Shown: piece by piece, positions 1-64,000 of the stretch | Numbering within the stretch: the first letter of the stretch is position 1 | Layout of the letters: the number at the start of each line of letters is the position of its first letter | Origin: an uncultured Pelagibacteraceae bacterium | GTDB taxonomy: Bacteria; Pseudomonadota; Alphaproteobacteria; Pelagibacterales; Pelagibacteraceae | Length of the DNA stretch: 64,000 nucleotides | Assembly: GCA_902627935.1 (NCBI GenBank) | Contig: CACOLA010000002.1 | Coordinates: forward strand, 186,001 to 250,000 | Direction of reading: 5' to 3' | Program-made: the position numbers and the translations under genes | Notes under the pieces: model-generated | The model's database searches: none | The model's input: the letters and a program-made list of their open reading frames with translations, nothing else | Told to the model about the DNA's origin: nothing

Positions 1-1
1 A

Positions 2-433
2 ATTTTATTCTTAATTCTTTCAGCTTGTGGATATCAACCTATATATATGAATACAAGTTTAGATAACTTTGAATTCTCAAAAATTAACATCGAGGGTGAG
101 AATGATATTAATAAAAAACTTTTAAATTCTCTTATGTTAAAAGAAAATGTTGCAAATATTAATTTACCAGAACTATCTTTAAAAAGTTATTTTGAGGTCG
201 AAGAAACTTCTAAAAATACTAAAGGTCAAATAGAAACTTACAGATCTAAAATATTGGTAAACTTAACAATAAGTGAAAATAACGATATAATTAAAAATAA
301 AGTTTTTTCTGATCAATTTTCTTATAATAGAAAAAATAATAAATTTGAATTAATCGAATATCAAGCTGATATAAAAAATCAACTAATAAGCAAAATTATT
401 GAGGATATAATCTTATTTTTAAATATGAAATGA
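2..433 (+). CDS. lptE: LPS-assembly lipoprotein LptE, 5' end cut by window
   Basis: The frame is open from base 2 and encodes a hydrophobic stretch ending in a lipobox LSAC (bases 17-28) followed by GYQPIY, so the product is a lipoprotein of about 135 mature residues. LptE sits in the outer membrane, plugs the LptD barrel and helps move lipopolysaccharide to the surface. The CG[YF]xP[IL]Y start after the lipidated cysteine and the position directly before holA (4-base overlap) are typical of alphaproteobacterial lptE. The internal ATG at 47 is not the true start. The family is poorly conserved, so the call rests on lipobox plus context. Confidence 0.75.
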   Translation: MLFLILSACGYQPIYMNTSLDNFEFSKINIEGENDINKKLLNSLMLKENVANINLPELSLKSYFEVEETSKNTKGQIETYRSKILVNLTISENNDIIKNKVFSDQFSYNRKNNKFELIEYQADIKNQLISKIIEDIILFLNMK

Positions 434-1416
434 TAATTAAATATTTCAACTTAAAAAAGAGCTTAGAAAAACAAATAAATTTATATTTATTACATGGAAA
501 AAACTCTGGTTTAATAGAGGATACAATAAACAATATCTTTAAACCTAATTTTTCTAAAAATATTTTTTATTATGATGAATCAGAATTATTATCAAATATA
601 GAAATATTTAAAGAGAAAATATATAATGTGTCATTTTTCGAAAATGATAAACTAATTATTATCAATAGAGGCTCGGATAAACTAGTAAGTTTAATCAAAG
701 AATTAATTGAAAAGAAAACTAAAGATTTAAAAATTATTATAAAGTCTGATGCTTTAGAAAAAAAATCAAAATTAAGAAATTTGTTTGAAAAAAGCAATGA
801 AACAATCATAGTTCCTTTTTACGAGGATGACCATCAAACACTTATGAATATTGCTCAAAAGTTTTTTTCTCTAAAAAAAATAAAAATAACACCAGAAAAT
901 ATTAACTTGATTGTTAGTAAGTCGATGGGAAATCGAATTAACCTGAAAAATGAGTTAGAAAAAATTGATAATTTTAGTAAAAAAAAATTATCAATTAATC
1001 ATGAAGAAATATTAAAACTTACTAATTTGGCAGAAAATTATAATTTTTCTGAATTAGTAGATTCTTGTCTTGCAAAAAATAAAAAGAAAACTTTAAATAT
1101 CTTAAATGAAAATAATTCCTCGAATGATGAAAATATAATAATTATTAAAACATTCTTATTCAAATTAAAAAGATTGAAAAAAATCAAAGAAAAATTAGAA
1201 AATGAAAAAAATGCCGATCATATTATTTCATCATTTAGACCTCCCATCTTTTGGAAGGACAAAAATATAATCAAACAACAATTAGAGGTTTGGTCATTAA
1301 ATCAAATAAAAGCATTAATAAAGAAAGTAAATGATTTAGAACTTTTAATTAAAAAAAATTCTCTAATATCAAATCAATTAATCAACAATTTTATTCTAGA
1401 AAAAATAAAAAATTAA
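430..1416 (+). CDS. holA: DNA polymerase III subunit delta
   Basis: 328 residues, close to the usual delta length. Delta opens the beta sliding clamp as part of the DnaX clamp-loader complex. The N-terminal region shows the family-like start YLLHGKNSGLIEDTI (about residues 18-32), followed by a mixed alpha/beta region and a helical C-terminal collar typical of clamp loaders. The ATG overlaps the lptE stop by 4 bases, so the two are translationally coupled. The stop overlaps the convergent parB stop. The lptE-holA-parB order is standard in Alphaproteobacteria. The sequence is divergent and lysine/asparagine rich, as everywhere in this genome. Confidence 0.85.
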   Translation: MIIKYFNLKKSLEKQINLYLLHGKNSGLIEDTINNIFKPNFSKNIFYYDESELLSNIEIFKEKIYNVSFFENDKLIIINRGSDKLVSLIKELIEKKTKDLKIIIKSDALEKKSKLRNLFEKSNETIIVPFYEDDHQTLMNIAQKFFSLKKIKITPENINLIVSKSMGNRINLKNELEKIDNFSKKKLSINHEEILKLTNLAENYNFSELVDSCLAKNKKKTLNILNENNSSNDENIIIIKTFLFKLKRLKKIKEKLENEKNADHIISSFRPPIFWKDKNIIKQQLEVWSLNQIKALIKKVNDLELLIKKNSLISNQLINNFILEKIKN

Positions 1417-2255
1417 TAATTCTGCTTAATTATTTCAATAATTTTGTTTAATTGATCTATATCACTGTATGAGAATGTAATGGTACCTTTATTTCTTTTG
1501 CTATTTTTTATAATAACACTTAAACCAATTTTTTCTGATATTGAATTCTCTAACTCCTTAATATTTGCATCTTTAAATCTACTAATTTTATTTTTTTTGA
1601 TTTTAAATATCTTAACAAAACTTTCAGCTTGTCTTACAGACAATTTTTTTTCTACGATTTTGTCTGCGATAAAAGCAGCATTATCAAGACCTACTAAAAT
1701 TTTAGCATGACCTGCTGTAAGTTTTTTATTTTCAACTAGTTTTGTAACCTCATCTGGTAGAGTTAATAATCGTAACGAGTTCGTAATATAACTTCGACTC
1801 TTACCAATAAATTTAGATACTTTTTCTTGATCATAATTAAAATCATTAATTAATCTTTTATAACCTTGGGCTTCTTCGAACGGATTTAAATCGTGCCTCT
1901 GGACGTTTTCTACAATAGCAAATTCAAGAGATTTAAGATCATCAGCTTCTGTAATTACAACAGGTACATCATGCAAACCCGCTCTTTGAGCTGCTATCCA
2001 TCTTCTTTCACCTGCAATTATTTCAAACTTTTCTTTTTCAGTATCTGATTTCCTAACAATAATGGGTTGGATAATTCCTCTTTCAGAAATTGAATTAGTT
2101 AAATCCTTTAAATTTTCTTCATCAAAATTTTTACGAGGCTGATATTTGTTTGGTATCAAATGTGAAATAGATAATTTATTTTTTGTCTCTGATATTTTAG
2201 TTTCACCAATTAAGGATGATAAACCTCTTCCTAAACCCTTTTTTATCTTATTCAT
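1413..2255 (-). CDS. parB: Chromosome-partitioning protein ParB
   Basis: 280 residues. ParB loads at parS, spreads as a CTP-dependent clamp and with ParA segregates the origin region. The N-terminus has the GLGRGLSSLIGE signature, then the ParB/Srx domain with NKYQPRKNF and the CTP-binding motif GERRWIAAQRA (about residues 81-91), a helix-turn-helix region around residues 128-155, and a short C-terminal dimerisation part. It overlaps parA by one base and lies downstream of mnmG-rsmG-parA. A matching parS site is present inside rsmG (3632-3645). Confidence 0.95.
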   Translation of the reverse strand: MNKIKKGLGRGLSSLIGETKISETKNKLSISHLIPNKYQPRKNFDEENLKDLTNSISERGIIQPIIVRKSDTEKEKFEIIAGERRWIAAQRAGLHDVPVVITEADDLKSLEFAIVENVQRHDLNPFEEAQGYKRLINDFNYDQEKVSKFIGKSRSYITNSLRLLTLPDEVTKLVENKKLTAGHAKILVGLDNAAFIADKIVEKKLSVRQAESFVKIFKIKKNKISRFKDANIKELENSISEKIGLSVIIKNSKRNKGTITFSYSDIDQLNKIIEIIKQNY

Positions 2256-3049
2256 TAAGCAGCACTTCCTATTTTATTTTCTTGATTAATGAACTCACTT
2301 GTAAAACTGTAGTATGATTTACTTCCTGGACAATTTTTGTCATATATAAGAACTGGAACTCCATGTGACGGCGCTTCGGATAATCTTACATTTCGGGGGA
2401 TAACTGTTTGGTAAACTTTATCTTTAAAATAATCTCTAGCTTCTTGTTCAACTTGAGAAGAGAGTTTATTTCTTCGATCATACATTGTTAAAAGTATACC
2501 TTGTATGTCTAAATTTGGATTAAGATTTTTTTTAATTCTATCGATGGTTTTCATCAGTTGCGTTAAGCCCTCAAGTGCAAAAAATTCTGTTTGAAGTGGT
2601 ACTAATAAAGAGTTTGAAGCCACTAAAGCCATTACAGTTAGCAAACTGAGCGATGGTGGACAATCTATAAGTATATAATCGTATAATCCTTTAGAATCGT
2701 TTAAATATGAGGTTAATTTGACCTTTAATATAAATGCTCTATCACTATCACCGGCGGTCTCAACCTCTAATCCTGACAAATCTACATTTGATGATATTAA
2801 ATCAAGATTTTCAAAGTTTGTTTTTTTTATTACGTTTGAAATTGACATTGTCCCATTAAGTATTCCATAAATTGTTTGATCAGATTGAGAGTTGTTGGAT
2901 AATCCTAATCCTGTAGTAGCATTTCCTTGAGGATCTAGATCAATTACTAAAATTTTTTTACCAAGTTGAGATAACGCTGATGCTAGATTTATTACAGTTG
3001 TTGTTTTTCCGACCCCACCCTTTTGATTTATAATTGAAATTATTTTCAT
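2255..3049 (-). CDS. parA: Chromosome-partitioning ATPase ParA (Soj)
   Basis: 264 residues. This is a cytoplasmic, nucleoid-binding Walker-type ATPase whose ATP cycle is driven by ParB-parS complexes. The deviant Walker A motif KGGVGKTTT starts at about residue 10, with DLDPQGNATTGLG (A') and LIDCPPSLSLLT (Walker B region) following in the expected order. It lies between rsmG (4-base ATGA overlap) and parB (1-base overlap), the conserved origin-proximal par operon. Confidence 0.96.
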   Translation of the reverse strand: MKIISIINQKGGVGKTTTVINLASALSQLGKKILVIDLDPQGNATTGLGLSNNSQSDQTIYGILNGTMSISNVIKKTNFENLDLISSNVDLSGLEVETAGDSDRAFILKVKLTSYLNDSKGLYDYILIDCPPSLSLLTVMALVASNSLLVPLQTEFFALEGLTQLMKTIDRIKKNLNPNLDIQGILLTMYDRRNKLSSQVEQEARDYFKDKVYQTVIPRNVRLSEAPSHGVPVLIYDKNCPGSKSYYSFTSEFINQENKIGSAA

Positions 3050-3693
3050 GAAACTTTCTTTTTTATTTTTTTAATATTTAATATAAATGAGTCGTTACTC
3101 GTTAAACTTTTTTTTTCTTCGTAATCTAAATCCCACTCTTGAAGTGTTTCATTAAGAACTTTTCTTCCACTACTGCCCATAAAAAAAATAATATTTTTAT
3201 ATTTTTTAAAATTTTTATTAACCAGTTCTAAAATAACCGGCATTGGTTTAAAAGCCCTAGACATTATCGTTCCCGTTTCAATATCATTTAGAAAAAAAAT
3301 ATCTTTTTGAATAATTTGTGTATTTAAATCTAATTTTTTGGAAACTTCCCTTAGGAAAACACATTTGTGATAACTTTTTTCATATAGGTTTACTCTCATA
3401 TTATTTCTTATTTTTTTCATCACTATTGCCACTATTAAACCAGGCATACCACCCCCTGAGCCTAAATCTGAGGTTGTATTACTATTTAAATCAACATAAT
3501 CAATTATTTGTGCAGAATCTATTATATGTCGCTCCCTAATTACCTCTTTTTCGATTGTTTTTTTGCTTATTATGTTAATCTCCTGATTTTTTTGTTGTAT
3601 CATTGAGATTAAGCTCTCTAACTCATTACAAGTTTCACGTGAAACATTTAAATTGGAAATTTTAGAGTAAGAATTTAAAATTAAGTTGTCCAT
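3046..3693 (-). CDS. rsmG: 16S rRNA (guanine-527-N7)-methyltransferase RsmG
   Basis: 215 residues. The enzyme methylates N7 of G527 of 16S rRNA using S-adenosylmethionine. The SAM-binding loop is visible as DLGSGGGMPGLIVAI (about residues 76-90), and the family motif NVSRET lies near residues 15-20. The DNA coding for NVSRET is itself a perfect parS palindrome, a feature of gidB genes next to the origin in other Alphaproteobacteria. The gene is coupled to mnmG by a 1-base overlap and to parA by a 4-base overlap. Confidence 0.94.
   Translation of the reverse strand: MDNLILNSYSKISNLNVSRETCNELESLISMIQQKNQEINIISKKTIEKEVIRERHIIDSAQIIDYVDLNSNTTSDLGSGGGMPGLIVAIVMKKIRNNMRVNLYEKSYHKCVFLREVSKKLDLNTQIIQKDIFFLNDIETGTIMSRAFKPMPVILELVNKNFKKYKNIIFFMGSSGRKVLNETLQEWDLDYEEKKSLTSNDSFILNIKKIKKKVS
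3632..3645. promoter_or_regulatory. parS: parS centromere site inside rsmG
   Basis: GTTTCACGTGAAAC is an exact 14-base palindrome matching the core of the parS consensus. It is embedded in the rsmG coding sequence, 0.6-2.2 kb from parA and parB and about 8.3 kb from the proposed oriC. ParB is expected to load here. I saw only this exact copy in the window. Confidence 0.93.
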
Positions 3694-5564
3694 TAAGCTA
3701 TATGCTTAATAGACTTTCTTTTGACATGTGACAACAAAATATATACAGCTGCAGGAGTAATTCCATCGATTCTGAGAGCTTGACCCATAGTTTTTGGCTT
3801 TATTTCCTTAAACTTTGCCTTTACCTCATTAGATAATCCAGAAAATTGATCATAATCAATACTTTCAGGTATAGATAGATTTTCATCCCTTTTAAAAGCT
3901 ATTATATCAGCTTTTTGTTTTTTCAAATATCCACGATAATGTGAATTGATTTCTAGCTGCTCATCTATTTCTATGCCATAATATTGGATTTCAGGCCAAA
4001 TACCTCTTATTTTAGCCATATCGACATTTTTTTGAGCTAAAATTTCCTCTGCTGATCTAAAAACCCCGTCTTTAGCGATTTTAATTCCAAAATGATCTGC
4101 TTTAGATGGGGAAATGTTTAAATTAGACATTTGAAAAGAAATTTTACCCAATTTCTCAAATTTGTCCTCAAATATTCTTTGCCTATAATTGGATATTAGT
4201 CCTATTTTAATTCCCTTATTAGTAAGCCTTAAATCTGCATTATCAGATCGGAGACTTAATCTATACTCAGCTCGAGATGTAAACATCCTATAAGGCTCAG
4301 CAACACCCTTAGTTACTAAATCGTCAATCATGACTCCGATATATGCATCTGAACGATCCAAAATAAAAGGCTCCATATTTTTTAAGGATAGGGCAGCATT
4401 AATCCCAGCTATAAGACCTTGCGCTGCAGCTTCTTCATATCCAGTGGTTCCATTGATTTGACCAGCAAGATATAAGTTTTTAATTTTTTTGGTTTCCAAT
4501 GTAAGAAAAAGTTCTCTAGGATCTACATAATCATATTCTATAGCATAACCTGGTCTAATCACTTTAACATTCTCTAAACCACTGATATTGTTAAGAATTT
4601 CATGCTGAACAACCTCAGGTAATGATGTAGAAATCCCGTTTGGGTAAATTGTATGGTCATTTAGGCCTTCTGGCTCTAAAAATATCTGATGTCTAGTCTT
4701 ATCTGAAAATTTTACTATTTTATCTTCAATCGAAGGACAATATCTAGGTCCTACACCCTGAATACTTCCAGAGTACATAGCGCTTTTAGATAAATTTTTT
4801 TCAATTATCCTATGAACCTTTTCGTTCGTATAAGTCATCGAACATGAAACTTGATTATTTAAATTTGTTTTAGTTAAGAAAGAAAAAAAATAAGGATCAT
4901 CATCTGCAAATTGTTTTTCGAGGTTTACAAAATTTATAGATCTAGAATCCAATCTTGGAGGTGTGCCAGTTTTTAATCTACCAATTTTAAAATTATATTT
5001 CTGTAATTGTTCGCTTAAACCTGTACTTGGCTTTTCATTAAATCGACCAGCAGGTGTTTTCTCATCTCCAATATGTATCAATCCGTTTAAAAATGTTCCG
5101 GTTGTTAGAATTAACTTGTTGCAACTTACATTGTTACCATTTAGCGTCTCAAACCCACTTATTTGATTATTCTTAAAAATAAACTTAATAACAGGATCTG
5201 AAAAAATCGTTAAATTACAATAGTTTACAAGTTTTTCTTGCATATATTTACGATATAATGATCTATCAGATTGAGTTCTTGGTCCTCTAACAGCTGGTCC
5301 TCTGCTTCTGTTTAACAGTCTAAATTGTATTCCAGACTTATCGGCCACGTCAGCCATTACTCCATCTAAAGCATCAATTTCTCTAACCAAATGACCTTTG
5401 CCTAAACCGCCGATAGCAGGATTACATGACATTTCACCTATGGTATTTTTATTATGAGTGAATAGGGCAGTGTTAATTCCAAGTCGAGCAGATGCAGCTG
5501 CTGCTTCACAACCTGCATGTCCTCCACCAATTACTACTACGTCATAAGATAAATCTTTTTTCAT
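3693..5564 (-). CDS. mnmG: tRNA uridine-34 carboxymethylaminomethyl-modifying enzyme MnmG
   Basis: 623 residues, the normal length. With MnmE it forms the complex that installs the cmnm5 group on U34 of certain tRNAs, using FAD, NADH, methylene-tetrahydrofolate and glycine. The FAD dinucleotide motif [10 protein letters not shown] is at about residues 13-22; [20 protein letters not shown] and the C-terminal MnmE-binding helical domain ending in LLSHVKRK are also present. It is the first gene of mnmG-rsmG-parA-parB; mnmE lies 116 bases upstream on the same strand. Confidence 0.97.
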
Positions 5565-5680
5565 GGGGTAAATTTATATTCGATTAAAATATTTACAAGA
5601 TTTGAGTTTTTTTTCTTAAATAAGCTATATTTATCAACAAAAATCGTGAAAAAGAGGCTAAAAATCAAGCAAAATTGGTA

Positions 5681-7012
5681 TTATTTTCCAATACAAAAAT
5701 CGTTGAAAATACTGCCTAATATCTCCTCCACATCGACTTTTCCAACAATCATGCCCAAATGTCTTGTAGCTAACCTTATATCTTCAGCCGCTTTATCAAA
5801 ATCGTTTTTAGTTTTTTTATCCAAAAAATTTTTTAAATGATCTGCGCATTGTACTAAATGTTGTCTATGTCTTTCTCGAGTGATTAAGATATCTTCTTCA
5901 GTTATAAATTTATCCCTTAAATAATTTTTTATTTTTGAAATCAACTCATCTAAGTTTAGGTTGTCTTTTAATGAAATAAGAACATGATTAAGTTTTAGAA
6001 TTTTTGGATCTAGCTTATCTTTAAGAAGATCTGATTTATTAATAACTAATATCGCATCATTTTTTAGTAAATCATTCAAAAAACCCCTTAAATCAATACT
6101 TTTAGCATCAACTACTACTAATTTTAAATCAGCATTCTCTGCTTTTTTAAGGGACAATCTTATTCCTTTTTTCTCAATTTCATCTTTTGACTCTCTTATA
6201 CCGGCAGTGTCAGAAATAATAACGGGATACCCATCTATATTTAAATGTGTTTCAACAACATCTCTTGTTGTACCAGCAATCTCAGAGACTATAGCAACTT
6301 CTCTGTTTGATAAATTATTTATTAAACTAGACTTACCTGCATTAGTTGGTCCCACGATTGCAATTTTAAAACCTTCACGGATTATCTCTCCAACTTTTTG
6401 ATCATTCAGAATTTTATTAATTTTATTTAATACATCTAAAGAATCTTGTTTTATTTTTTTCAAATTATCTTCTGGTAAATCTTCTTCAGGAAAATCTATT
6501 TTTGCCTCAACAAATGATAAAATTTTTAATAATTTTTCTCTTAGGTCATTAAATATCTCTGAGCTTTCTCCTCTCATAATTTTTACAGCTTGTAATCTTT
6601 GAATTTCAGTTTCAGCAGATATCAAGTCTGCTATACTCTCGGCTTTTAGCAAATTTATTTTTCCATTTTGAAATGCAAGCTTTGTAAATTCTCCAGGCTC
6701 GGCCAATCTACAATTTTTGATTTTTGAAATCTCTTTTTGGACAGCCAAAACTACAGCTTTTCCTCCGTGTACATGGATTTCGGCCATATCCTCCCCTGTG
6801 TAGCTCTCAGGCCCTGGAAACCATATTATTATGCCTTCATCAATAAGCTCAGAAGTGTTGATATTGTTTATTTTTCGAAGGGTGGCCACTCTCGGTTGTG
6901 GAATTTCTTTTCCTGTAAGGGATTTAATCACTTTTGATGCTTCAGGTCCTGAAATTCTAATTATTGCAACTCCAGAAACACCTGGACCAGTTGATAGAGC
7001 ATAAATAGTCAT
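5681..7012 (-). CDS. mnmE: tRNA modification GTPase MnmE (TrmE)
   Basis: 443 residues. It is the partner of MnmG in U34 tRNA modification. The N-terminal folate-binding domain begins MTIYALSTGPGVSGVAIIR. The inserted G domain shows P-loop GPTNAGKSSL (about residue 221), the G3 region DTAG and NKSD. The C-terminus ends FCIGK with the conserved CIGK cysteine. The spacer to mnmG is 116 bases with no visible gene. In many Alphaproteobacteria the next gene upstream is rho; here a sulfotransferase gene intervenes. Confidence 0.96.
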   Translation of the reverse strand: MTIYALSTGPGVSGVAIIRISGPEASKVIKSLTGKEIPQPRVATLRKINNINTSELIDEGIIIWFPGPESYTGEDMAEIHVHGGKAVVLAVQKEISKIKNCRLAEPGEFTKLAFQNGKINLLKAESIADLISAETEIQRLQAVKIMRGESSEIFNDLREKLLKILSFVEAKIDFPEEDLPEDNLKKIKQDSLDVLNKINKILNDQKVGEIIREGFKIAIVGPTNAGKSSLINNLSNREVAIVSEIAGTTRDVVETHLNIDGYPVIISDTAGIRESKDEIEKKGIRLSLKKAENADLKLVVVDAKSIDLRGFLNDLLKNDAILVINKSDLLKDKLDPKILKLNHVLISLKDNLNLDELISKIKNYLRDKFITEEDILITRERHRQHLVQCADHLKNFLDKKTKNDFDKAAEDIRLATRHLGMIVGKVDVEEILGSIFNDFCIGK

Positions 7013-7071
7013 ATTAGTTTTTAATATACATAAAATTAGAAGTTTTTGTTAGTACTAACTAATATATATTT

Positions 7072-7917
7072 ATGATAATTTGGCTTGCTTCATATCCAAA
7101 AAGCGGAAATACATGGATTAGAATATTTTTAACTAATTTGTTATTTACTGAAGAAAAATCTCAGTTAGATATAAACAAAAAAGGTATTATTCAGTTTCCA
7201 TTAAGATCTCATTTTGCAAATTTAGTTGATAACTCCCTAGATTTGGAAGAAATTACAAACAAATGTATTTCTGCACAAAACAGAATTAATTCGGACAGCA
7301 AAATAAAAATTTTTAAAACACATAGCGCCCTTTGGAAACAACCCAGTACAGGAAAATCATTTACAAACTTACAAAATACACAAGGAATAATTCATATTGT
7401 TAGAGATCCGAGAAATGTCATAACATCTGTATTAGATTATTTTAATATGAAGAATTACGAAGAAGCCTATAAATTTCTAATTAATTCTGATAATATTCTT
7501 GGTGGAGATGAACGTGATAATGGAGTTCCAACTATAATCTCTTCTTGGTCAAATCACTATAATTCTTGGAAACATTTTAACAAAAATTACTTACTAATTA
7601 AATATGAAGACTTGATTAAAGAACCAGAAAGAGAATTTTTTAAAATAACAAACTTTTTAACATCAATTACAGAATTTAATTTTAACAAACAAAAAATTTT
7701 AAAAACCATTGATGCTTGTAATTTTGAAAATTTTACAAAACAAGAAGGAAAGTCGGGGTTTATTTATAATTCAATAACAAATAAAAATCTTAATAAAAAA
7801 TTTTTTAGGCTAGGCCCCAAAAATAATTGGCAAATTTTACTAGATTCTAAAATAAGACAAAGTATTGAAACTTCTTTCAAACTTGAAATGGAAGAACTTG
7901 AATATTTGCCTAATTAA
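7072..7917 (+). CDS. PAPS-dependent sulfotransferase family protein (copy 1)
   Basis: 281 residues. Sulfotransferase-fold proteins move a sulfuryl group from 3'-phosphoadenylyl sulfate to a hydroxyl or amine. The 5'-phosphosulfate-binding motif SYPKSGNTW is at residues 7-15 and the 3'-phosphate-binding motif [11 protein letters not shown] is near residue 110. [10 protein letters not shown] segment and the central KYEDL motif also match the family. The substrate is unknown. It is paralogous to the gene at 33257. It sits on the opposite strand between mnmE and rho, and its stop overlaps the rho stop by 4 bases, so it looks inserted into an otherwise conserved block. Confidence 0.85.
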
Positions 7918-9182
7918 GCTGGCTTGTTCATCGAATTAAAGAACTCAGAATTATTCTTTGTATCCTTTAATTTCGAACTAATGAACTCAATTGCATCCAT
8001 TGTGCCCATCGGAGCTATAATTCTTCTTAGAACATTCATCTTTTGTAAATCATTTTTATCAAATAACAATTCTTCTCTTCTAGTCCCAGATTTTGTTATA
8101 TCTATAGCTGGATAAATTCTTTTATCAGCGATCTTCCTATCTAAAACAGTTTCACTGTTACCTGTTCCCTTAAATTCTTCGAAAATTACTTCGTCCATTC
8201 TGCTTCCAGTGTCAATTAATGCTGTTGAGATAATAGTAAGAGATCCACCTTCCTCTATATTTCTAGCTGCACCAAAAAATCTTTTAGGCCTTTGAAGTGC
8301 ATTAGCGTCAACACCCCCTGTTAATACTTTTCCTGAACTAGGTATTACAGCATTATATGCTCTTCCGAGCCTTGTTATAGAGTCTAAAAGAATTACTACG
8401 TCTTTTTTGTGTTCTGTTAATCTTTTTGCTTTTTCAATTACCATTTCAGCAACGGCAACATGTCGTTGTGCAGGTTCATCAAAAGTTGAGCTAATTACTT
8501 CACCTTTTACAGTTCTTTGCATGTCGGTAACTTCCTCCGGTCTTTCATCAATTAAAAGAACGATTAAATAACATTCTGGATAATTTTTTGCTATTGAGTT
8601 AGCTATGCTTTGCAAAATCATAGTTTTCCCAGCTTTGGGTGGTGAAATTATGATAGAACGTTGTCCCTTTCCTATTGGACTGACTAAATCTATCAATCTA
8701 GGGGTAAGATCTGGCTTTTTCTCAACTTTTGTCGTCTCTACTTCCATCACTAATTGTTTGTCTGGATATAAAGGAGTTAAGTTATCAAAAGCAATTTTGT
8801 GTCTTGATTTGTCTGGTTCTTCAAAATTAATTTTACTAACTTGAAGGAGAGCAAAATATCTTTCACCCTCTTTGGGTGCTCTTACTGGTCCCTCAACAGT
8901 ATCCCCTGTTCTAAGACCAAATTTTCTGATTTGGCTTGGACTCACATAAATATCGTCTGGTCCAGGCAAATAGTTTGATTCCATGGCTCTTAAAAAACCA
9001 AATCCATCTTGTAATAATTGCAGCACACCTGCGCCTGTAATTTCCTCCTTTTCAGCTACTTTTTTTAAAATAGCAAAAAGAATTTCTTGCTTTCTTAAAG
9101 TACTGGCATTTTCTATCCCAAGCTCCTCCGCTTGAGTAATAAGCTGTTCAGATGATTTAAGTTTTAGTTCTTGTATGTTCAT
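7914..9182 (-). CDS. rho: Transcription termination factor Rho
   Basis: 422 residues, normal length. Rho is the hexameric RNA helicase that ends untranslated transcripts. The N-terminal RNA-binding cold-shock-like domain includes GFGFLR; the motor domain has Walker A PPKAGKT (about residues 183-189), Walker [17 protein letters not shown] and the Q/R-loop region. It follows the hem genes on the same strand, as in many Alphaproteobacteria, with a 125-base leader that carries a hairpin. Few strong intrinsic terminators are visible in the window, so Rho probably matters greatly here. Confidence 0.97.
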
Positions 9183-9281
9183 GATTAAAAATTATTAAGG
9201 ACTTAATAATAGTTATAATATATATACTATTACAACTTTTACAAGAGTGTTCCTGTGTTTTTGGAAAGCATTAAAAACATC

Positions 9282-9295
9282 AGCCTTTTAAGGCT
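9282..9295 (-). terminator. Weak hairpin after the hem genes
   Basis: AGCCTTTTAAGGCT is a perfect short palindrome in the spacer between hemG and rho. On the minus strand it is followed after four bases by TTTTT. It could be a weak intrinsic terminator of the hem transcript or part of a rho leader; the stem is only six base pairs with almost no loop, so support is limited. Confidence 0.35.
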
Positions 9296-9307
9296 TTTCA
9301 GCGTATT

Positions 9308-9826
9308 TTAACCTAATTCTTTTGCAAATTCATCTACTTTTGACCAATCTGTAAATTCATAAGATTGGGATGTGTCCGTTGGGCCGTTTGTTAAAAACAT
9401 AATGAATTTAATAACATATTTATCAAGGAAACCATAATTTGGATAATCTACTCTGCCAGCAAACACTCCAATTTTTTTTGGTCTCCAATTAGAAATTTTT
9501 AAAAATTTTTTAATATAGGGATTGGTTTCTGGAGTATCTTTTTTTAATTTTCTAGCAACAACATTTACAGAAAAAAAAACACTTTGTTTTTGATCTAAAA
9601 CACTCTTATTTAATCTAATAAATTTATAGAGCTTTTTAGAGTGTTTTCCATATCTAATACTAGCTCCTATAATTATTTTATTATAGGTTGACAGATCAAG
9701 CTTTGTTGCATCATCCAACGATACGATTTCAGTCTCATTATTTTTGTCTAAAGAATTTGATATTCGATTACAAATAGATTTTGTATGTCCATCTGTACTA
9801 GAATAAACTATTAAAGTGCTATGCAT
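9308..9826 (-). CDS. hemG: HemG-type flavodoxin, protoporphyrinogen IX dehydrogenase
   Basis: 172 residues. HemG is an FMN flavodoxin-like enzyme that oxidises protoporphyrinogen IX and passes electrons to membrane quinones. The FMN phosphate loop is at the start, VYSSTDGHTKSI (residues 7-18), followed by IIIGASIRYGKHSKKLYKFI and FSVNVVARK, which match HemG proteins better than plain flavodoxins. The position directly downstream of hemH and hemE supports a haem role. The other common alphaproteobacterial enzyme, HemJ, usually lies next to hemE/rho and is absent here. Confidence 0.8.
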   Translation of the reverse strand: MHSTLIVYSSTDGHTKSICNRISNSLDKNNETEIVSLDDATKLDLSTYNKIIIGASIRYGKHSKKLYKFIRLNKSVLDQKQSVFFSVNVVARKLKKDTPETNPYIKKFLKISNWRPKKIGVFAGRVDYPNYGFLDKYVIKFIMFLTNGPTDTSQSYEFTDWSKVDEFAKELG

Positions 9827-9835
9827 ATTAGAATG

Positions 9836-10948
9836 CTATGATTTGTTCATCTCTAGTTTTGGCATCTCTTGATAATATTTTTTATCAAGTTTATATTCTA
9901 TGTCCTCTTTATCCTGCGCAGAACCCTCTGCTTGGGTAAAAGTATATTTTGCAAAGTCTTTACACCAGTCTTTATTAGTATTTAAACATTCTACTGGATA
10001 TATATTGCCACCTAATTCTTTCGCTTCATTTACTAGTTCATGACCTAATTCGTCTGTTGTCTCTAAACAATCAGCGACAAAGCTAGGTGAATATATTGCT
10101 ATTTCTTTTTTTCCCTCTGATATTAATTTTTTAACCACATCTTCAGTATAAGGTGTTATCCATTCCTCAGATCCAAAACGACTTTGAAAACTCATCAAGC
10201 ATTGTTCAGGTTTTATATTTTTAAGATTTTTTGTGATAAGACAAAACGTTTCATAACAATGACGATAGTAATCATCTCCTTTGTTAACAACTCTTCTTTT
10301 TTGCATTCCATGGAAAGTTATTATTAAACTATCAATTTTCTTACCTTGTTTTATTAATTCATCTAATTTTTGATCAACTTGATTGACTGAATTATCTATA
10401 AAAGCATGTGTTCTATGAAAATTTGTTATCACCTCAAAAGTTGGTATTTTCACTCTTTTAGATAATTCTTTTGCTAATGCGTCTATACCTGAGGCTATTG
10501 TGCTTTCAGAGTATTGTGGAAACATTGGTATTACAAGAAGTTTTGTTGCACCAACTCCTTTTTTCAAATCCTCTTCCCAGCTATCGTAAACTTCATTTAC
10601 GTAAGGAGGAGATAGTAAAAAAGCATGATTGACCTCGACAAATCCTTCGGGATCTATTTTTTTTAGTTCCTCTCCAACAGTTTTTGTAAAATCTCTAGTG
10701 TTTGTAATTAATGGAAAGTTTTTGCCGTCCCAAATTCTTGCATAAAGCTTTGCTGATTTTTGTGGTCTAAAAGGTAACACAAAGCAATTTAAAATTATTT
10801 TCCAAAGCCAAGGATTAATGTCGATAACTCTAGGATCTCCTAAAAATTTTCGTAGATATTTTCTTAAAGCTTTGGTGGTTGGCTCTGAAGGTGAGCCTAA
10901 CTGTACAAATACAACTTTTGTTTTTCTTTTTGGGTGTGTGTAATCCAT
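9836..10948 (-). CDS. hemH: Ferrochelatase
   Basis: 370 residues. The enzyme inserts Fe2+ into protoporphyrin IX, the last step of haem synthesis. Visible family signatures are VQLGSPSEP near the N-terminus, the catalytic histidine in ITFHGMQKRR, QSRFGSEEW, and the signature YSPSFVADCLETTDELGHE. About 35 charged C-terminal residues extend beyond the core. It sits one base downstream of hemE and is followed by hemG, forming a late haem operon beside the origin. Confidence 0.94.
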   Translation of the reverse strand: MDYTHPKRKTKVVFVQLGSPSEPTTKALRKYLRKFLGDPRVIDINPWLWKIILNCFVLPFRPQKSAKLYARIWDGKNFPLITNTRDFTKTVGEELKKIDPEGFVEVNHAFLLSPPYVNEVYDSWEEDLKKGVGATKLLVIPMFPQYSESTIASGIDALAKELSKRVKIPTFEVITNFHRTHAFIDNSVNQVDQKLDELIKQGKKIDSLIITFHGMQKRRVVNKGDDYYRHCYETFCLITKNLKNIKPEQCLMSFQSRFGSEEWITPYTEDVVKKLISEGKKEIAIYSPSFVADCLETTDELGHELVNEAKELGGNIYPVECLNTNKDWCKDFAKYTFTQAEGSAQDKEDIEYKLDKKYYQEMPKLEMNKS

Positions 10949-10949
10949 A

Positions 10950-11951
10950 TTAATAATCTTTTACTGTTTTTACCAAATAATCCATCATGCCAGGGTCTGT
11001 TTCTGGCAAAACTCCATGTCCTAAATTAAAGATATAAGGATGATCTTTAAATATATCTAGGTATCTTTTTGCCTCTTTTTTTAATGTCTGTACATCGGTC
11101 AGCAATATCTTAGGATCCATTCCTCCTTGAATGGGTATATTTATTTCTTTTTGTATTTTCACAGGATCAATTTCATAATCAATACAAATTGCATCAGGGC
11201 CTACAAAATCACAATATTTTTTATAATTCTTTATATTTCTAGGAAAACATATAACTGGTGTATTTAGAGATTTTATATATTTTACTAAATTAAAAGTTGG
11301 ATTGTATATATAGCTTGGTAAATCTTTATCTTCTAGCAGTCCAGCCCAACTATCAAATATTTGAATTACATTTGCGCCATTATCTATTTGATTTTTAACA
11401 TGAATTTTTAAAAATTTTTCAATAATAATTAACAAATGATCTATTAAATTTTTATTTTCAAAAAAATCTTTTTTTAATTTTTTTTTAGGAGATTGTTCAT
11501 TTATCATGTAAACTAAAATAGTCCAAGGAGCTCCAATAAATCCAATAGTATTTTTATCTTTTAAAATATTATTATTACTTACGTTCTTTATAGCTTCATA
11601 AATTTTTTGAACTCTTTGAACAAAATCAGTTTCTTTTACCTCAGATATTTTATCCAAATCAAGCTTCTCTAAAATAGGACCAAAATTTTTTTTAAATTCT
11701 ATGTTTTGATTTAAACCATAAGGTAACATTAATATGTCTGAAAAAATAATTGCTGCATCAAAATTATACCTTCTAAGTGGTTGTAAAGTAATTTCAGTAG
11801 ATAAAATTGGATTTAAACATAATTTAATGAAATCTTTATTTTTAGATCTTATTTCCCTAAATTCAGGAAGATATCTACCTGCCTGTCTCATTATCCATAT
11901 AGGTTTTATTTTGGTATTCTTATTAACTATTATTTCGTGTAGAGGTGTCAT
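10950..11951 (-). CDS. hemE: Uroporphyrinogen decarboxylase
   Basis: 333 residues. It removes four carboxyl groups from uroporphyrinogen III to give coproporphyrinogen III. The signatures KPIWIMRQAGRYLPEFRE (residues 17-34) and GFIGAPWTI are clear, with IQIFDSWAG and HGVLPETDP further on. It is the first gene of the minus-strand hemE-hemH-hemG-rho series and borders the proposed replication origin; hemE at oriC is a well-known alphaproteobacterial arrangement (Caulobacter, Rickettsia). Confidence 0.96.
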   Translation of the reverse strand: MTPLHEIIVNKNTKIKPIWIMRQAGRYLPEFREIRSKNKDFIKLCLNPILSTEITLQPLRRYNFDAAIIFSDILMLPYGLNQNIEFKKNFGPILEKLDLDKISEVKETDFVQRVQKIYEAIKNVSNNNILKDKNTIGFIGAPWTILVYMINEQSPKKKLKKDFFENKNLIDHLLIIIEKFLKIHVKNQIDNGANVIQIFDSWAGLLEDKDLPSYIYNPTFNLVKYIKSLNTPVICFPRNIKNYKKYCDFVGPDAICIDYEIDPVKIQKEINIPIQGGMDPKILLTDVQTLKKEAKRYLDIFKDHPYIFNLGHGVLPETDPGMMDYLVKTVKDY

Positions 11952-11992
11952 ATTAAAATAATATATATTATTATTGTATTAGTATTATGTTA

Positions 11993-12001
11993 TGTGAATA
12001 A
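11993..12001 (-). promoter_or_regulatory. DnaA box 1 (TTATTCACA)
   Basis: An exact match to TTATNCACA on the minus strand, embedded in the palindrome GTTATGTGAATAAC (11989-12002) at the hemE side of the proposed origin. Confidence 0.7.
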
Positions 12002-12014
12002 CGTTAATTATTTT

Positions 12015-12023
12015 TTATTAACA
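12015..12023 (+). promoter_or_regulatory. Near-consensus DnaA box (TTATTAACA)
   Basis: One mismatch (position 6) from TTATNCACA. It overlaps an inverted repeat GTTAAT/ATTAAC (12003-12008 and 12017-12022). The same nonamer recurs at 12207-12215. Confidence 0.4.
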
Positions 12024-12130
12024 TTATATATACAGTTTAATAACATCATAAATCCAATAATATTGTTTAAAATGAAGCTTTTTAGTATTTTACTAAATTT
12101 AATGTATTATTTTACAAACCGATTTATTAT

Positions 12131-12139
12131 TGTGAATAA
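12131..12139 (-). promoter_or_regulatory. DnaA box 2 (TTATTCACA)
   Basis: A second exact TTATTCACA on the minus strand, flanked by two copies of the direct repeat TTATTTTACAA (12107-12117 and 12145-12155). Confidence 0.7.
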
Positions 12140-12161
12140 AACCCTTATTTTACAACAATAA

Positions 12162-12176
12162 TTAATCAATATTTAA
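12162..12176. promoter_or_regulatory. CtrA-type TTAA-N7-TTAA element in oriC
   Basis: The sequence TTAATCAATATTTAA fits the CtrA half-site pattern exactly. CtrA sites occur in the Caulobacter and Rickettsia origins. In DNA this AT-rich the pattern also arises by chance roughly every 1-2 kb, and I cannot tell from this window whether the organism has CtrA. Confidence 0.3.
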
Positions 12177-12206
12177 ATTGAGTAATTTTATTAAAATAAT
12201 ACAAAT

Positions 12207-12215
12207 TTATTAACA
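12207..12215 (+). promoter_or_regulatory. Near-consensus DnaA box (TTATTAACA)
   Basis: Same one-mismatch nonamer as at 12015-12023, placed 9 bases before the start codon of the PPDK regulator; it marks the right edge of the proposed origin. Confidence 0.35.
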
Positions 12216-12223
12216 GCTTATGC

Positions 12224-13045
12224 ATGAGTAATACATTTCAAATTTATTTAATTTCAGATTCAACAGGAGAAACTTTAGATAGAATTTTCTTAGCGCTAAA
12301 GGCTCAATTTAAAAATATTAACTATAATGTTAATGAATTTCCATTTACAAGGACTGAAAATCAGGTTCTTAAAATTCTTGATGAAGCAAAGAAAAATGAC
12401 AATTCTATAATTTTATACACTATAGTAGATAACGGTCTTGCTAAATTTTTGGCTAATCATAGTGAAGATAAGGGTCTTCCGTGTTTCGGAGTTCTTGGTA
12501 ATCTTATTTTGAGTTTTTCAAAGTTATTAAATCAAAAAGCTTCTCATGAACCAAGTGGGCAATATGTGTTAAATGAAGAATATTATCAAAGAATTGAGGC
12601 AATACAATTTACAATGAATCATGATGATGGAAATTTATTACATGATGTTGATAAATCAGATATTGTTTTGTTAGGTGTTAGTAGGACAAGCAAAACACCA
12701 ACATCAATTTATTTAGCAAATAAAGGATATAAAACTTCTAATATCCCAATAATAAACGATAACTCAATTCCAAAAAAATTAAGAGACAACCCAAAGATTA
12801 GTTGTGTTGTGGGATTAAACACAGAAGCATCAAGATTGGTTGATGTAAGAAAAAATCGTATGAATTCACTTAGGGAAACAGATAATAAAAAATATACAAA
12901 TATTGAAAACATACAAAAAGAAATTGATAATGCAAAAAGAACTTTCAAAAAATATAGTTGGCCCAGCATTGACGTTACAAGAAAGTCAGTAGAAGAGACA
13001 GCAGCTTCAATTATAAAAATTTATGAAATATACAAACAAAAATAA
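12224..13045 (+). CDS. Pyruvate, phosphate dikinase regulatory protein (DUF299 kinase/phosphorylase)
   Basis: 273 residues. This family both inactivates PPDK (or PEP synthase) by ADP-dependent phosphorylation of a threonine and reactivates it with phosphate, controlling pyruvate/PEP flux. The N-terminus YLISDSTGETLDRI (residues 8-21) and the P-loop-like GVSRTSKTPTS (about residues 149-159) are diagnostic. It flanks the proposed oriC and overlaps maf by 23 bases, the order seen in many Alphaproteobacteria (regulator-maf-aroE-coaE-dnaQ). No ppdK is in the window. Confidence 0.93.
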   Translation: MSNTFQIYLISDSTGETLDRIFLALKAQFKNINYNVNEFPFTRTENQVLKILDEAKKNDNSIILYTIVDNGLAKFLANHSEDKGLPCFGVLGNLILSFSKLLNQKASHEPSGQYVLNEEYYQRIEAIQFTMNHDDGNLLHDVDKSDIVLLGVSRTSKTPTSIYLANKGYKTSNIPIINDNSIPKKLRDNPKISCVVGLNTEASRLVDVRKNRMNSLRETDNKKYTNIENIQKEIDNAKRTFKKYSWPSIDVTRKSVEETAASIIKIYEIYKQK

Positions 13046-13625
13046 TCACATTATTCTCGCATCAAAAAGTAGAGTAAGGAAAGATATTTTGGACTCAAAT
13101 GGTATAGATTGTGAGGTTGTGCCCGCAAATGTTGATGAAGAAAGTGTCAAAATATCTCTAAAAAAAGAAAACGCAACACCTGAAATTATTTCTAAAAACT
13201 TAGCTGAATTGAAAGCAAATAAAATTAGTGCAAAGTTTACTAATCATTTAGTAATTGGAGCTGATAGTGTAATTGATTTAGATGGTAATATAATTTCAAA
13301 ACCAAACGACAGAAATGAAGCAATAGATATTTTAAAACAGCTTAATAATAAAACCCATTTCTTAATAAGTTCAGTTTGTATTTCTAAAGGTGGTAGTATG
13401 ATTTGGAACTTTACTGATAAAGCAAGATTAACGATGAAAAATTTTTCATTAAAAGAGCTTAATATGTATCTTTCAAAAATTAGCGATGAAACTTTATACG
13501 CTTATAATGTTTACCAAATTGAAAATATAGGAAAAAAACTTTTTTCCAAGATTGATGGAGATAAAAATACTATAATGGGATTGCCCGTGAATAAAATAAA
13601 AGAATTTTTAGAAAATTTTAATTAA
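13023..13625 (+). CDS. maf: Maf-family nucleotide pyrophosphatase
   Basis: 200 residues. Maf/YhdE/YceF proteins hydrolyse non-canonical or methylated nucleoside triphosphates, a house-cleaning role. The start IILASKSRVRKDIL (about residues 10-23) is the family signature; GADSVIDLDGNIISKP is the second conserved block and DKNTIMGLPV lies near the C-terminus. It overlaps the upstream regulator gene by 23 bases and ends directly before aroE. Confidence 0.92.
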   Translation: MKYTNKNNHIILASKSRVRKDILDSNGIDCEVVPANVDEESVKISLKKENATPEIISKNLAELKANKISAKFTNHLVIGADSVIDLDGNIISKPNDRNEAIDILKQLNNKTHFLISSVCISKGGSMIWNFTDKARLTMKNFSLKELNMYLSKISDETLYAYNVYQIENIGKKLFSKIDGDKNTIMGLPVNKIKEFLENFN

Positions 13626-14423
13626 ATGAAAAAACATATTATTATTGGTAATCCAGTTTCTCATTCCTTATCTCCAAAAATTCATAATTATTGGTTTAAA
13701 ACACATGGTGTGAATGGGGAATACGAGAAAAACGAGACTAATGAAAAGGAAATTAGGCAACTATTAAAACAGATAAAAGATGGAGAAATTTATGGAATGA
13801 ACGTAACGGTTCCTTTTAAACAAAGTGTAATTCCCTTTTTGGAAACACAATCAGAATTGGTTAAAAAAACCAACTCAGTTAACACAATTTACAATAAAAA
13901 CGGAAAAATCCATGGAGAAAATACAGATGTATATGGCTTTGAGAAATCTATTATAAAAAATGAAATAAACATTAAAGATAAAACAGTTTTAATTTTTGGA
14001 TCCGGCGGTGTTGTACCATCAATTATTTCTGCCTTGCAACAATTGGCGGTAAAGAAAATATATATTTCTAATAGAACTTATAAAAATGCAGAAATCATCA
14101 AGAAAAAATTTAATTTTATAGATATAATAGAATGGGGCAAAATCATAAATTGTGACCTTTTAATAAATTCCACAAGTGTTGGATTAAAAAAAAATGATAA
14201 ATTTGAAATTAATTTTAACAAATTATCAGGAAGAAAAATTTTTTATGATGTAATTTATAATCCGGTAAGGACAGAATTTTTGCTTGAAGCAGAAAAATCA
14301 GGACACGAAATAATAAATGGCAGAGATATGTTTTTATATCAGGCACAAAAAGCATTTCATTTATGGCACAACATAACTCCTGAAATTGACGAAAAACTCA
14401 TAAAATATCTATATAATGATTAG
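13626..14423 (+). CDS. aroE: Shikimate dehydrogenase
   Basis: 265 residues. It reduces 3-dehydroshikimate to shikimate with NADPH in aromatic amino-acid synthesis. The shikimate-binding N-terminal motif GNPVSHSLSPKIHN (residues 8-21) and MNVTVPFK with the catalytic lysine are present; the NADP-binding loop is IFGSGGV. It starts at the base after the maf stop and overlaps coaE by 8 bases. Confidence 0.95.
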   Translation: MKKHIIIGNPVSHSLSPKIHNYWFKTHGVNGEYEKNETNEKEIRQLLKQIKDGEIYGMNVTVPFKQSVIPFLETQSELVKKTNSVNTIYNKNGKIHGENTDVYGFEKSIIKNEINIKDKTVLIFGSGGVVPSIISALQQLAVKKIYISNRTYKNAEIIKKKFNFIDIIEWGKIINCDLLINSTSVGLKKNDKFEINFNKLSGRKIFYDVIYNPVRTEFLLEAEKSGHEIINGRDMFLYQAQKAFHLWHNITPEIDEKLIKYLYND

Positions 14424-15009
14424 AATAGCAATTGTTGGTGGAATAGGATTTGGAAAAACATATGTATCAAAATTATTTAAATTTCCAGTATTTAATGCAG
14501 ATAAAATAGTGCTAAATATTTACGCTAAAGATAAGAAAGTTTTCAAAAAACTAAAAAAAAAGATACCAAATATTTTTAGTAAACTTCCTATTAAAAAAGA
14601 TGAATTAATAAAAGCAATACTTAGAGATAAAAATAATATTAACATTATTTCTTCAATAGTTCATCCAGTTGTTAAAAAGCATTTAAATTTTTTTTTAAAT
14701 AAATACAGAAAAACAAAATTTGTTGTGCTTGACATTCCTCTCTTTTTGGAAAAAAAACTTTATAAAAAAGGTGATATTGTTATTTTTATTCAATCAAAAA
14801 AAAAAGATGTACAAAAAAAAATTAAAAAAAGAAAAAATTACAATATATTGATTTTAAAAAGACTAAAGAGTCTTCAAATTAAACTCAGTGTAAAGAAGAA
14901 AAAATCTCATTTTATCATTAAAAATGATTTTAAAAAAGATTCAACTCGAAAGAAAGTAAAAGATATATTAAGAATTATTAATTATGAAAGAAATAGTATT
15001 AGATACTGA
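14416..15009 (+). CDS. coaE: Dephospho-CoA kinase
   Basis: 197 residues. It phosphorylates dephospho-CoA in the final step of CoA synthesis. The P-loop region reads GGIGFGKTYVSKLF (residues 8-21), a slightly altered Walker A (GxxxxGKT still present). VFNADKIV and HPVVKK follow as expected, and FVVLDIPLFLEKKLYKK is the Walker-B-like block. The protein is extremely lysine rich. It overlaps aroE by 8 and dnaQ by 26 bases. Confidence 0.9.
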   Translation: MIRIAIVGGIGFGKTYVSKLFKFPVFNADKIVLNIYAKDKKVFKKLKKKIPNIFSKLPIKKDELIKAILRDKNNINIISSIVHPVVKKHLNFFLNKYRKTKFVVLDIPLFLEKKLYKKGDIVIFIQSKKKDVQKKIKKRKNYNILILKRLKSLQIKLSVKKKKSHFIIKNDFKKDSTRKKVKDILRIINYERNSIRY

Positions 15010-15649
15010 AACTACAGGAATTTCAGTTAAAGAAGGCCACAGGATTGTAGAAATTGGCTGTATAGAACTTGATAACTTGATCCCAACAAATAAAAAATTT
15101 CATTGTTACTTGAATCCTGAAAGAAAAGTTTCTGAAAAAGCATATGAGGTTCACGGATATTCAGATGATTTTCTTTCAACACAGAAAAAATTTAAGGAAG
15201 TTGCAAAGGAATTTTTAAACTTTATTGAAGGAAAAAAATTAATTATTCATAACGCAGAGTTTGATATATCTCATTTAAATCATGAATTAAAAATAATTGG
15301 GGAAAAAAAATTAACTAACGAGATAGTTGACACACTTGTTTTGGCTCGTGATAAATTTCCAGGTTCCTCAATAAGTCTAGATTCATTATGTAAAAGGTTT
15401 AGGATAGATAATTCAAAAAGATCAAAACATACAGCACTTATAGATTGTGATTTATTAGCAAAAATTTACATTAATTTAATCGATCAAAAAGAGCCTACTT
15501 TAGATTTCTTAAAAAAAGATGAAAAATCCCAAATTCTAGATAATAGTAATATTATATATTATAAAAAAGTAATTAAGCCATCAGATAAGGAATTAAAAAA
15601 TCATAAAGACTTTCTAAAAAAAAATTTAAACAAAAATTATTTTAATTAA
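14984..15649 (+). CDS. dnaQ: DNA polymerase III epsilon subunit (3'-5' proofreading exonuclease)
   Basis: 221 residues. Epsilon proofreads for the replicative polymerase. The DEDDh exonuclease motifs are in order: VLDTETTGI (ExoI, residues 5-13), HNAEFDISHL (ExoII) and HTALIDCDLLA (ExoIII with the catalytic histidine). A short C-terminal tail would bind the alpha subunit. The start lies 26 bases inside coaE and the end overlaps convergent secB by 8 bases. Confidence 0.95.
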   Translation: MKEIVLDTETTGISVKEGHRIVEIGCIELDNLIPTNKKFHCYLNPERKVSEKAYEVHGYSDDFLSTQKKFKEVAKEFLNFIEGKKLIIHNAEFDISHLNHELKIIGEKKLTNEIVDTLVLARDKFPGSSISLDSLCKRFRIDNSKRSKHTALIDCDLLAKIYINLIDQKEPTLDFLKKDEKSQILDNSNIIYYKKVIKPSDKELKNHKDFLKKNLNKNYFN

Positions 15650-16067
15650 ATTTTTCTTTATAAAGTTTATTAAAATCGATTTTTTTTTCTAATTTTATAG
15701 TGGGGTGACCAGAGTTATGCATAAGGTTAAGAAATGTTTTTTCTAAATCATCATAAATTTCTGTTGGCACATCGCATAAGATTATTTTTTCTAGATCTTT
15801 TTTCTCTTTAACACTTTCATCTATTTTTATGATTGTTGCATGAACTATTTCATAATGAGATTTTTTTTCGTTAGGTTCTTTATCTTCAAATTTTAAAGTG
15901 GTATTAACCTCAACCATTTTATTTTTTAATGGTTTTGAAGTGATATCTATATTTAATTGATATTTCGAAATAGTTTCCTTAACATACAAAAATGTTTCAA
16001 TGTCTGCAGTTTCACTTGACATATCTTTGATGTACTTTGCTAGTATTCTAAATTTTTCTGTCATCAT
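15642..16067 (-). CDS. secB: Export chaperone SecB
   Basis: 141 residues. SecB is a tetrameric cytoplasmic chaperone that keeps pre-proteins unfolded for SecA. The N-terminal KYIKDMSSETAD matches the family block YIKDxSFExP, and SGHPTIKLEKKIDFNKLY near the C-terminus corresponds to the usual F/PPLxxxPIDFxxLY region, so the fold is complete though divergent. It overlaps fxsA by 20 bases. The dnaQ-secB-fxsA neighbourhood is standard in Alphaproteobacteria. Confidence 0.85.
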   Translation of the reverse strand: MMTEKFRILAKYIKDMSSETADIETFLYVKETISKYQLNIDITSKPLKNKMVEVNTTLKFEDKEPNEKKSHYEIVHATIIKIDESVKEKKDLEKIILCDVPTEIYDDLEKTFLNLMHNSGHPTIKLEKKIDFNKLYKEKFN

Positions 16068-16473
16068 TATCTTCTATATCCTCAAACTCACCATCTATAA
16101 AATTATTTCTGTTTACCTCTTTTTTTTTAAATTTCTTTAACAAGTTTCCAAACATTAATTTTCTAGTGATTGGAAATATAAGTAGAAAACCCACAAAATC
16201 AGTTGCAAATCCTGGAACGATTAAAAGAATTGCTGCAAAAGCTATAGCAGCGCCAGAAATTATTTCATAAGCAGGAACTTCATTTTTCACAATTTGCGTA
16301 AATCCCGATTTGATTGTATTTAAACCCTCATATCTCGCATAAAAGATACCAATTATTGCTGTAATAAATATCAACAAAATAGTGTAAAAAGCACCTATTT
16401 GTGAACCAATTTTGATAAATAGATAAATTTCTAAAATTGGGATTAAAATTATTGATAATAAGACTGGGTTCAT
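16048..16473 (-). CDS. fxsA: FxsA-family inner-membrane protein
   Basis: 141 residues with three or four hydrophobic segments (about residues 3-45 and 75-103) and a charged acidic tail. FxsA is best known in E. coli for affecting exclusion of phage T7 by F plasmids; its normal role is unclear. The PILEIYLFIKIGSQIG start and the LIVPGFATDFVGFLLIFP block are family-typical. It is co-transcribed with secB, overlapping it by 20 bases. Confidence 0.88.
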   Translation of the reverse strand: MNPVLLSIILIPILEIYLFIKIGSQIGAFYTILLIFITAIIGIFYARYEGLNTIKSGFTQIVKNEVPAYEIISGAAIAFAAILLIVPGFATDFVGFLLIFPITRKLMFGNLLKKFKKKEVNRNNFIDGEFEDIEDNDDRKI

Positions 16474-16530
16474 TTGTCTTTAATGTAATTGTTAGTTGAA
16501 ATTAATCAACATAGTAATTACATTTGACCA

Positions 16531-17127
16531 ATGAATTATAGTTTCGAATATATAGATATAATATTACTTGCCATGATAGCTGGTTTTATTTTTTTGAGGC
16601 TCAGAGGAATTCTGGGTAAAAGAACAGGTTTTGAGGGTAAACCACCATCACAATTTGAAAAAGTTTTAAATAATATTCAAACAGAAAATAAGTCAACTCG
16701 TAGGGAAAGTTTTGATGCTGAAGCTCAACAAGAATTTCTCAAGGGTGCAAAAATTGCATATGAAACAATCATTACTGATTTTAGTGATGACGATAACAAG
16801 ATGACTGCAAGCAAACCTTTATTGAGTCAGCATATGTACAAACAATTTGATGAAGCTCTTAAGGAAAGAAGCAAAAGAGGACATTACGCTGAAATTACCT
16901 TTATAGGAATTAATTCAGCTAAAATTAAAGAACATAAAATGATAGATAAAATTCTAAATGTAACTGTTGATTTTGTTGGTGAGGTAATAACTTGTATTAG
17001 AGATAAAGATAAAAAAATTATTTCTGGAAATCCAGAACAAATTAAAAAAATTTACGATACTTGGGTATTTTCAAGAGATATAAGATCAAATAATCCAAAT
17101 TGGCAATTAATTGATACTTTAACGTAA
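16531..17127 (+). CDS. Tim44-domain membrane-anchored protein
   Basis: 198 residues. One N-terminal membrane segment (residues about 10-24) is followed by a linker and a Tim44-like domain (about 60-195) ending DTWVFSRDIRSNNPNWQLIDT, which contains the conserved WxFxRDxxSxxPNWxL block. Bacterial Tim44-like proteins (TimA) are predicted to act in inner-membrane protein biogenesis. It is divergent from fxsA, with a 57-base promoter space. The mltA gene that commonly sits between this gene and smr in other Alphaproteobacteria is missing. Confidence 0.86.
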   Translation: MNYSFEYIDIILLAMIAGFIFLRLRGILGKRTGFEGKPPSQFEKVLNNIQTENKSTRRESFDAEAQQEFLKGAKIAYETIITDFSDDDNKMTASKPLLSQHMYKQFDEALKERSKRGHYAEITFIGINSAKIKEHKMIDKILNVTVDFVGEVITCIRDKDKKIISGNPEQIKKIYDTWVFSRDIRSNNPNWQLIDTLT

Positions 17128-17544
17128 TTGAACGCTAATATTTCAGATAAAGATAAAAAAGCTTGGAACAAATTTCTATCTAGTAAAGATAAGTTACCCA
17201 ATAAAGATATTGAAATAAATAAAAAAAAGACTCTAAGATTTAAACATATAGATTTGCATGGTTATAATTTACCTGATGCAAATGAAAAAATTAAACTATT
17301 AATTAACAGTGCTTATGAAGAAGGTATTTCAAAGATAATTGTTGTGACTGGGAAAGGTCTTCATTCCAATATTGAAAAAGATCCATATGTTTCTAAAGAT
17401 TTAGGTATTTTAAAATATGCAGTTCCTGAATTTATAGAAAATGATATTGAATTAATGAATAAGATAATAGAAATTAAAGAAGCAGATATAAAAGATGGTG
17501 GAAGTGGAGCTTTTTATATTTTCCTGAAAAAACCTATAAAATAA
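17128..17544 (+). CDS. Smr-domain (DUF1795-type MutS2-like) nuclease-fold protein
   Basis: 138 residues from a TTG codon that follows the tim44-like stop with no gap. The Smr domain (about residues 45-137) shows [16 protein letters not shown] and VVTGKGLHS, the two family blocks; many Smr proteins are DNA or RNA endonucleases. The precise substrate is unknown. It ends by overlapping the convergent hslU stop by 11 bases. Confidence 0.85.
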
Positions 17545-18907
17545 ATTTTGATAAATCAGTATCTTTAATTAAATTATCCAAATTCTTGTTAATGTATTCC
17601 TTGTTAATTATGATTTTTTCTCCAGCACGATCAGTGGCGGTAAAGCTGATATCATCTAAAATTTTTTCGATTATAGTGTGAAGTCTTCTAGCACCTATAT
17701 TTTCGACTGTTGCATTAACCTCTGATGCTATATTTGCAATAGCATCAATTCCATCATCAGAAAACTCAAGGTCTACATTTTCTGTTTTTAATAAAGCCAC
17801 ATATTGTTTTATTAAACTAAAGTCAGGTTCTTTTAAAATTCTTTTAAAGTCTTCGCTTGCTAATGCATCTAACTCAACTCTTATAGGCAACCTTCCTTGA
17901 AGCTCAGGAAGTAAATCAGATGGCTTTGCCAATTGAAATGCTCCAGACGCAATAAATAATATATGATCTGTTTTGATAGGACCGTGTTTAGTATTTACTG
18001 TTGTTCCTTCAATTAAAGGAAGTAAATCTCTTTGTACGCCTTCTCTCGAGACATCTCCACCGACCCTATCAGTTCTAGCTGAAATTTTATCTATTTCATC
18101 TAAGAATACAATTCCGTTATTTTCTGTCGATAATTTTGCAGCTTTTATGATTTTGTCTTGTTCTATAAGTTTATCTGATTCATCATTAATCAATATTTCA
18201 TGAGATTCTTTTACTGTCATTTTTTTCTTCTTTTCTTTATTTCCCATAGATTTCCCGATCATTTCTCCAATATTAATCATACCAACGTTTGCCCCAGGCA
18301 TTCCTGGAATTTCAAATGATGTGTTTCCAGACCCTGTATCGCTTACAGCTATTTCTATCTCATTGTCATCTAAATCACCGTTTCGAAGTCTTTTCCTAAA
18401 ACTTTCTCTAGTTGCTAAGCTAGCTTTTTTTCCTACCAGTGCATCCAAAACTTTTTCTTCAGCAGATTTTTGTGCTTTTGCATAAACTTCTTTTCTTTTC
18501 TTTACTTTTTCCATTGATATTGCGATTTCAATCAAGTCTCTGACTATTTGTTCAACATCTCTTCCAACGTATCCAACTTCCGTAAATCTTGTTGCCTCAA
18601 CTTTAACAAAAGGGGCCTCAGCAAGTTTTGAAAGTCTTCTAGATATTTCTGTTTTTCCAACTCCAGTTGGGCCTATCATTAAAATGTTTTTTGGTAAAAC
18701 TTCATTTTTCATTTCACCTTTTAGTGCCTGTCTTCTCCACCTATTTCTTAAAGCAATAGCCACAGCTTTTTTAGCTTTATTTTGACCAACAACAAACCGG
18801 TCTAATTCAGAAACAATTTCTCTTGGTGATAAAGCACTTACTAATGATTTATCATCATTGAGAGATTTTTCTTTCGGATGAAGTGTTGTTACATTAGAAT
18901 TGTCCAT
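17534..18907 (-). CDS. hslU: HslU ATPase, unfoldase of the HslUV protease
   Basis: 457 residues, full length. HslU is a AAA+ hexamer that unfolds substrates and feeds them to HslV. Visible are [16 protein letters not shown] at the N-terminus, Walker [11 protein letters not shown] (about residues 78-87), the pore motif [10 protein letters not shown], the I domain (about 110-230), Walker [11 protein letters not shown] and the C-terminal tail that docks to HslV. It is coupled to hslV by a 1-base overlap. Confidence 0.97.
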
Positions 18908-19422
18908 TATATTTTTTCAATCCTAACATTGTCGTTTGTAAAAACACATATATCTGCTGCGACCTTTATTGCTTTTTTTGCAACTTCTTCTGCGGACATA
19001 TCGCTTTCTATTAAAACTTTTCCAGCCGCAAGTGCATAGTTTCCACCCGAGCCTATTCCAATTACGTCACCTTCAGGTTCTAAAACATCACCTGTTCCAG
19101 AAATTATGTAACTATTATTTTTATCTCCAACCGCCATTAGCGCCTCTAATCTTCTCAAATATTTATCTGTTCGCCAATCTTTAGCTAATTCAACAGCAGC
19201 TCTAGATAAATTTCCTGCATGTTTTTCTAATTTACCCTCCAGTCTTTCAAATAAAGTTAAGGCATCAGCAGTTGATCCTGCAAAGCCTGCTACTACATCT
19301 CTTTTTTCTATTCTTCTTACCTTTGAGGCAGTGCTTTTAACAACTGTATTTCCCATGCTTACTTGTCCATCACCAGCTACTACTACTTCTTTGTTTTTTC
19401 TAACCAATACAATAGTTGTCAT
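18907..19422 (-). CDS. hslV: HslV peptidase, proteolytic core of HslUV
   Basis: 171 residues. HslV is a threonine peptidase forming a double hexamer. The start [10 protein letters not shown] provides the catalytic Thr2 after removal of Met1, and [17 protein letters not shown] is the family block with the catalytic lysine region nearby. The start codon has no clear Shine-Dalgarno sequence and lies immediately after a possible heat-shock promoter (19428-19457). Confidence 0.96.
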
Positions 19423-19427
19423 AGCTT

Positions 19428-19457
19428 ATAAATGGATATTAAATTTAATAGTTCAAG
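19428..19457 (-). promoter_or_regulatory. Possible RpoH (sigma-32) promoter of hslVU
   Basis: On the minus strand CTTGAAC (19457-19451) and CCATTTAT (19435-19428) are separated by 15 bases, resembling the sigma-32 pattern CTTGAA...CCCCATNT. Heat-shock control of hslVU is established in other bacteria. Transcription would begin within a base or two of the hslV ATG, implying a leaderless mRNA, which weakens or sharpens the case depending on the true start. Confidence 0.35.
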
Positions 19458-19513
19458 CCCAGGTTTAGTATTATTGCCATAATTGAATAATATATGTATA
19501 CCTGTTTTTAATT

Positions 19514-20104
19514 ATGAAGCGTAAAGGTAAAATAAGTAGGAAAACAAAAGAAACAAGCATTAGTGTCGATTTAAATATTGACGGCAAAGGTAAATACAAA
19601 ATTGACACAGGAATAGGTTTTTTAAACCACATGCTTGAACAATTATCTAAGCATTCATCGATCGATATGAGTATTAAAGCAAAAGGAGATACTCACATTG
19701 ATCTTCATCACACTACTGAGGATACCGGTATTGCAATTGGCGAGGCTTTAAAAAAAGCGCTAAAGAAATCTGTAGGAATTAGAAGATATGCTCATGCAAT
19801 GATTCCAATGGACGAAACTTTATCACGTGTTGCAATTGATATTTCAAATAGACCATATTTGATTTGGAAAGTTAATCTAAAAGTTGAAAAGCTTGGCGAA
19901 ATGGATACTGAACTTTTTAAAGAGTGGTTTCAAGCGTTTTCCCAATCAGCAGGAATTACTTTACACGTTGAAAATATTTATGGTGATAATAGTCACCATA
20001 TTATTGAGTCTTGTTTTAAAGGACTTGCAAGGTCATTAAGAGCTGCATTGGAGATTGACCCAAGGAATAGAAAATCAATTCCTTCTACTAAAGGCTCATT
20101 ATAA
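19514..20104 (+). CDS. hisB: Imidazoleglycerol-phosphate dehydratase
   Basis: 196 residues, the monofunctional form without the HisB phosphatase domain. It dehydrates imidazoleglycerol phosphate in histidine synthesis. Metal-binding histidine motifs [20 protein letters not shown] (about residues 69-79) and DNSHHIIES are all present. It opens a plus-strand run of his genes that extends to hisE at 24.5 kb. Confidence 0.96.
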
Positions 20105-20109
20105 AATTA

Positions 20110-20736
20110 ATGAAAGTTACGATTGTTGATTACAACTCGGGCAATATAAGCTCGGTAATAAACTCTTTTAAGGAAGTTGCTAAAGATAAAGTGAATATCG
20201 AGATCACTTCAGATTTAAATAAGATCAAATCAAGCGATAAAGTGATTTTACCAGGTCAAGGGTCATTTAAAAGTTGCGTAGATGCTTTACGCAATATTGA
20301 TGGCCTTATAGACACACTTAATGAATTTGTAATAAATAAAAAAAAACCTCTTCTTGGAATTTGTGTTGGCTTACAAATGTTTGCTGATATCGGATATGAA
20401 GAAACTGAAACTAAAGGGTTAGGATGGATTTCTGGTAAAGTTTTAAAGATAGATAATCAAGGTGGAAAATTTAAACTTCCACATATTGGTTGGAATCAAA
20501 TCAATATTATCAAAGATAGTAAAATTTTTAAAAATATAAAGAATAATTCACATATGTATTTTGTTCATAGTTATGAATTTGTACCGAATGATAAAAAGGT
20601 GATTTCAGCAACAACAAACTATTCATCAAAAATTGTTTGCTCTGTTGAAAAGGAAAATATTTTTGGAACCCAATTTCACCCTGAAAAGAGCGATAAAATT
20701 GGGTTACAAATAATTTATAATTTTATAAATTTATAA
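20110..20736 (+). CDS. hisH: Imidazole glycerol phosphate synthase, glutamine amidotransferase subunit
   Basis: 208 residues. HisH releases ammonia from glutamine for HisF. The start VDYNSGNISSV, the oxyanion loop LPGQGSFKSC, the nucleophile motif GICVGLQMF (cysteine about residue 82) and the GTQFHPEKS motif with catalytic His/Glu are intact. It lies 5 bases after hisB. Confidence 0.96.
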   Translation: MKVTIVDYNSGNISSVINSFKEVAKDKVNIEITSDLNKIKSSDKVILPGQGSFKSCVDALRNIDGLIDTLNEFVINKKKPLLGICVGLQMFADIGYEETETKGLGWISGKVLKIDNQGGKFKLPHIGWNQINIIKDSKIFKNIKNNSHMYFVHSYEFVPNDKKVISATTNYSSKIVCSVEKENIFGTQFHPEKSDKIGLQIIYNFINL

Positions 20737-20737
20737 G

Positions 20738-21706
20738 ATGAGGTTTTTTTCATTTATTTTTCTCGTTAGTTTTATTTTAATAAACGCAAGTTCTGCTAAA
20801 ATTCTTAATATCGAAAACAAATTACAAATAGAAGTCCCATCGAGACATATATTTATAAGATATGAGAATGCAGAGATAACGGATTTTATTAATGAATTAA
20901 ATGATTCTATAGATGGTATGGAGGTAGATCTTTATTTAGTTGGACCAAGTAAATACGTCGATTTAGAAAAAGCTCTTGTTATTGATGGAGAAGATCCAAT
21001 GGAGAATGAATATGTAAAATCGATTATAAAAAAATATGAAAGAAAGCTTGAAAAAAAAATGCTTCAAGATCCACTTAAAGCTGGAAAATGGATTATTTCT
21101 GAAATGAAAAAGATCATGAAAAAAGAAAAGATTGATTTTGTTACGTATATATTTGTGATTAATAAAACTCTGATAGAAATGGCTTCAGAAGAGGATGAGA
21201 TCATTGATATGTTAACAGAACTTCAATCGATGAATAATTCAGAGTTAATTAAACAAACAAAAGAAATTAAAAAAGAGATAGAATCTTTTGAGGGTGCTAG
21301 TAGTACAAGTTATGCATCTGGACCCACCACATTTACATATAATAAACTTAAAATTGGTAAAGATATAAATGGTAATTTATTTTTAAAAGGACCCAGTAAA
21401 TTCTCAGTAGCGATTAATGAAACCATGACATTAGACGCGGAATTAAATATTTATTTAGGTGAATATAGCAATAAAACATATGGTTTTATATCAGCATGCT
21501 ATGTAGATTGTTCAAAATTCAATAATAAATTCGATAAAATGATTAAGCCGGTTTTCTCTAAAATTAAAAAAAATGTAAAAACCAAAACCACCACTTCAAC
21601 AAAAAATGATTTGATAGAACAATTAGAACAGTTAAACAGTTTATTTAAATCTGGGGTACTTACCAAGGAAGAATTTGAAAAAGCAAAGAAAAAAATTTTA
21701 AATTAA
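20738..21706 (+). CDS. Unknown secreted protein with C-terminal SHOCT motif
   Basis: 322 residues; I do not recognise the main part. A signal peptide ends near residue 19 (ASSA/KIL). Residues about 25-200 are an acidic/lysine-rich mixed region, 205-280 look beta-rich (GKDINGNLFLKGPSKFSVAIN), then a threonine/lysine linker leads to a SHOCT-type tail IEQLEQLNSLFKSGVLTKEE. SHOCT tails are short helix pairs of uncertain role that often promote oligomerisation. It is placed without spacing between hisH and hisA, so it is co-transcribed with histidine genes though no link to histidine synthesis is visible. A similar tail occurs at 49254. Confidence 0.75.
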   Translation: MRFFSFIFLVSFILINASSAKILNIENKLQIEVPSRHIFIRYENAEITDFINELNDSIDGMEVDLYLVGPSKYVDLEKALVIDGEDPMENEYVKSIIKKYERKLEKKMLQDPLKAGKWIISEMKKIMKKEKIDFVTYIFVINKTLIEMASEEDEIIDMLTELQSMNNSELIKQTKEIKKEIESFEGASSTSYASGPTTFTYNKLKIGKDINGNLFLKGPSKFSVAINETMTLDAELNIYLGEYSNKTYGFISACYVDCSKFNNKFDKMIKPVFSKIKKNVKTKTTTSTKNDLIEQLEQLNSLFKSGVLTKEEFEKAKKKILN

Positions 21707-22423
21707 ATGAAAATATTTCCTGCAATTGATATTAAAGACAAAAAGTGTGTAAGATTAGTTAAAGGAGATTTTGACAATAAAACCGAGTACGAAATATCTC
21801 CAGTTGAACAAGCTGGTAAATTTAAAGATCATGGATTTAAAAATTTGCATATAGTTGATTTAGATGGAGCTTTAACTGGTAAAACAATAAATTTAGATAT
21901 TATTCAGGATATAGTTGGTAAATTCAATTTAAATATTGAGGTTGGTGGTGGCATTAGAAATATTGATAGTGTTCACAAATATATAGATGTAGGTGCTGAG
22001 AAAGTAATTTTAGGTAGTGCTGCTATTAGAGATAAAAATTTTTTGAAAGAGGCATGTAAAAGATATCCTAATAAAATTGCTTTAGGTTTGGATGCTAAAG
22101 GTGGGTATTTATCTGTATCTGGATGGAAGGAAAACTCTAATCAATTTACTTTAGAATATTTAAAAGAAGTTAATGATTATGGTGTTAGTAGATTGATTTA
22201 TACTGATATTAATAGAGATGGCATGAAACAAGGTCCAAATTTTGCTGAAACATTTAAAGTTTCTGAGATCTCAAATTGCCCTGTAGTTATGTCTGGTGGC
22301 GTTTCATCAATAGAGGATGTTAAAAAAGCAAAGAATTTAAAAAACATTGAAGGTATAATAATAGGTAAAGCTATTTATGACGGTGACATTAAATTAGAAG
22401 ACTTAGCAATGGAAATAAATTAG
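21707..22423 (+). CDS. hisA: Phosphoribosyl-formimino-AICAR-phosphate isomerase
   Basis: 238 residues, a TIM barrel. It isomerises ProFAR to PRFAR. IFPAIDIKDKKCVRLVKGDF at the N-terminus carries the first catalytic aspartate; VGGGIRN and the C-terminal phosphate loop SGGVSS are conserved. It follows the SHOCT gene with no gap and is followed by a 29-codon ORF. Confidence 0.96.
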   Translation: MKIFPAIDIKDKKCVRLVKGDFDNKTEYEISPVEQAGKFKDHGFKNLHIVDLDGALTGKTINLDIIQDIVGKFNLNIEVGGGIRNIDSVHKYIDVGAEKVILGSAAIRDKNFLKEACKRYPNKIALGLDAKGGYLSVSGWKENSNQFTLEYLKEVNDYGVSRLIYTDINRDGMKQGPNFAETFKVSEISNCPVVMSGGVSSIEDVKKAKNLKNIEGIIIGKAIYDGDIKLEDLAMEIN

Positions 22424-22513
22424 ATGAAGTCTTTTGATTACATTAGTCTCTATCTTCTAGTTATCGTAATGTGTTTTGTGAGTGTAAATTTTTTATATAG
22501 AATGTTTTTTTAA
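22424..22513 (+). CDS. Predicted 29-residue single-pass membrane peptide
   Basis: An ATG immediately after the hisA stop opens a 29-codon frame ending TAA at 22513, two bases before hisF. The peptide begins [11 protein letters not shown] and continues with a strongly hydrophobic helix ([15 protein letters not shown]) ending RMFF, a clean N-in or N-out single-pass segment with charged flanks. Exact packing between two his genes, as with all neighbours in this operon, argues that it is translated. Function is unknown and there is no family I recognise. It could alternatively be a leader that couples translation of hisF. Confidence 0.55.
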
Positions 22514-22515
22514 AA

Positions 22516-23271
22516 ATGCTCAAAAATAGAATAATTCCTTGTTTAGATGTTAAAAATGGTCGCGTTGTTAAAGGGATTAATTTTATCGATTTAAAAGACG
22601 CAGGAGATCCTGTTGAACAGGCAAAAATCTATAGTGATGGTGGAGCTGATGAAATTTGTTTTCTGGATATTACCGCCTCAAATGAAAATAGAGAAATAAT
22701 TTATGATGTTGTAAAAAAAACCTCTAAAAAGTGTTTTGTTCCATTAACTGTAGGAGGTGGTGTCAGAAGCATTGAGGATATTAACAACTTACTTAACTGT
22801 GGGGCTGATAAAGTTTCCATAAATACAGCTGCTGTAGAAAATTCAAAAGTTATTATAAATAGTTCAAAAAAATTTGGGTCACAATGCATTGTAGTAGCAA
22901 TCGATGCAAAAAAAAATGGGGACAAATGGGAAGTGTTCACTCATGGGGGGAGAAATAATAGTGGTATTGATGCCTTAGAATATGCAGAACAAATGGAAGA
23001 GAATGGCGCAGGGGAATTACTAGTAACTTCTATGGATAGAGATGGAACACAAGTTGGTTATGACATTGAATTAATGTCAAAAATTTCTTCTAAGGTTAAT
23101 ATTCCAGTCATTGCATCAGGCGGTGTAGGTAATTTAGATCACTTAGTCGATGGAATTAAATTAGGAAAAGCTAGTGCAGTTTTAGCTGCTTCTATATTTC
23201 ATTACGGAAAACATTCGGTACAAGAAGCTAAAGAGTACTTGGACTCAAAAGGTATACCTGTTAGGATTTGA
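22516..23271 (+). CDS. hisF: Imidazole glycerol phosphate synthase, cyclase subunit
   Basis: 251 residues, TIM barrel partner of HisH. It converts PRFAR plus ammonia to imidazole glycerol phosphate and [21 protein letters not shown] (residues 5-20), [25 protein letters not shown] and ASGGVG are intact. AICAR made here feeds PurH, encoded at 34.4 kb. Confidence 0.97.
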
Positions 23272-23280
23272 GTCTTGAAC

Positions 23281-24276
23281 ATGGTTAAAAATAAAAAAAA
23301 ATTATTATACATCGTAATTTTTTTATTTATTTTTAAGCCACTATTAGCAGAAGAAAGCTGGTATCAAACTGCAGCAAACCTTCACAAAGAATGGGCGAAA
23401 ACTTATCACACAGTAAGCGATATTGAGAGATACACCAACATTCATAAATCAGTAATTGGTAAAGCTGTAAAATTAAAACCAGGTAAGGTTTCTTTCCCGG
23501 GTTATCCAAACCAACTTTCAATGAATGTAAATGTAAGTAATGGTGCTATGGCAGAAGTCTTTGGCGCTGAAGATTTTGCCTATAATGGAAAAACTTTTTA
23601 TTCTTTTACAGCAGACTATTCAAAATGTAAAAAAAAGGAAAAACAAAATGATTGTACTCATCATTTTGGAAGTGTTCGTACCGAACTTGTTTCAAAAAAA
23701 TCTAAATGGACATTTAATGAAGGAACAGAAAAATGGATACATTACGCATTTATGCCGGCAAATAATATGCTATTTCCAAAAAATCACGAAAGGAAATTTA
23801 CAGTAGGGCAATGCCATCCAGACGGACATAAGATAACTTGGATGATGACCATTCAAAAAGCAAATTTAATTTTCACTCAAGAATTTACGAGTTTTAAAAG
23901 TAATAATGAATGGAAACCGAGTAGTATGGAAAAGAGAAGAATTATTAAAAAATTTAAAGTTAATGAAAACCATGGAACAGATAGTTGGACATCTGTGAGA
24001 ATAAATTTTAAAAATACAAAAAAACCAGATGGCAAGCTTAAGGTTTGGATAGACGGTAAACTTGCGTATGATTATGAAGGTCCAACGAATTGGGGTAAAA
24101 AAAAACACAAAGGCAAAAGAAGGAACGTGTGCTATTTTAAATTTGGTTTATATTCTAACGCAAACTTAAAGGCAGAAAATAAGTATGAAGCAGAGGGTAT
24201 GACAGTATTTACAGATTATATGGCAATGGCTAAAACAGAGGAAAAATTGGAAGAATTATTATTAAAAGATAAATGA
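23281..24276 (+). CDS. Secreted polysaccharide-lyase-like (heparin lyase I fold) protein
   Basis: 331 residues from the ATG at 23281 (a TTG two codons earlier is possible). A signal peptide is evident: MVKNKKK, a hydrophobic helix, then cleavage near LLAEES. The rest resembles the jelly-roll polysaccharide-lyase family PF14099: HFGSVRTEL, MTIQKANLIFTQEF and the C-terminal block DGKLKVWIDGKLAYDYEGP followed by KFGLYSN. Such proteins cleave or bind uronate-containing glycans in the periplasm; the substrate cannot be told. It is wedged between hisF and hisE, 9 bases after the former and 1 before the latter. Family assignment is moderate. Confidence 0.6.
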   Translation: MVKNKKKLLYIVIFLFIFKPLLAEESWYQTAANLHKEWAKTYHTVSDIERYTNIHKSVIGKAVKLKPGKVSFPGYPNQLSMNVNVSNGAMAEVFGAEDFAYNGKTFYSFTADYSKCKKKEKQNDCTHHFGSVRTELVSKKSKWTFNEGTEKWIHYAFMPANNMLFPKNHERKFTVGQCHPDGHKITWMMTIQKANLIFTQEFTSFKSNNEWKPSSMEKRRIIKKFKVNENHGTDSWTSVRINFKNTKKPDGKLKVWIDGKLAYDYEGPTNWGKKKHKGKRRNVCYFKFGLYSNANLKAENKYEAEGMTVFTDYMAMAKTEEKLEELLLKDK

Positions 24277-24277
24277 T

Positions 24278-24547
24278 ATGAATTTTTTAGATGATTTAAT
24301 AAGAGTAACTAGAGAAAGAAAAAAAAACCCCATAGAGGGTTCTTACACAAATAAGTTACTTAGTGACAAATCATTAAGTAAAGCCAAGGTTCTAGAAGAA
24401 ATTGATGAACTTATTAGGGCTGTAGAAGATAACTCAAATAAAATACATGAGGCCGCAGATGTTCTTTATCATCTTGTTGTTTATTTAGAAGCTAATAACA
24501 TCCGTATTGAGGATGTTATGCAAGAGTTAAACAAAAGAAGAAAGTAG
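24278..24547 (+). CDS. hisE: Phosphoribosyl-ATP pyrophosphatase
   Basis: 89 residues. HisE hydrolyses phosphoribosyl-ATP to phosphoribosyl-AMP, the second histidine step. The MazG-like metal-binding helices read KVLEEIDELIRAV and EAADVLYHLVVYLE, which are diagnostic. It starts one base after the polysaccharide-lyase-like gene. hisG, hisD, hisC and hisI are not in this window. Confidence 0.93.
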   Translation: MNFLDDLIRVTRERKKNPIEGSYTNKLLSDKSLSKAKVLEEIDELIRAVEDNSNKIHEAADVLYHLVVYLEANNIRIEDVMQELNKRRK

Positions 24548-24558
24548 GAGGATGATAA

Positions 24559-24774
24559 ATGAAACATGTTACAAAAAAAAGGCATATTGCTAAAACATTA
24601 ACTTGGCGAGTTCTAGCCACAACAGATACTTTCGTAATTGCTTGGTTTATTACTGGAGAGTGGAATTGGGCTGGTGCTATAGCAGGAATGGAAGTTATCA
24701 CAAAGATGTTCCTGTATTATTTTCATGAAAGGGCATGGTATAATCATATTAAGTTTGGACTTGAAGAAAAATAG
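24559..24774 (+). CDS. DUF2061 small membrane protein
   Basis: 71 residues. KRHIAKTLTWRVLATTDTF and the C-terminal FLYYFHERAWYNHIKFG are the DUF2061 hallmarks; two membrane segments lie in between (about residues 18-35 and 38-55). Function is unknown, though the family is sometimes found near sulfur-assimilation genes. It has one of the best Shine-Dalgarno sequences in the window (AGGAGG, 24547-24552), so it is probably well translated despite its place behind hisE. Confidence 0.88.
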   Translation: MKHVTKKRHIAKTLTWRVLATTDTFVIAWFITGEWNWAGAIAGMEVITKMFLYYFHERAWYNHIKFGLEEK

Positions 24775-24804
24775 TGATACTCATTACCAAATTTTTTTAA
24801 ATCT

Positions 24805-25743
24805 ATGAGCCATAAATATTACAAGCCCGCTAGGTCAAGATTACAGAGAAGTGAATTAGCTGTTCCTGGTTCTTCACCAAATATGTTTGAAAAAGCATTG
24901 AACTCGGCAGCAGATTATATTTTCTTAGACTTAGAAGATGCAGTTTCACCTAACGATAAAGTCTCAGCTAGAGCTAATGTTATTAAAGCTTTAAACGAGA
25001 TGAATTGGAGAGAAAAGGGTAAAAGTATTTCTGTAAGAATAAATAGTTTAGATACTCATTATATGTACAGTGATTTGGTTGAGATAGTAGAACAAGCTGG
25101 AGAAAATATAGATACAATCTTAGTCCCAAAAGCTGGAACAGAAAGTGATGTATATATGGTTGATTGTATGCTCTCTCAAATTGAGACTAATAAAAAACTT
25201 AAAAATAAAATTGGAATTGAATGTTTAATAGAAACTGCATTGGGTATGTCAAACATTAAAGAAATAGCGGCATCTAGCGAAAGGTTAGAAGCATTACATT
25301 TTGGTGTTGCAGATTATGCAGCAAGTTTAAGAGCTAGGACAGTTGTTATTGGAGGTTTAAATCCAGATTATCCAGGAGATCAATGGCACCACGGTTTATC
25401 AGAGTTAGTCATGACTTGCAGAGCTTATGGACTTAGAGCAATTGATGGCCCATTTGGAGATTTTAACGATCCAGATTCTTATATTGCAGCTGCTAAGAGA
25501 GGTGCTGCAATAGGTATAGAGGGTAAATGGGCGATACATCCCTCACAAATTGAGTTAGCTAATAAAGTTTTTTCTCCACCAGAAGCTGAGGTAAATAAAG
25601 CTAAAAGAATTATTGAAGAACTTGATAAAGCAGCAAAAGATGGCAAAGGCGCAGCCCAGCTAGATGGAAGAATGATTGATGCCGCTTCAGCTAGAATGGC
25701 AGAAAATATTGTAAATATAGATAAACTAATAAATAATAAATAA
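24805..25743 (+). CDS. mcl: L-malyl-CoA / beta-methylmalyl-CoA lyase family protein
   Basis: 312 residues of the HpcH/HpaI-CitE superfamily. The enzyme reversibly splits malyl-CoA into acetyl-CoA and glyoxylate. RSELAVPGSSPNMFEKAL, the acid-residue motif FLDLEDAVSPNDK (about residues 51-63), IGIECLIETALGM, and DGPFGDFNDPDSY with KWAIHPSQI closely match bacterial Mcl enzymes. Malate-CoA ligase genes follow directly (2 bases to the next start), which supports malyl-CoA as substrate. Confidence 0.87.
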   Translation: MSHKYYKPARSRLQRSELAVPGSSPNMFEKALNSAADYIFLDLEDAVSPNDKVSARANVIKALNEMNWREKGKSISVRINSLDTHYMYSDLVEIVEQAGENIDTILVPKAGTESDVYMVDCMLSQIETNKKLKNKIGIECLIETALGMSNIKEIAASSERLEALHFGVADYAASLRARTVVIGGLNPDYPGDQWHHGLSELVMTCRAYGLRAIDGPFGDFNDPDSYIAAAKRGAAIGIEGKWAIHPSQIELANKVFSPPEAEVNKAKRIIEELDKAAKDGKGAAQLDGRMIDAASARMAENIVNIDKLINNK

Positions 25744-25745
25744 TT

Positions 25746-26906
25746 ATGGATATTCACGAATATCAAGCAAAAGAGATTTTATCTAGCTTTGGAGTAACAA
25801 TACCTAGAGGTGGAATCGTTTATAGTCCAGAAACTGCAGAAAATAAAGCAAGAGAAATAGGTGGTTCGAAATGGGTTGTAAAAGCCCAGATTCACTCTGG
25901 TGCGAGAGGAAAAGCTGGAGGGGTAATTGTTTGTAATTCCCCTCTAGAAGTCGCTCAAGCTACTGACAAGCTTTTAGGAAAAAAATTAGTTACTAATCAA
26001 ACAGGCCCTGAAGGAAAAATTGTAAATAGAATTTACATTGAAGAAGCAACAGACATAGAGAAAGAATTATACTTAGGACTTGTCTTTGATAGAGCCTCAG
26101 AAAGTATAATGGTTGTGGCTTCAACAGAAGGTGGAATGAGCGTTGAGGAAATTGCAAAAGAAAAACCAAACTCTATAATTAGATCAAAAATAGAAGTTGC
26201 GGTAGGAATACAAAGTTTTCAGGCAAGAGAATTGGCTTTTGGATTAGGTATTGAGCCTGAATTAATTAGAAGAGCATCAGAAACTATAGTTGGTTGTGCA
26301 AAAGCTTTCAGTGAGTTAGATGCTACTATGGTTGAGGTAAATCCATTAGTAATATCAAAACAAAAACAAATTTTAGCATTAGATTGTAAAATGAGTTTTG
26401 ATAATAATGCAATGTTTAGAAGAGATAAAGTATCAGAATTACGTGATAAAACTCAAGAAGAAGAAAAAGAAGTTTATGCATCAGATAGAGGTTTAAATTA
26501 TGTGAGCTTAGATGGGAATATTGGAAACATCATTAATGGTGCTGGATTAGCAATGGCATCTATGGATATGATTAAATTAGCAGGAGGTGAACCAGCAAAT
26601 TTTCTAGATGTTGGTGGTGGAGCTACACCTGAAAAAATAGTAAAGGCTTTTAGGTTGATAACAATGGATAAGAAAGTCAAAGTCATTTTAGTAAACATTT
26701 TTGCTGGAATAAATAGATGTGATTGGGTAGCTGAGGGAATAGTTCAAGCACTTGATAAAATAGAAATTAAAGTTCCACTCGTAATAAGATTAGCAGGAAC
26801 AAATGTTGAAAAAGGTAATAAAATTCTTAGGGATAGCAAGTTAGATTATATTGAGGCAAACACTCTTGAAGACGCCGCAAATAAAGCAGTGGCAGCGTTG
26901 AAATAA
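25746..26906 (+). CDS. mtkA: Malate-CoA ligase (malate thiokinase) beta subunit
   Basis: 386 residues, an ATP-grasp subunit of the succinyl-CoA synthetase superfamily. It activates malate to malyl-CoA with ATP together with MtkB. MDIHEYQAKEILSSFGV, VVKAQIHSGARGKAGGV and the late block NIFAGINRCDWVAEG resemble methylotroph MtkA more than housekeeping SucC, in my reading. Being next to mcl strengthens the malate rather than succinate assignment. It is 3 bases from mtkB. Confidence 0.82.
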   Translation: MDIHEYQAKEILSSFGVTIPRGGIVYSPETAENKAREIGGSKWVVKAQIHSGARGKAGGVIVCNSPLEVAQATDKLLGKKLVTNQTGPEGKIVNRIYIEEATDIEKELYLGLVFDRASESIMVVASTEGGMSVEEIAKEKPNSIIRSKIEVAVGIQSFQARELAFGLGIEPELIRRASETIVGCAKAFSELDATMVEVNPLVISKQKQILALDCKMSFDNNAMFRRDKVSELRDKTQEEEKEVYASDRGLNYVSLDGNIGNIINGAGLAMASMDMIKLAGGEPANFLDVGGGATPEKIVKAFRLITMDKKVKVILVNIFAGINRCDWVAEGIVQALDKIEIKVPLVIRLAGTNVEKGNKILRDSKLDYIEANTLEDAANKAVAALK

Positions 26907-26909
26907 CAA

Positions 26910-27797
26910 ATGGCAGTTATAATAGAAAAAAATACAAAGATTTTAATTCAGGGCTTCACTGGAAAGATGGGAACTTTCCATGCCGAGGAAATGATAAAAT
27001 ATGGATCTAATGTTGTAGGAGGTGTAACGCCTGGAAAAGGAGGTCAAAAACATTTAGATAGACCTGTATTTAATACAGTTAAAGATGCTGTTAAGCATAC
27101 TGGAGCTACAGCATCAATTTTATTTGTTCCTCCAGCGTTTGCAGCTGATTCTGCAATGGAAGCAGCTGATGCAGGAATAAAAACTTGTGTAGCTATAGTT
27201 GATGGTATCCCATCTCACGATATGATTAGAATTAAAAGATATATGAGAAGGTATTCTAAAAATGAGAAGATGACATTGGTAGGTCCTAATTGTGCAGGAA
27301 TAATTAGTCCAGGTAAATCAATGTTAGGAATTATGCCAGGACATATTTATAAAGAGGGTAGAGTCGGAATTATCAGCAGGTCTGGAACTTTAGGTTACGA
27401 AGCTGCCGCACAAATGAAAAATTTAGGTATTGGAATTTCAACTAGTGTTGGAATAGGAGGTGATCCAATTAATGGAAGTTCTTTTAGAGATATAATTGAA
27501 AAATTTGAAACAGATAATGAGACTGATGCTATTTTGATGATCGGTGAAATTGGAGGACCACAAGAAGTTGCTGCAGGAGAATTTGCAAAAGAAAATATGA
27601 AAAAACCAGTTATAGGATATATCGCTGGACTTACAGCCCCAAAAGGAAGAGTGATGGGTCATGCAGGAGCAATTGTATCTGCTTATGGTGAAAGTGCGAT
27701 TGAAAAAGTTGAAATATTAAAAGAATGTGGTGTAACTATTTCAAAGAACCCATCAGTCATGGGTGATACTGTTAAATCAGTACTTAATAAAATTTAA
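26910..27797 (+). CDS. mtkB: Malate-CoA ligase (malate thiokinase) alpha subunit
   Basis: 295 residues with the CoA-binding Rossmann domain at the N-terminus (KILIQGFTGKMGTFHAEEM) and the ligase domain after it (GIISRSGTLGYEAAAQM; phosphohistidine region GHAGAIVSAYGES, where the histidine would be phosphorylated). It pairs with the preceding subunit. SucD is the alternative, but gene context with mcl favours malate-CoA ligase. Confidence 0.82.
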   Translation: MAVIIEKNTKILIQGFTGKMGTFHAEEMIKYGSNVVGGVTPGKGGQKHLDRPVFNTVKDAVKHTGATASILFVPPAFAADSAMEAADAGIKTCVAIVDGIPSHDMIRIKRYMRRYSKNEKMTLVGPNCAGIISPGKSMLGIMPGHIYKEGRVGIISRSGTLGYEAAAQMKNLGIGISTSVGIGGDPINGSSFRDIIEKFETDNETDAILMIGEIGGPQEVAAGEFAKENMKKPVIGYIAGLTAPKGRVMGHAGAIVSAYGESAIEKVEILKECGVTISKNPSVMGDTVKSVLNKI

Positions 27798-27798
27798 A

Positions 27799-28164
27799 AT
27801 GACATATGATGATCAAAATATTTTTGCAAAAATATTAAGAGGAGAGATTCCTTGTAAAAAAATATATGAAGATAAATATATATTATCATTCTATGACATA
27901 AATCCACAAAAAAAAGTTCACGCATTAGTCATACCTAAAGGAAGATATATTGATCTTGATGACTTTAGTGTGAATGCGAGTTCAGATGAAATTGTTGGTT
28001 TGTTAAAAGGTATAAATTTAGTTGCAAAAAAATTAAAAATCTCTGCTGGTATAGGAAAAGGGTACAGAACATTAGCAAACATTAGTGAGCATGGAGGTCA
28101 GGAGGTTCCCCATTTACATTTTCATATTTTTGGAGGTGAAATAGTGGGAAAAATGGTCGAGTGA
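27799..28164 (+). CDS. HIT-family nucleotide hydrolase (HinT-like)
   Basis: 121 residues from the ATG at 27799, the codon position matching the family start (NIFAKILRGEIPCKKIYED). The histidine triad HLHFHIFGG (near residue 111) and the NISEHGGQEVPH block are complete. HinT proteins hydrolyse AMP-lysine and similar nucleoside phosphoramidates. A 12-codon upstream extension inside mtkB is open but not family-like. It is one base after mtkB. Confidence 0.92.
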   Translation: MTYDDQNIFAKILRGEIPCKKIYEDKYILSFYDINPQKKVHALVIPKGRYIDLDDFSVNASSDEIVGLLKGINLVAKKLKISAGIGKGYRTLANISEHGGQEVPHLHFHIFGGEIVGKMVE

Positions 28165-28667
28165 ATGAAAAAATTTATAGAAATTTTTTAGAGATTAAAA
28201 CAATTGATTCTCTAATTGAGGCCTCACCACCTCAAAAAAAATGTTCAATTGATTTAGCAAATCCAAATGACTTTCAGATTAATAAGTTTTTTTATAAAAA
28301 TGTTGGAAAAAAACATAAATGGACAGACCGTCTCGCATGGACTGAAACTGATTGGATTAACTATACTTCAAATACAAAAGTAGAAACTTATATTTTAAAA
28401 GTCCAAGGTGATCTAGCAGGTTATTTTGAAACAATTTTTCATTTAAATCTTCAAGAAATTGAAATAGCATATTTTGGTTTATTAGAAGAATATCACAATA
28501 AAAAATTAGGTGGGCACCTTCTCTCATTTGCTATTAAAAGATCTTTTCAGAAAAAAAATTTAAAAAGAGTTTGGGTTCACACATGTACCTTGGACCATAA
28601 AAATGCTTTAAAAAATTATCTAGCAAGAGGTATGAAAATTTATAAAAAGGAAATCTTTGAAATTTAA
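28161..28667 (+). CDS. GNAT-family N-acetyltransferase
   Basis: 168 residues from a GTG that overlaps the HIT-gene stop (GTGA). The acetyl-CoA-binding region reads YFGLLEEYHNKKLGGHLL (about residues 108-125), a relaxed version of the GNAT Q/RxxGxG/A loop, followed by RVWVHTCTLDHKNALKNYLARG, the typical end of the fold. Substrate unknown. Its stop overlaps convergent lolA by 4 bases. Confidence 0.82.
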   Translation: MNEKIYRNFLEIKTIDSLIEASPPQKKCSIDLANPNDFQINKFFYKNVGKKHKWTDRLAWTETDWINYTSNTKVETYILKVQGDLAGYFETIFHLNLQEIEIAYFGLLEEYHNKKLGGHLLSFAIKRSFQKKNLKRVWVHTCTLDHKNALKNYLARGMKIYKKEIFEI

Positions 28668-29215
28668 TTTGGTGAAGGAAGTTTAAAAGTATTTTTTTTT
28701 ATGGGTTGATTTTTTTTTAAAGAAGAAAGAAAAGTTATATTTAAATTTTGATATATATCTAAAGTCTGCCACCCGACAAGATTAGAATTTTTCATATCAA
28801 AAAAAATATTTATTTCACTTTCATTCTCAATAATAGTAAAGTTTATAAATTTATTATCAATAATTCTTTCATTTAAAGTATTGATTTTATTAATCAAAAA
28901 TTTTTTGTCTAAAATAAAGTTAAGTGGAGTTTTTTCAATAGAATACCGATAATAATTTCCATTATGTGTTTTAATTACAAGTGAATTACCATTTGAAACT
29001 AAAATTTTATTATTTGATCTATCGTATTTACAAAAAATTTTTTTTGGATATTCCAAAATACAATTTCCTGTTTCAATTTTACCGTTTATATTTTGCTCAA
29101 AGTTAAAGCTTAAATTTTTTGTTTCTAAAAGATTTTGAACTAAATTTTTTTTCACTGAGCTAAGTGCAACGCTATGGATATTGAAAAATAATAATATAAT
29201 TAAGATTTTTTTCAT
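28664..29215 (-). CDS. lolA: Periplasmic lipoprotein carrier LolA-like protein
   Basis: 183 residues with a signal peptide of about 18 residues. LolA ferries lipoproteins from the LolCDE complex to the outer membrane. The mature start NLVQNLLETKNLSFNFEQ and a following all-beta pattern (KIETGNCILEYPKKIFCKYD, SNGNSLVIKTHNGNYYRY) fit the family. It is directly downstream of ftsK (1-base overlap), a common ftsK-lolA arrangement. Sequence is divergent, so context carries much of the call. Confidence 0.8.
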   Translation of the reverse strand: MKKILIILLFFNIHSVALSSVKKNLVQNLLETKNLSFNFEQNINGKIETGNCILEYPKKIFCKYDRSNNKILVSNGNSLVIKTHNGNYYRYSIEKTPLNFILDKKFLINKINTLNERIIDNKFINFTIIENESEINIFFDMKNSNLVGWQTLDIYQNLNITFLSSLKKNQPIKKNTFKLPSPN

Positions 29216-31305
29216 TAAAGGACATCTCTTTTACCAACATGGTTTGCTTTACTTACTACTCCCTCATTTTCCATCATGTCAATGATTCTTGCTGCTCTAT
29301 TATATCCAATTTGTAATTTTCTTTGTAAAAATGAAGTAGATGCTTTACCTTCAGTTTTAATTATTTCCAATGCAGTTGAGTAAAGCTCATCTTTATCTCC
29401 ACTATTTTTAGGCCCATCTCCTATTTCTTTTTCATCTGCAAAATTTAAAATTTCATCCACATAATCTGGTTCAGCTTGTGAACTAAGAAAATTATTAATT
29501 TTTTCTATTTCATTATCTGAGACAAAAGGTGCATGAATTCTCAATATTTTATTTGCCGATGACATATAAAGCATATCTCCTTTTCCTAAAAGTTGTTCAG
29601 CTCCCTGTTCCCCTAAAATTGTTCTACTATCAATCTTTGAAGTTACTTGAAATGAAATTCTAGTTGGAAAATTAGCTTTTATTGTACCAGTTATAACATC
29701 AACACTTGGTCTTTGAGTTGCCATAATTATGTGGATCCCTGCCGCCCTAGCCATCTGAGATAGCTTTTGAATATAATTTTCTATTTCTTTACCAGCTACA
29801 AGCATTAGATCTGACATTTCATCTACAACTACAACTATATAGGGCATAGGTAGCTTATGCTTAGAATTGTAACCATCTATATTTCTCACACCCTCTTTTG
29901 TCATCAGTCTGTACCTACTCTCCATTTCTTTAACTACCCAGCCTAAAACTGATGCTGCTTTTTTTGCTTCAGTTATTACTGGACATAATAAATGCGGAAT
30001 ACCTTCATATGTAGAAAGTTCTAACATTTTCGGATCTATTAAAATAAATTTGCATTTTTCTGGAGTGTGCCTGTAAAGAAGAGATAAAATAATAGTATTT
30101 ATACATACTGATTTTCCAGAGCCTGTTGTACCAGCAATTAGTAAATGAGGCATTGAAGTTAAATCACCAATAATGGGTGTGCCAGAAATATTTTTACCTA
30201 AAGCAATTGGTAATTTAATTTCTTTTTTTTTAAAATCCAAATTATTTAAAATTTCACTTAAATAAACATTCTCTCTTGACATGTTTGGTAACTCAATACC
30301 AATGGTATTACTACCTGGGATGGTTGATATACGTGCTGACTCAGAGCTTGTATTTCTCGCTATATCATCAGATAAGTTAATTATTTTAGATACTTTTACT
30401 CCTGCAGCTGGTTCAAATTCATTTAAGGTTACAACAGGACCATGGCTAACCTTTTTAATTGTGCCATTTACTCCAAAATCTAATAAAATTTTCTCAAGAG
30501 ATTCGGGATTATATTTTTCATCTTTATTAGAAATTTCTCTTTCCTTTTTTGTAGGCGTTTTTAGTAAATCTAAACTTGGTAATTTAAATTTATTTTTTTC
30601 ATTTTCTTTAATTTTTTCTGCTTTAATAAAAGGTAAATCTTCTTGAATTAAATTTTTAATTTCATCCTGTGGAATATATTCATTAATAATCTCACTTTTA
30701 TCAATATATTCTTTTTTATTATTTTTGTTGAAATAAATAAAAATTTTTTTCAGAAAGGAAAAGAATTTTTTAAGTCTAAAATTTATACTTATTAAAAATA
30801 AAGTTAAAACCAAAAAAATTAAAAAATAGTATGAGAAGTTTATTTGAATTTTAATTAATTCACCAAGAAATGTCCCATTTAGGTATTGTCCTACAAAACC
30901 ACTTTTTCCATTAATATAAAGTTCGAAAGCACTTTCATGAAAAAAACTAAAGAATAAGGTTCCAAAAATTGAATAAAGGATAGCAAAGAATAAATTTTCA
31001 ATTATTAAAAACAAATCTTTATTTTTAAAAACTATAATACCGGTGATTATTAAAGTGATAGAAATTAAATAGGATATTATTCCGACTGATTGAAATAATA
31101 GATCGGAAATATAACTACCTTGAAATCCAAGTAAATTTCGTATTTTAGTATTTTCAGGAAATATAAAGTTGGGATCACTAGGAGAGTATGAGATCAATGA
31201 TACAAGAAGCAAAAATCCAACAATAGCCACACAAGTTCCTAAAATTTCAATAATTCGATTGATTGTAAATTGAAGTACTTTTTTTGTTATTTTTTTTACA
31301 CTCAT
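29215..31305 (-). CDS. ftsK: DNA translocase FtsK
   Basis: 696 residues, about half of E. coli FtsK because the long linker is short. Four membrane segments lie in residues 1-175, then a linker, then the RecA-like motor (about 265-600) with Walker A AGTTGSGKSVCIN and FILIDPKMLELS. A winged-helix gamma domain ends the protein (TSFLQRKLQIGYNRAARI). It pumps DNA toward KOPS-guided dif sites during division. It is coupled to lolA. Confidence 0.96.
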   Translation of the reverse strand: MSVKKITKKVLQFTINRIIEILGTCVAIVGFLLLVSLISYSPSDPNFIFPENTKIRNLLGFQGSYISDLLFQSVGIISYLISITLIITGIIVFKNKDLFLIIENLFFAILYSIFGTLFFSFFHESAFELYINGKSGFVGQYLNGTFLGELIKIQINFSYYFLIFLVLTLFLISINFRLKKFFSFLKKIFIYFNKNNKKEYIDKSEIINEYIPQDEIKNLIQEDLPFIKAEKIKENEKNKFKLPSLDLLKTPTKKEREISNKDEKYNPESLEKILLDFGVNGTIKKVSHGPVVTLNEFEPAAGVKVSKIINLSDDIARNTSSESARISTIPGSNTIGIELPNMSRENVYLSEILNNLDFKKKEIKLPIALGKNISGTPIIGDLTSMPHLLIAGTTGSGKSVCINTIILSLLYRHTPEKCKFILIDPKMLELSTYEGIPHLLCPVITEAKKAASVLGWVVKEMESRYRLMTKEGVRNIDGYNSKHKLPMPYIVVVVDEMSDLMLVAGKEIENYIQKLSQMARAAGIHIIMATQRPSVDVITGTIKANFPTRISFQVTSKIDSRTILGEQGAEQLLGKGDMLYMSSANKILRIHAPFVSDNEIEKINNFLSSQAEPDYVDEILNFADEKEIGDGPKNSGDKDELYSTALEIIKTEGKASTSFLQRKLQIGYNRAARIIDMMENEGVVSKANHVGKRDVL

Positions 31306-31366
31306 TTTAATGAATCAAATTTAACACTTTGTATCATCTAATTTTTATTGTTAAAATTGATTTGTT

Positions 31367-32449
31367 ATGAAAGTTTGTATTATTGGTAACGGCTTAGTTA
31401 GTTTAACATTGGCTAATGTACTGGGTAAAAAAGAATTATTAGTTGATATCTTAGTCGATAAAAAAAAAATTATTATAGACAAAACTAGGACACTAGGAAT
31501 TTCAAAATCAAATGTTGACTATTTTAATAGTAAAATCCAAAAAATCGATGATATTTCATGGAAAATTAAAAATATCAAAATTTTCACAGAAAAAACTTCT
31601 CATGAGGAAATTATAAAATTTAATAATAGTAGTGAGCAGATCTTTTCAATTGTTAAAAATTATGAGCTGCAAAAAAAAATAAAAAATAATTTAAGTAAGA
31701 ATAAATTTATTAGCTTTAAAAAGATGATGACATGGAAAGAAATTTCAAAACAAAGATATGATTTAATAGTAAGCTGTAATTCAAATCATGAAATTACAAA
31801 AAAATTTTTTTATAAGAAAATATCAAAAAATTATAATAGCAATGCTTTTACAACTATAATAAATCACAAAAAGATTATTGATAATAATACTGCTTTTCAA
31901 AATTTTACTAAATATGGTCCAATAGCTTTTCTACCAATTTCTGACACAAAAACTTCTGTGGTTTATTCTTTAAAGTCAAAAGATAAAAAAGAAATCGAAG
32001 ATGTAAAAAAACTTATTAAAAAATATAACCCTATTTATACAATTACAAAGATAGATAATATTAGTCGTTTTAAATTAAAATCATCAAATTTAAGAAAATA
32101 TTATAAAGATAATATTCTAGCATTTGGTGATTTACTTCATAAAATTCATCCATTAGCTGGTCAAGGATTTAATATGTCTTTAAGAGATATAAAAATTTTA
32201 TCTGAATTAATTGATGAAAGAATAAATTTGGGTTTAGCTATAGATACTTCTGTATGTAAAGAATTTCAAAAAAAAACGCAGGACAAAAATTATCTTTTTT
32301 CGACTAGTATAGATTGGATATATGAATTTTTTACCTTAGAAGCTAAATTCAAATCAAAAATTTTAAGTAAATCTATAAACGTTATTGGTAAGAATAAAAT
32401 TATAAATTCTTTTTTTAAAAAAATTGCAGATAATGGCTTAAGAATCTAA
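31367..32449 (+). CDS. UbiH/Coq6-family FAD-dependent hydroxylase
   Basis: 360 residues. FAD monooxygenases of this family hydroxylate the ubiquinone ring. The dinucleotide-binding start KVCIIGNGLVSLTLANVL (residues 2-19) and the second FAD motif AFGDLLHKIHPLAGQGFNMS (about 250-269, the GD...P...GxGxN signature) are visible. Which ring position is modified cannot be decided from sequence. It is divergent from ftsK with a 61-base gap and ends 2 bases from the convergent LON-domain gene. Confidence 0.85.
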   Translation: MKVCIIGNGLVSLTLANVLGKKELLVDILVDKKKIIIDKTRTLGISKSNVDYFNSKIQKIDDISWKIKNIKIFTEKTSHEEIIKFNNSSEQIFSIVKNYELQKKIKNNLSKNKFISFKKMMTWKEISKQRYDLIVSCNSNHEITKKFFYKKISKNYNSNAFTTIINHKKIIDNNTAFQNFTKYGPIAFLPISDTKTSVVYSLKSKDKKEIEDVKKLIKKYNPIYTITKIDNISRFKLKSSNLRKYYKDNILAFGDLLHKIHPLAGQGFNMSLRDIKILSELIDERINLGLAIDTSVCKEFQKKTQDKNYLFSTSIDWIYEFFTLEAKFKSKILSKSINVIGKNKIINSFFKKIADNGLRI

Positions 32450-32451
32450 AT

Positions 32452-33099
32452 TTATTGTATTGTCGTGTTATTGTATTCATCATAAGTATAAGTTGTAAGA
32501 ATGTCAGCTATTTTATTTTTTCTAATATCTAAATTCTTAGTTTCTAGTAAGACTTGTTTTTCTTCTAGACTAAATGGAGAGGCCATAGCTAATGCATTTA
32601 TTGTTTCATCTAAACTTTGCTTTTCAAGAGCTTTCCAATTAATTATAAAACCTCTTTTATCAAATAACGATTTCAGATCTTTAAAAATTATTTCAAGATC
32701 TGAAAATTTTAAATCTTCTTTTTTTTTGTCAAGATCATTTAAATAAGACTCATAACTTACTTTACATTTTCTATAGGATCCATTGACTGGTTTTTCTTCT
32801 AAAATGTTAAATCTAATAATTCCATTTAAATCAATTATATATCTTCCGTCATCAGTTTCTTTAAAACTTGTAATTTTTCCCAAACAGCCAACTTGATGTA
32901 AGATTGGTGTGTCAGTATCTAAATTTTTTCCAGACTTTGGTTGTATCATACCAATGAATTTATTGGATTTCATACTATCGTTTATCATTTCAATATAGCG
33001 AGGCTCAAAAATATTGAGGGGCACGGTAGTTTTTGGAAATATTATAAAATTGCTTAAAGGAAATACGGAGATTATTTCTGGTAAATCTTCTTTTTTCAT
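32452..33099 (-). CDS. LON substrate-binding-domain protein
   Basis: 215 residues carrying only the N-terminal LON (PUA-like) domain, without ATPase or protease. ISVFPLSNFIIFPKTTVPLNIFEPRY is split over residues 9-34 and HQVGCLGKITSFKETDDGRY follows. Such stand-alone proteins are common in Alphaproteobacteria but their role is not established. It stands alone, upstream of tRNA-Gly on the opposite strand. Confidence 0.9.
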   Translation of the reverse strand: MKKEDLPEIISVFPLSNFIIFPKTTVPLNIFEPRYIEMINDSMKSNKFIGMIQPKSGKNLDTDTPILHQVGCLGKITSFKETDDGRYIIDLNGIIRFNILEEKPVNGSYRKCKVSYESYLNDLDKKKEDLKFSDLEIIFKDLKSLFDKRGFIINWKALEKQSLDETINALAMASPFSLEEKQVLLETKNLDIRKNKIADILTTYTYDEYNNTTIQ

Positions 33100-33166
33100 A
33101 AATTAAAATATACCATATTTAATATTGCTTGAATTAAAAAAAATAGCTTATTATATTAATCTAATT

Positions 33167-33241
33167 GCGGGCATAGCTCAGTGGTAGAGCGTCTCGTTGC
33201 CAACGAGAAGGTCGAGGGTTCGACCCCCTTTGCCCGCTCCA
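33167..33241 (+). tRNA. tRNA-Gly (GCC anticodon)
   Basis: A cloverleaf folds: acceptor arm GCGGGCA pairs with TGCCCGC, D arm starts AGCTCAGTGGTAGAGC, anticodon stem TCTCG/CGAGA encloses loop TTGCCAA with anticodon GCC, and the T arm has GGTTCGACCCC. The CCA end is encoded (33239-33241). A sulfotransferase gene begins only 15 bases downstream. Confidence 0.97.
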
Positions 33242-33256
33242 GTATAAGAACTTAAT

Positions 33257-34096
33257 ATGATTATTTGGATTGCATCATACCCAAAAAGTGGGAATACTTA
33301 TTTAAGGTCTTTTTTAGCATCATATTACTTCTCAAAAAAAGGAAAATTTGATTTCAATTTATTGATGAATATTCCTCAATTTCCATCAATAAGATTTTCC
33401 CAAAGGGATTTTCTATCATTTAGTGATGCCTCTAAGAATTGGATATCAAATCAAAAATTTTTTTTTAATAAGGAAGAGTTATCTTTTCTTAAAACACATA
33501 ATTCACTTTGTAGATACGAAAATTTTGAATTTACAACACAAAGTGAAAGTATTGGGGCAATTTATATTGTACGAGATCCAAGAAACGTAATTACATCAAT
33601 GTGTAATCATTATTCTTTTAACTTAGAATATGCATTAGAAAAAATGTCAGATAAAAATGCCTCTTTATCTGAAAAAGCTAGCAATGGTGATTGTAGTAAC
33701 TTCACTTTTTTAGGTTCATGGTCAGATCACTACAAATCTTGGAAAAATAATGACAAGTTTAAAGTTCTATTTATAAAATATGAGGATTTAAAAGAAAATA
33801 AAGAATTAATATTTAAAAAAGTAATAGATTTTATTGAGAGATTAAAAGGTAGCAAACAAAATAAATTTGATGAAAACAAATTTTTTAATTCAATTCGATC
33901 AACAAATTTCGTAAACTTAAAAAATAAAGAGATAAACGAAGGTTTTGAAGAAAGTAAAATTAGCAGTATGGGGAAAAAAATAAATTTTTTTAATATGGGT
34001 TTCAAAAATGATTGGAAAAAGTTATTACCTCAAAGTATAATTAAAAAAATTGACAAGCAATTTGAAAAAGAATTATCTGAGTTGGGTTATAATTAA
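33257..34096 (+). CDS. PAPS-dependent sulfotransferase family protein (copy 2)
   Basis: 279 residues, paralogous along its length to the gene at 7072. It has the 5'-phosphosulfate loop [13 protein letters not shown] (from residue 7), the 3'-phosphate motif [22 protein letters not shown] and KYEDLKE. The C-terminal NMGFKNDWKKLL parallels [11 protein letters not shown] in the other copy. Substrate unknown. It is 15 bases after tRNA-Gly and 5 bases before the pterin dehydratase, so it may depend on the tRNA promoter. Confidence 0.86.
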   Translation: MIIWIASYPKSGNTYLRSFLASYYFSKKGKFDFNLLMNIPQFPSIRFSQRDFLSFSDASKNWISNQKFFFNKEELSFLKTHNSLCRYENFEFTTQSESIGAIYIVRDPRNVITSMCNHYSFNLEYALEKMSDKNASLSEKASNGDCSNFTFLGSWSDHYKSWKNNDKFKVLFIKYEDLKENKELIFKKVIDFIERLKGSKQNKFDENKFFNSIRSTNFVNLKNKEINEGFEESKISSMGKKINFFNMGFKNDWKKLLPQSIIKKIDKQFEKELSELGYN

Positions 34097-34101
34097 GTTT
34101 T

Positions 34102-34446
34102 ATGAATGATTTATTAAAAAAAAAATGTGTTCCTTGTGAAGGTGGTGTAGTACCTTTTGATATTTCAGAAATTCATAAATATCAAAAAAAAATTGATGGC
34201 TGGAATATAATCAAAAATAAAAAAAATGTTTTTTTTTTAGAAAAAAATTTTAAATTTAAAAACTTTTTAGATAGTCAAAATTTTGCAGTTAATGTTGGAA
34301 AAATTTCTGAAGAAGAAGGCCACCACCCAGATATTAATTTTGGCTGGGGTTATGTTAAAATAAATATTACTACTCATGCTATTGAAGGTTTGTCTGAAAA
34401 TGATTTTATTTTAGCAGCTAAGATTGATCAAATTACTAATGTCTAA
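34102..34446 (+). CDS. 4a-hydroxytetrahydrobiopterin dehydratase (PCD/PhhB)
   Basis: 114 residues. It recycles the pterin cofactor of aromatic amino-acid hydroxylases. The active-site signature EEGHHPDINFGWGYVKI (about residues 73-89) with tandem histidines and the later TTHAIEGLSENDF are diagnostic; CVPCEGGVVP at the N-terminus is also typical. The end overlaps the convergent purH stop by 11 bases. Confidence 0.94.
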   Translation: MNDLLKKKCVPCEGGVVPFDISEIHKYQKKIDGWNIIKNKKNVFFLEKNFKFKNFLDSQNFAVNVGKISEEEGHHPDINFGWGYVKINITTHAIEGLSENDFILAAKIDQITNV

Positions 34447-35971
34447 AATGTCTTGTTTTGGAGAATACTAAAATAGTTCCAGTCTCATTTGCAAATTTGA
34501 TAATTTCTTTATCTTTAATTGATCCAGCAGGTTGAATTACTGCTTGTACTCCAGATTGAATTAATTTTTCAATTCCATCTATAAAAGGAAAAAAAGCATC
34601 AGATGCTGCTACAACATTAACCGAGGTTTTCGTAAATTTTTTCATTTTGTCAATTGCAATTCTGCAACTATCTAATCTGCTAGGTTGTCCAGAACCAATA
34701 CCAACAGTCGTTTTGTTAGAAGCTAAAACAATAGCATTAGATTTAACATATCTAGATATATTGAAAGCAAATATTAAGTCATCAAATTGCGATTTTGAAG
34801 GTTTTTTCTTTGATACGATTTTAAAGTCTTTTTTAGAAAATTTTATTTTGTCCTCAGACTGCATCAAAAAATTTTCACTTGTAGAATTAAATTTAAAGTT
34901 ACTTGAAAGAGAAAAATTTGATGCATCAATTATTCTTAGATTTTTTTTTCTTTTTAAAATTTTTAAGGCCTCTTTGTCAAAACTGTTTCCAATAACAACT
35001 TCTAGAAATAATTTGCTTATCTCAAGAGCTAGTTTTTTACTAACTTTGAAATTAAAAGAAACAATTCCACCAAACGCACTTAAAGGATCACAAGCTAAAG
35101 CTGATTTGTAGGATTTTATGTTATCCTTTAAAGAAGATACCCCACAAGGGTTTGCATGTTTAACTATTACAGTTCCTGTATTGATTGGAAGAGATTTTGA
35201 AATTGTTAATGCGGAAAAAATGTCATTGTAATTATTATAGCTTAATTTTTTTCCATGCAATTGTTTGATATCTAAAATATTGGTTTGCGAATATATTGCT
35301 CCTCTTTGGTGAGGATTTTCCCCATATCGAAGTGTTTCAATTAAATTTCCACAAAAAACTTTTTTCTTTGTAAAATAACTATTATTTATTTTATTGAAAT
35401 AATTTGAAATTAAAGTGTCATAATAAGCGGTTTCATTAAAAGCTATCTGAGACAATTTTTTTCTAAAATTTTGTGAAGTTTTCCCATCATACCTAACCAT
35501 TTCACTCATAAGTTCTTTATACTGTTGAGTAGAGGTAATTATTACAACATCATTATAATTTTTTGCTGCAGCTCGCACCATAGTAGGACCACCTATGTCA
35601 ATGTTTTCAATAATTTTATTATGACTTGATTTACCTTTTAAAACTTCCTCAAATGGGTAAAAATTAACTATCACAAGATCAATTTTTTTAAAATTATTTC
35701 TAGATAAATCATTACTATGAGATTTATTACCTCTTTTATTTAGAATTCCAGCATGAATTTTTGGATGTAATGTTTTAACCCTTCCTCCCAAAATTTCAGG
35801 AGAGTTAGTATATTTCGAAATTTCTATACATTTAAATTTTAGCTTTTGAATTTCTTTAAATGTTCCACCAGAACTTATTATTTCAACTTTATTTTTTCTT
35901 AGAATACTTAATAAAGGTTTTAAATATTTCTTATCATATACAGAAATTAATGCTCTCTTAATTTTTTTCAT
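34436..35971 (-). CDS. purH: Bifunctional AICAR transformylase / IMP cyclohydrolase
   Basis: 511 residues. PurH carries out the last two steps of IMP synthesis. The N-terminal MGS-like cyclohydrolase domain shows ALISVYDKK, ISSGGTFKEI and ILGGRVKTLHPKIHAGIL; the transformylase domain has LRYGENPHQRGAIY, KHANPCGV and AASDAFFPFIDGIEKLIQ. It follows the heparinase-like gene with a 4-base overlap, an arrangement common in Alphaproteobacteria. Confidence 0.97.
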   Translation of the reverse strand: MKKIKRALISVYDKKYLKPLLSILRKNKVEIISSGGTFKEIQKLKFKCIEISKYTNSPEILGGRVKTLHPKIHAGILNKRGNKSHSNDLSRNNFKKIDLVIVNFYPFEEVLKGKSSHNKIIENIDIGGPTMVRAAAKNYNDVVIITSTQQYKELMSEMVRYDGKTSQNFRKKLSQIAFNETAYYDTLISNYFNKINNSYFTKKKVFCGNLIETLRYGENPHQRGAIYSQTNILDIKQLHGKKLSYNNYNDIFSALTISKSLPINTGTVIVKHANPCGVSSLKDNIKSYKSALACDPLSAFGGIVSFNFKVSKKLALEISKLFLEVVIGNSFDKEALKILKRKKNLRIIDASNFSLSSNFKFNSTSENFLMQSEDKIKFSKKDFKIVSKKKPSKSQFDDLIFAFNISRYVKSNAIVLASNKTTVGIGSGQPSRLDSCRIAIDKMKKFTKTSVNVVAASDAFFPFIDGIEKLIQSGVQAVIQPAGSIKDKEIIKFANETGTILVFSKTRHFRH

Positions 35972-37599
35972 AATATTTTACTCAATTGCCAAACAATTTT
36001 TTCATCTTGGTTATTTGTAATTCCAGAAATAAAAATATTTTGATTTTGAGTATATGAATTTTTTTTACCGAAATATAATCCATTATCAATATTTATTTCA
36101 TAACCTTCGCAACAAAATTTCCATCCTTCATCATCAAGTTCAATTAAAATAGATTTATTATCTTGTGTTTTCATTAACTTAACACCTGGCTCTAAGTGAA
36201 ACCTTATTTCAAACTTTAAATTAGAATTTTTTTTTGCACCTAATATCTTGTCTGCACCAATAAACTCAAATTTTTCAGGATAAAATTCAATTTCTCTTTC
36301 ATGAATTATATTATATTTTTTTTTATAACCGTCATGAGAAGCATTTATTTTCCAATAATTTTTCTCAAAGGTAATATTTTTTTTTAAAATTTTTAAACTA
36401 TCATTTACAAAAAATTTTTTTTGATTTTTTTTGTAATGGCATGAAGAGTCGTCATTAATTATTAGAGTGCTTTGAGCTGCAGTTGTCTTAGATAATTTAA
36501 TTAACTTTTGATTTAAGCCATCATAATTACCACAATTACTTATCAATTTCTTTCCATTTGAATTTATTTCAATAGACAAAGCACCAGATTGATATTTTGA
36601 GGAAAATTTAGCTGATGGTGATCCACCAATATCCATTACTAAGGATATCTTTTTATTATTTAAAATTGCATAACCACCATACTCTTTATTTTCATTTTTA
36701 AAATTATAACTAAATCTTTTTAAATATTGATCAAATTCATTATTTTTGGAAACATTATTTCCATTCATGAGGATATCTGATTTATTATTCTTCCAGATAA
36801 AAGCGTAGCCCTGGCCCAAATAATAAATAGTTTCGTTAACTTGTTCCGGTATCTCTATTTGAGCTTCTAGAAACCATTCTCTAATTAAAATAAAATATTT
36901 TAGATAAAAAATTAATTGTTTAATATCTCTAGATTTAGGAAATCCATTATTGTCTAATGAATAGTTTGATATTTTTTTAAGTAAATTAGTGCCGTAGTTA
37001 AGATAGTTTGAGTTATCTTTGTAGCAAAGACCGACTAAGATGATTGCAGCACAGCCAATTATTTTGTCATCTATAATTTCCGATTTATTAATTTCATTCA
37101 TTAAATGATTTGTCTGTTTATGTATCATTCCATTAAATTGATTTTGATATTCTGTATCACTTTCTTCAATTGTTAAGTTATGATTTGATAACCATGCGAT
37201 AATTCTTTTAGAAGTTAGATCAAATTCCCAACTTTCAGATTTATATTTGCAGTTCAAATTAATCCAGTCTGATATAATTTTTTGAGTATTTTTTTTGGAA
37301 GATTTTAAATCAAGACTAAAAAACCAATAAAAATTATTTAATTTTCTAAAATTTAAATAGTCTATATCTTTATTATGCCATAGGTTCTTGGTTGAAATAT
37401 TATTTACATCCACTTTTTTTGCCTGATAATTTATCAATGAAGAGAGTAAATGTGGACTTGGTTTATATATTAAATCATAATTTATTCCTCTTGATATTTT
37501 CTTGTCATAATAATTAGAATTTAGATAGATGTTTCTTATTTGTTTAAAGATATTAATCAAAAATTGATTAATCAAGTTTAGAGGATTTCTTAAAATCAT
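35968..37599 (-). CDS. Heparinase II/III-like protein
   Basis: 543 residues with an alpha/alpha-toroid N-terminal half (about 1-290) and a beta-sheet C-terminal heparinase II/III domain (about 300-540; GGYAILNNKKISLVMDIGG, SCHYKKNQKKFFV). No clear signal peptide is seen, though residues 1-25 are mildly hydrophobic. The position between rpe and purH is a recurring alphaproteobacterial synteny, so it is probably a conserved envelope-glycan or polysaccharide enzyme rather than a catabolic import. Substrate unknown. rsmB, often adjacent, is absent. Confidence 0.83.
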   Translation of the reverse strand: MILRNPLNLINQFLINIFKQIRNIYLNSNYYDKKISRGINYDLIYKPSPHLLSSLINYQAKKVDVNNISTKNLWHNKDIDYLNFRKLNNFYWFFSLDLKSSKKNTQKIISDWINLNCKYKSESWEFDLTSKRIIAWLSNHNLTIEESDTEYQNQFNGMIHKQTNHLMNEINKSEIIDDKIIGCAAIILVGLCYKDNSNYLNYGTNLLKKISNYSLDNNGFPKSRDIKQLIFYLKYFILIREWFLEAQIEIPEQVNETIYYLGQGYAFIWKNNKSDILMNGNNVSKNNEFDQYLKRFSYNFKNENKEYGGYAILNNKKISLVMDIGGSPSAKFSSKYQSGALSIEINSNGKKLISNCGNYDGLNQKLIKLSKTTAAQSTLIINDDSSCHYKKNQKKFFVNDSLKILKKNITFEKNYWKINASHDGYKKKYNIIHEREIEFYPEKFEFIGADKILGAKKNSNLKFEIRFHLEPGVKLMKTQDNKSILIELDDEGWKFCCEGYEINIDNGLYFGKKNSYTQNQNIFISGITNNQDEKIVWQLSKIL

Positions 37600-37603
37600 T
37601 TAG

Positions 37604-38263
37604 TTATAAAGATTTTAGCAAATCGATATTCTTTTTTATATCTCCATTATTACTTTTAAAAATTGTTGTTCCTGAAACCAAAATATTAGCACCAGCTTCA
37701 ATAGCAATTTTTGAGTTTTCAAAGTTTATTCCTCCATCAATCTCTATATCAAAATCTAAGTTATTTTGTCTTTGAATTTTTTTTAATAATTTAATTTTAT
37801 CTAAAACTTCTGGCATAAATTTTTGTCCACCAAAACCTGGGTTTACGCTCATAATTAAAACTAGGTCAATTTGATCTAAAAAATCTTGAATTATATCTAC
37901 TTTAGTTTCCGGGTTTAATGAAACCCCGGCCTTTTTCTTTAATTTTTTAATTTTTGAAATAGAAGCAGACAAGTTATCTGTAGCCTCAGGATGAATTGTA
38001 ATTATATCGGCACCAGCGTCTGAATATGCTTCTATATATTTATGAACAGGGGAAATCATTAAGTGAACATCAAATTTAATTTTACAATTTTTTTTTAAGG
38101 CTTTAATTACTGGCGGACCTATTGTTAGATTAGGGACAAAGTGACCATCCATTACATCAACGTGAATTAAATCAGCCCCAGCATATTCGAGTCTCTTAAT
38201 TTCTTTACCTAACTGACTAAAGTCAGCTGACAAAATTGAAGGTGAAATTTGTATTTTTTTCAT
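37604..38263 (-). CDS. rpe: Ribulose-phosphate 3-epimerase
   Basis: 219 residues, a TIM barrel. It interconverts ribulose-5-P and xylulose-5-P. ISPSILSADFSQLGKEI, LIHVDVMDGHFVPNLTIGP (metal-binding aspartate and histidine), LIMSVNPGFGGQKFM and EIDGGI are complete. It lies 4 bases before the heparinase-like gene. Confidence 0.97.
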   Translation of the reverse strand: MKKIQISPSILSADFSQLGKEIKRLEYAGADLIHVDVMDGHFVPNLTIGPPVIKALKKNCKIKFDVHLMISPVHKYIEAYSDAGADIITIHPEATDNLSASISKIKKLKKKAGVSLNPETKVDIIQDFLDQIDLVLIMSVNPGFGGQKFMPEVLDKIKLLKKIQRQNNLDFDIEIDGGINFENSKIAIEAGANILVSGTTIFKSNNGDIKKNIDLLKSL

Positions 38264-38291
38264 TAAATAGTAAAATTATTATTATCAATAT

Positions 38292-38648
38292 TTAAAATTT
38301 TATTGAATTAAAAAATTGATAAATTTGCCTTGATATCTCACTTTCGAGTGGAAAAGAAAGCATTCCCATGACTGAGTATCCTAATAAATATGGCATCAAA
38401 TAAAACCTAATCATAAAAAAGAACCATGCTACGTAAAGTGGCACTAAGGGTCCGATAATAAATGATGGAGTAATTGGTTTAAAAATATTCAACAAAGGGT
38501 TGGTAAACTTGACAAATACCTTCATAAAAAAAAATTGAGAATCTTCTCTTTGGAAAATATTCATTGCTACCCTACCTATTAAAGTCCACATAATAATTCC
38601 AAGTAAATAGTCAATTACATATACAATCGGATGAAAATTTGCAGACAT
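38292..38648 (-). CDS. YggT-like small membrane protein
   Basis: 118 residues with about three membrane segments. The central block KFTNPLLNIFKPITPSFI resembles the YGGT repeat (T-[DN]-P-[IL]-L-x-P-[IL]-R-x-I-x-P), and RVAMNIFQREDSQFF precedes it as in that family. A more typical YggT is encoded at 47865. Function unknown, possibly osmotic or membrane homeostasis. It follows the terminator of the symporter operon and starts the minus-strand unit with rpe. Confidence 0.65.
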   Translation of the reverse strand: MSANFHPIVYVIDYLLGIIMWTLIGRVAMNIFQREDSQFFFMKVFVKFTNPLLNIFKPITPSFIIGPLVPLYVAWFFFMIRFYLMPYLLGYSVMGMLSFPLESEISRQIYQFFNSIKF

Positions 38649-38682
38649 GCAAGTGTGTTATATTTGAAAATTTATTGAAATA

Positions 38683-38708
38683 AAAGGGGCGAAGTTAATC
38701 GCCCCTTT
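38683..38708 (-). terminator. Strong intrinsic terminator after the symporter
   Basis: A 10-base-pair stem (AAAGGGGCGA / TCGCCCCTTT) closes a 6-base loop, and on the minus strand the stem is followed by TATTT. It lies 12 bases beyond the symporter stop. It is the clearest factor-independent terminator in the window. Confidence 0.88.
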
Positions 38709-38719
38709 AAAAAGGTTAT

Positions 38720-40531
38720 TTATCTTTGAGTAATTACTTGAGCACCACTTGGAACTCTAGCATCATCAACCATTTTTTGAGTCGAAGCGTTAGGTGCTGG
38801 AGTCATCAAACTCACAACAATCATCGCTACTAAACTCACAGCAGATCCAAAGATACCAAATGTTAATTGAGTAATTCCTAAGAATCCACTTCCTCCATTA
38901 CGCACCCAAATTAGATACGCAAAACCGGAAACTAGACCTAAGACCATACCAGCTATAGCACCTTCTTTATTAGCTCTTTTCCACCATACACCTAATACAA
39001 GTGGGAAGAACAAACCAGACATCGCAAAGTCAAAAGCCCATATTACTGAACCCAAGATACCTTGGATCTCCATTGCTGCAATAGTTGCACCAGCAAAACC
39101 AATTACTACAAGTAATACCCTTGCAACAGTTAGTCTTTTTGCTGTTTCAGCTTTTGGATCAATCATTTTGTAGTAAACATCATGAGAAATCGCATTTGCA
39201 ATTGCTAAAATTAAACCATCTGCAGTTGACATGGCAGCAGCCATACCTCCAGCAGCAACTAGACCTGAGATTACATAAGGTAATCCTGCTATCTCTGGTG
39301 TTGCTAATACAACGGCTTTACCTGCCATGAAAAACTCGTTTAACTCTAGAGTTCCATTTCCATTAAAGTCGCTTACAAACATCAGATTAGCTTGGTTCCA
39401 GTTTTGGTACCAATCTATCGCTTGAACTTCTGCAATTGATTTACCAATAATACCTGTAGGTAATGTTGGGTCAATTAACGAAAGTTTTGACATTGTCGCT
39501 AACATTGGCGCAGAAGAATAAAGTAAGAAGATAAAGAATAAAGACCATCCTACTGATTTTCTAGCTGCTTTAACGCTAGGAGTTGTAAAGAACCTCATCA
39601 TTACGTGTGGTAAAGAAGCTGTTCCCATCATCATAGCTAATGCTAATGAAATAAACGCCCAAGGTGTTGCATTAACTGCAGAGTGAGCTTTTGTAATACC
39701 AGCTAACCCTTTTGGTACAGTTTTTAAATCAGCAGCAGCATTTTTTACAAATCCATACTGTTGTTCTAGTTCACCAATTCTAGCAACTTCGTCAGCAAGC
39801 ATGAAGTGAGGGAAAAAACCTGCACCTATTGAATTACTGATCCAGAATACTGGAAGTAGGTAAGCTATGATTAGTACAATGTATTGTGCAACCTGAGTCC
39901 ATGTTACCCCTCTCATACCACCTAACATTGAACATAATAAAATACTTATTAATCCAATGTAGACTGCGTATTGAAATGGGATATCTAGAGCAACAGATGC
40001 AATAGTACCTGTAGCGTTGATTTGAGCTGTAACATAAGTAAATGAAGCAACAGTTAAAACTATTACTGCCATTAGTCTTGCTGTATTACCACCGTATCTT
40101 GTACCAACGAAATCTGGAACTGTATAACATCCAAACTTTCTTAGGTAAGGTGCTAATAAAGTTGCCACTAACACATAACCACCTGTCCAACCAACAAGTA
40201 ATGCCATATAACCGTAGCCCTTAAAGTAAATACCCCCTGCCATTGCAACGAATGAAGCACCTGACATCCAGTCGGCTGCAGTTGCCATTCCGTTGAATAC
40301 AGTTGGAACTTGTCTTCCAGCTACATAATAGTTACTCGCTTGCGCTGTTCGAGATAGCCAACCAATCAAAGCGTAGATGAATACTGTAAAAGCAACAAAA
40401 GCAATACCTATCGTTTTTGCTGTCATACCCATCTGTTCGCATATTGCCATTAAGATTATGAAACCTATAAAACCTCCGGTATAGATTCCGTAAACTTTAG
40501 GCAGGTTATCTATAAAATTACCTTTAATCAT
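38720..40531 (-). CDS. Sodium:solute symporter large subunit (acetate/monocarboxylate type)
   Basis: 603 residues with about 13 membrane segments of the SSS/LeuT fold. YYVAGRQVPTVFNGMATAADWMSGASF is split over residues 68-94 and is the family signature; MSTADGLILAIANAISHDVY is the Na+-site region. It pairs with a DUF4212 small subunit, as in the VC_2705-type symporters, and acs lies nearby, so acetate or another short carboxylate is the likely substrate. Odd feature: residues 388-399 (39335-39370), DFNGNGTLELNE, form an EF-hand-like calcium loop in a hydrophilic segment. Confidence 0.9.
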   Translation of the reverse strand: MIKGNFIDNLPKVYGIYTGGFIGFIILMAICEQMGMTAKTIGIAFVAFTVFIYALIGWLSRTAQASNYYVAGRQVPTVFNGMATAADWMSGASFVAMAGGIYFKGYGYMALLVGWTGGYVLVATLLAPYLRKFGCYTVPDFVGTRYGGNTARLMAVIVLTVASFTYVTAQINATGTIASVALDIPFQYAVYIGLISILLCSMLGGMRGVTWTQVAQYIVLIIAYLLPVFWISNSIGAGFFPHFMLADEVARIGELEQQYGFVKNAAADLKTVPKGLAGITKAHSAVNATPWAFISLALAMMMGTASLPHVMMRFFTTPSVKAARKSVGWSLFFIFLLYSSAPMLATMSKLSLIDPTLPTGIIGKSIAEVQAIDWYQNWNQANLMFVSDFNGNGTLELNEFFMAGKAVVLATPEIAGLPYVISGLVAAGGMAAAMSTADGLILAIANAISHDVYYKMIDPKAETAKRLTVARVLLVVIGFAGATIAAMEIQGILGSVIWAFDFAMSGLFFPLVLGVWWKRANKEGAIAGMVLGLVSGFAYLIWVRNGGSGFLGITQLTFGIFGSAVSLVAMIVVSLMTPAPNASTQKMVDDARVPSGAQVITQR

Positions 40532-40791
40532 TATTTATCTCCTTTTTCACTGAAGCCGAATTCTTCATCAATTTTTTCTTGTCTATTTGCAAACCAGAAA
40601 ATTAGAATCACAAATAATCCAAGAGAACCCTGACATGTGAACCAATAAGTTAATGGATATCCAAAAGGACCAGTAACTTCGTTCATTTCAGCACCGAAAA
40701 GGAAGATGCCAATTGAGAATACAAACCAAATTGCTAATGTAACAAATAGCAATCCTCTGGTTTTTTCCCAGTGTTGTTCATTTTTTGACAT
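40531..40791 (-). CDS. DUF4212 small subunit of sodium:solute symporter
   Basis: 86 residues with two membrane segments (about 14-32 and 48-67). HWEKTRGLLFVTLAIWFVFS and FGYPLTYWFTCQGSLGLFVI match the small-subunit family that always precedes the large symporter gene. It has a good AGAGAGG ribosome-binding sequence and overlaps the large subunit by one base. Confidence 0.92.
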   Translation of the reverse strand: MSKNEQHWEKTRGLLFVTLAIWFVFSIGIFLFGAEMNEVTGPFGYPLTYWFTCQGSLGLFVILIFWFANRQEKIDEEFGFSEKGDK

Positions 40792-40909
40792 TTATACCTC
40801 TCTTTTAGTTATAACTGGTCAAAACCATACCCATTCTGAAAGATATTAAAAGTATAAAAAATGCCCAAAAATGTTATTTTTACTGTAATTACTGCTTAAA
40901 ATGTAATTT

Positions 40910-41533
40910 ATGATTAAAAAAAAATTCACATGGAAGGATTTGACCATAAATGATTTTAAAATTTATTTTTTTTCTCTTTTTAAGGCCTTCGTTCCTAAAA
41001 AAAAAATAAGAGATTTTGAAGAATTAGAGCAATTTATCCAAACAAAATCTGCCTGGGTTTCTCAAGTAACTCTTTATAGTTATTTAAAGACAAGAATGGG
41101 AACAAGATATGTTCTTCATTTTGAAAATGACGAATTTATGGAATCTGTCAATAAAGCTAAATGGAATATTTACGCCGTTTCGCTTCAGGATCTTACTTAC
41201 TATACTTTTTCATATTTGAAAGTTTATTTCAATTTAAAAGAAACAAATAAATCGAAAGAAATTTTTTACAAAATTTTAGATGATGAGACTACAAATAATA
41301 TGCCTCTAGATATTATTGATAATGCAAAAAAAAATTTTAATGAAAGACAGCTTTCTATTAATTGGGATAAATATTTTGATGAACTTCCTTTTAATCCTAG
41401 TGCCTTATCATTATATAAGTGGGCTCCTATCGCGGATGAATTAAAAACTCTTGATCGTAAAATAGTTTTAAATTCTATGATTTTGAAATGGGATATAATT
41501 AAAAAAGAATTTAAAGATAGAATTCAGTTCTAA
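40910..41533 (+). CDS. Unrecognised 207-residue soluble protein beside acs
   Basis: I do not recognise the family. No signal peptide or membrane segment is evident. The sequence is helix-rich, with clusters KRIRDF-like basic residues early, [20 protein letters not shown] in the middle, and a conserved-looking aromatic stretch [17 protein letters not shown]. It stands between the symporter operon (divergent, 118-base gap) and acs (convergent, 4-base overlap). Context hints at carboxylate metabolism, but nothing in the protein proves that. Confidence 0.75.
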
Positions 41534-43608
41534 AGATTTTTTCTATTATCAACTAAACTATTAACAACACCTGGATCAGCTAATGTCGTAGTATCTCCTA
41601 ATTGATCATGTTCATTTGCAGCAATTTTTCTAAGAATTCTTCTCATAATTTTTCCAGATCTTGTTTTTGGCAATCCAGGAGTGAAATGGATTAAATCTGG
41701 TGTTGCAAGTGGACCTATTTGTTTTCTAACCCAAAGTTTTAAATCCCTTTCAAGTTCTCCAGTTTCCACTTCACCGGCATTTAAAGTTACATAACAGTAT
41801 AATCCATTACCTTTAATATCATGTGGATAACCTACTACAGCAGCTTCAGCTACTTTTGGATGTGCAACAAATGCACTTTCAATTTCCGCTGTACCTAGGT
41901 TGTGTCCTGACACAATAATTACATCATCAACTCTTCCGGTAATCCAATAATATCCATCTTTGTCTCTTCTACATCCATCACCAGTAAAATATTTTCCATC
42001 ATACTGAGAAAAATAAGTGTCAATAAATCTTTGATGATCACCATAAACTGTTCTCATTTGTCCTGGCCATGATTGAGAGATACATAATCTGCCTTCACCA
42101 GCACCTTTTATCTCTTTCCCATCTTTGTCTATTAGAGTGGGCTTTATGCCGTAAAAAGGTTTTGTTGCTGAACCAGGCTTAAGAGGCATGGCTCCGGTTT
42201 GAGGTGAAATCATGATACCACCTGTTTCAGTTTGCCACCAAGTATCAACTATTGGGCAACGAGAATTTCCAACTGTTTTGTAATACCACATCCATGCTTC
42301 AGGATTTATTGGTTCCCCTACAGTTCCTAATAATTTTAGTGATTTTCTGGATGTTTTTGCAACCGGATTATCTCCCTCTCTCATTAGAGCTCTTATTGCT
42401 GTTGGAGCAGTATAAAAAGTATTAACTTTATACTTATCTATTATTTGCCACCATCTTGAACTGTCAGGATAATTTGGAATTCCCTCAAACATGATAGTAG
42501 TTGCGCCATTCGCAAGGGGTCCATAAATAATATAACTATGTCCAGTAACCCATCCAATGTCAGCAGTACACCAATAAATATCTTTTGGTTTGTAATTAAA
42601 AATATATTGATGAGTCATTGAAGCATAGACCATATAACCACCTGTCGTATGCAATACACCTTTAGGTTTTCCTGTTGAACCAGATGTATAAAGTATAAAA
42701 AGTGGATCTTCAGCATTCATTTCTTCAGGTTCACAGTGAGAAGAAACATCTTTAATCAAGTTGTGGTACCACACATCCCTATTTTCATTCCAATCAATTT
42801 CATTTCCTGTTCTTTTTACCACGATACATTTCTTCACATTTGGACAACTTAGTAATGCTTCATCTGTTGTAGCTTTTAAAGGGATTGTTTTTCCTCCCCT
42901 GACACCTTCATCTGCTGTAATTATATATTCTGACTCACAATCATTAACTCTTCCTGAAATAGATTCTGCAGAAAACCCACCAAAAATTATAGAATGAACA
43001 GCACCTATTCTAGCACAAGCTAACATCAATATTGCAAGTTCGGGTATCATTGTCAGATAAATTGTGACTCGATCACCTTTTTGAATTCCTAGTTTTTTTA
43101 ATCCATTTGCAGCCCTAGAAACTTTTTGATGTAATTGTTTATAGGAAATTTTTTGGTTGTCTTTAGGATCATCTCCGGCCCAAATTATTGCAGTCTTATC
43201 TTTTTTATCTTTTAAATGCCTATCAATGCAGTTTGCAGAGGCATTCAAGGTTCCATCATAGAACCATTTAATCTTTACATCTTTAGTACTATATTTTACA
43301 TCTTTAATTTTTTTGTAAGGCTTGATCCAAGTTATCCTCTTGCCCTCCTTCTTCCAAAAACCTTCATTATTTTTTATCGATTCCTTATAATTTTTTTGAT
43401 ATTGAATCTTACTTGCTAGGCTAGCTTTTATCCACTCTTGCTTTGTTTTGATAATCAATTCATTGGGAGCTTCTATTTTATCATTTTTTCTTACTCTTTT
43501 TTTCTTTCTAACAATTCTTTTACTCTTTTTTCTTGATGCTCTTATAATTTTTTTTCTAGTTGTAGATTTTTTTTTGGCTCTTTTTTTTCTTCTTTTTTTT
43601 TTCGGCAT
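41530..43608 (-). CDS. acs: Acetyl-CoA synthetase with basic N-terminal tail
   Basis: 692 residues. Acs activates acetate to acetyl-CoA through acetyl-AMP. Adenylation motifs are complete: [39 protein letters not shown], and the C-terminal catalytic/acetylation lysine motif [13 protein letters not shown]. The core starts near residue 50. The first roughly 45 residues are almost only Lys/Arg ([15 protein letters not shown]...). No internal ATG precedes the core; a TTG at the codon for Leu53 could be an alternative start. It lies 1 kb from the acetate-type symporter. Confidence 0.95.
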
Positions 43609-43624
43609 AACTTTTAATTTATCA

Positions 43625-44038
43625 TCAAATTCTACCCATGTTATTTAAAATTTTCCAGCTTTTAGAGTCAATAGGCATTACTGATAACCTGCTCTGTTTT
43701 ATTAGAGGTAAATGGCTTAATTGCTTATTTTTCTTAATTTTCTCAAGAGGTATTGGTGAATTTAGCTTCTTTAAGAATTTGACTGTCACGGCCACAAATT
43801 TTCCAGATTTGTCTGTTTTATCTAAATAAGCTTCTTTAATTACCTCGACGATACCAACTATTTCTTTTCCAATATTAGAATGATAAAAAAAACACTTATC
43901 GCCCTTTTTCATAAATTTTAAATTTTTGGCGGCTTGATAATTTCTAACACCATCCCATTCGGCACCTTTGACACCTTCTTTTTTTTGTTGGTCAATGGAC
44001 CAAACATTGGGTTCTGATTTTAACAACCAGTATCTCAT
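43625..44038 (-). CDS. EVE-domain (PUA-like) protein
   Basis: 137 residues from the ATG at 44038, which overlaps the tsaD stop (ATGA). The start [17 protein letters not shown] and [20 protein letters not shown] followed by FFYHSN are EVE hallmarks. EVE domains bind modified bases in RNA or DNA (thymocyte-protein Thy28 family); the exact target here is unknown. The frame stays open upstream inside tsaD but the extension is not family-like. The tsaD-EVE pairing is common in Alphaproteobacteria. Confidence 0.92.
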
Positions 44039-45108
44039 AATTTGACACCGGCTCCTTTTAAAAATGCGGCTGTGTTGTCTAGAGGCCATCTAGGTCTTGC
44101 TGGATAGTCTAAATTGTTAAATTGTTTCATCTTAAATTTCTCTAATCCAACCAGCGCAATCATTGCAGCATTATCACCGCATAAATTTATAGGAGGAAAC
44201 ATACTTTCATAATTTTTTTCCTCACATAGATTTTTTAACATAGATCTGACTCTTTTATTAGCAGCTACTCCACCTGCAACGACAAAAATTTTTTTATTTT
44301 GTTCGTTAAGTTTTTCAAATTCTATAAATGCTAACTTTGTTTTTTTATATAGTATTTCCTCAATAGTTCTTTGAAAAGATGCGGCAAGATCAAATTTTTC
44401 TTGTTCTGTTCTTATATCTTTTGTTATTTTTAAAACTGCAGTTTTAAGCCCAGCAAAGGATAAGTTGCATCCACCTTTATTCAATATAGGTTTAGGTAAA
44501 TCATATTTATTTGGATCACCTCTTTTAGCTAAAATTTCAATTTGTGGCCCACCTGGAAATTCTATGCCTAAGAGTTTAGCTGTTTTATCAAAAGCTTCAC
44601 CCAAAGCATCATCAATAGTTGTGCCCAATCTTTTATATTTTCCAAGTCCAAGAACATTTAAAAACTGAGTATGACCTCCTGAGATTAATAAAAAAAGATA
44701 TGGATAGTTCAATGTTGAATTTAGTCTTGGACTTAATGCATGACCCTCTAGATGATTAACTGCTATAAATGGTTTATTTAATGAAGCTGCTAAAGTTTTA
44801 CCAAAACTTAGACCAACAGATAAACAAACTATCAAACCTGGACCAGCTGTAGAGGCAACAGCATCAATTTCTTCAATCTTTTTTCCACTTTTATCAATTG
44901 CTTTTTTAACAACCCAATCTATTTTTTCCATATGTGATCTAGCTGCTAATTCAGGTACAACTCCTCCAAACTCTTTATGCACTTCCTCTTGACTTGAAAT
45001 AATATTGGATAAAACTATTGGAAATCCTTGTTCATTTTCAGTTATTAATGATGCTGCAGTTTCGTCACAACTCGACTCAATTCCAAGAATTAAGGGTTTT
45101 TTATTCAT
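44035..45108 (-). CDS. tsaD: tRNA threonylcarbamoyladenosine transferase TsaD
   Basis: 357 residues. TsaD transfers threonylcarbamoyl to A37 of ANN-decoding tRNAs. ILGIESSCDETAASL (residues 8-22) starts the ASKHA fold; HLEGHALSPRL carries the metal-binding histidines, with LLISGGHTQF and the late GDNAAMIA block. It is divergent from hemC across a 54-base gap. Confidence 0.97.
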   Translation of the reverse strand: MNKKPLILGIESSCDETAASLITENEQGFPIVLSNIISSQEEVHKEFGGVVPELAARSHMEKIDWVVKKAIDKSGKKIEEIDAVASTAGPGLIVCLSVGLSFGKTLAASLNKPFIAVNHLEGHALSPRLNSTLNYPYLFLLISGGHTQFLNVLGLGKYKRLGTTIDDALGEAFDKTAKLLGIEFPGGPQIEILAKRGDPNKYDLPKPILNKGGCNLSFAGLKTAVLKITKDIRTEQEKFDLAASFQRTIEEILYKKTKLAFIEFEKLNEQNKKIFVVAGGVAANKRVRSMLKNLCEEKNYESMFPPINLCGDNAAMIALVGLEKFKMKQFNNLDYPARPRWPLDNTAAFLKGAGVKL

Positions 45109-45162
45109 TCAAATAGTTTTTATTAATTGTACAATCTCAATACAAAAAAGAAATAAATTTTT

Positions 45163-46080
45163 ATGAGTGAAAAAATTACAATTGGATCAAGAAAAAGTAA
45201 ATTGGCAATAATATATGCACAAATTGCTAAAGATAAGATTATTGAACATACAAATCTAAATAATGAAGATATTGTGATTAAAGAAGTTGTTACAAAAGGT
45301 GATGAAGTTCAAAATAGTAGATTATCAGAATTGGGTGGCAAGGGTTTATTTTCGTCTAACATAGAGAGAGAACTTCAGGATAATAAAATTGACATAGCAA
45401 TTCATGCACTAAAGGATCTACCTGCCATTGAAACAAAAGGTTTGAAAGCAAATACGTTTTTAGAAAGAAATGATGCAAGAGAAATTTTGATAACAAAAAA
45501 TAAAAAAAAACTTAAAGACTTAAAACCAAATTCTATTGTTGGAACATCATCATATCGTAGAGAGTTTCAAATTAAGGGTTTAAGGGGAGATTTGAAATTT
45601 AAGCTAATTAGAGGAAATGTAGACACAAGAATTAAAAAACTTAATGATGGATTATATGATGCAATAATTTTATCTCTTGCAGGAATAGATTTTTTAAAAA
45701 TGAATGATCAAATTTCTGAAATATTTTCAGTTAATGATTTGATACCAAGTGCTGGACAAGGTATTATTACACTTCAATGTCGTGAAGATGACATGAAGAT
45801 TGTTTCTTTGTTAAAGAAAATAAACCATGAAGAAACTTATTTGAGAGCTATGGCTGAAAGAAATGTCTTAAAGGTTTTGGAAGGAAATTGTGAAACAGCT
45901 GTTGGCGCACATGCTGTAATAAAAGGAAATAGAATTTTTTTACATGCAGAACTTTTTTCTTTAGATGGTTCAAAAAGGTTTTATGAAGAAATTTCATCTG
46001 AAAAAAAAAATGCAAAAGAAATTGGAATAGAATTAGGGGAAATTCTAAGAGCAAAGTCTAACAATAGTTATAAAAAATAA
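45163..46080 (+). CDS. hemC: Porphobilinogen deaminase (hydroxymethylbilane synthase)
   Basis: 305 residues. It polymerises four porphobilinogens on a dipyrromethane cofactor. ITIGSRKSKLAIIYAQ, HALKDLPA, RRAQ-equivalent SSYRREFQIKG, and the cofactor cysteine in VLEGNCETAVGAHA (near residue 245) are present. hemD follows after one base. The divergent hemC/tsaD order is usual for Alphaproteobacteria. Confidence 0.96.
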   Translation: MSEKITIGSRKSKLAIIYAQIAKDKIIEHTNLNNEDIVIKEVVTKGDEVQNSRLSELGGKGLFSSNIERELQDNKIDIAIHALKDLPAIETKGLKANTFLERNDAREILITKNKKKLKDLKPNSIVGTSSYRREFQIKGLRGDLKFKLIRGNVDTRIKKLNDGLYDAIILSLAGIDFLKMNDQISEIFSVNDLIPSAGQGIITLQCREDDMKIVSLLKKINHEETYLRAMAERNVLKVLEGNCETAVGAHAVIKGNRIFLHAELFSLDGSKRFYEEISSEKKNAKEIGIELGEILRAKSNNSYKK

Positions 46081-46081
46081 T

Positions 46082-46780
46082 ATGCATATTCTTTTAACCC
46101 GACCATTAGAGGATTGTTCTGAAATAATTCAAAAATTTCAATCATTAGGCCATAACGTTTCTCATCTACCCTTGATAAGAGTTGATAAAGTGAATTATGA
46201 TTTGAATGTTCTCTCAGATTTTAAAGGCATAATTTTTACAAGTGCAAATGCAATAAAATTTTTAGAAACAAAAAAAATAGATAAAAATCTTCTTTGTTTT
46301 TGTGTGGGTGGAGCAACAGAAAAAAAGGCGAGGAGTTATGGTTTTCAAAATGTAATAGCTGCTGAAGGAAATGTCGAGAATCTTAAAGAACTTATTTTAC
46401 AGAATTTTGATAAAAAAAAAGGAAAATTAATTTACGTAAGTGGAAAAAAAATTTCAATTAATCTTGACCAGCAATTGTTGAAAGAAGGTTACAATATAAA
46501 AAGAGTCATCAATTATTCTGCCATACATAATCAAAAATTTGATGAAAATTTTATCAAGTCACTAAAGTCTTATATGCCAGATATAGTTTTTGTTTACTCT
46601 CAAAACAGTGCTGAAAGCTTTTTGAAATTTATTAAGGTTTATCAATCGGAAAACCTATGGAAGAATACAAATTTAATGTGTATAAGCGAGAAAACCTCAT
46701 CAATTTTAAACGAAATAAAGTGGAAAAAGATATTTCTTTTTAATCCTGGTGAAGAAGATTTTTTGTTATATAAAATTTAA
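46082..46780 (+). CDS. hemD: Uroporphyrinogen-III synthase
   Basis: 232 residues. It cyclises hydroxymethylbilane with D-ring inversion. The family is weakly conserved; ILLTRPLEDCSEI at the start, IIFTSANAIKFL, FCVGGATEKKARSYGF and SQNSAESFLKF fit the two-domain HemD fold. It is one base after hemC, which makes the assignment secure. Product feeds HemE (10.9 kb). Confidence 0.9.
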   Translation: MHILLTRPLEDCSEIIQKFQSLGHNVSHLPLIRVDKVNYDLNVLSDFKGIIFTSANAIKFLETKKIDKNLLCFCVGGATEKKARSYGFQNVIAAEGNVENLKELILQNFDKKKGKLIYVSGKKISINLDQQLLKEGYNIKRVINYSAIHNQKFDENFIKSLKSYMPDIVFVYSQNSAESFLKFIKVYQSENLWKNTNLMCISEKTSSILNEIKWKKIFLFNPGEEDFLLYKI

Positions 46781-46782
46781 TT

Positions 46783-47868
46783 ATGGAATTATTTAATAAT
46801 TTTTCTGAAATTTTTCTATCAGTTTGGAATAAAGGAATTTTAGGAGTAGATATTTTTCAAATATTAATTGGAATAGGAATTTTTTTAATATTTTTAGTTT
46901 TTAGAGGTTTAATTAGCAAACTTATAATTAAGAAATTAGAAATTATCTCTAAAAGAACCACAAACAAACTAGACGATACTTTCGTTCAAGCATTAATTGG
47001 TCCTGCTAGATTTTTACCAATTGTTTTAGGTTTTTTTATAGCAAGTTATTATATGACTTTCTCAATTGAAGGTCGAGAAGTAGTCGATACAATTAATAGA
47101 ACTTTAATTACTATTTTGATTTTTTGGGTAATTCATCAAATAATAGAGCCAATATCCTACATTCTAAGTGGATTAGATAGATTATTAACTAGAGAGCTTA
47201 TTGGTTGGATCATAAAATCTTTGAAAATCCTAATTTTTATCTTAGGACTTGCCGCAGTTCTTGAATTATGGGGAATCAAAATTGGACCAATTATTGCAGG
47301 TCTTGGATTATTTGGAGTGGCTGTTGCTTTAGGTGCACAAGATTTATTTAAAAATTTAATTTCAGGAATTTTAGTTTTGGTTGAAAAAAGATTTAAAATC
47401 GGTGATTGGATTTCTGTTGAAGGTATCATCGAGGGTATTGTTGAAAAAATTGGTTTTAGATCCACAACAATAAGAAAATTTGATAAATCTTTAGCAATTA
47501 TTCCTAACTTTCAATTCGCAGAAAATGCTGTCATAAATGTTAGTGAAACATCTAATTGGTTAATAAGTTGGATTATAACTCTTCAGTATGACACTACTGT
47601 AGACCAATTAAAAATTATACGAAATGAGATTGAAGATCATATAAATTCAAGTGAGGATTATAACACCTCAATAGGTGTTGCTGTAAGAGTAGATAAATTT
47701 TCTGATAGTTCAATTGATATGTATGTCAGGTGTTTTACAAAATCAAATAGTTGGAATAATTGGTTAACAGTTAAAGAAAAACTTGCAATTGAAATTAAAC
47801 AGATTGTAGAAAAAAATGGTGCATCATTTGCTTTCCCAAGTCAGTCTATTTATGTTGAAAAAAAATGA
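46783..47868 (+). CDS. MscS-family mechanosensitive channel
   Basis: 361 residues. It has four or five membrane segments, with pore-helix region GPIIAGLGLFGVAVALGAQDLFKNLISG (about residues 166-193, split here) and the beta domain after KRFKIGDWISVEGIIEGIV. Such channels release solutes on hypo-osmotic shock. It follows hemD by 2 bases and overlaps yggT by 4 bases. Confidence 0.93.
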   Translation: MELFNNFSEIFLSVWNKGILGVDIFQILIGIGIFLIFLVFRGLISKLIIKKLEIISKRTTNKLDDTFVQALIGPARFLPIVLGFFIASYYMTFSIEGREVVDTINRTLITILIFWVIHQIIEPISYILSGLDRLLTRELIGWIIKSLKILIFILGLAAVLELWGIKIGPIIAGLGLFGVAVALGAQDLFKNLISGILVLVEKRFKIGDWISVEGIIEGIVEKIGFRSTTIRKFDKSLAIIPNFQFAENAVINVSETSNWLISWIITLQYDTTVDQLKIIRNEIEDHINSSEDYNTSIGVAVRVDKFSDSSIDMYVRCFTKSNSWNNWLTVKEKLAIEIKQIVEKNGASFAFPSQSIYVEKK

Positions 47869-48155
47869 TAGCAGTTTTTTATTTAGTTTTACAAATTCTA
47901 AAACTTTATTCTTACGTTGTAATAGCTAATGTCATTATAAGCTGGCTGATTGCATTTAATATTTTAAATACTCAAAATAGATTGGTATATTCAATTTTAG
48001 AGCTAAGTTACAGATTAACAGAACCGATTCTGAACAAAATAAGACGTTTTTTGCCAAATTTAGGTACCCTTGATATTTCACCTATAATTCTTCTGTTATT
48101 GATTTGGTTTATCGAAATGTGTATGAAACTGTACATAGCACCAATAATTTTTTAG
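47865..48155 (+). CDS. YggT-family membrane protein
   Basis: 96 residues with two membrane segments. The signature YRLTEPILNKIRRFLPNLGTLDISP (split, about residues 48-72) contains the family T-[DE]-P-I-L-x-x-I-R-x-x-[LI]-P block. The family is tied to osmotic tolerance and cell shape in some species, mechanism unknown. It overlaps the MscS gene by 4 bases and precedes folD by 8, fitting a membrane-stress pair. Confidence 0.92.
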   Translation: MIAVFYLVLQILKLYSYVVIANVIISWLIAFNILNTQNRLVYSILELSYRLTEPILNKIRRFLPNLGTLDISPIILLLLIWFIEMCMKLYIAPIIF

Positions 48156-48163
48156 GAAACAAA

Positions 48164-49009
48164 ATGATTTTAATTGATGGAAAAAAAGCAGCTGCAGAAT
48201 TAAGAGAGGAATTAAAAAATGAAGTAGCTGAATTAAAGAAAAAATATAACACAGTACCCGGACTAACAGTAATCCTTATAGGAGACATGACCCCAAGTCA
48301 AATTTATGTTCGTAACAAAGAAAAATCAGCTAATGAGGTTGGTTTAAAATCTGAAGTTATTAAATATCCAGATACTGTTGAAGAAAAAATTGTTTTAGAA
48401 AAAATTCAGGAACTCAATAAAGACAAATCTGTTTCAGGAATTTTAGTTCAATTACCATTGCCAAAACATATTGATAAACAAAAGGTAATAGAGACTATTA
48501 CACCTTCAAAAGATGTCGATGGTTTTCATCCAATGAATGTAGGAAACCTCTCATCTGGCTATGAAAGTTCAGTGCCTTGTACACCACTTGGATGTTACCT
48601 TTTAATAAAAAAAATTGAACCAAACTTAAGTGGTAAAAAAGCAGTTGTAGTTGGTCGATCAAATTTAAATGGAAAACCAATGACTCAACTTCTTTTAAAA
48701 GAAAACTGTACAGTGACTATAACTCATTCAAAAACAAAAGATTTAAAAGCTGAATGTTTAGAGGCCGATATAATTGTTGCAGCAGTTGGCATACCTGAAC
48801 TTGTGAAAGGAGATTGGGTAAAAAAAGATACCATTGTTATAGATGTTGGTATTAATAAGACTGACAAAGGTATAGTTGGTGATGTGGATTTTGAACAAGT
48901 TTCAAAAACAGCAAAGGCTTTAACTCCAGTTCCAGGTGGTGTAGGTCCAATGACAATTGCATGTTTATTAAAAAACACAATTGACTGTTTCAAAAGATCG
49001 CAAAATTAA
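48164..49009 (+). CDS. folD: Methylenetetrahydrofolate dehydrogenase / cyclohydrolase FolD
   Basis: 281 residues from the ATG at 48164, 8 bases after yggT; an upstream ATG inside yggT gives a non-family extension. FolD converts methylene-THF to formyl-THF with NADP. VILIGDMTPSQIYVRNKEK contains the catalytic lysine region, GILVQLPLPKHI and PCTPLGCYLLI are conserved, and VVGRSNLNGKP is the NADP-binding loop. SAR11 bacteria make heavy use of one-carbon oxidation, to which FolD contributes. Confidence 0.97.
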   Translation: MILIDGKKAAAELREELKNEVAELKKKYNTVPGLTVILIGDMTPSQIYVRNKEKSANEVGLKSEVIKYPDTVEEKIVLEKIQELNKDKSVSGILVQLPLPKHIDKQKVIETITPSKDVDGFHPMNVGNLSSGYESSVPCTPLGCYLLIKKIEPNLSGKKAVVVGRSNLNGKPMTQLLLKENCTVTITHSKTKDLKAECLEADIIVAAVGIPELVKGDWVKKDTIVIDVGINKTDKGIVGDVDFEQVSKTAKALTPVPGGVGPMTIACLLKNTIDCFKRSQN

Positions 49010-49046
49010 TATTTAAATGATTTATGTTTTTTTGCTAAATTAGGAT

Positions 49047-49250
49047 ATGAAAAGACCAAAATACCCATATAGAATTGCAATTCTTATGGCTTTGCTAACT
49101 ATACCACCTATAGGCGCCACACAGTTAGGATGGTACTTGTACGATCAGCAAACCGGCTTTGATTATGGAATGATTGTAGGTACATTCTCTGTTATATTTG
49201 CTGCTTGGCTGATGTATGAAAAGAATTGGCGAGAGGAAGATGAGGATTAA
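49047..49250 (+). CDS. Unknown 67-residue membrane protein
   Basis: Two hydrophobic helices (about residues 9-28 and 40-57) with a basic start MKRPKYPYR and an acidic end NWREEDED. I do not recognise a family. An AGGAT ribosome-binding sequence precedes the ATG, and the next gene starts 3 bases after the stop, so the two small genes probably form a pair downstream of folD. Confidence 0.7.
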   Translation: MKRPKYPYRIAILMALLTIPPIGATQLGWYLYDQQTGFDYGMIVGTFSVIFAAWLMYEKNWREEDED

Positions 49251-49253
49251 ATT

Positions 49254-49511
49254 ATGGAAAAAATTATTTTTTTTGGATTAGTAATACCTATTTTATTTTT
49301 TGTGCTCTATTTGGGTGGTAATGCCATTATGAAAGGTATGAGTGCAAAAAACTCAAACAAAGAAATTGAAAAAGATAGTGATATCGAAAACTCTATAGAT
49401 GAGGAAATAAAACTAAGTGATGAGATTGATAATTTAAATAAACTTTTAAAGGAGGGTGTTATAACTGAAGAGGAGTTTGAAAAAGCAAAAAAAAAACTTT
49501 TAGATAACTAA
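49254..49511 (+). CDS. Small membrane protein with SHOCT tail
   Basis: 85 residues: one N-terminal membrane helix (residues 3-25), an acidic linker and a SHOCT tail IDNLNKLLKEGVITEEEFEK. The tail closely resembles the C-terminus of the secreted protein at 20738 (LNSLFKSGVLTKEEFEK). Role unknown; SHOCT pairs probably mediate self-association. It ends overlapping the convergent sugar dehydrogenase by 4 bases. Confidence 0.8.
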   Translation: MEKIIFFGLVIPILFFVLYLGGNAIMKGMSAKNSNKEIEKDSDIENSIDEEIKLSDEIDNLNKLLKEGVITEEEFEKAKKKLLDN

Positions 49512-50566
49512 TTCTTTTTCATAAGCCATAATTTATTATCGGCTAAAAAATAAATCATTCCATTTTTAGGATGTACTTGAATATCCCTTATTCTCCCAAT
49601 TTTATTTTTGAAAATAATATCCTCTTTTACATTTGATAAGTCATTAAAAATTAATTTTCTCAAAGATTGGTCTTTAAGAGATGTAATTAGAGCATGTCCA
49701 TTCCATTCGCTAAATTCTTTACCTTTGTAGATAGTTATTGCACTTGTTGCTATAGATGGAACCCAATAATGAATTGCTTTAGTAAAGCCTGGTTTCCATT
49801 TAGGACCAATCGGAATACCCGAGTAATTTGTGCCTCCCCATCCTAAAATTTTCCATCCATAATTTTCTCCTTTTCTAGCTTCACCAAACCAATCTCCACC
49901 TCTAGCACCATGGTTACTCATATAAACCTTTCCATCAAATGGAGATAAAGTTAAACCTTGTGGGTTTCTAATTCCAATTTGATAAATTTCTGGAAGCCAA
50001 TCAGATTTACCCTCGAATTTTGGGTTATCTTTTGGAATACTTCCATCAATATTTATTCTAATAATACTTCCAGGATGTTTTGAAGGATCTTGTGCAATCA
50101 TTCCTTGTCCGCGTTCGCCGGCAGATGCAAAAAGATAATCACCTTTAATAGCTAACCTTGATCCAAAGTGGTATCCTGAGTCAATAGGTGGGTTTGCTTG
50201 AAAAATATTTTTAAAGATTAAATTTTTTTTACTAAATTCTGATTTTGCTATTGAAGTACTTGTTTTCCAATCTCCTCTATTTTCTGAGTAAGAGATATAA
50301 AGAAAATTTTTGTAAAAAAGAATATCTAGAAGACCACCTTGACCGTGTTCAAGAAAATTTAAGTTATGATTTATTATACTAATGTTTTTATTTTTTATAT
50401 TTACTAATTTTATATTCCCGCCTTTTTCGGATATAAGTATGTTATTTTCATCAATAAAAGTTGAGCCCCATGGATCCTCTAGGTCAACAACTTTTATAAA
50501 ATTAAAGTTTTTTGCCTCTAAAATGGTAGGAAAAATAAAGATTAATAATATGAAAAGAATTTTCAT
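49508..50566 (-). CDS. Soluble PQQ-dependent aldose dehydrogenase-like protein
   Basis: 352 residues with a signal peptide (about 18 residues), so periplasmic. The beta-propeller sugar-dehydrogenase family (Asd/YliI, GdhB) is indicated by DLEDPWGSTFIDENNILISEKGG (split), LDILFYKNFLYISYSE, HFGSRLAIKGDYLFAS, YQIGIRNPQGLTLSP and KGENYGWKILGWGG. It would oxidise aldoses at PQQ and pass electrons on. No PQQ synthesis genes are in the window, so cofactor supply is open. It opens the probable light/redox accessory region. Confidence 0.85.
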   Translation of the reverse strand: MKILFILLIFIFPTILEAKNFNFIKVVDLEDPWGSTFIDENNILISEKGGNIKLVNIKNKNISIINHNLNFLEHGQGGLLDILFYKNFLYISYSENRGDWKTSTSIAKSEFSKKNLIFKNIFQANPPIDSGYHFGSRLAIKGDYLFASAGERGQGMIAQDPSKHPGSIIRINIDGSIPKDNPKFEGKSDWLPEIYQIGIRNPQGLTLSPFDGKVYMSNHGARGGDWFGEARKGENYGWKILGWGGTNYSGIPIGPKWKPGFTKAIHYWVPSIATSAITIYKGKEFSEWNGHALITSLKDQSLRKLIFNDLSNVKEDIIFKNKIGRIRDIQVHPKNGMIYFLADNKLWLMKKN

Positions 50567-50571
50567 ATTTA

Positions 50572-50874
50572 CTAAAAAATTACTTCAAAACCCTCAAAGT
50601 CTGGTGGGCCCAAATATAAATCTCTATGTTGGGCAGCATTTTTATGTGCAAGCCTAAAAGCTTCTGATTTTGTCCAGTTTATAAAATCTTCTTTTGACTC
50701 CCATGTGCTATGAGATGAATAAAGAGAGAATTCTTTATTTGTATCACCTTTAATTAAATTAAAATTTTTAAATCCCTTTACACCATCAAGATGTGTGTCT
50801 CTATTTTTCCAAACATCTTCAAATTCTTTTTCTTTACCAAGAACAATTTTAAATCTATTCATTGCTATATACAT
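50572..50874 (-). CDS. Antibiotic-biosynthesis-monooxygenase (ABM)-fold protein, HmoA/IsdG-like
   Basis: 100 residues from the ATG at 50874 (MNRF at 50862 is an alternative). The ferredoxin-like ABM fold is suggested by AMNRFKIVLGKEKEFEDVW, YSSHSTWESKEDFINWTKSE and AFRLAHKN. Relatives degrade haem or oxidise quinol-like compounds. It resembles small haem-degrading Hmo proteins, but the haem-binding residues cannot be confirmed. It lies just downstream of the SDR gene and shares its strand. Confidence 0.78.
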   Translation of the reverse strand: MYIAMNRFKIVLGKEKEFEDVWKNRDTHLDGVKGFKNFNLIKGDTNKEFSLYSSHSTWESKEDFINWTKSEAFRLAHKNAAQHRDLYLGPPDFEGFEVIF

Positions 50875-50881
50875 AATTATT

Positions 50882-51592
50882 TTAAGATAATTTTGATCTA
50901 CCTCCATCAACAGCTATAATTTGCCCAGTAACCCAAGAGCTATCATTAGTAATAAGAAATTTTGCAAGAGAGGCTGAGTCTCTACCTTCACCCAATCTTT
51001 TTAAAGGGTGAGCTTTTGCTATCCCATCAGCTAATGCCTTATTTTTTAACATTGGTTCTGCAATTTTTGAATTTGTTAGACTAGGTGCAATACAGTTTAC
51101 TCTGATGTTTGGAGCAAATTCAGCTGCTAAAGAAACAGTTAATCCTTCAACTGCAGCTTTTGTTGAAGCAATTATTGCATGGTTAGTAAATCCTCTTTGT
51201 GCTGCAACTGTTGAAAACAAAACAACTGAACCATTGTTTTTTTTTAAACTTTCTTGATAACCTTTAATAACTTCAACTGCTGAATAAAGATTAAGTTTCA
51301 TACACTTATTGAAATCTTGCTCACTAACCATTCTTAAAGGTTTTAAATCTATTGAACCAACACAATAAGCTACTCCTTTTATGTCTGAGATATCACTCTT
51401 TACTTTTTCTATGAATCCGTCTTCTAAAACATCAGCAATAGTAAAAGTACAACTTAGTTTTTCTGAGAGACTTTTTGTGTCATTTACGTTTCTACCTACT
51501 AAATGAACATTATTACCAGAATTTACTAGTTGTTCAGCTAAGCTAGATCCGATTGAACCTGTCGCACCAAAAATAAGATATTTTTCTGACAT
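50882..51592 (-). CDS. SDR-family protein lacking the catalytic tyrosine
   Basis: 236 residues with the SDR cofactor loop GATGSIG (residues 9-15), central SVVLFSTVAAQRG with Ser127, and C-terminal WVTGQIIAVDGG. In the place of the usual YxxxK motif the sequence is HAIIASTKAA: Lys145 is present but the residue four before it is Ile141, so the proton-donating tyrosine is missing. It may bind a nucleotide without classic dehydrogenase activity, or use another donor. It is divergent from the photolyase gene across 27 bases. Confidence 0.87.
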   Translation of the reverse strand: MSEKYLIFGATGSIGSSLAEQLVNSGNNVHLVGRNVNDTKSLSEKLSCTFTIADVLEDGFIEKVKSDISDIKGVAYCVGSIDLKPLRMVSEQDFNKCMKLNLYSAVEVIKGYQESLKKNNGSVVLFSTVAAQRGFTNHAIIASTKAAVEGLTVSLAAEFAPNIRVNCIAPSLTNSKIAEPMLKNKALADGIAKAHPLKRLGEGRDSASLAKFLITNDSSWVTGQIIAVDGGRSKLS

Positions 51593-51619
51593 AAAAAATT
51601 TTATTAGTTATATTTAAAT

Positions 51620-53110
51620 ATGAAGTTATTTTTTATACTGGGAAATCAATTATTTCCATCAAAATACTTAGACCGCTTCAAAAAAGACCACCTGTTTTTT
51701 ATGGCTGAAGATTACGAATTATGTACTTATGAAAAACATCATAAACAAAAGATACTTCTTTTTTTATCATCAATGCGTTCTCATGCAGAAAATCTTAAAA
51801 AAGACAAATTCAAACTAGAATATTTAAAAATTGAAGATAAAGAATTTAAGGATGATTATTTAAAAAAATTAAAAAAAATAATTATTTCAAAAAAAATAAA
51901 TGAAATTTCAAGCTTTGAAATTGAAGATAAATTTTTTGAAAAAAAAATAAATCAATTTTTTAAAAAAGAAAAAATTAAATGGAATATTATTCAATCTCCA
52001 ATGTTTTTGAATTCCAGAGATGAATTTAAACAATATCTATCTAAATCAAAAAAACCTTTTATGGCGACTTTCTATAAAGATGTCAGAAAAAAATCAGGAA
52101 TACTAATGGGCTCAGATGGCAATCCAATTGGAGGTAAATGGAGTTTTGATGAGGATAATAGGAATAAATTGCCTAAAAACATATCAATTCCAAAGTTTCC
52201 AAAAATTAATGAAACTAATCATACTAAAAGATTGAAACCAATTATTGAAAAGTTGTTTAAAGATCATCCAGGCAAAACTGAAAATTTTTGGTTAGCTACT
52301 GAATATAATGACGTAGTTAAGCTTTTAAATTTTTTTATAAAAGAAAAATCAAACTTTTTTGGTGATTATGAGGATGCAGTAGATCAAAAAGATAATATTT
52401 TATTTCACAGTGCTTTAAGTCCTTATATTAACTTGGGTTTAATCACACCTGAATTTATTATCAAAAAAGTTTTAGATTTTCATAAAAGTAAAAAAATAAA
52501 ATTAAATTCTTTAGAAGGTTATGTGCGTCAGGTTATAGGATGGAGAGAATTTATGAGGGGAATTTATCAAAGTTATTCAAATGAAATGGAAACTGGAAAC
52601 TTTTTCAAACAAAATCGTAAAATGAAAAAGTCATGGTACGAAGGTACAACTGGTTTACCTCCACTAGATTATGCAATTAAAAATGCTTTAAACCATGGAT
52701 GGTCTCATCACATTGAAAGATTAATGATTTTATCTAACATAATGAATCTTTGTGAAATTAAACCTATCATTGTTTACAAATGGTTTATGGAAATGTTTGT
52801 TGACTCATCTGATTGGGTAATGGTGCCTAATGTTTATGGTATGGGATTATTCAGCGATGGAGGAATATTTGCTACGAAACCATATATCTGTGGATCAAGC
52901 TACTTTATGAAAATGATGGATTTTAAAAAAGGTGATTGGTGCAACATAATGGATGGATTGTATTGGAGGTTTATTGATAGAAATAGAAAATTTTTTTTGA
53001 AAAACCCTAGGTTATCTATGATGGTTAGAATTTTTGATAAAATGAAAAGCGATAGAAAAAAAATAATTCTTCCTGCTGCAGAAAAATTTATTAAACAAAA
53101 TACAATTTAG
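51620..53110 (+). CDS. Cryptochrome/photolyase, FeS-BCP ((6-4) PhrB-like) group, cluster ligands reduced
   Basis: 496 residues. The N-terminal alpha/beta domain (about 1-125, FILGNQLFPSKYL) and FAD domain (YVRQVIGWREFMRGIYQ, NALNHGWSHHIERLMILSN, FVDSSDWVMVPNVYGMG) match prokaryotic (6-4) photolyases that repair UV lesions with light. PhrB binds a [4Fe-4S] cluster through four cysteines; here Cys378 and Cys441 match two of them, but the YCxxC pair is replaced by DFKKGDW, and Cys424 is the only other nearby cysteine. A DUF2256 gene follows, as commonly seen. Confidence 0.9.
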   Translation: MKLFFILGNQLFPSKYLDRFKKDHLFFMAEDYELCTYEKHHKQKILLFLSSMRSHAENLKKDKFKLEYLKIEDKEFKDDYLKKLKKIIISKKINEISSFEIEDKFFEKKINQFFKKEKIKWNIIQSPMFLNSRDEFKQYLSKSKKPFMATFYKDVRKKSGILMGSDGNPIGGKWSFDEDNRNKLPKNISIPKFPKINETNHTKRLKPIIEKLFKDHPGKTENFWLATEYNDVVKLLNFFIKEKSNFFGDYEDAVDQKDNILFHSALSPYINLGLITPEFIIKKVLDFHKSKKIKLNSLEGYVRQVIGWREFMRGIYQSYSNEMETGNFFKQNRKMKKSWYEGTTGLPPLDYAIKNALNHGWSHHIERLMILSNIMNLCEIKPIIVYKWFMEMFVDSSDWVMVPNVYGMGLFSDGGIFATKPYICGSSYFMKMMDFKKGDWCNIMDGLYWRFIDRNRKFFLKNPRLSMMVRIFDKMKSDRKKIILPAAEKFIKQNTI

Positions 53111-53241
53111 TGAAAAAAGAAAATCTTCCTTCTAAAATCTGCATTGTTTGTAAAAGATCTTTTATTTGGCGAAGAAAATGGAAGTTAAATTGGGATAAAG
53201 TTAAGTATTGCTCAAAGAGATGTTCTAGCAAAAAAATATGA
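53110..53241 (+). CDS. DUF2256 small zinc-finger protein
   Basis: 43 residues, missed by length cut-offs. A GTG start shares its G with the photolyase stop (TAGTG) and the stop overlaps the next ATG (ATGA). The sequence carries a four-cysteine pattern CIVCKRSF...WDKVKYCSKRC, the DUF2256 hallmark (C-x2-C...YC-x3-C), and tryptophans FIWRRKWKLNW between. Function is unknown, but DUF2256 genes recur next to photolyase genes in other bacteria, so a role with photolyase is plausible. Confidence 0.88.
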   Translation: MKKENLPSKICIVCKRSFIWRRKWKLNWDKVKYCSKRCSSKKI

Positions 53242-53771
53242 ATTTAGAAAAATATAAATGGAAAAGTAGAATTTTACTTGTTTCTACACCAAATTATAAG
53301 GATCGAATTTATCTAAAGGCAAAAAAAATATATCAAGATAAAATAAAAGATTTTCATAAAAGATATTTAAAATTAATTTGTAAAATTAATAAGAAGAAAA
53401 AATTTTCTATTAATTTAATTGGTTTTGATGGAAAATCTAAAAAGAAAATGAATAAGCTTAATTATAAAATGGTGTTTAAAATTATAGACAAAATGCCACT
53501 AAGTAAAAAATCTATACCGATAAATTTATCACTGTATTCAGACTATAATCCTAAAACTACTACTCAAGGCTTGGGATTTAAAAATAAGGAAAAGGCCCTC
53601 TACACAATCAAAACTATTAAAAATCGCTCAATTAAGTACCAGGTAAATGTCATTGCAACAATGCTGGGTAGAGCAAAGAACCATCCTAACAAAACCGTAG
53701 ATATGGAAGATGCTATAAAAATATTTGATGATTGGATGAAAAAATATAAAAGTAAAAAAAGTGAAAGTTAA
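53238..53771 (+). CDS. DUF4174-like protein with extra C-terminal domain
   Basis: 177 residues, apparently two domains. Residues about 6-70 (KWKSRILLVSTPNYKD ... FSINLIGFDGKSKKKM) resemble DUF4174, a thioredoxin-fold-like family, but with no signal peptide and no CxxC. Residues about 90-170 (LYSDYNPKTTTQGLGFKNKE, VIATMLGRAKNHPNKTVDME) form a second conserved-looking region I cannot name. It is translationally coupled to DUF2256 and to the next gene (11-base overlap), inside the photolyase transcript. Confidence 0.68.
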   Translation: MNLEKYKWKSRILLVSTPNYKDRIYLKAKKIYQDKIKDFHKRYLKLICKINKKKKFSINLIGFDGKSKKKMNKLNYKMVFKIIDKMPLSKKSIPINLSLYSDYNPKTTTQGLGFKNKEKALYTIKTIKNRSIKYQVNVIATMLGRAKNHPNKTVDMEDAIKIFDDWMKKYKSKKSES

Positions 53772-55203
53772 AATAACTAAACATTTAAAAAAAATAATAT
53801 TTTTATTTTTTCTATTAATCCCCAATAGTCTGAATGCTAATTTTTTTGAAGATATAACAAGCCAAATAACTGATAATCCTAAAAGACTTAGCTATGGTGT
53901 TTCCGTAACCGATGTTAACCAGGATGGAAATTTTGATTTTATAGTAACAGGGTTTGGTTATGTAAATTTAGCTTTGTCATATGATAAAGGAAAATTAATC
54001 AATATTATAAATCAAAAAAAATTTTCTGATGAGTTTAGAAGGACCATCGGAGTTGCTGCATGCGATATTGATAAAGATGGATACGAAGAAATATATTTTC
54101 TTAACACTGATACATATAGCGGTACAAAAAAATACTCAGATAGACTTATAGATTTTGAAAAAGATAAGTATATAGATTTATTTGAAATTGAAAAAAATCA
54201 AAGAGACCTTAACTTAACTGCTGGCAGATCAGTTGTTTGTGTCGACAGAAAAGGTGATGGAAATTATGGTGTTTATGTTGCTAATTATGGAGGACCAACA
54301 AGATTTTACGAATATACTAATGATGTAATAGTAGATAAATCTATTGAATTAAATCTTGCAAAGATTACCGGTGGTCGAGCAGTTGTAGCTGGGCACATTA
54401 TTACAGATAAGATTGATGTTTTCGCCGCTAATGAGAGAGGAGCAAATTTTTTATATAAAAATGATGATGGTAAATTTTTAGATGTAGCGAACGAATACAG
54501 AGTACAAGACATCCTTCAAAACGGTAGAGGAACTGCTTTAACTGACATTTATTACAGAGGACGATTGGATATTTTAAATGGAAATTGGGGAGGATTTCAC
54601 AGGGCTTATGTATTTAAAAATGATATATTTGAAGATATAGCTAAACCACCTTTTGATGAGCCATCAAGAATAAGAACTGTCATTTCAGCTGATTTGGATA
54701 ATGATGGTTATGACGAAGTATTCATGAATAATATTGGTGAACCAAATAAACTTTTTAAAATTTTAGATAATGGTTTAATAGAACAAATACCATTAGACGT
54801 TGGTTTAGAGCCAAATGGATATGGAACTGGAGCAGCAGTTGCTGATATAGATAATGACGGTGTTCTAGAGTTATTAGTTTCACATGGGGAAAGTTTTGAT
54901 CAACCTTTATCTCTATATAAAGCAAAAATAGGTTCTGATAGAAAATATTTAAGAGTTAAACCTTTGAATAGATACGGAGCACCTGCGAGAGGAGCTACAG
55001 TAACGCTTATTTCAAATTTAAGAAAACATTCCAAAACTATAGACGCTGGATCAGGCTATCTTTGCCAAATGGAGCCAGTTGCTCATTACGGAATTAGAGA
55101 AAAAGAAAAAAATATAAAAATTCAAATTAAATGGACTAACGGAAAAATTGAGGAGCTTTCTATTAAAGATTTAAATCAAACAGTTACTATAAAACAAAAA
55201 TAA
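53761..55203 (+). CDS. Secreted CRTAC1/UnbV-family protein with FG-GAP (VCBS) repeats
   Basis: 480 residues from a GTG overlapping the previous gene by 11 bases. A signal peptide (about residues 1-28, ending NSLNA) is clear. Calcium-binding repeats DVNQDGNFDF, DIDKDGYEEI, DLDNDGYDEV and DIDNDGVLEL indicate a beta-propeller. The C-terminus (about 395-480; NRYGAPARGATV, IKIQIKWTNGKIEEL) is the ASPIC/UnbV domain. Such proteins are extracellular or periplasmic and likely bind calcium and ligands; exact function unknown. It ends the plus-strand photolyase transcript. Confidence 0.88.
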   Translation: MKVKITKHLKKIIFLFFLLIPNSLNANFFEDITSQITDNPKRLSYGVSVTDVNQDGNFDFIVTGFGYVNLALSYDKGKLINIINQKKFSDEFRRTIGVAACDIDKDGYEEIYFLNTDTYSGTKKYSDRLIDFEKDKYIDLFEIEKNQRDLNLTAGRSVVCVDRKGDGNYGVYVANYGGPTRFYEYTNDVIVDKSIELNLAKITGGRAVVAGHIITDKIDVFAANERGANFLYKNDDGKFLDVANEYRVQDILQNGRGTALTDIYYRGRLDILNGNWGGFHRAYVFKNDIFEDIAKPPFDEPSRIRTVISADLDNDGYDEVFMNNIGEPNKLFKILDNGLIEQIPLDVGLEPNGYGTGAAVADIDNDGVLELLVSHGESFDQPLSLYKAKIGSDRKYLRVKPLNRYGAPARGATVTLISNLRKHSKTIDAGSGYLCQMEPVAHYGIREKEKNIKIQIKWTNGKIEELSIKDLNQTVTIKQK

Positions 55204-55677
55204 TTAATTTAAAGGCTGTAAAACTCTGTTTATAAAATGAATTACCCCATTTGAAACTTCAATATCTGCTGTCACAACCTCTGCCTCATTTATATAAACT
55301 ATACCATTTACTTTTTTAATTTTAACTTCTTCACCATTAATTGCTTTAAGATTGATTTCACCATTTATTTCTGAAGAAGTAATTTTTTTTGGAATAACAT
55401 GTCGACCTAATATTTTTATAAGTTTGTCTTTATTAACATCATTTAATAAACCGTAGTATGTTTTTGCACTTATTGCTGCAAATGCATCATCTAAAGGCGC
55501 AAATACTGTAAATGGTCCATTGCCTTTTAAATTCTCATTTAAGCCTGACTTAATAAGTGTTTCGTTTAACTTTGTGAATTTACCAACTTCATTTAACTTA
55601 TCAATCACATTTCCAAATGTAACTGATGGAACGAATATTATTATTAATAAGTTTATAATTAAAAATAACTTTTTCAT
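55204..55677 (-). CDS. Fasciclin-domain secreted protein
   Basis: 157 residues with a signal peptide (about 22 residues). One FAS1 domain covers the rest: LNEVGKFTKLNETLIKSGL, GNGPFTVFAPLDDAFAAI (H1 box) and NGVIHFINRVLQP (H2 box). FAS1 proteins mediate adhesion or bind small ligands; in marine bacteria they often sit in photosensing or photolyase regions. It is convergent with the UnbV gene (adjacent stops). Confidence 0.93.
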   Translation of the reverse strand: MKKLFLIINLLIIIFVPSVTFGNVIDKLNEVGKFTKLNETLIKSGLNENLKGNGPFTVFAPLDDAFAAISAKTYYGLLNDVNKDKLIKILGRHVIPKKITSSEINGEINLKAINGEEVKIKKVNGIVYINEAEVVTADIEVSNGVIHFINRVLQPLN

Positions 55678-55829
55678 TTCTGTAAAATATCCATAAATTT
55701 ATAATTTAAAAAGTTAATTAAGTGCGACAAAATTTTAAGTAAAAATTACTAATTGATGATAAATGGCAATATATAAATTGTTTGATTTAACAAGTAAAAT
55801 ATTATTTATTTATATCTCTTTTTCATTAG
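55678..55829. other. Spacer between fasciclin and cysteine-rich genes
   Basis: 152 AT-rich bases between divergent genes. It must hold promoters for both, but I see no unique match to a known operator or a convincing RNA structure. Confidence 0.4.
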
Positions 55830-56531
55830 ATGAATTATTTTAAAAATACATTCAAATTTGTGGCAATATTTATTCTAACTTTGTCTTTTTCAAATATCTC
55901 AATTTCCTCAGAAAAGAATTATTATAAAGATTTGATTACTGATTGGGCTAGAATTTTTCCAGATCAAAATAGAAATGCCGCTGGTCCAAAATTTTTTAAA
56001 TATATAATTGACAAAGAAATTACTTATAAAGATTTCGTCGAATATAATAAGTTGTACTGTGCAGTATCAGGATCACTAATTGATCCAAATAGTGAACCAG
56101 ATTTTCTGTTTGCTAAAGAAATGGTGACGAATAAAAAAATTTGTGGAAATTATTATAAATGCTGTGTTCCGTGCTCATGTGATATTATGAAGTATTCTAA
56201 AGTCCAAAAAATGAAATACCAATTTAAAGATGGTGAAAAAGAATTTTTTGTTTTCACGATTAAAAACCCTTGTAATAAAAAAGATTTTCCAAACAGGGTC
56301 AATAAAGATTATTTTTGTGATGGTAAAAAAATTAACAATAAACAAGTATACAAAATAAATGATCGAATAGTGATAGGTTTATTTCACAATGGCAAGAGAT
56401 GTGAGAAAGGTGAGATTGATAAAGTTAAAAGCCATTACATAACAGGCGAATATTGCGAATTAAGAAATAATACACCTTTAGAAAATTTAGAAGCTGGTAT
56501 GGGTGATATTTTCATAAAACTTGCAAAATAA
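55830..56531 (+). CDS. Unknown cysteine-rich secreted protein
   Basis: 233 residues; no family recognised. A signal peptide (about residues 1-26, ending SISS) is followed by a mature part with ten cysteines in total, including KCCVPCSC near residue 111. An even number of cysteines suggests disulfides formed in the periplasm. The sequence contains TDWARIFPDQNRNAAGPKFF early on. The gene is free-standing, with 152 bases upstream and 80 downstream. Confidence 0.75.
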   Translation: MNYFKNTFKFVAIFILTLSFSNISISSEKNYYKDLITDWARIFPDQNRNAAGPKFFKYIIDKEITYKDFVEYNKLYCAVSGSLIDPNSEPDFLFAKEMVTNKKICGNYYKCCVPCSCDIMKYSKVQKMKYQFKDGEKEFFVFTIKNPCNKKDFPNRVNKDYFCDGKKINNKQVYKINDRIVIGLFHNGKRCEKGEIDKVKSHYITGEYCELRNNTPLENLEAGMGDIFIKLAK

Positions 56532-56611
56532 AAATTTTATAGAAATTAAAAGCTCGTAAGTATAATAGTTTGATATTGTTAAAAAATTTATTCTAAGTTA
56601 AATATAAAATA

Positions 56612-57331
56612 TTGAATATTATCATTTTACAACACATTAAAATCGAAGACCCTGGTTACATAAAAGATCTTATGTTAGCAGATGGAATAAATCTTCATAC
56701 AGTTGAATTAGATGAAGGAGAAAAAATTCCTAGTGATTTAAGTCAATTTAATGGAATGTTTTGCATGGGCGGTCCAATGGATACTTATATGGAAAAAGAA
56801 TATCCCTGGCTAATTAATGAAAAAAAAAGGATTAAAGAGTTTGTTGTTGATCTAAAAAAACCTTATTTAGGTTTTTGTCTGGGATGTCAGCTTTTAGGTG
56901 AAGTAATTGGAGGAAAAGTAGTAAAGTCTACTCCTGCAGAAATTGGTATGATGGATATCAATTTTACTAATGAAAAAAATCAAGACAATTTATTTTCTCA
57001 ATTTCCTAACAAAATTAAAAGTTTGCAATGGCATTCATATGAGGTTCAAGGAATAGAATATAATAAAGAAGTTACTTTATTAGCCTCATCTCCTGTTACT
57101 AAATTTCAAATTTTCAAATATCAAGATCATGCTTATGGGATCCAGTTTCATATAGAAATCAAAGACACAACGGTTAATGAGTGGGGATGTGTCCCTGAAT
57201 ACAAAAAGGCATTAGAAGATCAATTAGGAGATGGTGCATTAAAAAAATTTGATCAATCAGCAAAAGAAAATATGACTGATATGAATAATTATTCTAAGAT
57301 TCTTTATGATAATTTTAAAAAACTTTTATGA
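56612..57331 (+). CDS. Class I glutamine amidotransferase-like protein
   Basis: 239 residues from a TTG start. The class I triad is intact: nucleophile in YLGFCLGCQLLGEVIG (Cys near residue 90) and histidine/glutamate in YGIQFHIEIK. It belongs to the GMP-synthase-like stand-alone amidotransferase group, which includes enzymes cleaving gamma-glutamyl compounds. The synthase partner and substrate are unknown. The next gene overlaps it by 4 bases. Confidence 0.88.
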   Translation: MNIIILQHIKIEDPGYIKDLMLADGINLHTVELDEGEKIPSDLSQFNGMFCMGGPMDTYMEKEYPWLINEKKRIKEFVVDLKKPYLGFCLGCQLLGEVIGGKVVKSTPAEIGMMDINFTNEKNQDNLFSQFPNKIKSLQWHSYEVQGIEYNKEVTLLASSPVTKFQIFKYQDHAYGIQFHIEIKDTTVNEWGCVPEYKKALEDQLGDGALKKFDQSAKENMTDMNNYSKILYDNFKKLL

Positions 57332-57549
57332 ATAATAAAATTTTTGAATGGACAGGGGTTATCACCGCAATATTGTATTCATTGTTTGTAGCTATGAATA
57401 TTGGTATAGAGTTTTTTGGTTTTTGCTTATTACTTATATCTGCTATCTTAATTGGAATTTGGGCTTATAGGGGTGGTCATAGAGGAATCTTATTTTTACA
57501 ATTTTTTTACGCGACAGCTGGAATTATTGGAATGTTCAGGTGGTTTTAA
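57328..57549 (+). CDS. Small unknown membrane protein
   Basis: 73 residues with three hydrophobic segments (about 8-24, 28-47 and 55-70) joined by a short RGGHRG loop. I cannot name the family. It is coupled to the amidotransferase gene (4-base overlap) and its stop overlaps the convergent photolyase-like gene by 4 bases. Confidence 0.7.
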   Translation: MNNKIFEWTGVITAILYSLFVAMNIGIEFFGFCLLLISAILIGIWAYRGGHRGILFLQFFYATAGIIGMFRWF

Positions 57550-58688
57550 TTAAAAGTTGAAATTATTTTAGGAATATAACTTTTAAAATTAAAGAAACCC
57601 TTGTTGCAATATTGCCATGAATACTGATCAAGTTTTCTATATAAAAAATTTTTATTTATATTATTTGAGTTTAAGTAATCTAAGCTCTCACCTACCGTTG
57701 GGTACAAAGCACAACTATTTTCAATATCTTTTATTTCACTTATATCGATGACCTCACAATCGATAGAATTATTTTTTAATCTTTGTTCCTGATCTTTGAT
57801 AAGAAGAGATTTAAACTTCAATACTTTTTCATTTAATTTGATAGATCTATTTTCATTTTTATTTGAAATTAAATAAATCTTTTTAAATTTATCATTCTTA
57901 AAATCAGTGATTTCAAAAGAGAGATTATTTTCAAAAATCAATAAATTTTTATTTTCAATATTTTGAGGATTGTTAAAATTTTTTTTGATTATTGAGTAAG
58001 TTTTTTCAGATATTTTTGGGGGTGCGCTTTCATTCAATTTAATATTGTCAAATCTGTTATTAGTGAATTTTTTGATATTCCATTCACTTGCCAAGTAATG
58101 TTTTCCTTGGGTTTGAATACCGGCAACCCATCTCCATCCAAGGGTATTTGATGCGGTATCTCCATCGAAAAGGTACTGCATAAAAAATTCAGCACCTAAT
58201 TGCCAAGGTAATTCTAAAGTAAAAATCCAAATGCTAGCAAACCACATTCTTGAGTGATTATGCAAGTAATTGTTTTGTTTTAATTCGTTTACCCATGTAT
58301 TAAAACATTCTATTCTTGTCTTACCTTCAATCGCATTTAAGTAATTTTCATTATTTTTATAATCATTTCTCAATTGTTTTAATTCAATTAAATAATCTAA
58401 CCAAACATTAGGTCGCAATTCTAGCCAGCCTTTCCAATATGTTCTCCATAAAACTTCCTGAATAAATTTTTCATTTTTTGAAAAAGAAAATTTGTTAAGT
58501 GATTTTTTAATTACTTCCTCTTCGCTTATAATACCGTGAGTTATGTAAGGTGACAGACATGAAATGTTTGATCTATTTTCTGGTCCAAAATCAAAGTTTC
58601 TTAACTTTGCGTAGTCCGAAAGATTTTTTTCAATAAAATGACTTAATTTTTCAATGGCTTCTTTTCTCGAACTTTTAAATTCCATCAC
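57546..58688 (-). CDS. Photolyase-like FAD protein with FAD domain first (apparent circular permutation)
   Basis: 380 residues. Residues about 5-210 are a photolyase/cryptochrome FAD-binding domain: FIQEVLWRTYWKGWLE (75-90), NYLHNHSRMWFASIWIF (140-156), FDGDTASNTLGWRWVAGIQT (174-193). The usual N-terminal antenna-binding alpha/beta domain is missing, but residues about 247-340 look alpha/beta (NLLIFENNLSFE, KKIYLISNKNE, CEVIDISEI), as though that domain moved to the C-terminus. argG ends one base upstream, so no domain is lost to a frameshift. Repair versus signalling function is open. Confidence 0.82.
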   Translation of the reverse strand: MMEFKSSRKEAIEKLSHFIEKNLSDYAKLRNFDFGPENRSNISCLSPYITHGIISEEEVIKKSLNKFSFSKNEKFIQEVLWRTYWKGWLELRPNVWLDYLIELKQLRNDYKNNENYLNAIEGKTRIECFNTWVNELKQNNYLHNHSRMWFASIWIFTLELPWQLGAEFFMQYLFDGDTASNTLGWRWVAGIQTQGKHYLASEWNIKKFTNNRFDNIKLNESAPPKISEKTYSIIKKNFNNPQNIENKNLLIFENNLSFEITDFKNDKFKKIYLISNKNENRSIKLNEKVLKFKSLLIKDQEQRLKNNSIDCEVIDISEIKDIENSCALYPTVGESLDYLNSNNINKNFLYRKLDQYSWQYCNKGFFNFKSYIPKIISTFN

Positions 58689-58689
58689 A

Positions 58690-59877
58690 TTATGACCTTA
58701 ATTTTTTTTTGTGATAATTAATAAATCTCTCAATATTAGATTTATTAAAATTTTTATTTTCCTCAAAAGAAACTTTTTTCACTGAATAAGCTGAGCTTTT
58801 AGTTTGTCTAGAAATGATTATTATGTTACCCTTATAAAGTTTAAGTTTTATTGATCCGTTAACCTTATTTTTTTTAAAATCTATAATTTTCTGAAGTTTA
58901 ATTCTTTCTTTTGAATACCAGTAACCATTATAAATCAGTTCTGCGTATCTAGGCATTATTTGCTCTTTTCTATGCATGGTTTTTTTATCTAAATTTATCG
59001 ATTCTATTGCTCTGTGAGCCTGGATTAATAATGTACCACCAGGAGTTTCGTACACACCTCTTGATTTAATCCCAATAAATCTATTTTCAACCAAGTCCAC
59101 TCTCCCTATTCCATTCTTTCCAGCAAGTTGATTAAGTTTATCTAATAACTTTGATGGAGATAATTTTTTTCCATTAATTCCTATTGGATTACTATTTTTA
59201 AAATTAATTGTTACAAATGAAGGCTTGTTTGGAGCTTTCTCAGGAGAGGTGGTTCTTTGAAAAATGAATTCTGGAGCAGAATTTTTAAGATTTTCTAACA
59301 CTTTGCCTTCAGTTGATGTGTGAAACAAATTATCATCAACCGAAAAAGGTGGGGCACCTTTTTTGTCTTTCGGAATTTCTATCTTATGTTTTTTTGCGTA
59401 GTTTATTAAATCAGTTCTAGACTTTAATTTCCAAATTCTCCAAGGAGCTAAAATTTTTATATTAGGCCCAAAATAATGATATCCAAGTTCAAATCTAACC
59501 TGGTCGTTTCCTTTACCTGTTGCACCATGACATACAGCAAATGCTTTAAATTTTTTTGCTATTCTTATTTGATCTTTTGCAATTAGCGGACGGGCAATTG
59601 AGGTTCCTAATAAATAAATTCCTTCATAAATTGCATGTCCTCTCACCATTGGGTAGACATAATTCTTAACAAAATCATCTTTTAAATCTTGAATAATGAT
59701 ATTTTTAACACCAAATTTTTTTGCATTACGCAATATTTTTTTTTTATCAATTTTTTGACCTATATCTGCTGTGTAACAAATAATCTCAGCATTATAATTT
59801 TCTTGAAGCCATTTTAAAATTATAGATGTATCCAAACCTCCGGAGTAAGCTAATACAATTTTTTTTTTTGATTTCAT
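58690..59877 (-). CDS. argG: Argininosuccinate synthase
   Basis: 395 residues. It joins citrulline and aspartate in arginine synthesis using ATP. The PP-loop VLAYSGGLDTSIILKWL (residues 7-23) and GCTGKGND-equivalent HGATGKGNDQVRFEL are conserved, with TPGGTLL later. It is one base upstream of the photolyase-like gene and 3 bases downstream of the IalB-family gene; grouping with these looks incidental. Confidence 0.97.
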   Translation of the reverse strand: MKSKKKIVLAYSGGLDTSIILKWLQENYNAEIICYTADIGQKIDKKKILRNAKKFGVKNIIIQDLKDDFVKNYVYPMVRGHAIYEGIYLLGTSIARPLIAKDQIRIAKKFKAFAVCHGATGKGNDQVRFELGYHYFGPNIKILAPWRIWKLKSRTDLINYAKKHKIEIPKDKKGAPPFSVDDNLFHTSTEGKVLENLKNSAPEFIFQRTTSPEKAPNKPSFVTINFKNSNPIGINGKKLSPSKLLDKLNQLAGKNGIGRVDLVENRFIGIKSRGVYETPGGTLLIQAHRAIESINLDKKTMHRKEQIMPRYAELIYNGYWYSKERIKLQKIIDFKKNKVNGSIKLKLYKGNIIIISRQTKSSAYSVKKVSFEENKNFNKSNIERFINYHKKKLRS

Positions 59878-59880
59878 TTA

Positions 59881-60393
59881 CTAGCTGCAGGCTTTTTTCG
59901 CAGCGTTGTAAGCTTTTGTAAAACCCAATAGTGAGTAATGATCAATAGTTTGAGATCCCTTTTGATTATACCCTGTTATCATTATTCTTGATCCCTTTTT
60001 CATTATTTTTACCATTTTTTTCTCAATTTTATTATCAGCAATCCAAGCAAAGCCTTGTTGAACAATATCAAATTTAATTTTATTTTTTCCAGATGTTGCA
60101 GTAACAGTATTTTTTTTATTAAAATCATAACCAGGACTTGTACTTATTTCATCTTTAATTTTCTCACTAGGTCTAAAAGTTACAAATAATCTAGCCTCTC
60201 TTTTATTTGACTTCGGTGCTTGTAAAACAGGAGAAGATTGGGCAAAACACACGGTACCAGACGGCTCAACTGTAACCATGGTTTTCCAGTCTTTAAATTT
60301 TCCTATTTGTTTGAGTTCTTCAGCATTTACTGATTGAAAAGTAATTAAAAAAAAAGCCGAAAGTAAAATATTAATTTTTTTAATCATGGACAA
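59881..60393 (-). CDS. IalB-family periplasmic protein
   Basis: 170 residues with a signal peptide (about 24 residues). The mature part follows the invasion-associated locus B family: FKDWKTMV, CFAQSSP, ARLFVTFRPSEK, GYDF, GFAWIADN, IMKKGSRIMITGYNQKGSQT, IDHYSLLGFTKAYNAAKKAC. Two cysteines could form a disulfide. In Bartonella IalB is linked to erythrocyte invasion, but in free-living Alphaproteobacteria it is a general periplasmic protein of unknown role. Its start overlaps the aldo/keto reductase gene by 10 bases. Confidence 0.86.
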   Translation of the reverse strand: MSMIKKINILLSAFFLITFQSVNAEELKQIGKFKDWKTMVTVEPSGTVCFAQSSPVLQAPKSNKREARLFVTFRPSEKIKDEISTSPGYDFNKKNTVTATSGKNKIKFDIVQQGFAWIADNKIEKKMVKIMKKGSRIMITGYNQKGSQTIDHYSLLGFTKAYNAAKKACS

Positions 60394-61421
60394 GGATTAG
60401 GATAAATTTTTTGAATTTCATTGATTTCAGCAATAATTTCATCTGTTAATTTTATATTTACACTTTCTATATTAGTTTTCAACTGGTCCATTTTTGTTGC
60501 ACCGATTATTACGGAAGTTACAAATGGTTGTATCTCTAAAAATTTAAGTGACATCTGTGCTAAATCTAATTTATTTTTTTTTGCTATTTCAAAATAAGCG
60601 TTTATTGCTTTCTCTGAGTTAGGTTTATTATATCTAGTCCAAAAATCTTTATGCAGTTCTATCCTCGATCCTTTAGGTAATTGATTATTTCTATATTTTC
60701 CTGATAAATATCCACATGCAAGTGGAGAATAGGCTAAAAGTCCAGCTTTTTCTCTCACGGATATTTCAGCTAGACCAACCTCGTAAGATCTATTCAATAA
60801 ATTATAGGGATTTTGTACCGAAAGCATTCTTGGAAGATTGTTTTTTTCAGAAATTTCTAAAAACTTTGATAATCCCCATGGTGTCTCATTTGAAAGACCA
60901 ACATATCTTATTTTTCCTTGTTGCTTAAATTTATCAAGATTTTCTAAGATATCTTCAAATTTAGTCCATTCATCATCATTATTGTGCTCATAACCTAATT
61001 TTCCGAAAAAGTTTGTATTTCTTTCTGGCCAATGAAGTTGATACAAGTCAATATAATCTGTCTTTAATCTTTTTAAACTTCCCTCCAAAGCTTCTGTGAT
61101 ATTTTTTTTTCCAAATTGATTTCCACCACCCCTTACATATTCTCTCATTGGCCCACATACTTTTGATGCAAGAATTATTTTTTGTCTCTTCTTATTTTTT
61201 TCGAACCAATTTCCAATTATTTCCTCAGTTCTTCCAAAAGTCTCTTCCCTAGGAGGAATAGAATAAATTTCTGCCGTATCCCAAAAATTTACACCTTGAT
61301 CTAGAGCAAAACTCATCTGCTGAAACCCTTCTTCTTGAGTATTTTGTTCACCCCAGGTCATAGTGCCGAGACAAATTGTACTCACATCAATATCAGTATT
61401 TCCTAATTTTTTGTAATTCAT
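60384..61421 (-). CDS. Aldo/keto reductase (Tas-like)
   Basis: 345 residues, an NADPH-dependent TIM barrel. LGNTDIDVSTICLGTMTWGE (start), FWDTAEIYSIPPREETFGRTE (Asp/Tyr of the tetrad), ILASKV (Lys), YIDLYQLHWPERN (His) and GATKMDQL (cofactor loop) are all visible. The TAEIYSIPP insertion matches the Tas/YajO-type group. Natural substrate unknown; a general carbonyl-detoxifying role is likely. Confidence 0.93.
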   Translation of the reverse strand: MNYKKLGNTDIDVSTICLGTMTWGEQNTQEEGFQQMSFALDQGVNFWDTAEIYSIPPREETFGRTEEIIGNWFEKNKKRQKIILASKVCGPMREYVRGGGNQFGKKNITEALEGSLKRLKTDYIDLYQLHWPERNTNFFGKLGYEHNNDDEWTKFEDILENLDKFKQQGKIRYVGLSNETPWGLSKFLEISEKNNLPRMLSVQNPYNLLNRSYEVGLAEISVREKAGLLAYSPLACGYLSGKYRNNQLPKGSRIELHKDFWTRYNKPNSEKAINAYFEIAKKNKLDLAQMSLKFLEIQPFVTSVIIGATKMDQLKTNIESVNIKLTDEIIAEINEIQKIYPNPCP

Positions 61422-61501
61422 TGAGGATAATTGTCTTAATTTTTATTTATCTTTTAAGGTATCTTGAATAATTAGTAAAAGACTATTATATATTTTAAAT
61501 C

Positions 61502-62263
61502 ATGGAATTTAATAAAAAGGAAATTTTAAACAGAGCCAAAGTTGCCCAACAATCTACAGCAGTAATGGATGAGGGCTTAAGAGCCTATATGCTTAAAGTA
61601 TATAACTACATGGCAACTGGGATTTTATTAACAGGCATTATTGCACTACTTACTTTTAAACTATCTGTAGTTACAAATGATGCTGGGTCTATCGTTGCTC
61701 TTACTCAAATTGGAAATGCAATTTACATGTCAGGTCTTAAATGGATAGTAATGTTGGCCCCTTTAGGAATTGTTTTTTACATGAGTTTTGGAATAAATAA
61801 AATGAGTGCTTCAAAAGCTCAAACTACCTTTTGGGTGTTTGCTGCTTTAATGGGATTGTCCTTATCATCAATTTTGCTCGTTTACACTGGTATGAGTATC
61901 ACGAGAGTATTTTTTATTTGTTCAGCTACTTTTGGGGCTATGAGTATTTACGGTTATACCACAAAAAGAGACCTTACTAAACTTGGATCTTTTCTTATGA
62001 TGGGATTAATTGGAATTATAATCGCTTCGATAGTTAATATTTTTATGAAGTCGTCGATGATGTATTTTGTTATTTCAATTTTAGGTGTTCTTATTTTTGT
62101 TGGTCTAACAGCTTATGATACTCAAAAAATAAAAAATATGTATGTAGCTAATGAGGATGGTGAAACTATGGGTAAAAAAGCTGTGATGGGAGCTTTAACA
62201 CTATACCTTGATTTCATAAATTTATTCATAATGCTTCTAAGGCTATTCGGGCAAAGAAGATAA
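61502..62263 (+). CDS. Bax inhibitor-1/YccA-family membrane protein
   Basis: 253 residues with seven predicted membrane segments starting near residue 33. GLRAYMLKVYNYMATGILLTG at the start, ASIVNIFMKSSMMYFVISILGVL and FVGLTAYDTQKIKNMY near the end are BI-1 motifs, with the final LYLDFINLFIMLLRLFG. Bacterial relatives (YetJ/YbhL) leak calcium in a pH-dependent way or bind FtsH. Function here is inferred only from family. Confidence 0.95.
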   Translation: MEFNKKEILNRAKVAQQSTAVMDEGLRAYMLKVYNYMATGILLTGIIALLTFKLSVVTNDAGSIVALTQIGNAIYMSGLKWIVMLAPLGIVFYMSFGINKMSASKAQTTFWVFAALMGLSLSSILLVYTGMSITRVFFICSATFGAMSIYGYTTKRDLTKLGSFLMMGLIGIIIASIVNIFMKSSMMYFVISILGVLIFVGLTAYDTQKIKNMYVANEDGETMGKKAVMGALTLYLDFINLFIMLLRLFGQRR

Positions 62264-62272
62264 ATATTTTTA

Positions 62273-62611
62273 CTAAAGTTTTTTCCAATTAGTATTTTTT
62301 ATTAAGTTTTCTAATCCAATTGAATTCTTTAGAACTTTTCCATTTGTATCAGTAATAAGATATTTAAAATTTTTATTTTTAGGTTTAAAATTTTTACAAA
62401 TTTTATATAAAGCATTTTCTGTTGCATTCTTAAATACACTAAAACTAACCTGTTTACTTGAAATACTTAACCCATAATCTTTCCATGAACCTTCGGAAAC
62501 CATCTTTGCATATAAATTTAATATTATTTTCAGCTCTTCTTTTTCAAAAAAATGTTTTTCTTCAATTTTATTATGAGTATTATTAATAACTAATTTTAGA
62601 TTATTATTCAT
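62273..62611 (-). CDS. DUF2794 protein
   Basis: 112 residues. The core matches DUF2794, a family almost restricted to Alphaproteobacteria: FEKEELKIILNLYAKMVSEG (start), SWKDYGLSI, VSFSVFKNATENALYKI and DTNGKVLKNS. Function unknown. It overlaps yciB by 8 bases. The N-terminal 20 residues are variable. Confidence 0.88.
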   Translation of the reverse strand: MNNNLKLVINNTHNKIEEKHFFEKEELKIILNLYAKMVSEGSWKDYGLSISSKQVSFSVFKNATENALYKICKNFKPKNKNFKYLITDTNGKVLKNSIGLENLIKNTNWKKL

Positions 62612-63155
62612 TAGTCTTATATTTATTGATTAAACCAATTTGAAAAGCTGTAAAAATAATTGTTATAGGCAACATTCCCCACACTTTAAAATTTACCCAA
62701 AATTCCTCTGATTGAGTTCTCCATATTATTTCATTAAGCAAAGCAAGCCCAAAGAAAAAAATTATCCATCGTTTATTAAGTATCTCCCATCCAAGATCTG
62801 ATATGAGAATTGAATTCCCTATTATTCTTTTCAAAATGGGTTCTTTTGAAAAATATTTTCCAAATAACAAAACAAGAGCGAACAAAATGTTAATTATTGT
62901 TGGTTTTATATAAATGAATACTGGGTCTTTAAAATAAATAGTTAAACCTCCAAAAAATGTGATCAATATTCCACTTATTAGTGGCATTGGAGGTATTTTT
63001 TTTTCAAATATCCAAACTATAATTAATGAAATTAATGTCGCAACAATGAGAGGTGGAATTGCCACTGATAAATCTTTGTTATTGTCATAATAATAGAAAA
63101 AAAATATTGCTAGGGGACCAAAATCTGTGAGAAATTTCAAAAAAGATTTATTCAC
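62604..63155 (-). CDS. yciB: Inner-membrane septation protein YciB (IspZ)
   Basis: 183 residues with about five membrane segments. KFLTDFGPLAIFFFYYY, FGGLTIYFKDPVFIYIKPTI, LGWEILNKRWIIFFFGLALLNEIIWR (split over residues 120-145) and WVNFKVWGMLPITIIFTAFQ are family signatures. YciB takes part in cell-envelope synthesis and septation in E. coli. It is divergent from hspQ with an 86-base gap. Confidence 0.95.
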   Translation of the reverse strand: MNKSFLKFLTDFGPLAIFFFYYYDNNKDLSVAIPPLIVATLISLIIVWIFEKKIPPMPLISGILITFFGGLTIYFKDPVFIYIKPTIINILFALVLLFGKYFSKEPILKRIIGNSILISDLGWEILNKRWIIFFFGLALLNEIIWRTQSEEFWVNFKVWGMLPITIIFTAFQIGLINKYKTNE

Positions 63156-63241
63156 AAAAAGATATTAACATAATTAACGCTGTCTAAAAACTTTATATTT
63201 TTTCTTATTGATTTTTATTTTTAAATACCCATACTAATAGT

Positions 63242-63562
63242 ATGTCAATTCAAAAAGCAAAATTTTCAATTGGAGATATAGTAAAACATAAGCACTTTGA
63301 GTTTAGGGGAGTTATTTACGATGTAGATTTTGAATTTAATAATTCAGAGGAGTGGTATCAATCAATCCCAAAAAATGTTAGGCCAAGAAAAGATCAACCA
63401 TTTTATCATTTATTAGCTGAAAACGACGAGATAACTTATGAGGCATATGTATCCGAACAAAACCTTTTAATGGACGATTCTGGAGAACCTATTAAACATC
63501 CTTTAATTGAGGAGATTTTTTCAGGCAAAAAGGGCTCTAGTTATTTTAAACCATCGAACTAA
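63242..63562 (+). CDS. hspQ: HspQ-family (YccV-like) protein
   Basis: 106 residues. HspQ binds hemimethylated DNA in E. coli and acts as a specificity factor for Lon. KFSIGDIVKHKHFEFRGVIYDVD, PRKDQPFYHLLAENDE and YVSEQNLLMDDSGEPIKHP cover the whole family domain. No heat-shock promoter was identified upstream. Confidence 0.93.
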   Translation: MSIQKAKFSIGDIVKHKHFEFRGVIYDVDFEFNNSEEWYQSIPKNVRPRKDQPFYHLLAENDEITYEAYVSEQNLLMDDSGEPIKHPLIEEIFSGKKGSSYFKPSN

Positions 63563-63628
63563 GCTATCATCATTTAAACACAATTAATTCAAATCTTAGA
63601 CAAATAAATGAGCTTATATTAATCATAC

Positions 63629-63686
63629 CTGATCAAGAGTGTGAAATTATACCCTCATTATTATCTCCCTCTACATTCTTGATCAG
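63629..63686 (+). ncRNA. Candidate structured RNA (14-bp hairpin) upstream of ccmC
   Basis: CTGATCAAGAGTGT (63629-63642) and ACATTCTTGATCAG (63673-63686) pair over 14 positions, with a single G-U wobble and otherwise Watson-Crick pairs, enclosing a 30-base loop rich in CCC/CTCCCTCT. No T-tract follows, so it is not a normal terminator. It lies between hspQ and ccmC and could be a small RNA or a leader element of ccmC. Orientation is given as the direction in which ccmC is read. Confidence 0.45.
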
Positions 63687-63723
63687 TTAAATCTTTCATA
63701 TTAAAATCTTTGAATAATAACTT

Positions 63724-64000
63724 ATGTTAAAAATTTTAAAACCAAGTAAAATCTTTTTGTTTACATCCAAGGCACCTAAATATGTGCTGTTGTTATTTAT
63801 TTTAGTTTTTTCAATTGGTTTGCTTGAGGCTTTAATTTTGTCTCCAGAGGATTATAAACAAAGCCATTCTGTTAGAATAATGTACGTTCATGTCCCCGCA
63901 GCTTGGATTTCCTTAGGAATTTTTTCCTCCATAACTATTTTATCTTTAAGTGGATATATATTCAAAAATAAAAATTTTTTTTTAATTGCAAAAAGTTTAG
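63724..64000 (+). CDS. ccmC: Haem exporter CcmC, 3' end cut by window
   Basis: The frame is open from ATG 63724 to the window end (92 codons visible). CcmC loads haem onto CcmE for cytochrome c maturation. SVRIMYVHVPAAWISLGIF (about residues 50-68) contains the family tryptophan-containing periplasmic start and first two membrane segments (about 18-37 and 58-83). The family is about 240 residues, so roughly 60% lies outside. Haem supply genes hemC-D and hemE-H-G are elsewhere in the window. Confidence 0.9.
   Translation, partial: MLKILKPSKIFLFTSKAPKYVLLLFILVFSIGLLEALILSPEDYKQSHSVRIMYVHVPAAWISLGIFSSITILSLSGYIFKNKNFFLIAKSL

Follow-up and report, generated by a model that had tools for sequence, protein, structure and literature searches.

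The DNA analysed here, called the window throughout, is a 64-kb stretch (186001-250000 of contig C2) of a SAR11 draft genome comprising 14 contigs and 1.04 Mb at 87% completeness; the closest relatives with a name belong to the Pelagibacteraceae. Within it the divergent genes hemE (URO-D) and COG1806, which encodes the PPDK regulator (Kinase-PPPase), are separated by a 272-bp spacer with an AT content of 85% (15% G+C), against about 71% in the window as a whole (Table 1). Leftward from the spacer the gene order is hemE, ferrochelatase, a HemG-type gene, rho, a sulfotransferase-like gene, mnmE, mnmG, rsmG, parA and parB, and rightward it is COG1806, maf, aroE, coaE, dnaQ and secB. An earlier note on this DNA had described a very AT-rich spacer between divergent genes, with a hem-rho-mnm-par block on one side, maf-aroE-coaE-dnaQ on the other, and had named parS, parAB, mnmG and rsmG as common neighbours of such origins. 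Both the flanking genes and the two gene orders were recovered: parAB, rsmG and mnmG occupy 1413-5564 and, together with a one-mismatch parS-like site, lie 6-11 kb from the spacer. The spacer gave no match in Rfam.

Table 1. Coordinates of the features in and around the hemE/COG1806 spacer (positions in the window).
Feature	Position	Strand	Basis or remark
parB and parA	1413-3049	-	gene order
parS-like palindrome AGTTTCACGTGAAACA, one mismatch, inside rsmG	3631-3646	+	8.3 kb from spacer
hemE (URO-D), left border gene	10950-11951	-	profile and gene order
Intergenic spacer hemE/COG1806, very probable oriC	11952-12223		border genes, box counts, conservation in relatives
Nearly AT-only stretch past the triplets, candidate unwinding region	11952-11976		sequence; position relative to triplets
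TAT TAG TAT TAT, DnaA-trio-like triplets, 4 bp from B1	11977-11988	+	TAN-run counts
DnaA box B1, TTATTCACA	11993-12001	-	word match; among the spacer's most conserved columns
DnaA box B2, TTATTAACA	12015-12023	+	word match and alignment
B3 position, ATATATACA, weak here, better in many relatives	12026-12034	+	alignment; 11 bp past B2
DnaA box B4, TTATTCACA; TTATTAACA in most relatives	12131-12139	-	word match and alignment
TTATTTTACAA with weakly conserved TTTTACAA, after B4	12145-12155	+	alignment
DnaA box B5, TTATTAACA	12207-12215	+	word match and alignment
COG1806/PPDK regulator (Kinase-PPPase), right border gene	12224-13045	+	profile and gene order

DnaA boxes and adjoining triplets in SAR11 spacers

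The two exact DnaA boxes previously reported (B1 and B4) and two near-boxes are all present in the spacer. The word TTATTMACA occurs 74 times in the 1.04-Mb draft genome, four times in the spacer and at most twice in every other 272-bp stretch. The RDHTT motif, with which DnaA reads the DnaA box, is retained in SAR11 DnaA.

The spacer was compared with 46 further SAR11 loci, 17 from single-cell or metagenome assemblies and 29 from other genomes, a set that may contain same-species duplicates; the resulting 47 spacers come from the window's own and the less distant SAR11 genera. The divergent hemE/COG1806 pair is retained in 46 of 46 other loci, with spacers of 260-297 bp and 80-88% AT. Box-like words align at fixed sites, B1 on the minus strand, B2 and B3 on the plus strand, B4 on the minus and B5 on the plus strand, and are found with at most one mismatch in 39 (B1), 28 (B2), 27 (B3), 37 (B4) and 36 (B5) of the 47 spacers. 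A loss of both exact boxes in close relatives, which the earlier note had named as evidence against an origin, is thus not what the comparison revealed. B2 and B3 are spaced by 11 bp, about one helical turn, and some species carry a further site at an equal step. Information per column amounts to 0.8-1.3 bits in the boxes against a background of 0.43, and TTATTMACA totals 97 over all spacers where 3.3 are expected. The commonest box word in SAR11 spacers is TTATTAACA and not the textbook TTATCCACA.

Conservation is not uniform. In a minority clade (L042, L043 and L048) the boxes are placed elsewhere in the spacer, six of the 47 spacers retain just one of the five aligned sites, and B1 is degraded in some spacers, those of the near relatives L003 and L020 among them. 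Every spacer contains at least four box words within one mismatch, at whatever position. The direct repeat that had been noticed around B4 was confirmed in part: TTATTTTACAA is present at 12107 and 12145, both copies on the plus strand, but only the TTTTACAA core after B4 recurs in relatives. In the window's own genus most spacers have this core at a fixed distance past B4; it carries 0.63 bits per column, which is below the boxes.

On the hemE side of B1 the plus strand carries a conserved block of tandem TAN triplets. Runs of at least three TAN are found there in 33 of 47 spacers, the corresponding share being about 8% in shuffled copies and 5% in 24-base windows elsewhere in the same spacers, and TAG is counted 77 times in the block against 11.5 expected. 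DnaA-trios have been defined as at least three NAN triplets no farther than 16 bp from a box, and the window triplets with their 4-bp gap agree with this rule of the basal unwinding system (BUS) (PMC8287927). The triplet strand has its 3′ end towards B1, matching the orientation implied by the base numbering in PMC10721633 and also that at the R1 end of Escherichia coli oriC. The block hence resembles the DnaA-trios of the BUS, and we infer that unwinding would take place at the triplets by DnaA loaded from B1.

Replication-strand polarity around the spacer

Five complete relatives (G017, G063, G043, G009 and G035) were sampled as 20-kb stretches around the chromosome; they share ancestry and partly gene order, and do not amount to five independent tests. 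In all five, leading-strand genes reach their highest share when the origin is placed no more than about 35 kb from the spacer. With the origin at the spacer this share is 0.59-0.68, a level that random flips of the stretches reach at P ≤ 0.018.

GC skew, a measure that the earlier note had proposed, supports the spacer in three of these relatives and does not in two. Strand-corrected third-position GC skew breaks 14 kb from the spacer in G017, 10 kb in G063 and 38 kb in G009 (t = 4.6-6.8 against 95% scan nulls of 3.1-3.5). In G035 the value at the spacer is 1.8, not significant, and the best scan position is 144 kb away. G043 shows a weak and reversed t of -2.8 at the spacer and a best scan value of 3.2, below its null of 3.4; gene orientation in this genome fits the usual origin, yet its strand-corrected skew is absent or slightly reversed. 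The resolution of the skew is about 35 kb and dnaA is only 60-72 kb off, so that skew alone separates the spacer poorly from dnaA. For the window's own contig a side effect of 0.036 ± 0.011 was obtained at the spacer, the right-hand 73 kb being too short to fix a break point.

The dnaA gene of the source genome is on contig C2, 65 kb to the left of the spacer. In same-genus (Pelagibacter-like) complete relatives it is 60-65 kb away on the hemE side, and in G009 and G022 it is found on the COG1806 side, at 72 kb. Such similar distances on either side would be the outcome of inversions placed symmetrically around an origin at the spacer.

A probable CtrA-free origin of a known class and its rivals

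Gene context, the unique box cluster, the conservation in 46 loci and the polarity in complete relatives support the claim of the earlier note that the spacer is the origin, and very probably it is the single chromosomal oriC. Judged by its sequence, it belongs to the known alphaproteobacterial hemE/COG1806 class of origins, in a CtrA-free form, and is not a new kind. It has the hemE and COG1806 borders, an AT content above the genome average, more DnaA boxes than any equal-length stretch of the draft genome, and a switch in replication-strand polarity (gene orientation in five of five relatives, GC skew in three of five). The borders of the Caulobacter and Rickettsia origins are hemE and COG1806 (PMC1914354), in agreement with the earlier note. 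No paper mapping a SAR11 origin to this spacer was found in the open-licence literature, and an earlier listing in the DoriC database is possible. Nor did that literature yield a report of the triplet block, of the box word TTATTAACA or of boxes in the constant B1-B5 arrangement.

Could the boxes be chance products of an AT-rich spacer? The base composition alone would invite this explanation, but shuffles that preserve dinucleotides yield on average 0.083 TTATTMACA where four are observed, none of 5000 reaching four, and 0.008 TTATTCACA where two are observed. Since in addition the sites align over 47 spacers, chance was rejected and has a negligible probability. It is also very improbable that the boxes serve only in DnaA control of the promoters of hemE and the PPDK-regulator gene, the origin lying elsewhere, for example at dnaA. 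Such a reading could draw on two promoter-like matches that overlap B1 and B4, and on dnaA often marking oriC in other bacteria. Against it, the 4 kb around dnaA hold a single TTATNMACA and no cluster of boxes, on which ground an origin at dnaA was rejected; four of five genomes have a higher leading-strand gene share with the origin at the spacer than with it at dnaA, while in G043 the share at the spacer is lower by 0.002; and the conserved triplets by B1 are not a promoter feature.

A different proposal adds to the oriC reading rather than opposing it, namely that the origin also carries the divergent hemE and COG1806 promoters and that DnaA binding couples initiation to transcription. The divergent genes leave their promoters no other room, and the overlaps with B1 and B4 and the excess of promoter-like matches, 11 against 6.1 in shuffles, point the same way, but matches to a consensus carry little weight in AT-rich DNA, and we consider this dual role evenly balanced.

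Regulatory sites of other alphaproteobacterial origins were also sought. TTAA-N7-TTAA (CtrA) sites number two in the window spacer and average 0.77 over the 47 spacers against 0.63 in shuffles, so no excess was found. A scan of OmpR-type regulators, four from G043, three from the draft genome and one from G017, gave matches to the PhoB model only, and no ctrA was found among them; CtrA control of the spacer was rejected on this basis, and because no ctrA gene was found initiation is probably not gated by CtrA. Pelagibacter has been described as lacking a ctrA ortholog (PMC2877005), and CtrA sites are typical of alphaproteobacterial oriC without being universal, several published origins having none (PMC1914354, PMC4468827). 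The IHF word WATCAANNNNTTR is absent from the window spacer and present in eight of the 47 spacers, and HU/IHF-family genes are present; GANTC (CcrM) sites are not enriched in the spacers. As a separate observation, a shortened OmpR-type regulator (186-191 aa), whose DNA-binding part can be recognised but which shows no receiver part that matches well, occurs about 20 kb from oriC in two genomes (L211, G000:C2 near 177777; L208, G043:C1 near 623847).

Caulobacter crescentus Cori has equal border genes, an AT-rich spacer and several DnaA boxes (PMC1914354), but it differs by its five CtrA sites, its IHF site and its weak DnaA boxes of the G and W types (PMC1914354, PMC4468827), whereas for SAR11 neither a ctrA gene nor an excess of CtrA sites was found, nor an IHF match in the window spacer. 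The origins of Rickettsia prowazekii and Wolbachia likewise have a hemE border, AT-rich DNA and DnaA boxes (PMC1914354). They differ in that CtrA sites are reported and that the COG1806 side has been lost in Wolbachia; spacers of SAR11 are shorter, at 260-297 bp, and their length is kept. With the BUS of Bacillus subtilis the spacer shares a DnaA box and adjoining tandem central-A triplets whose 3′ to 5′ reading direction leads away from the box (PMC8287927, PMC10721633), but in SAR11 a single strong box and not a co-oriented pair stands by the triplets, and these putative trios are TAT/TAG/TAA instead of mostly 3′-GAT-5′. The R1 end of Escherichia coli oriC, in the mnmG-mioC spacer, has on the same strand an AT-rich side with TTATTAGG followed by the box as TGTGGATAA, while its gap before the box is longer and GC-richer, it has GATC sites and its border genes are others. 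IHF and Fis sites are also part of Escherichia coli oriC.

Taking the spacer as oriC, a mechanism can be proposed in which DnaA-ATP would bind B1 (TTATTCACA, minus strand) and pass from there onto the adjoining plus-strand TAN triplets, whereby the AT-rich hemE-side stretch would open. B2/B3, 11 bp and about one helical turn apart, would together with B4 and B5 collect DnaA and give the oligomer its shape; the helicase would then be loaded and forks depart both ways, along the par/rsmG/mnmG arm and the maf-aroE-coaE-dnaQ arm. More tentatively, and with the balance tipped slightly against it, SAR11 may possess a reduced CtrA-free origin with a lineage-specific box TTATTAACA, in which A replaces C at position 6, fixed B1-B5 and a one-box unwinding module, at which DnaA alone sets initiation.

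Significance and alternative gene pairs beside the probable origin

SAR11 are among the most abundant marine bacterial groups, and their replication has been estimated from the origin-terminus coverage gradient (PMC9589681). GRiD places the origin at dnaA (according to PMC7852909), and tools with this assumption would misplace the SAR11 origin by about 65 kb. A mapped CtrA-free origin would be a small model of replication that may be timed by DnaA alone, and the spacer could be the start point for a SAR11 replicating plasmid.

In the hemE-rho interval beside the spacer (9308-10948 of the window), SAR11 genomes carry either HemG and a type A ferrochelatase or HemJ (UPF0093) and one of type B, and these alternative pairs split the window, L002, L003, L007, L008, L013, L015 and L017 from L004-L006, L009-L012, L014 and L016. 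The two ferrochelatase types are only 32-35% identical. Type A of the window and that of L008 are 94.6% identical despite only 71% identity between the hemE genes of the same two, which suggests that the pair has been swapped between species by recombination. A third ferrochelatase, accompanied by HemJ, is found in L018. The sulfotransferase-like gene (7072-7917) between mnmE and rho is on the opposite strand, and genes similar to it (34-39% identity) occur elsewhere in contig C2 and in relatives.
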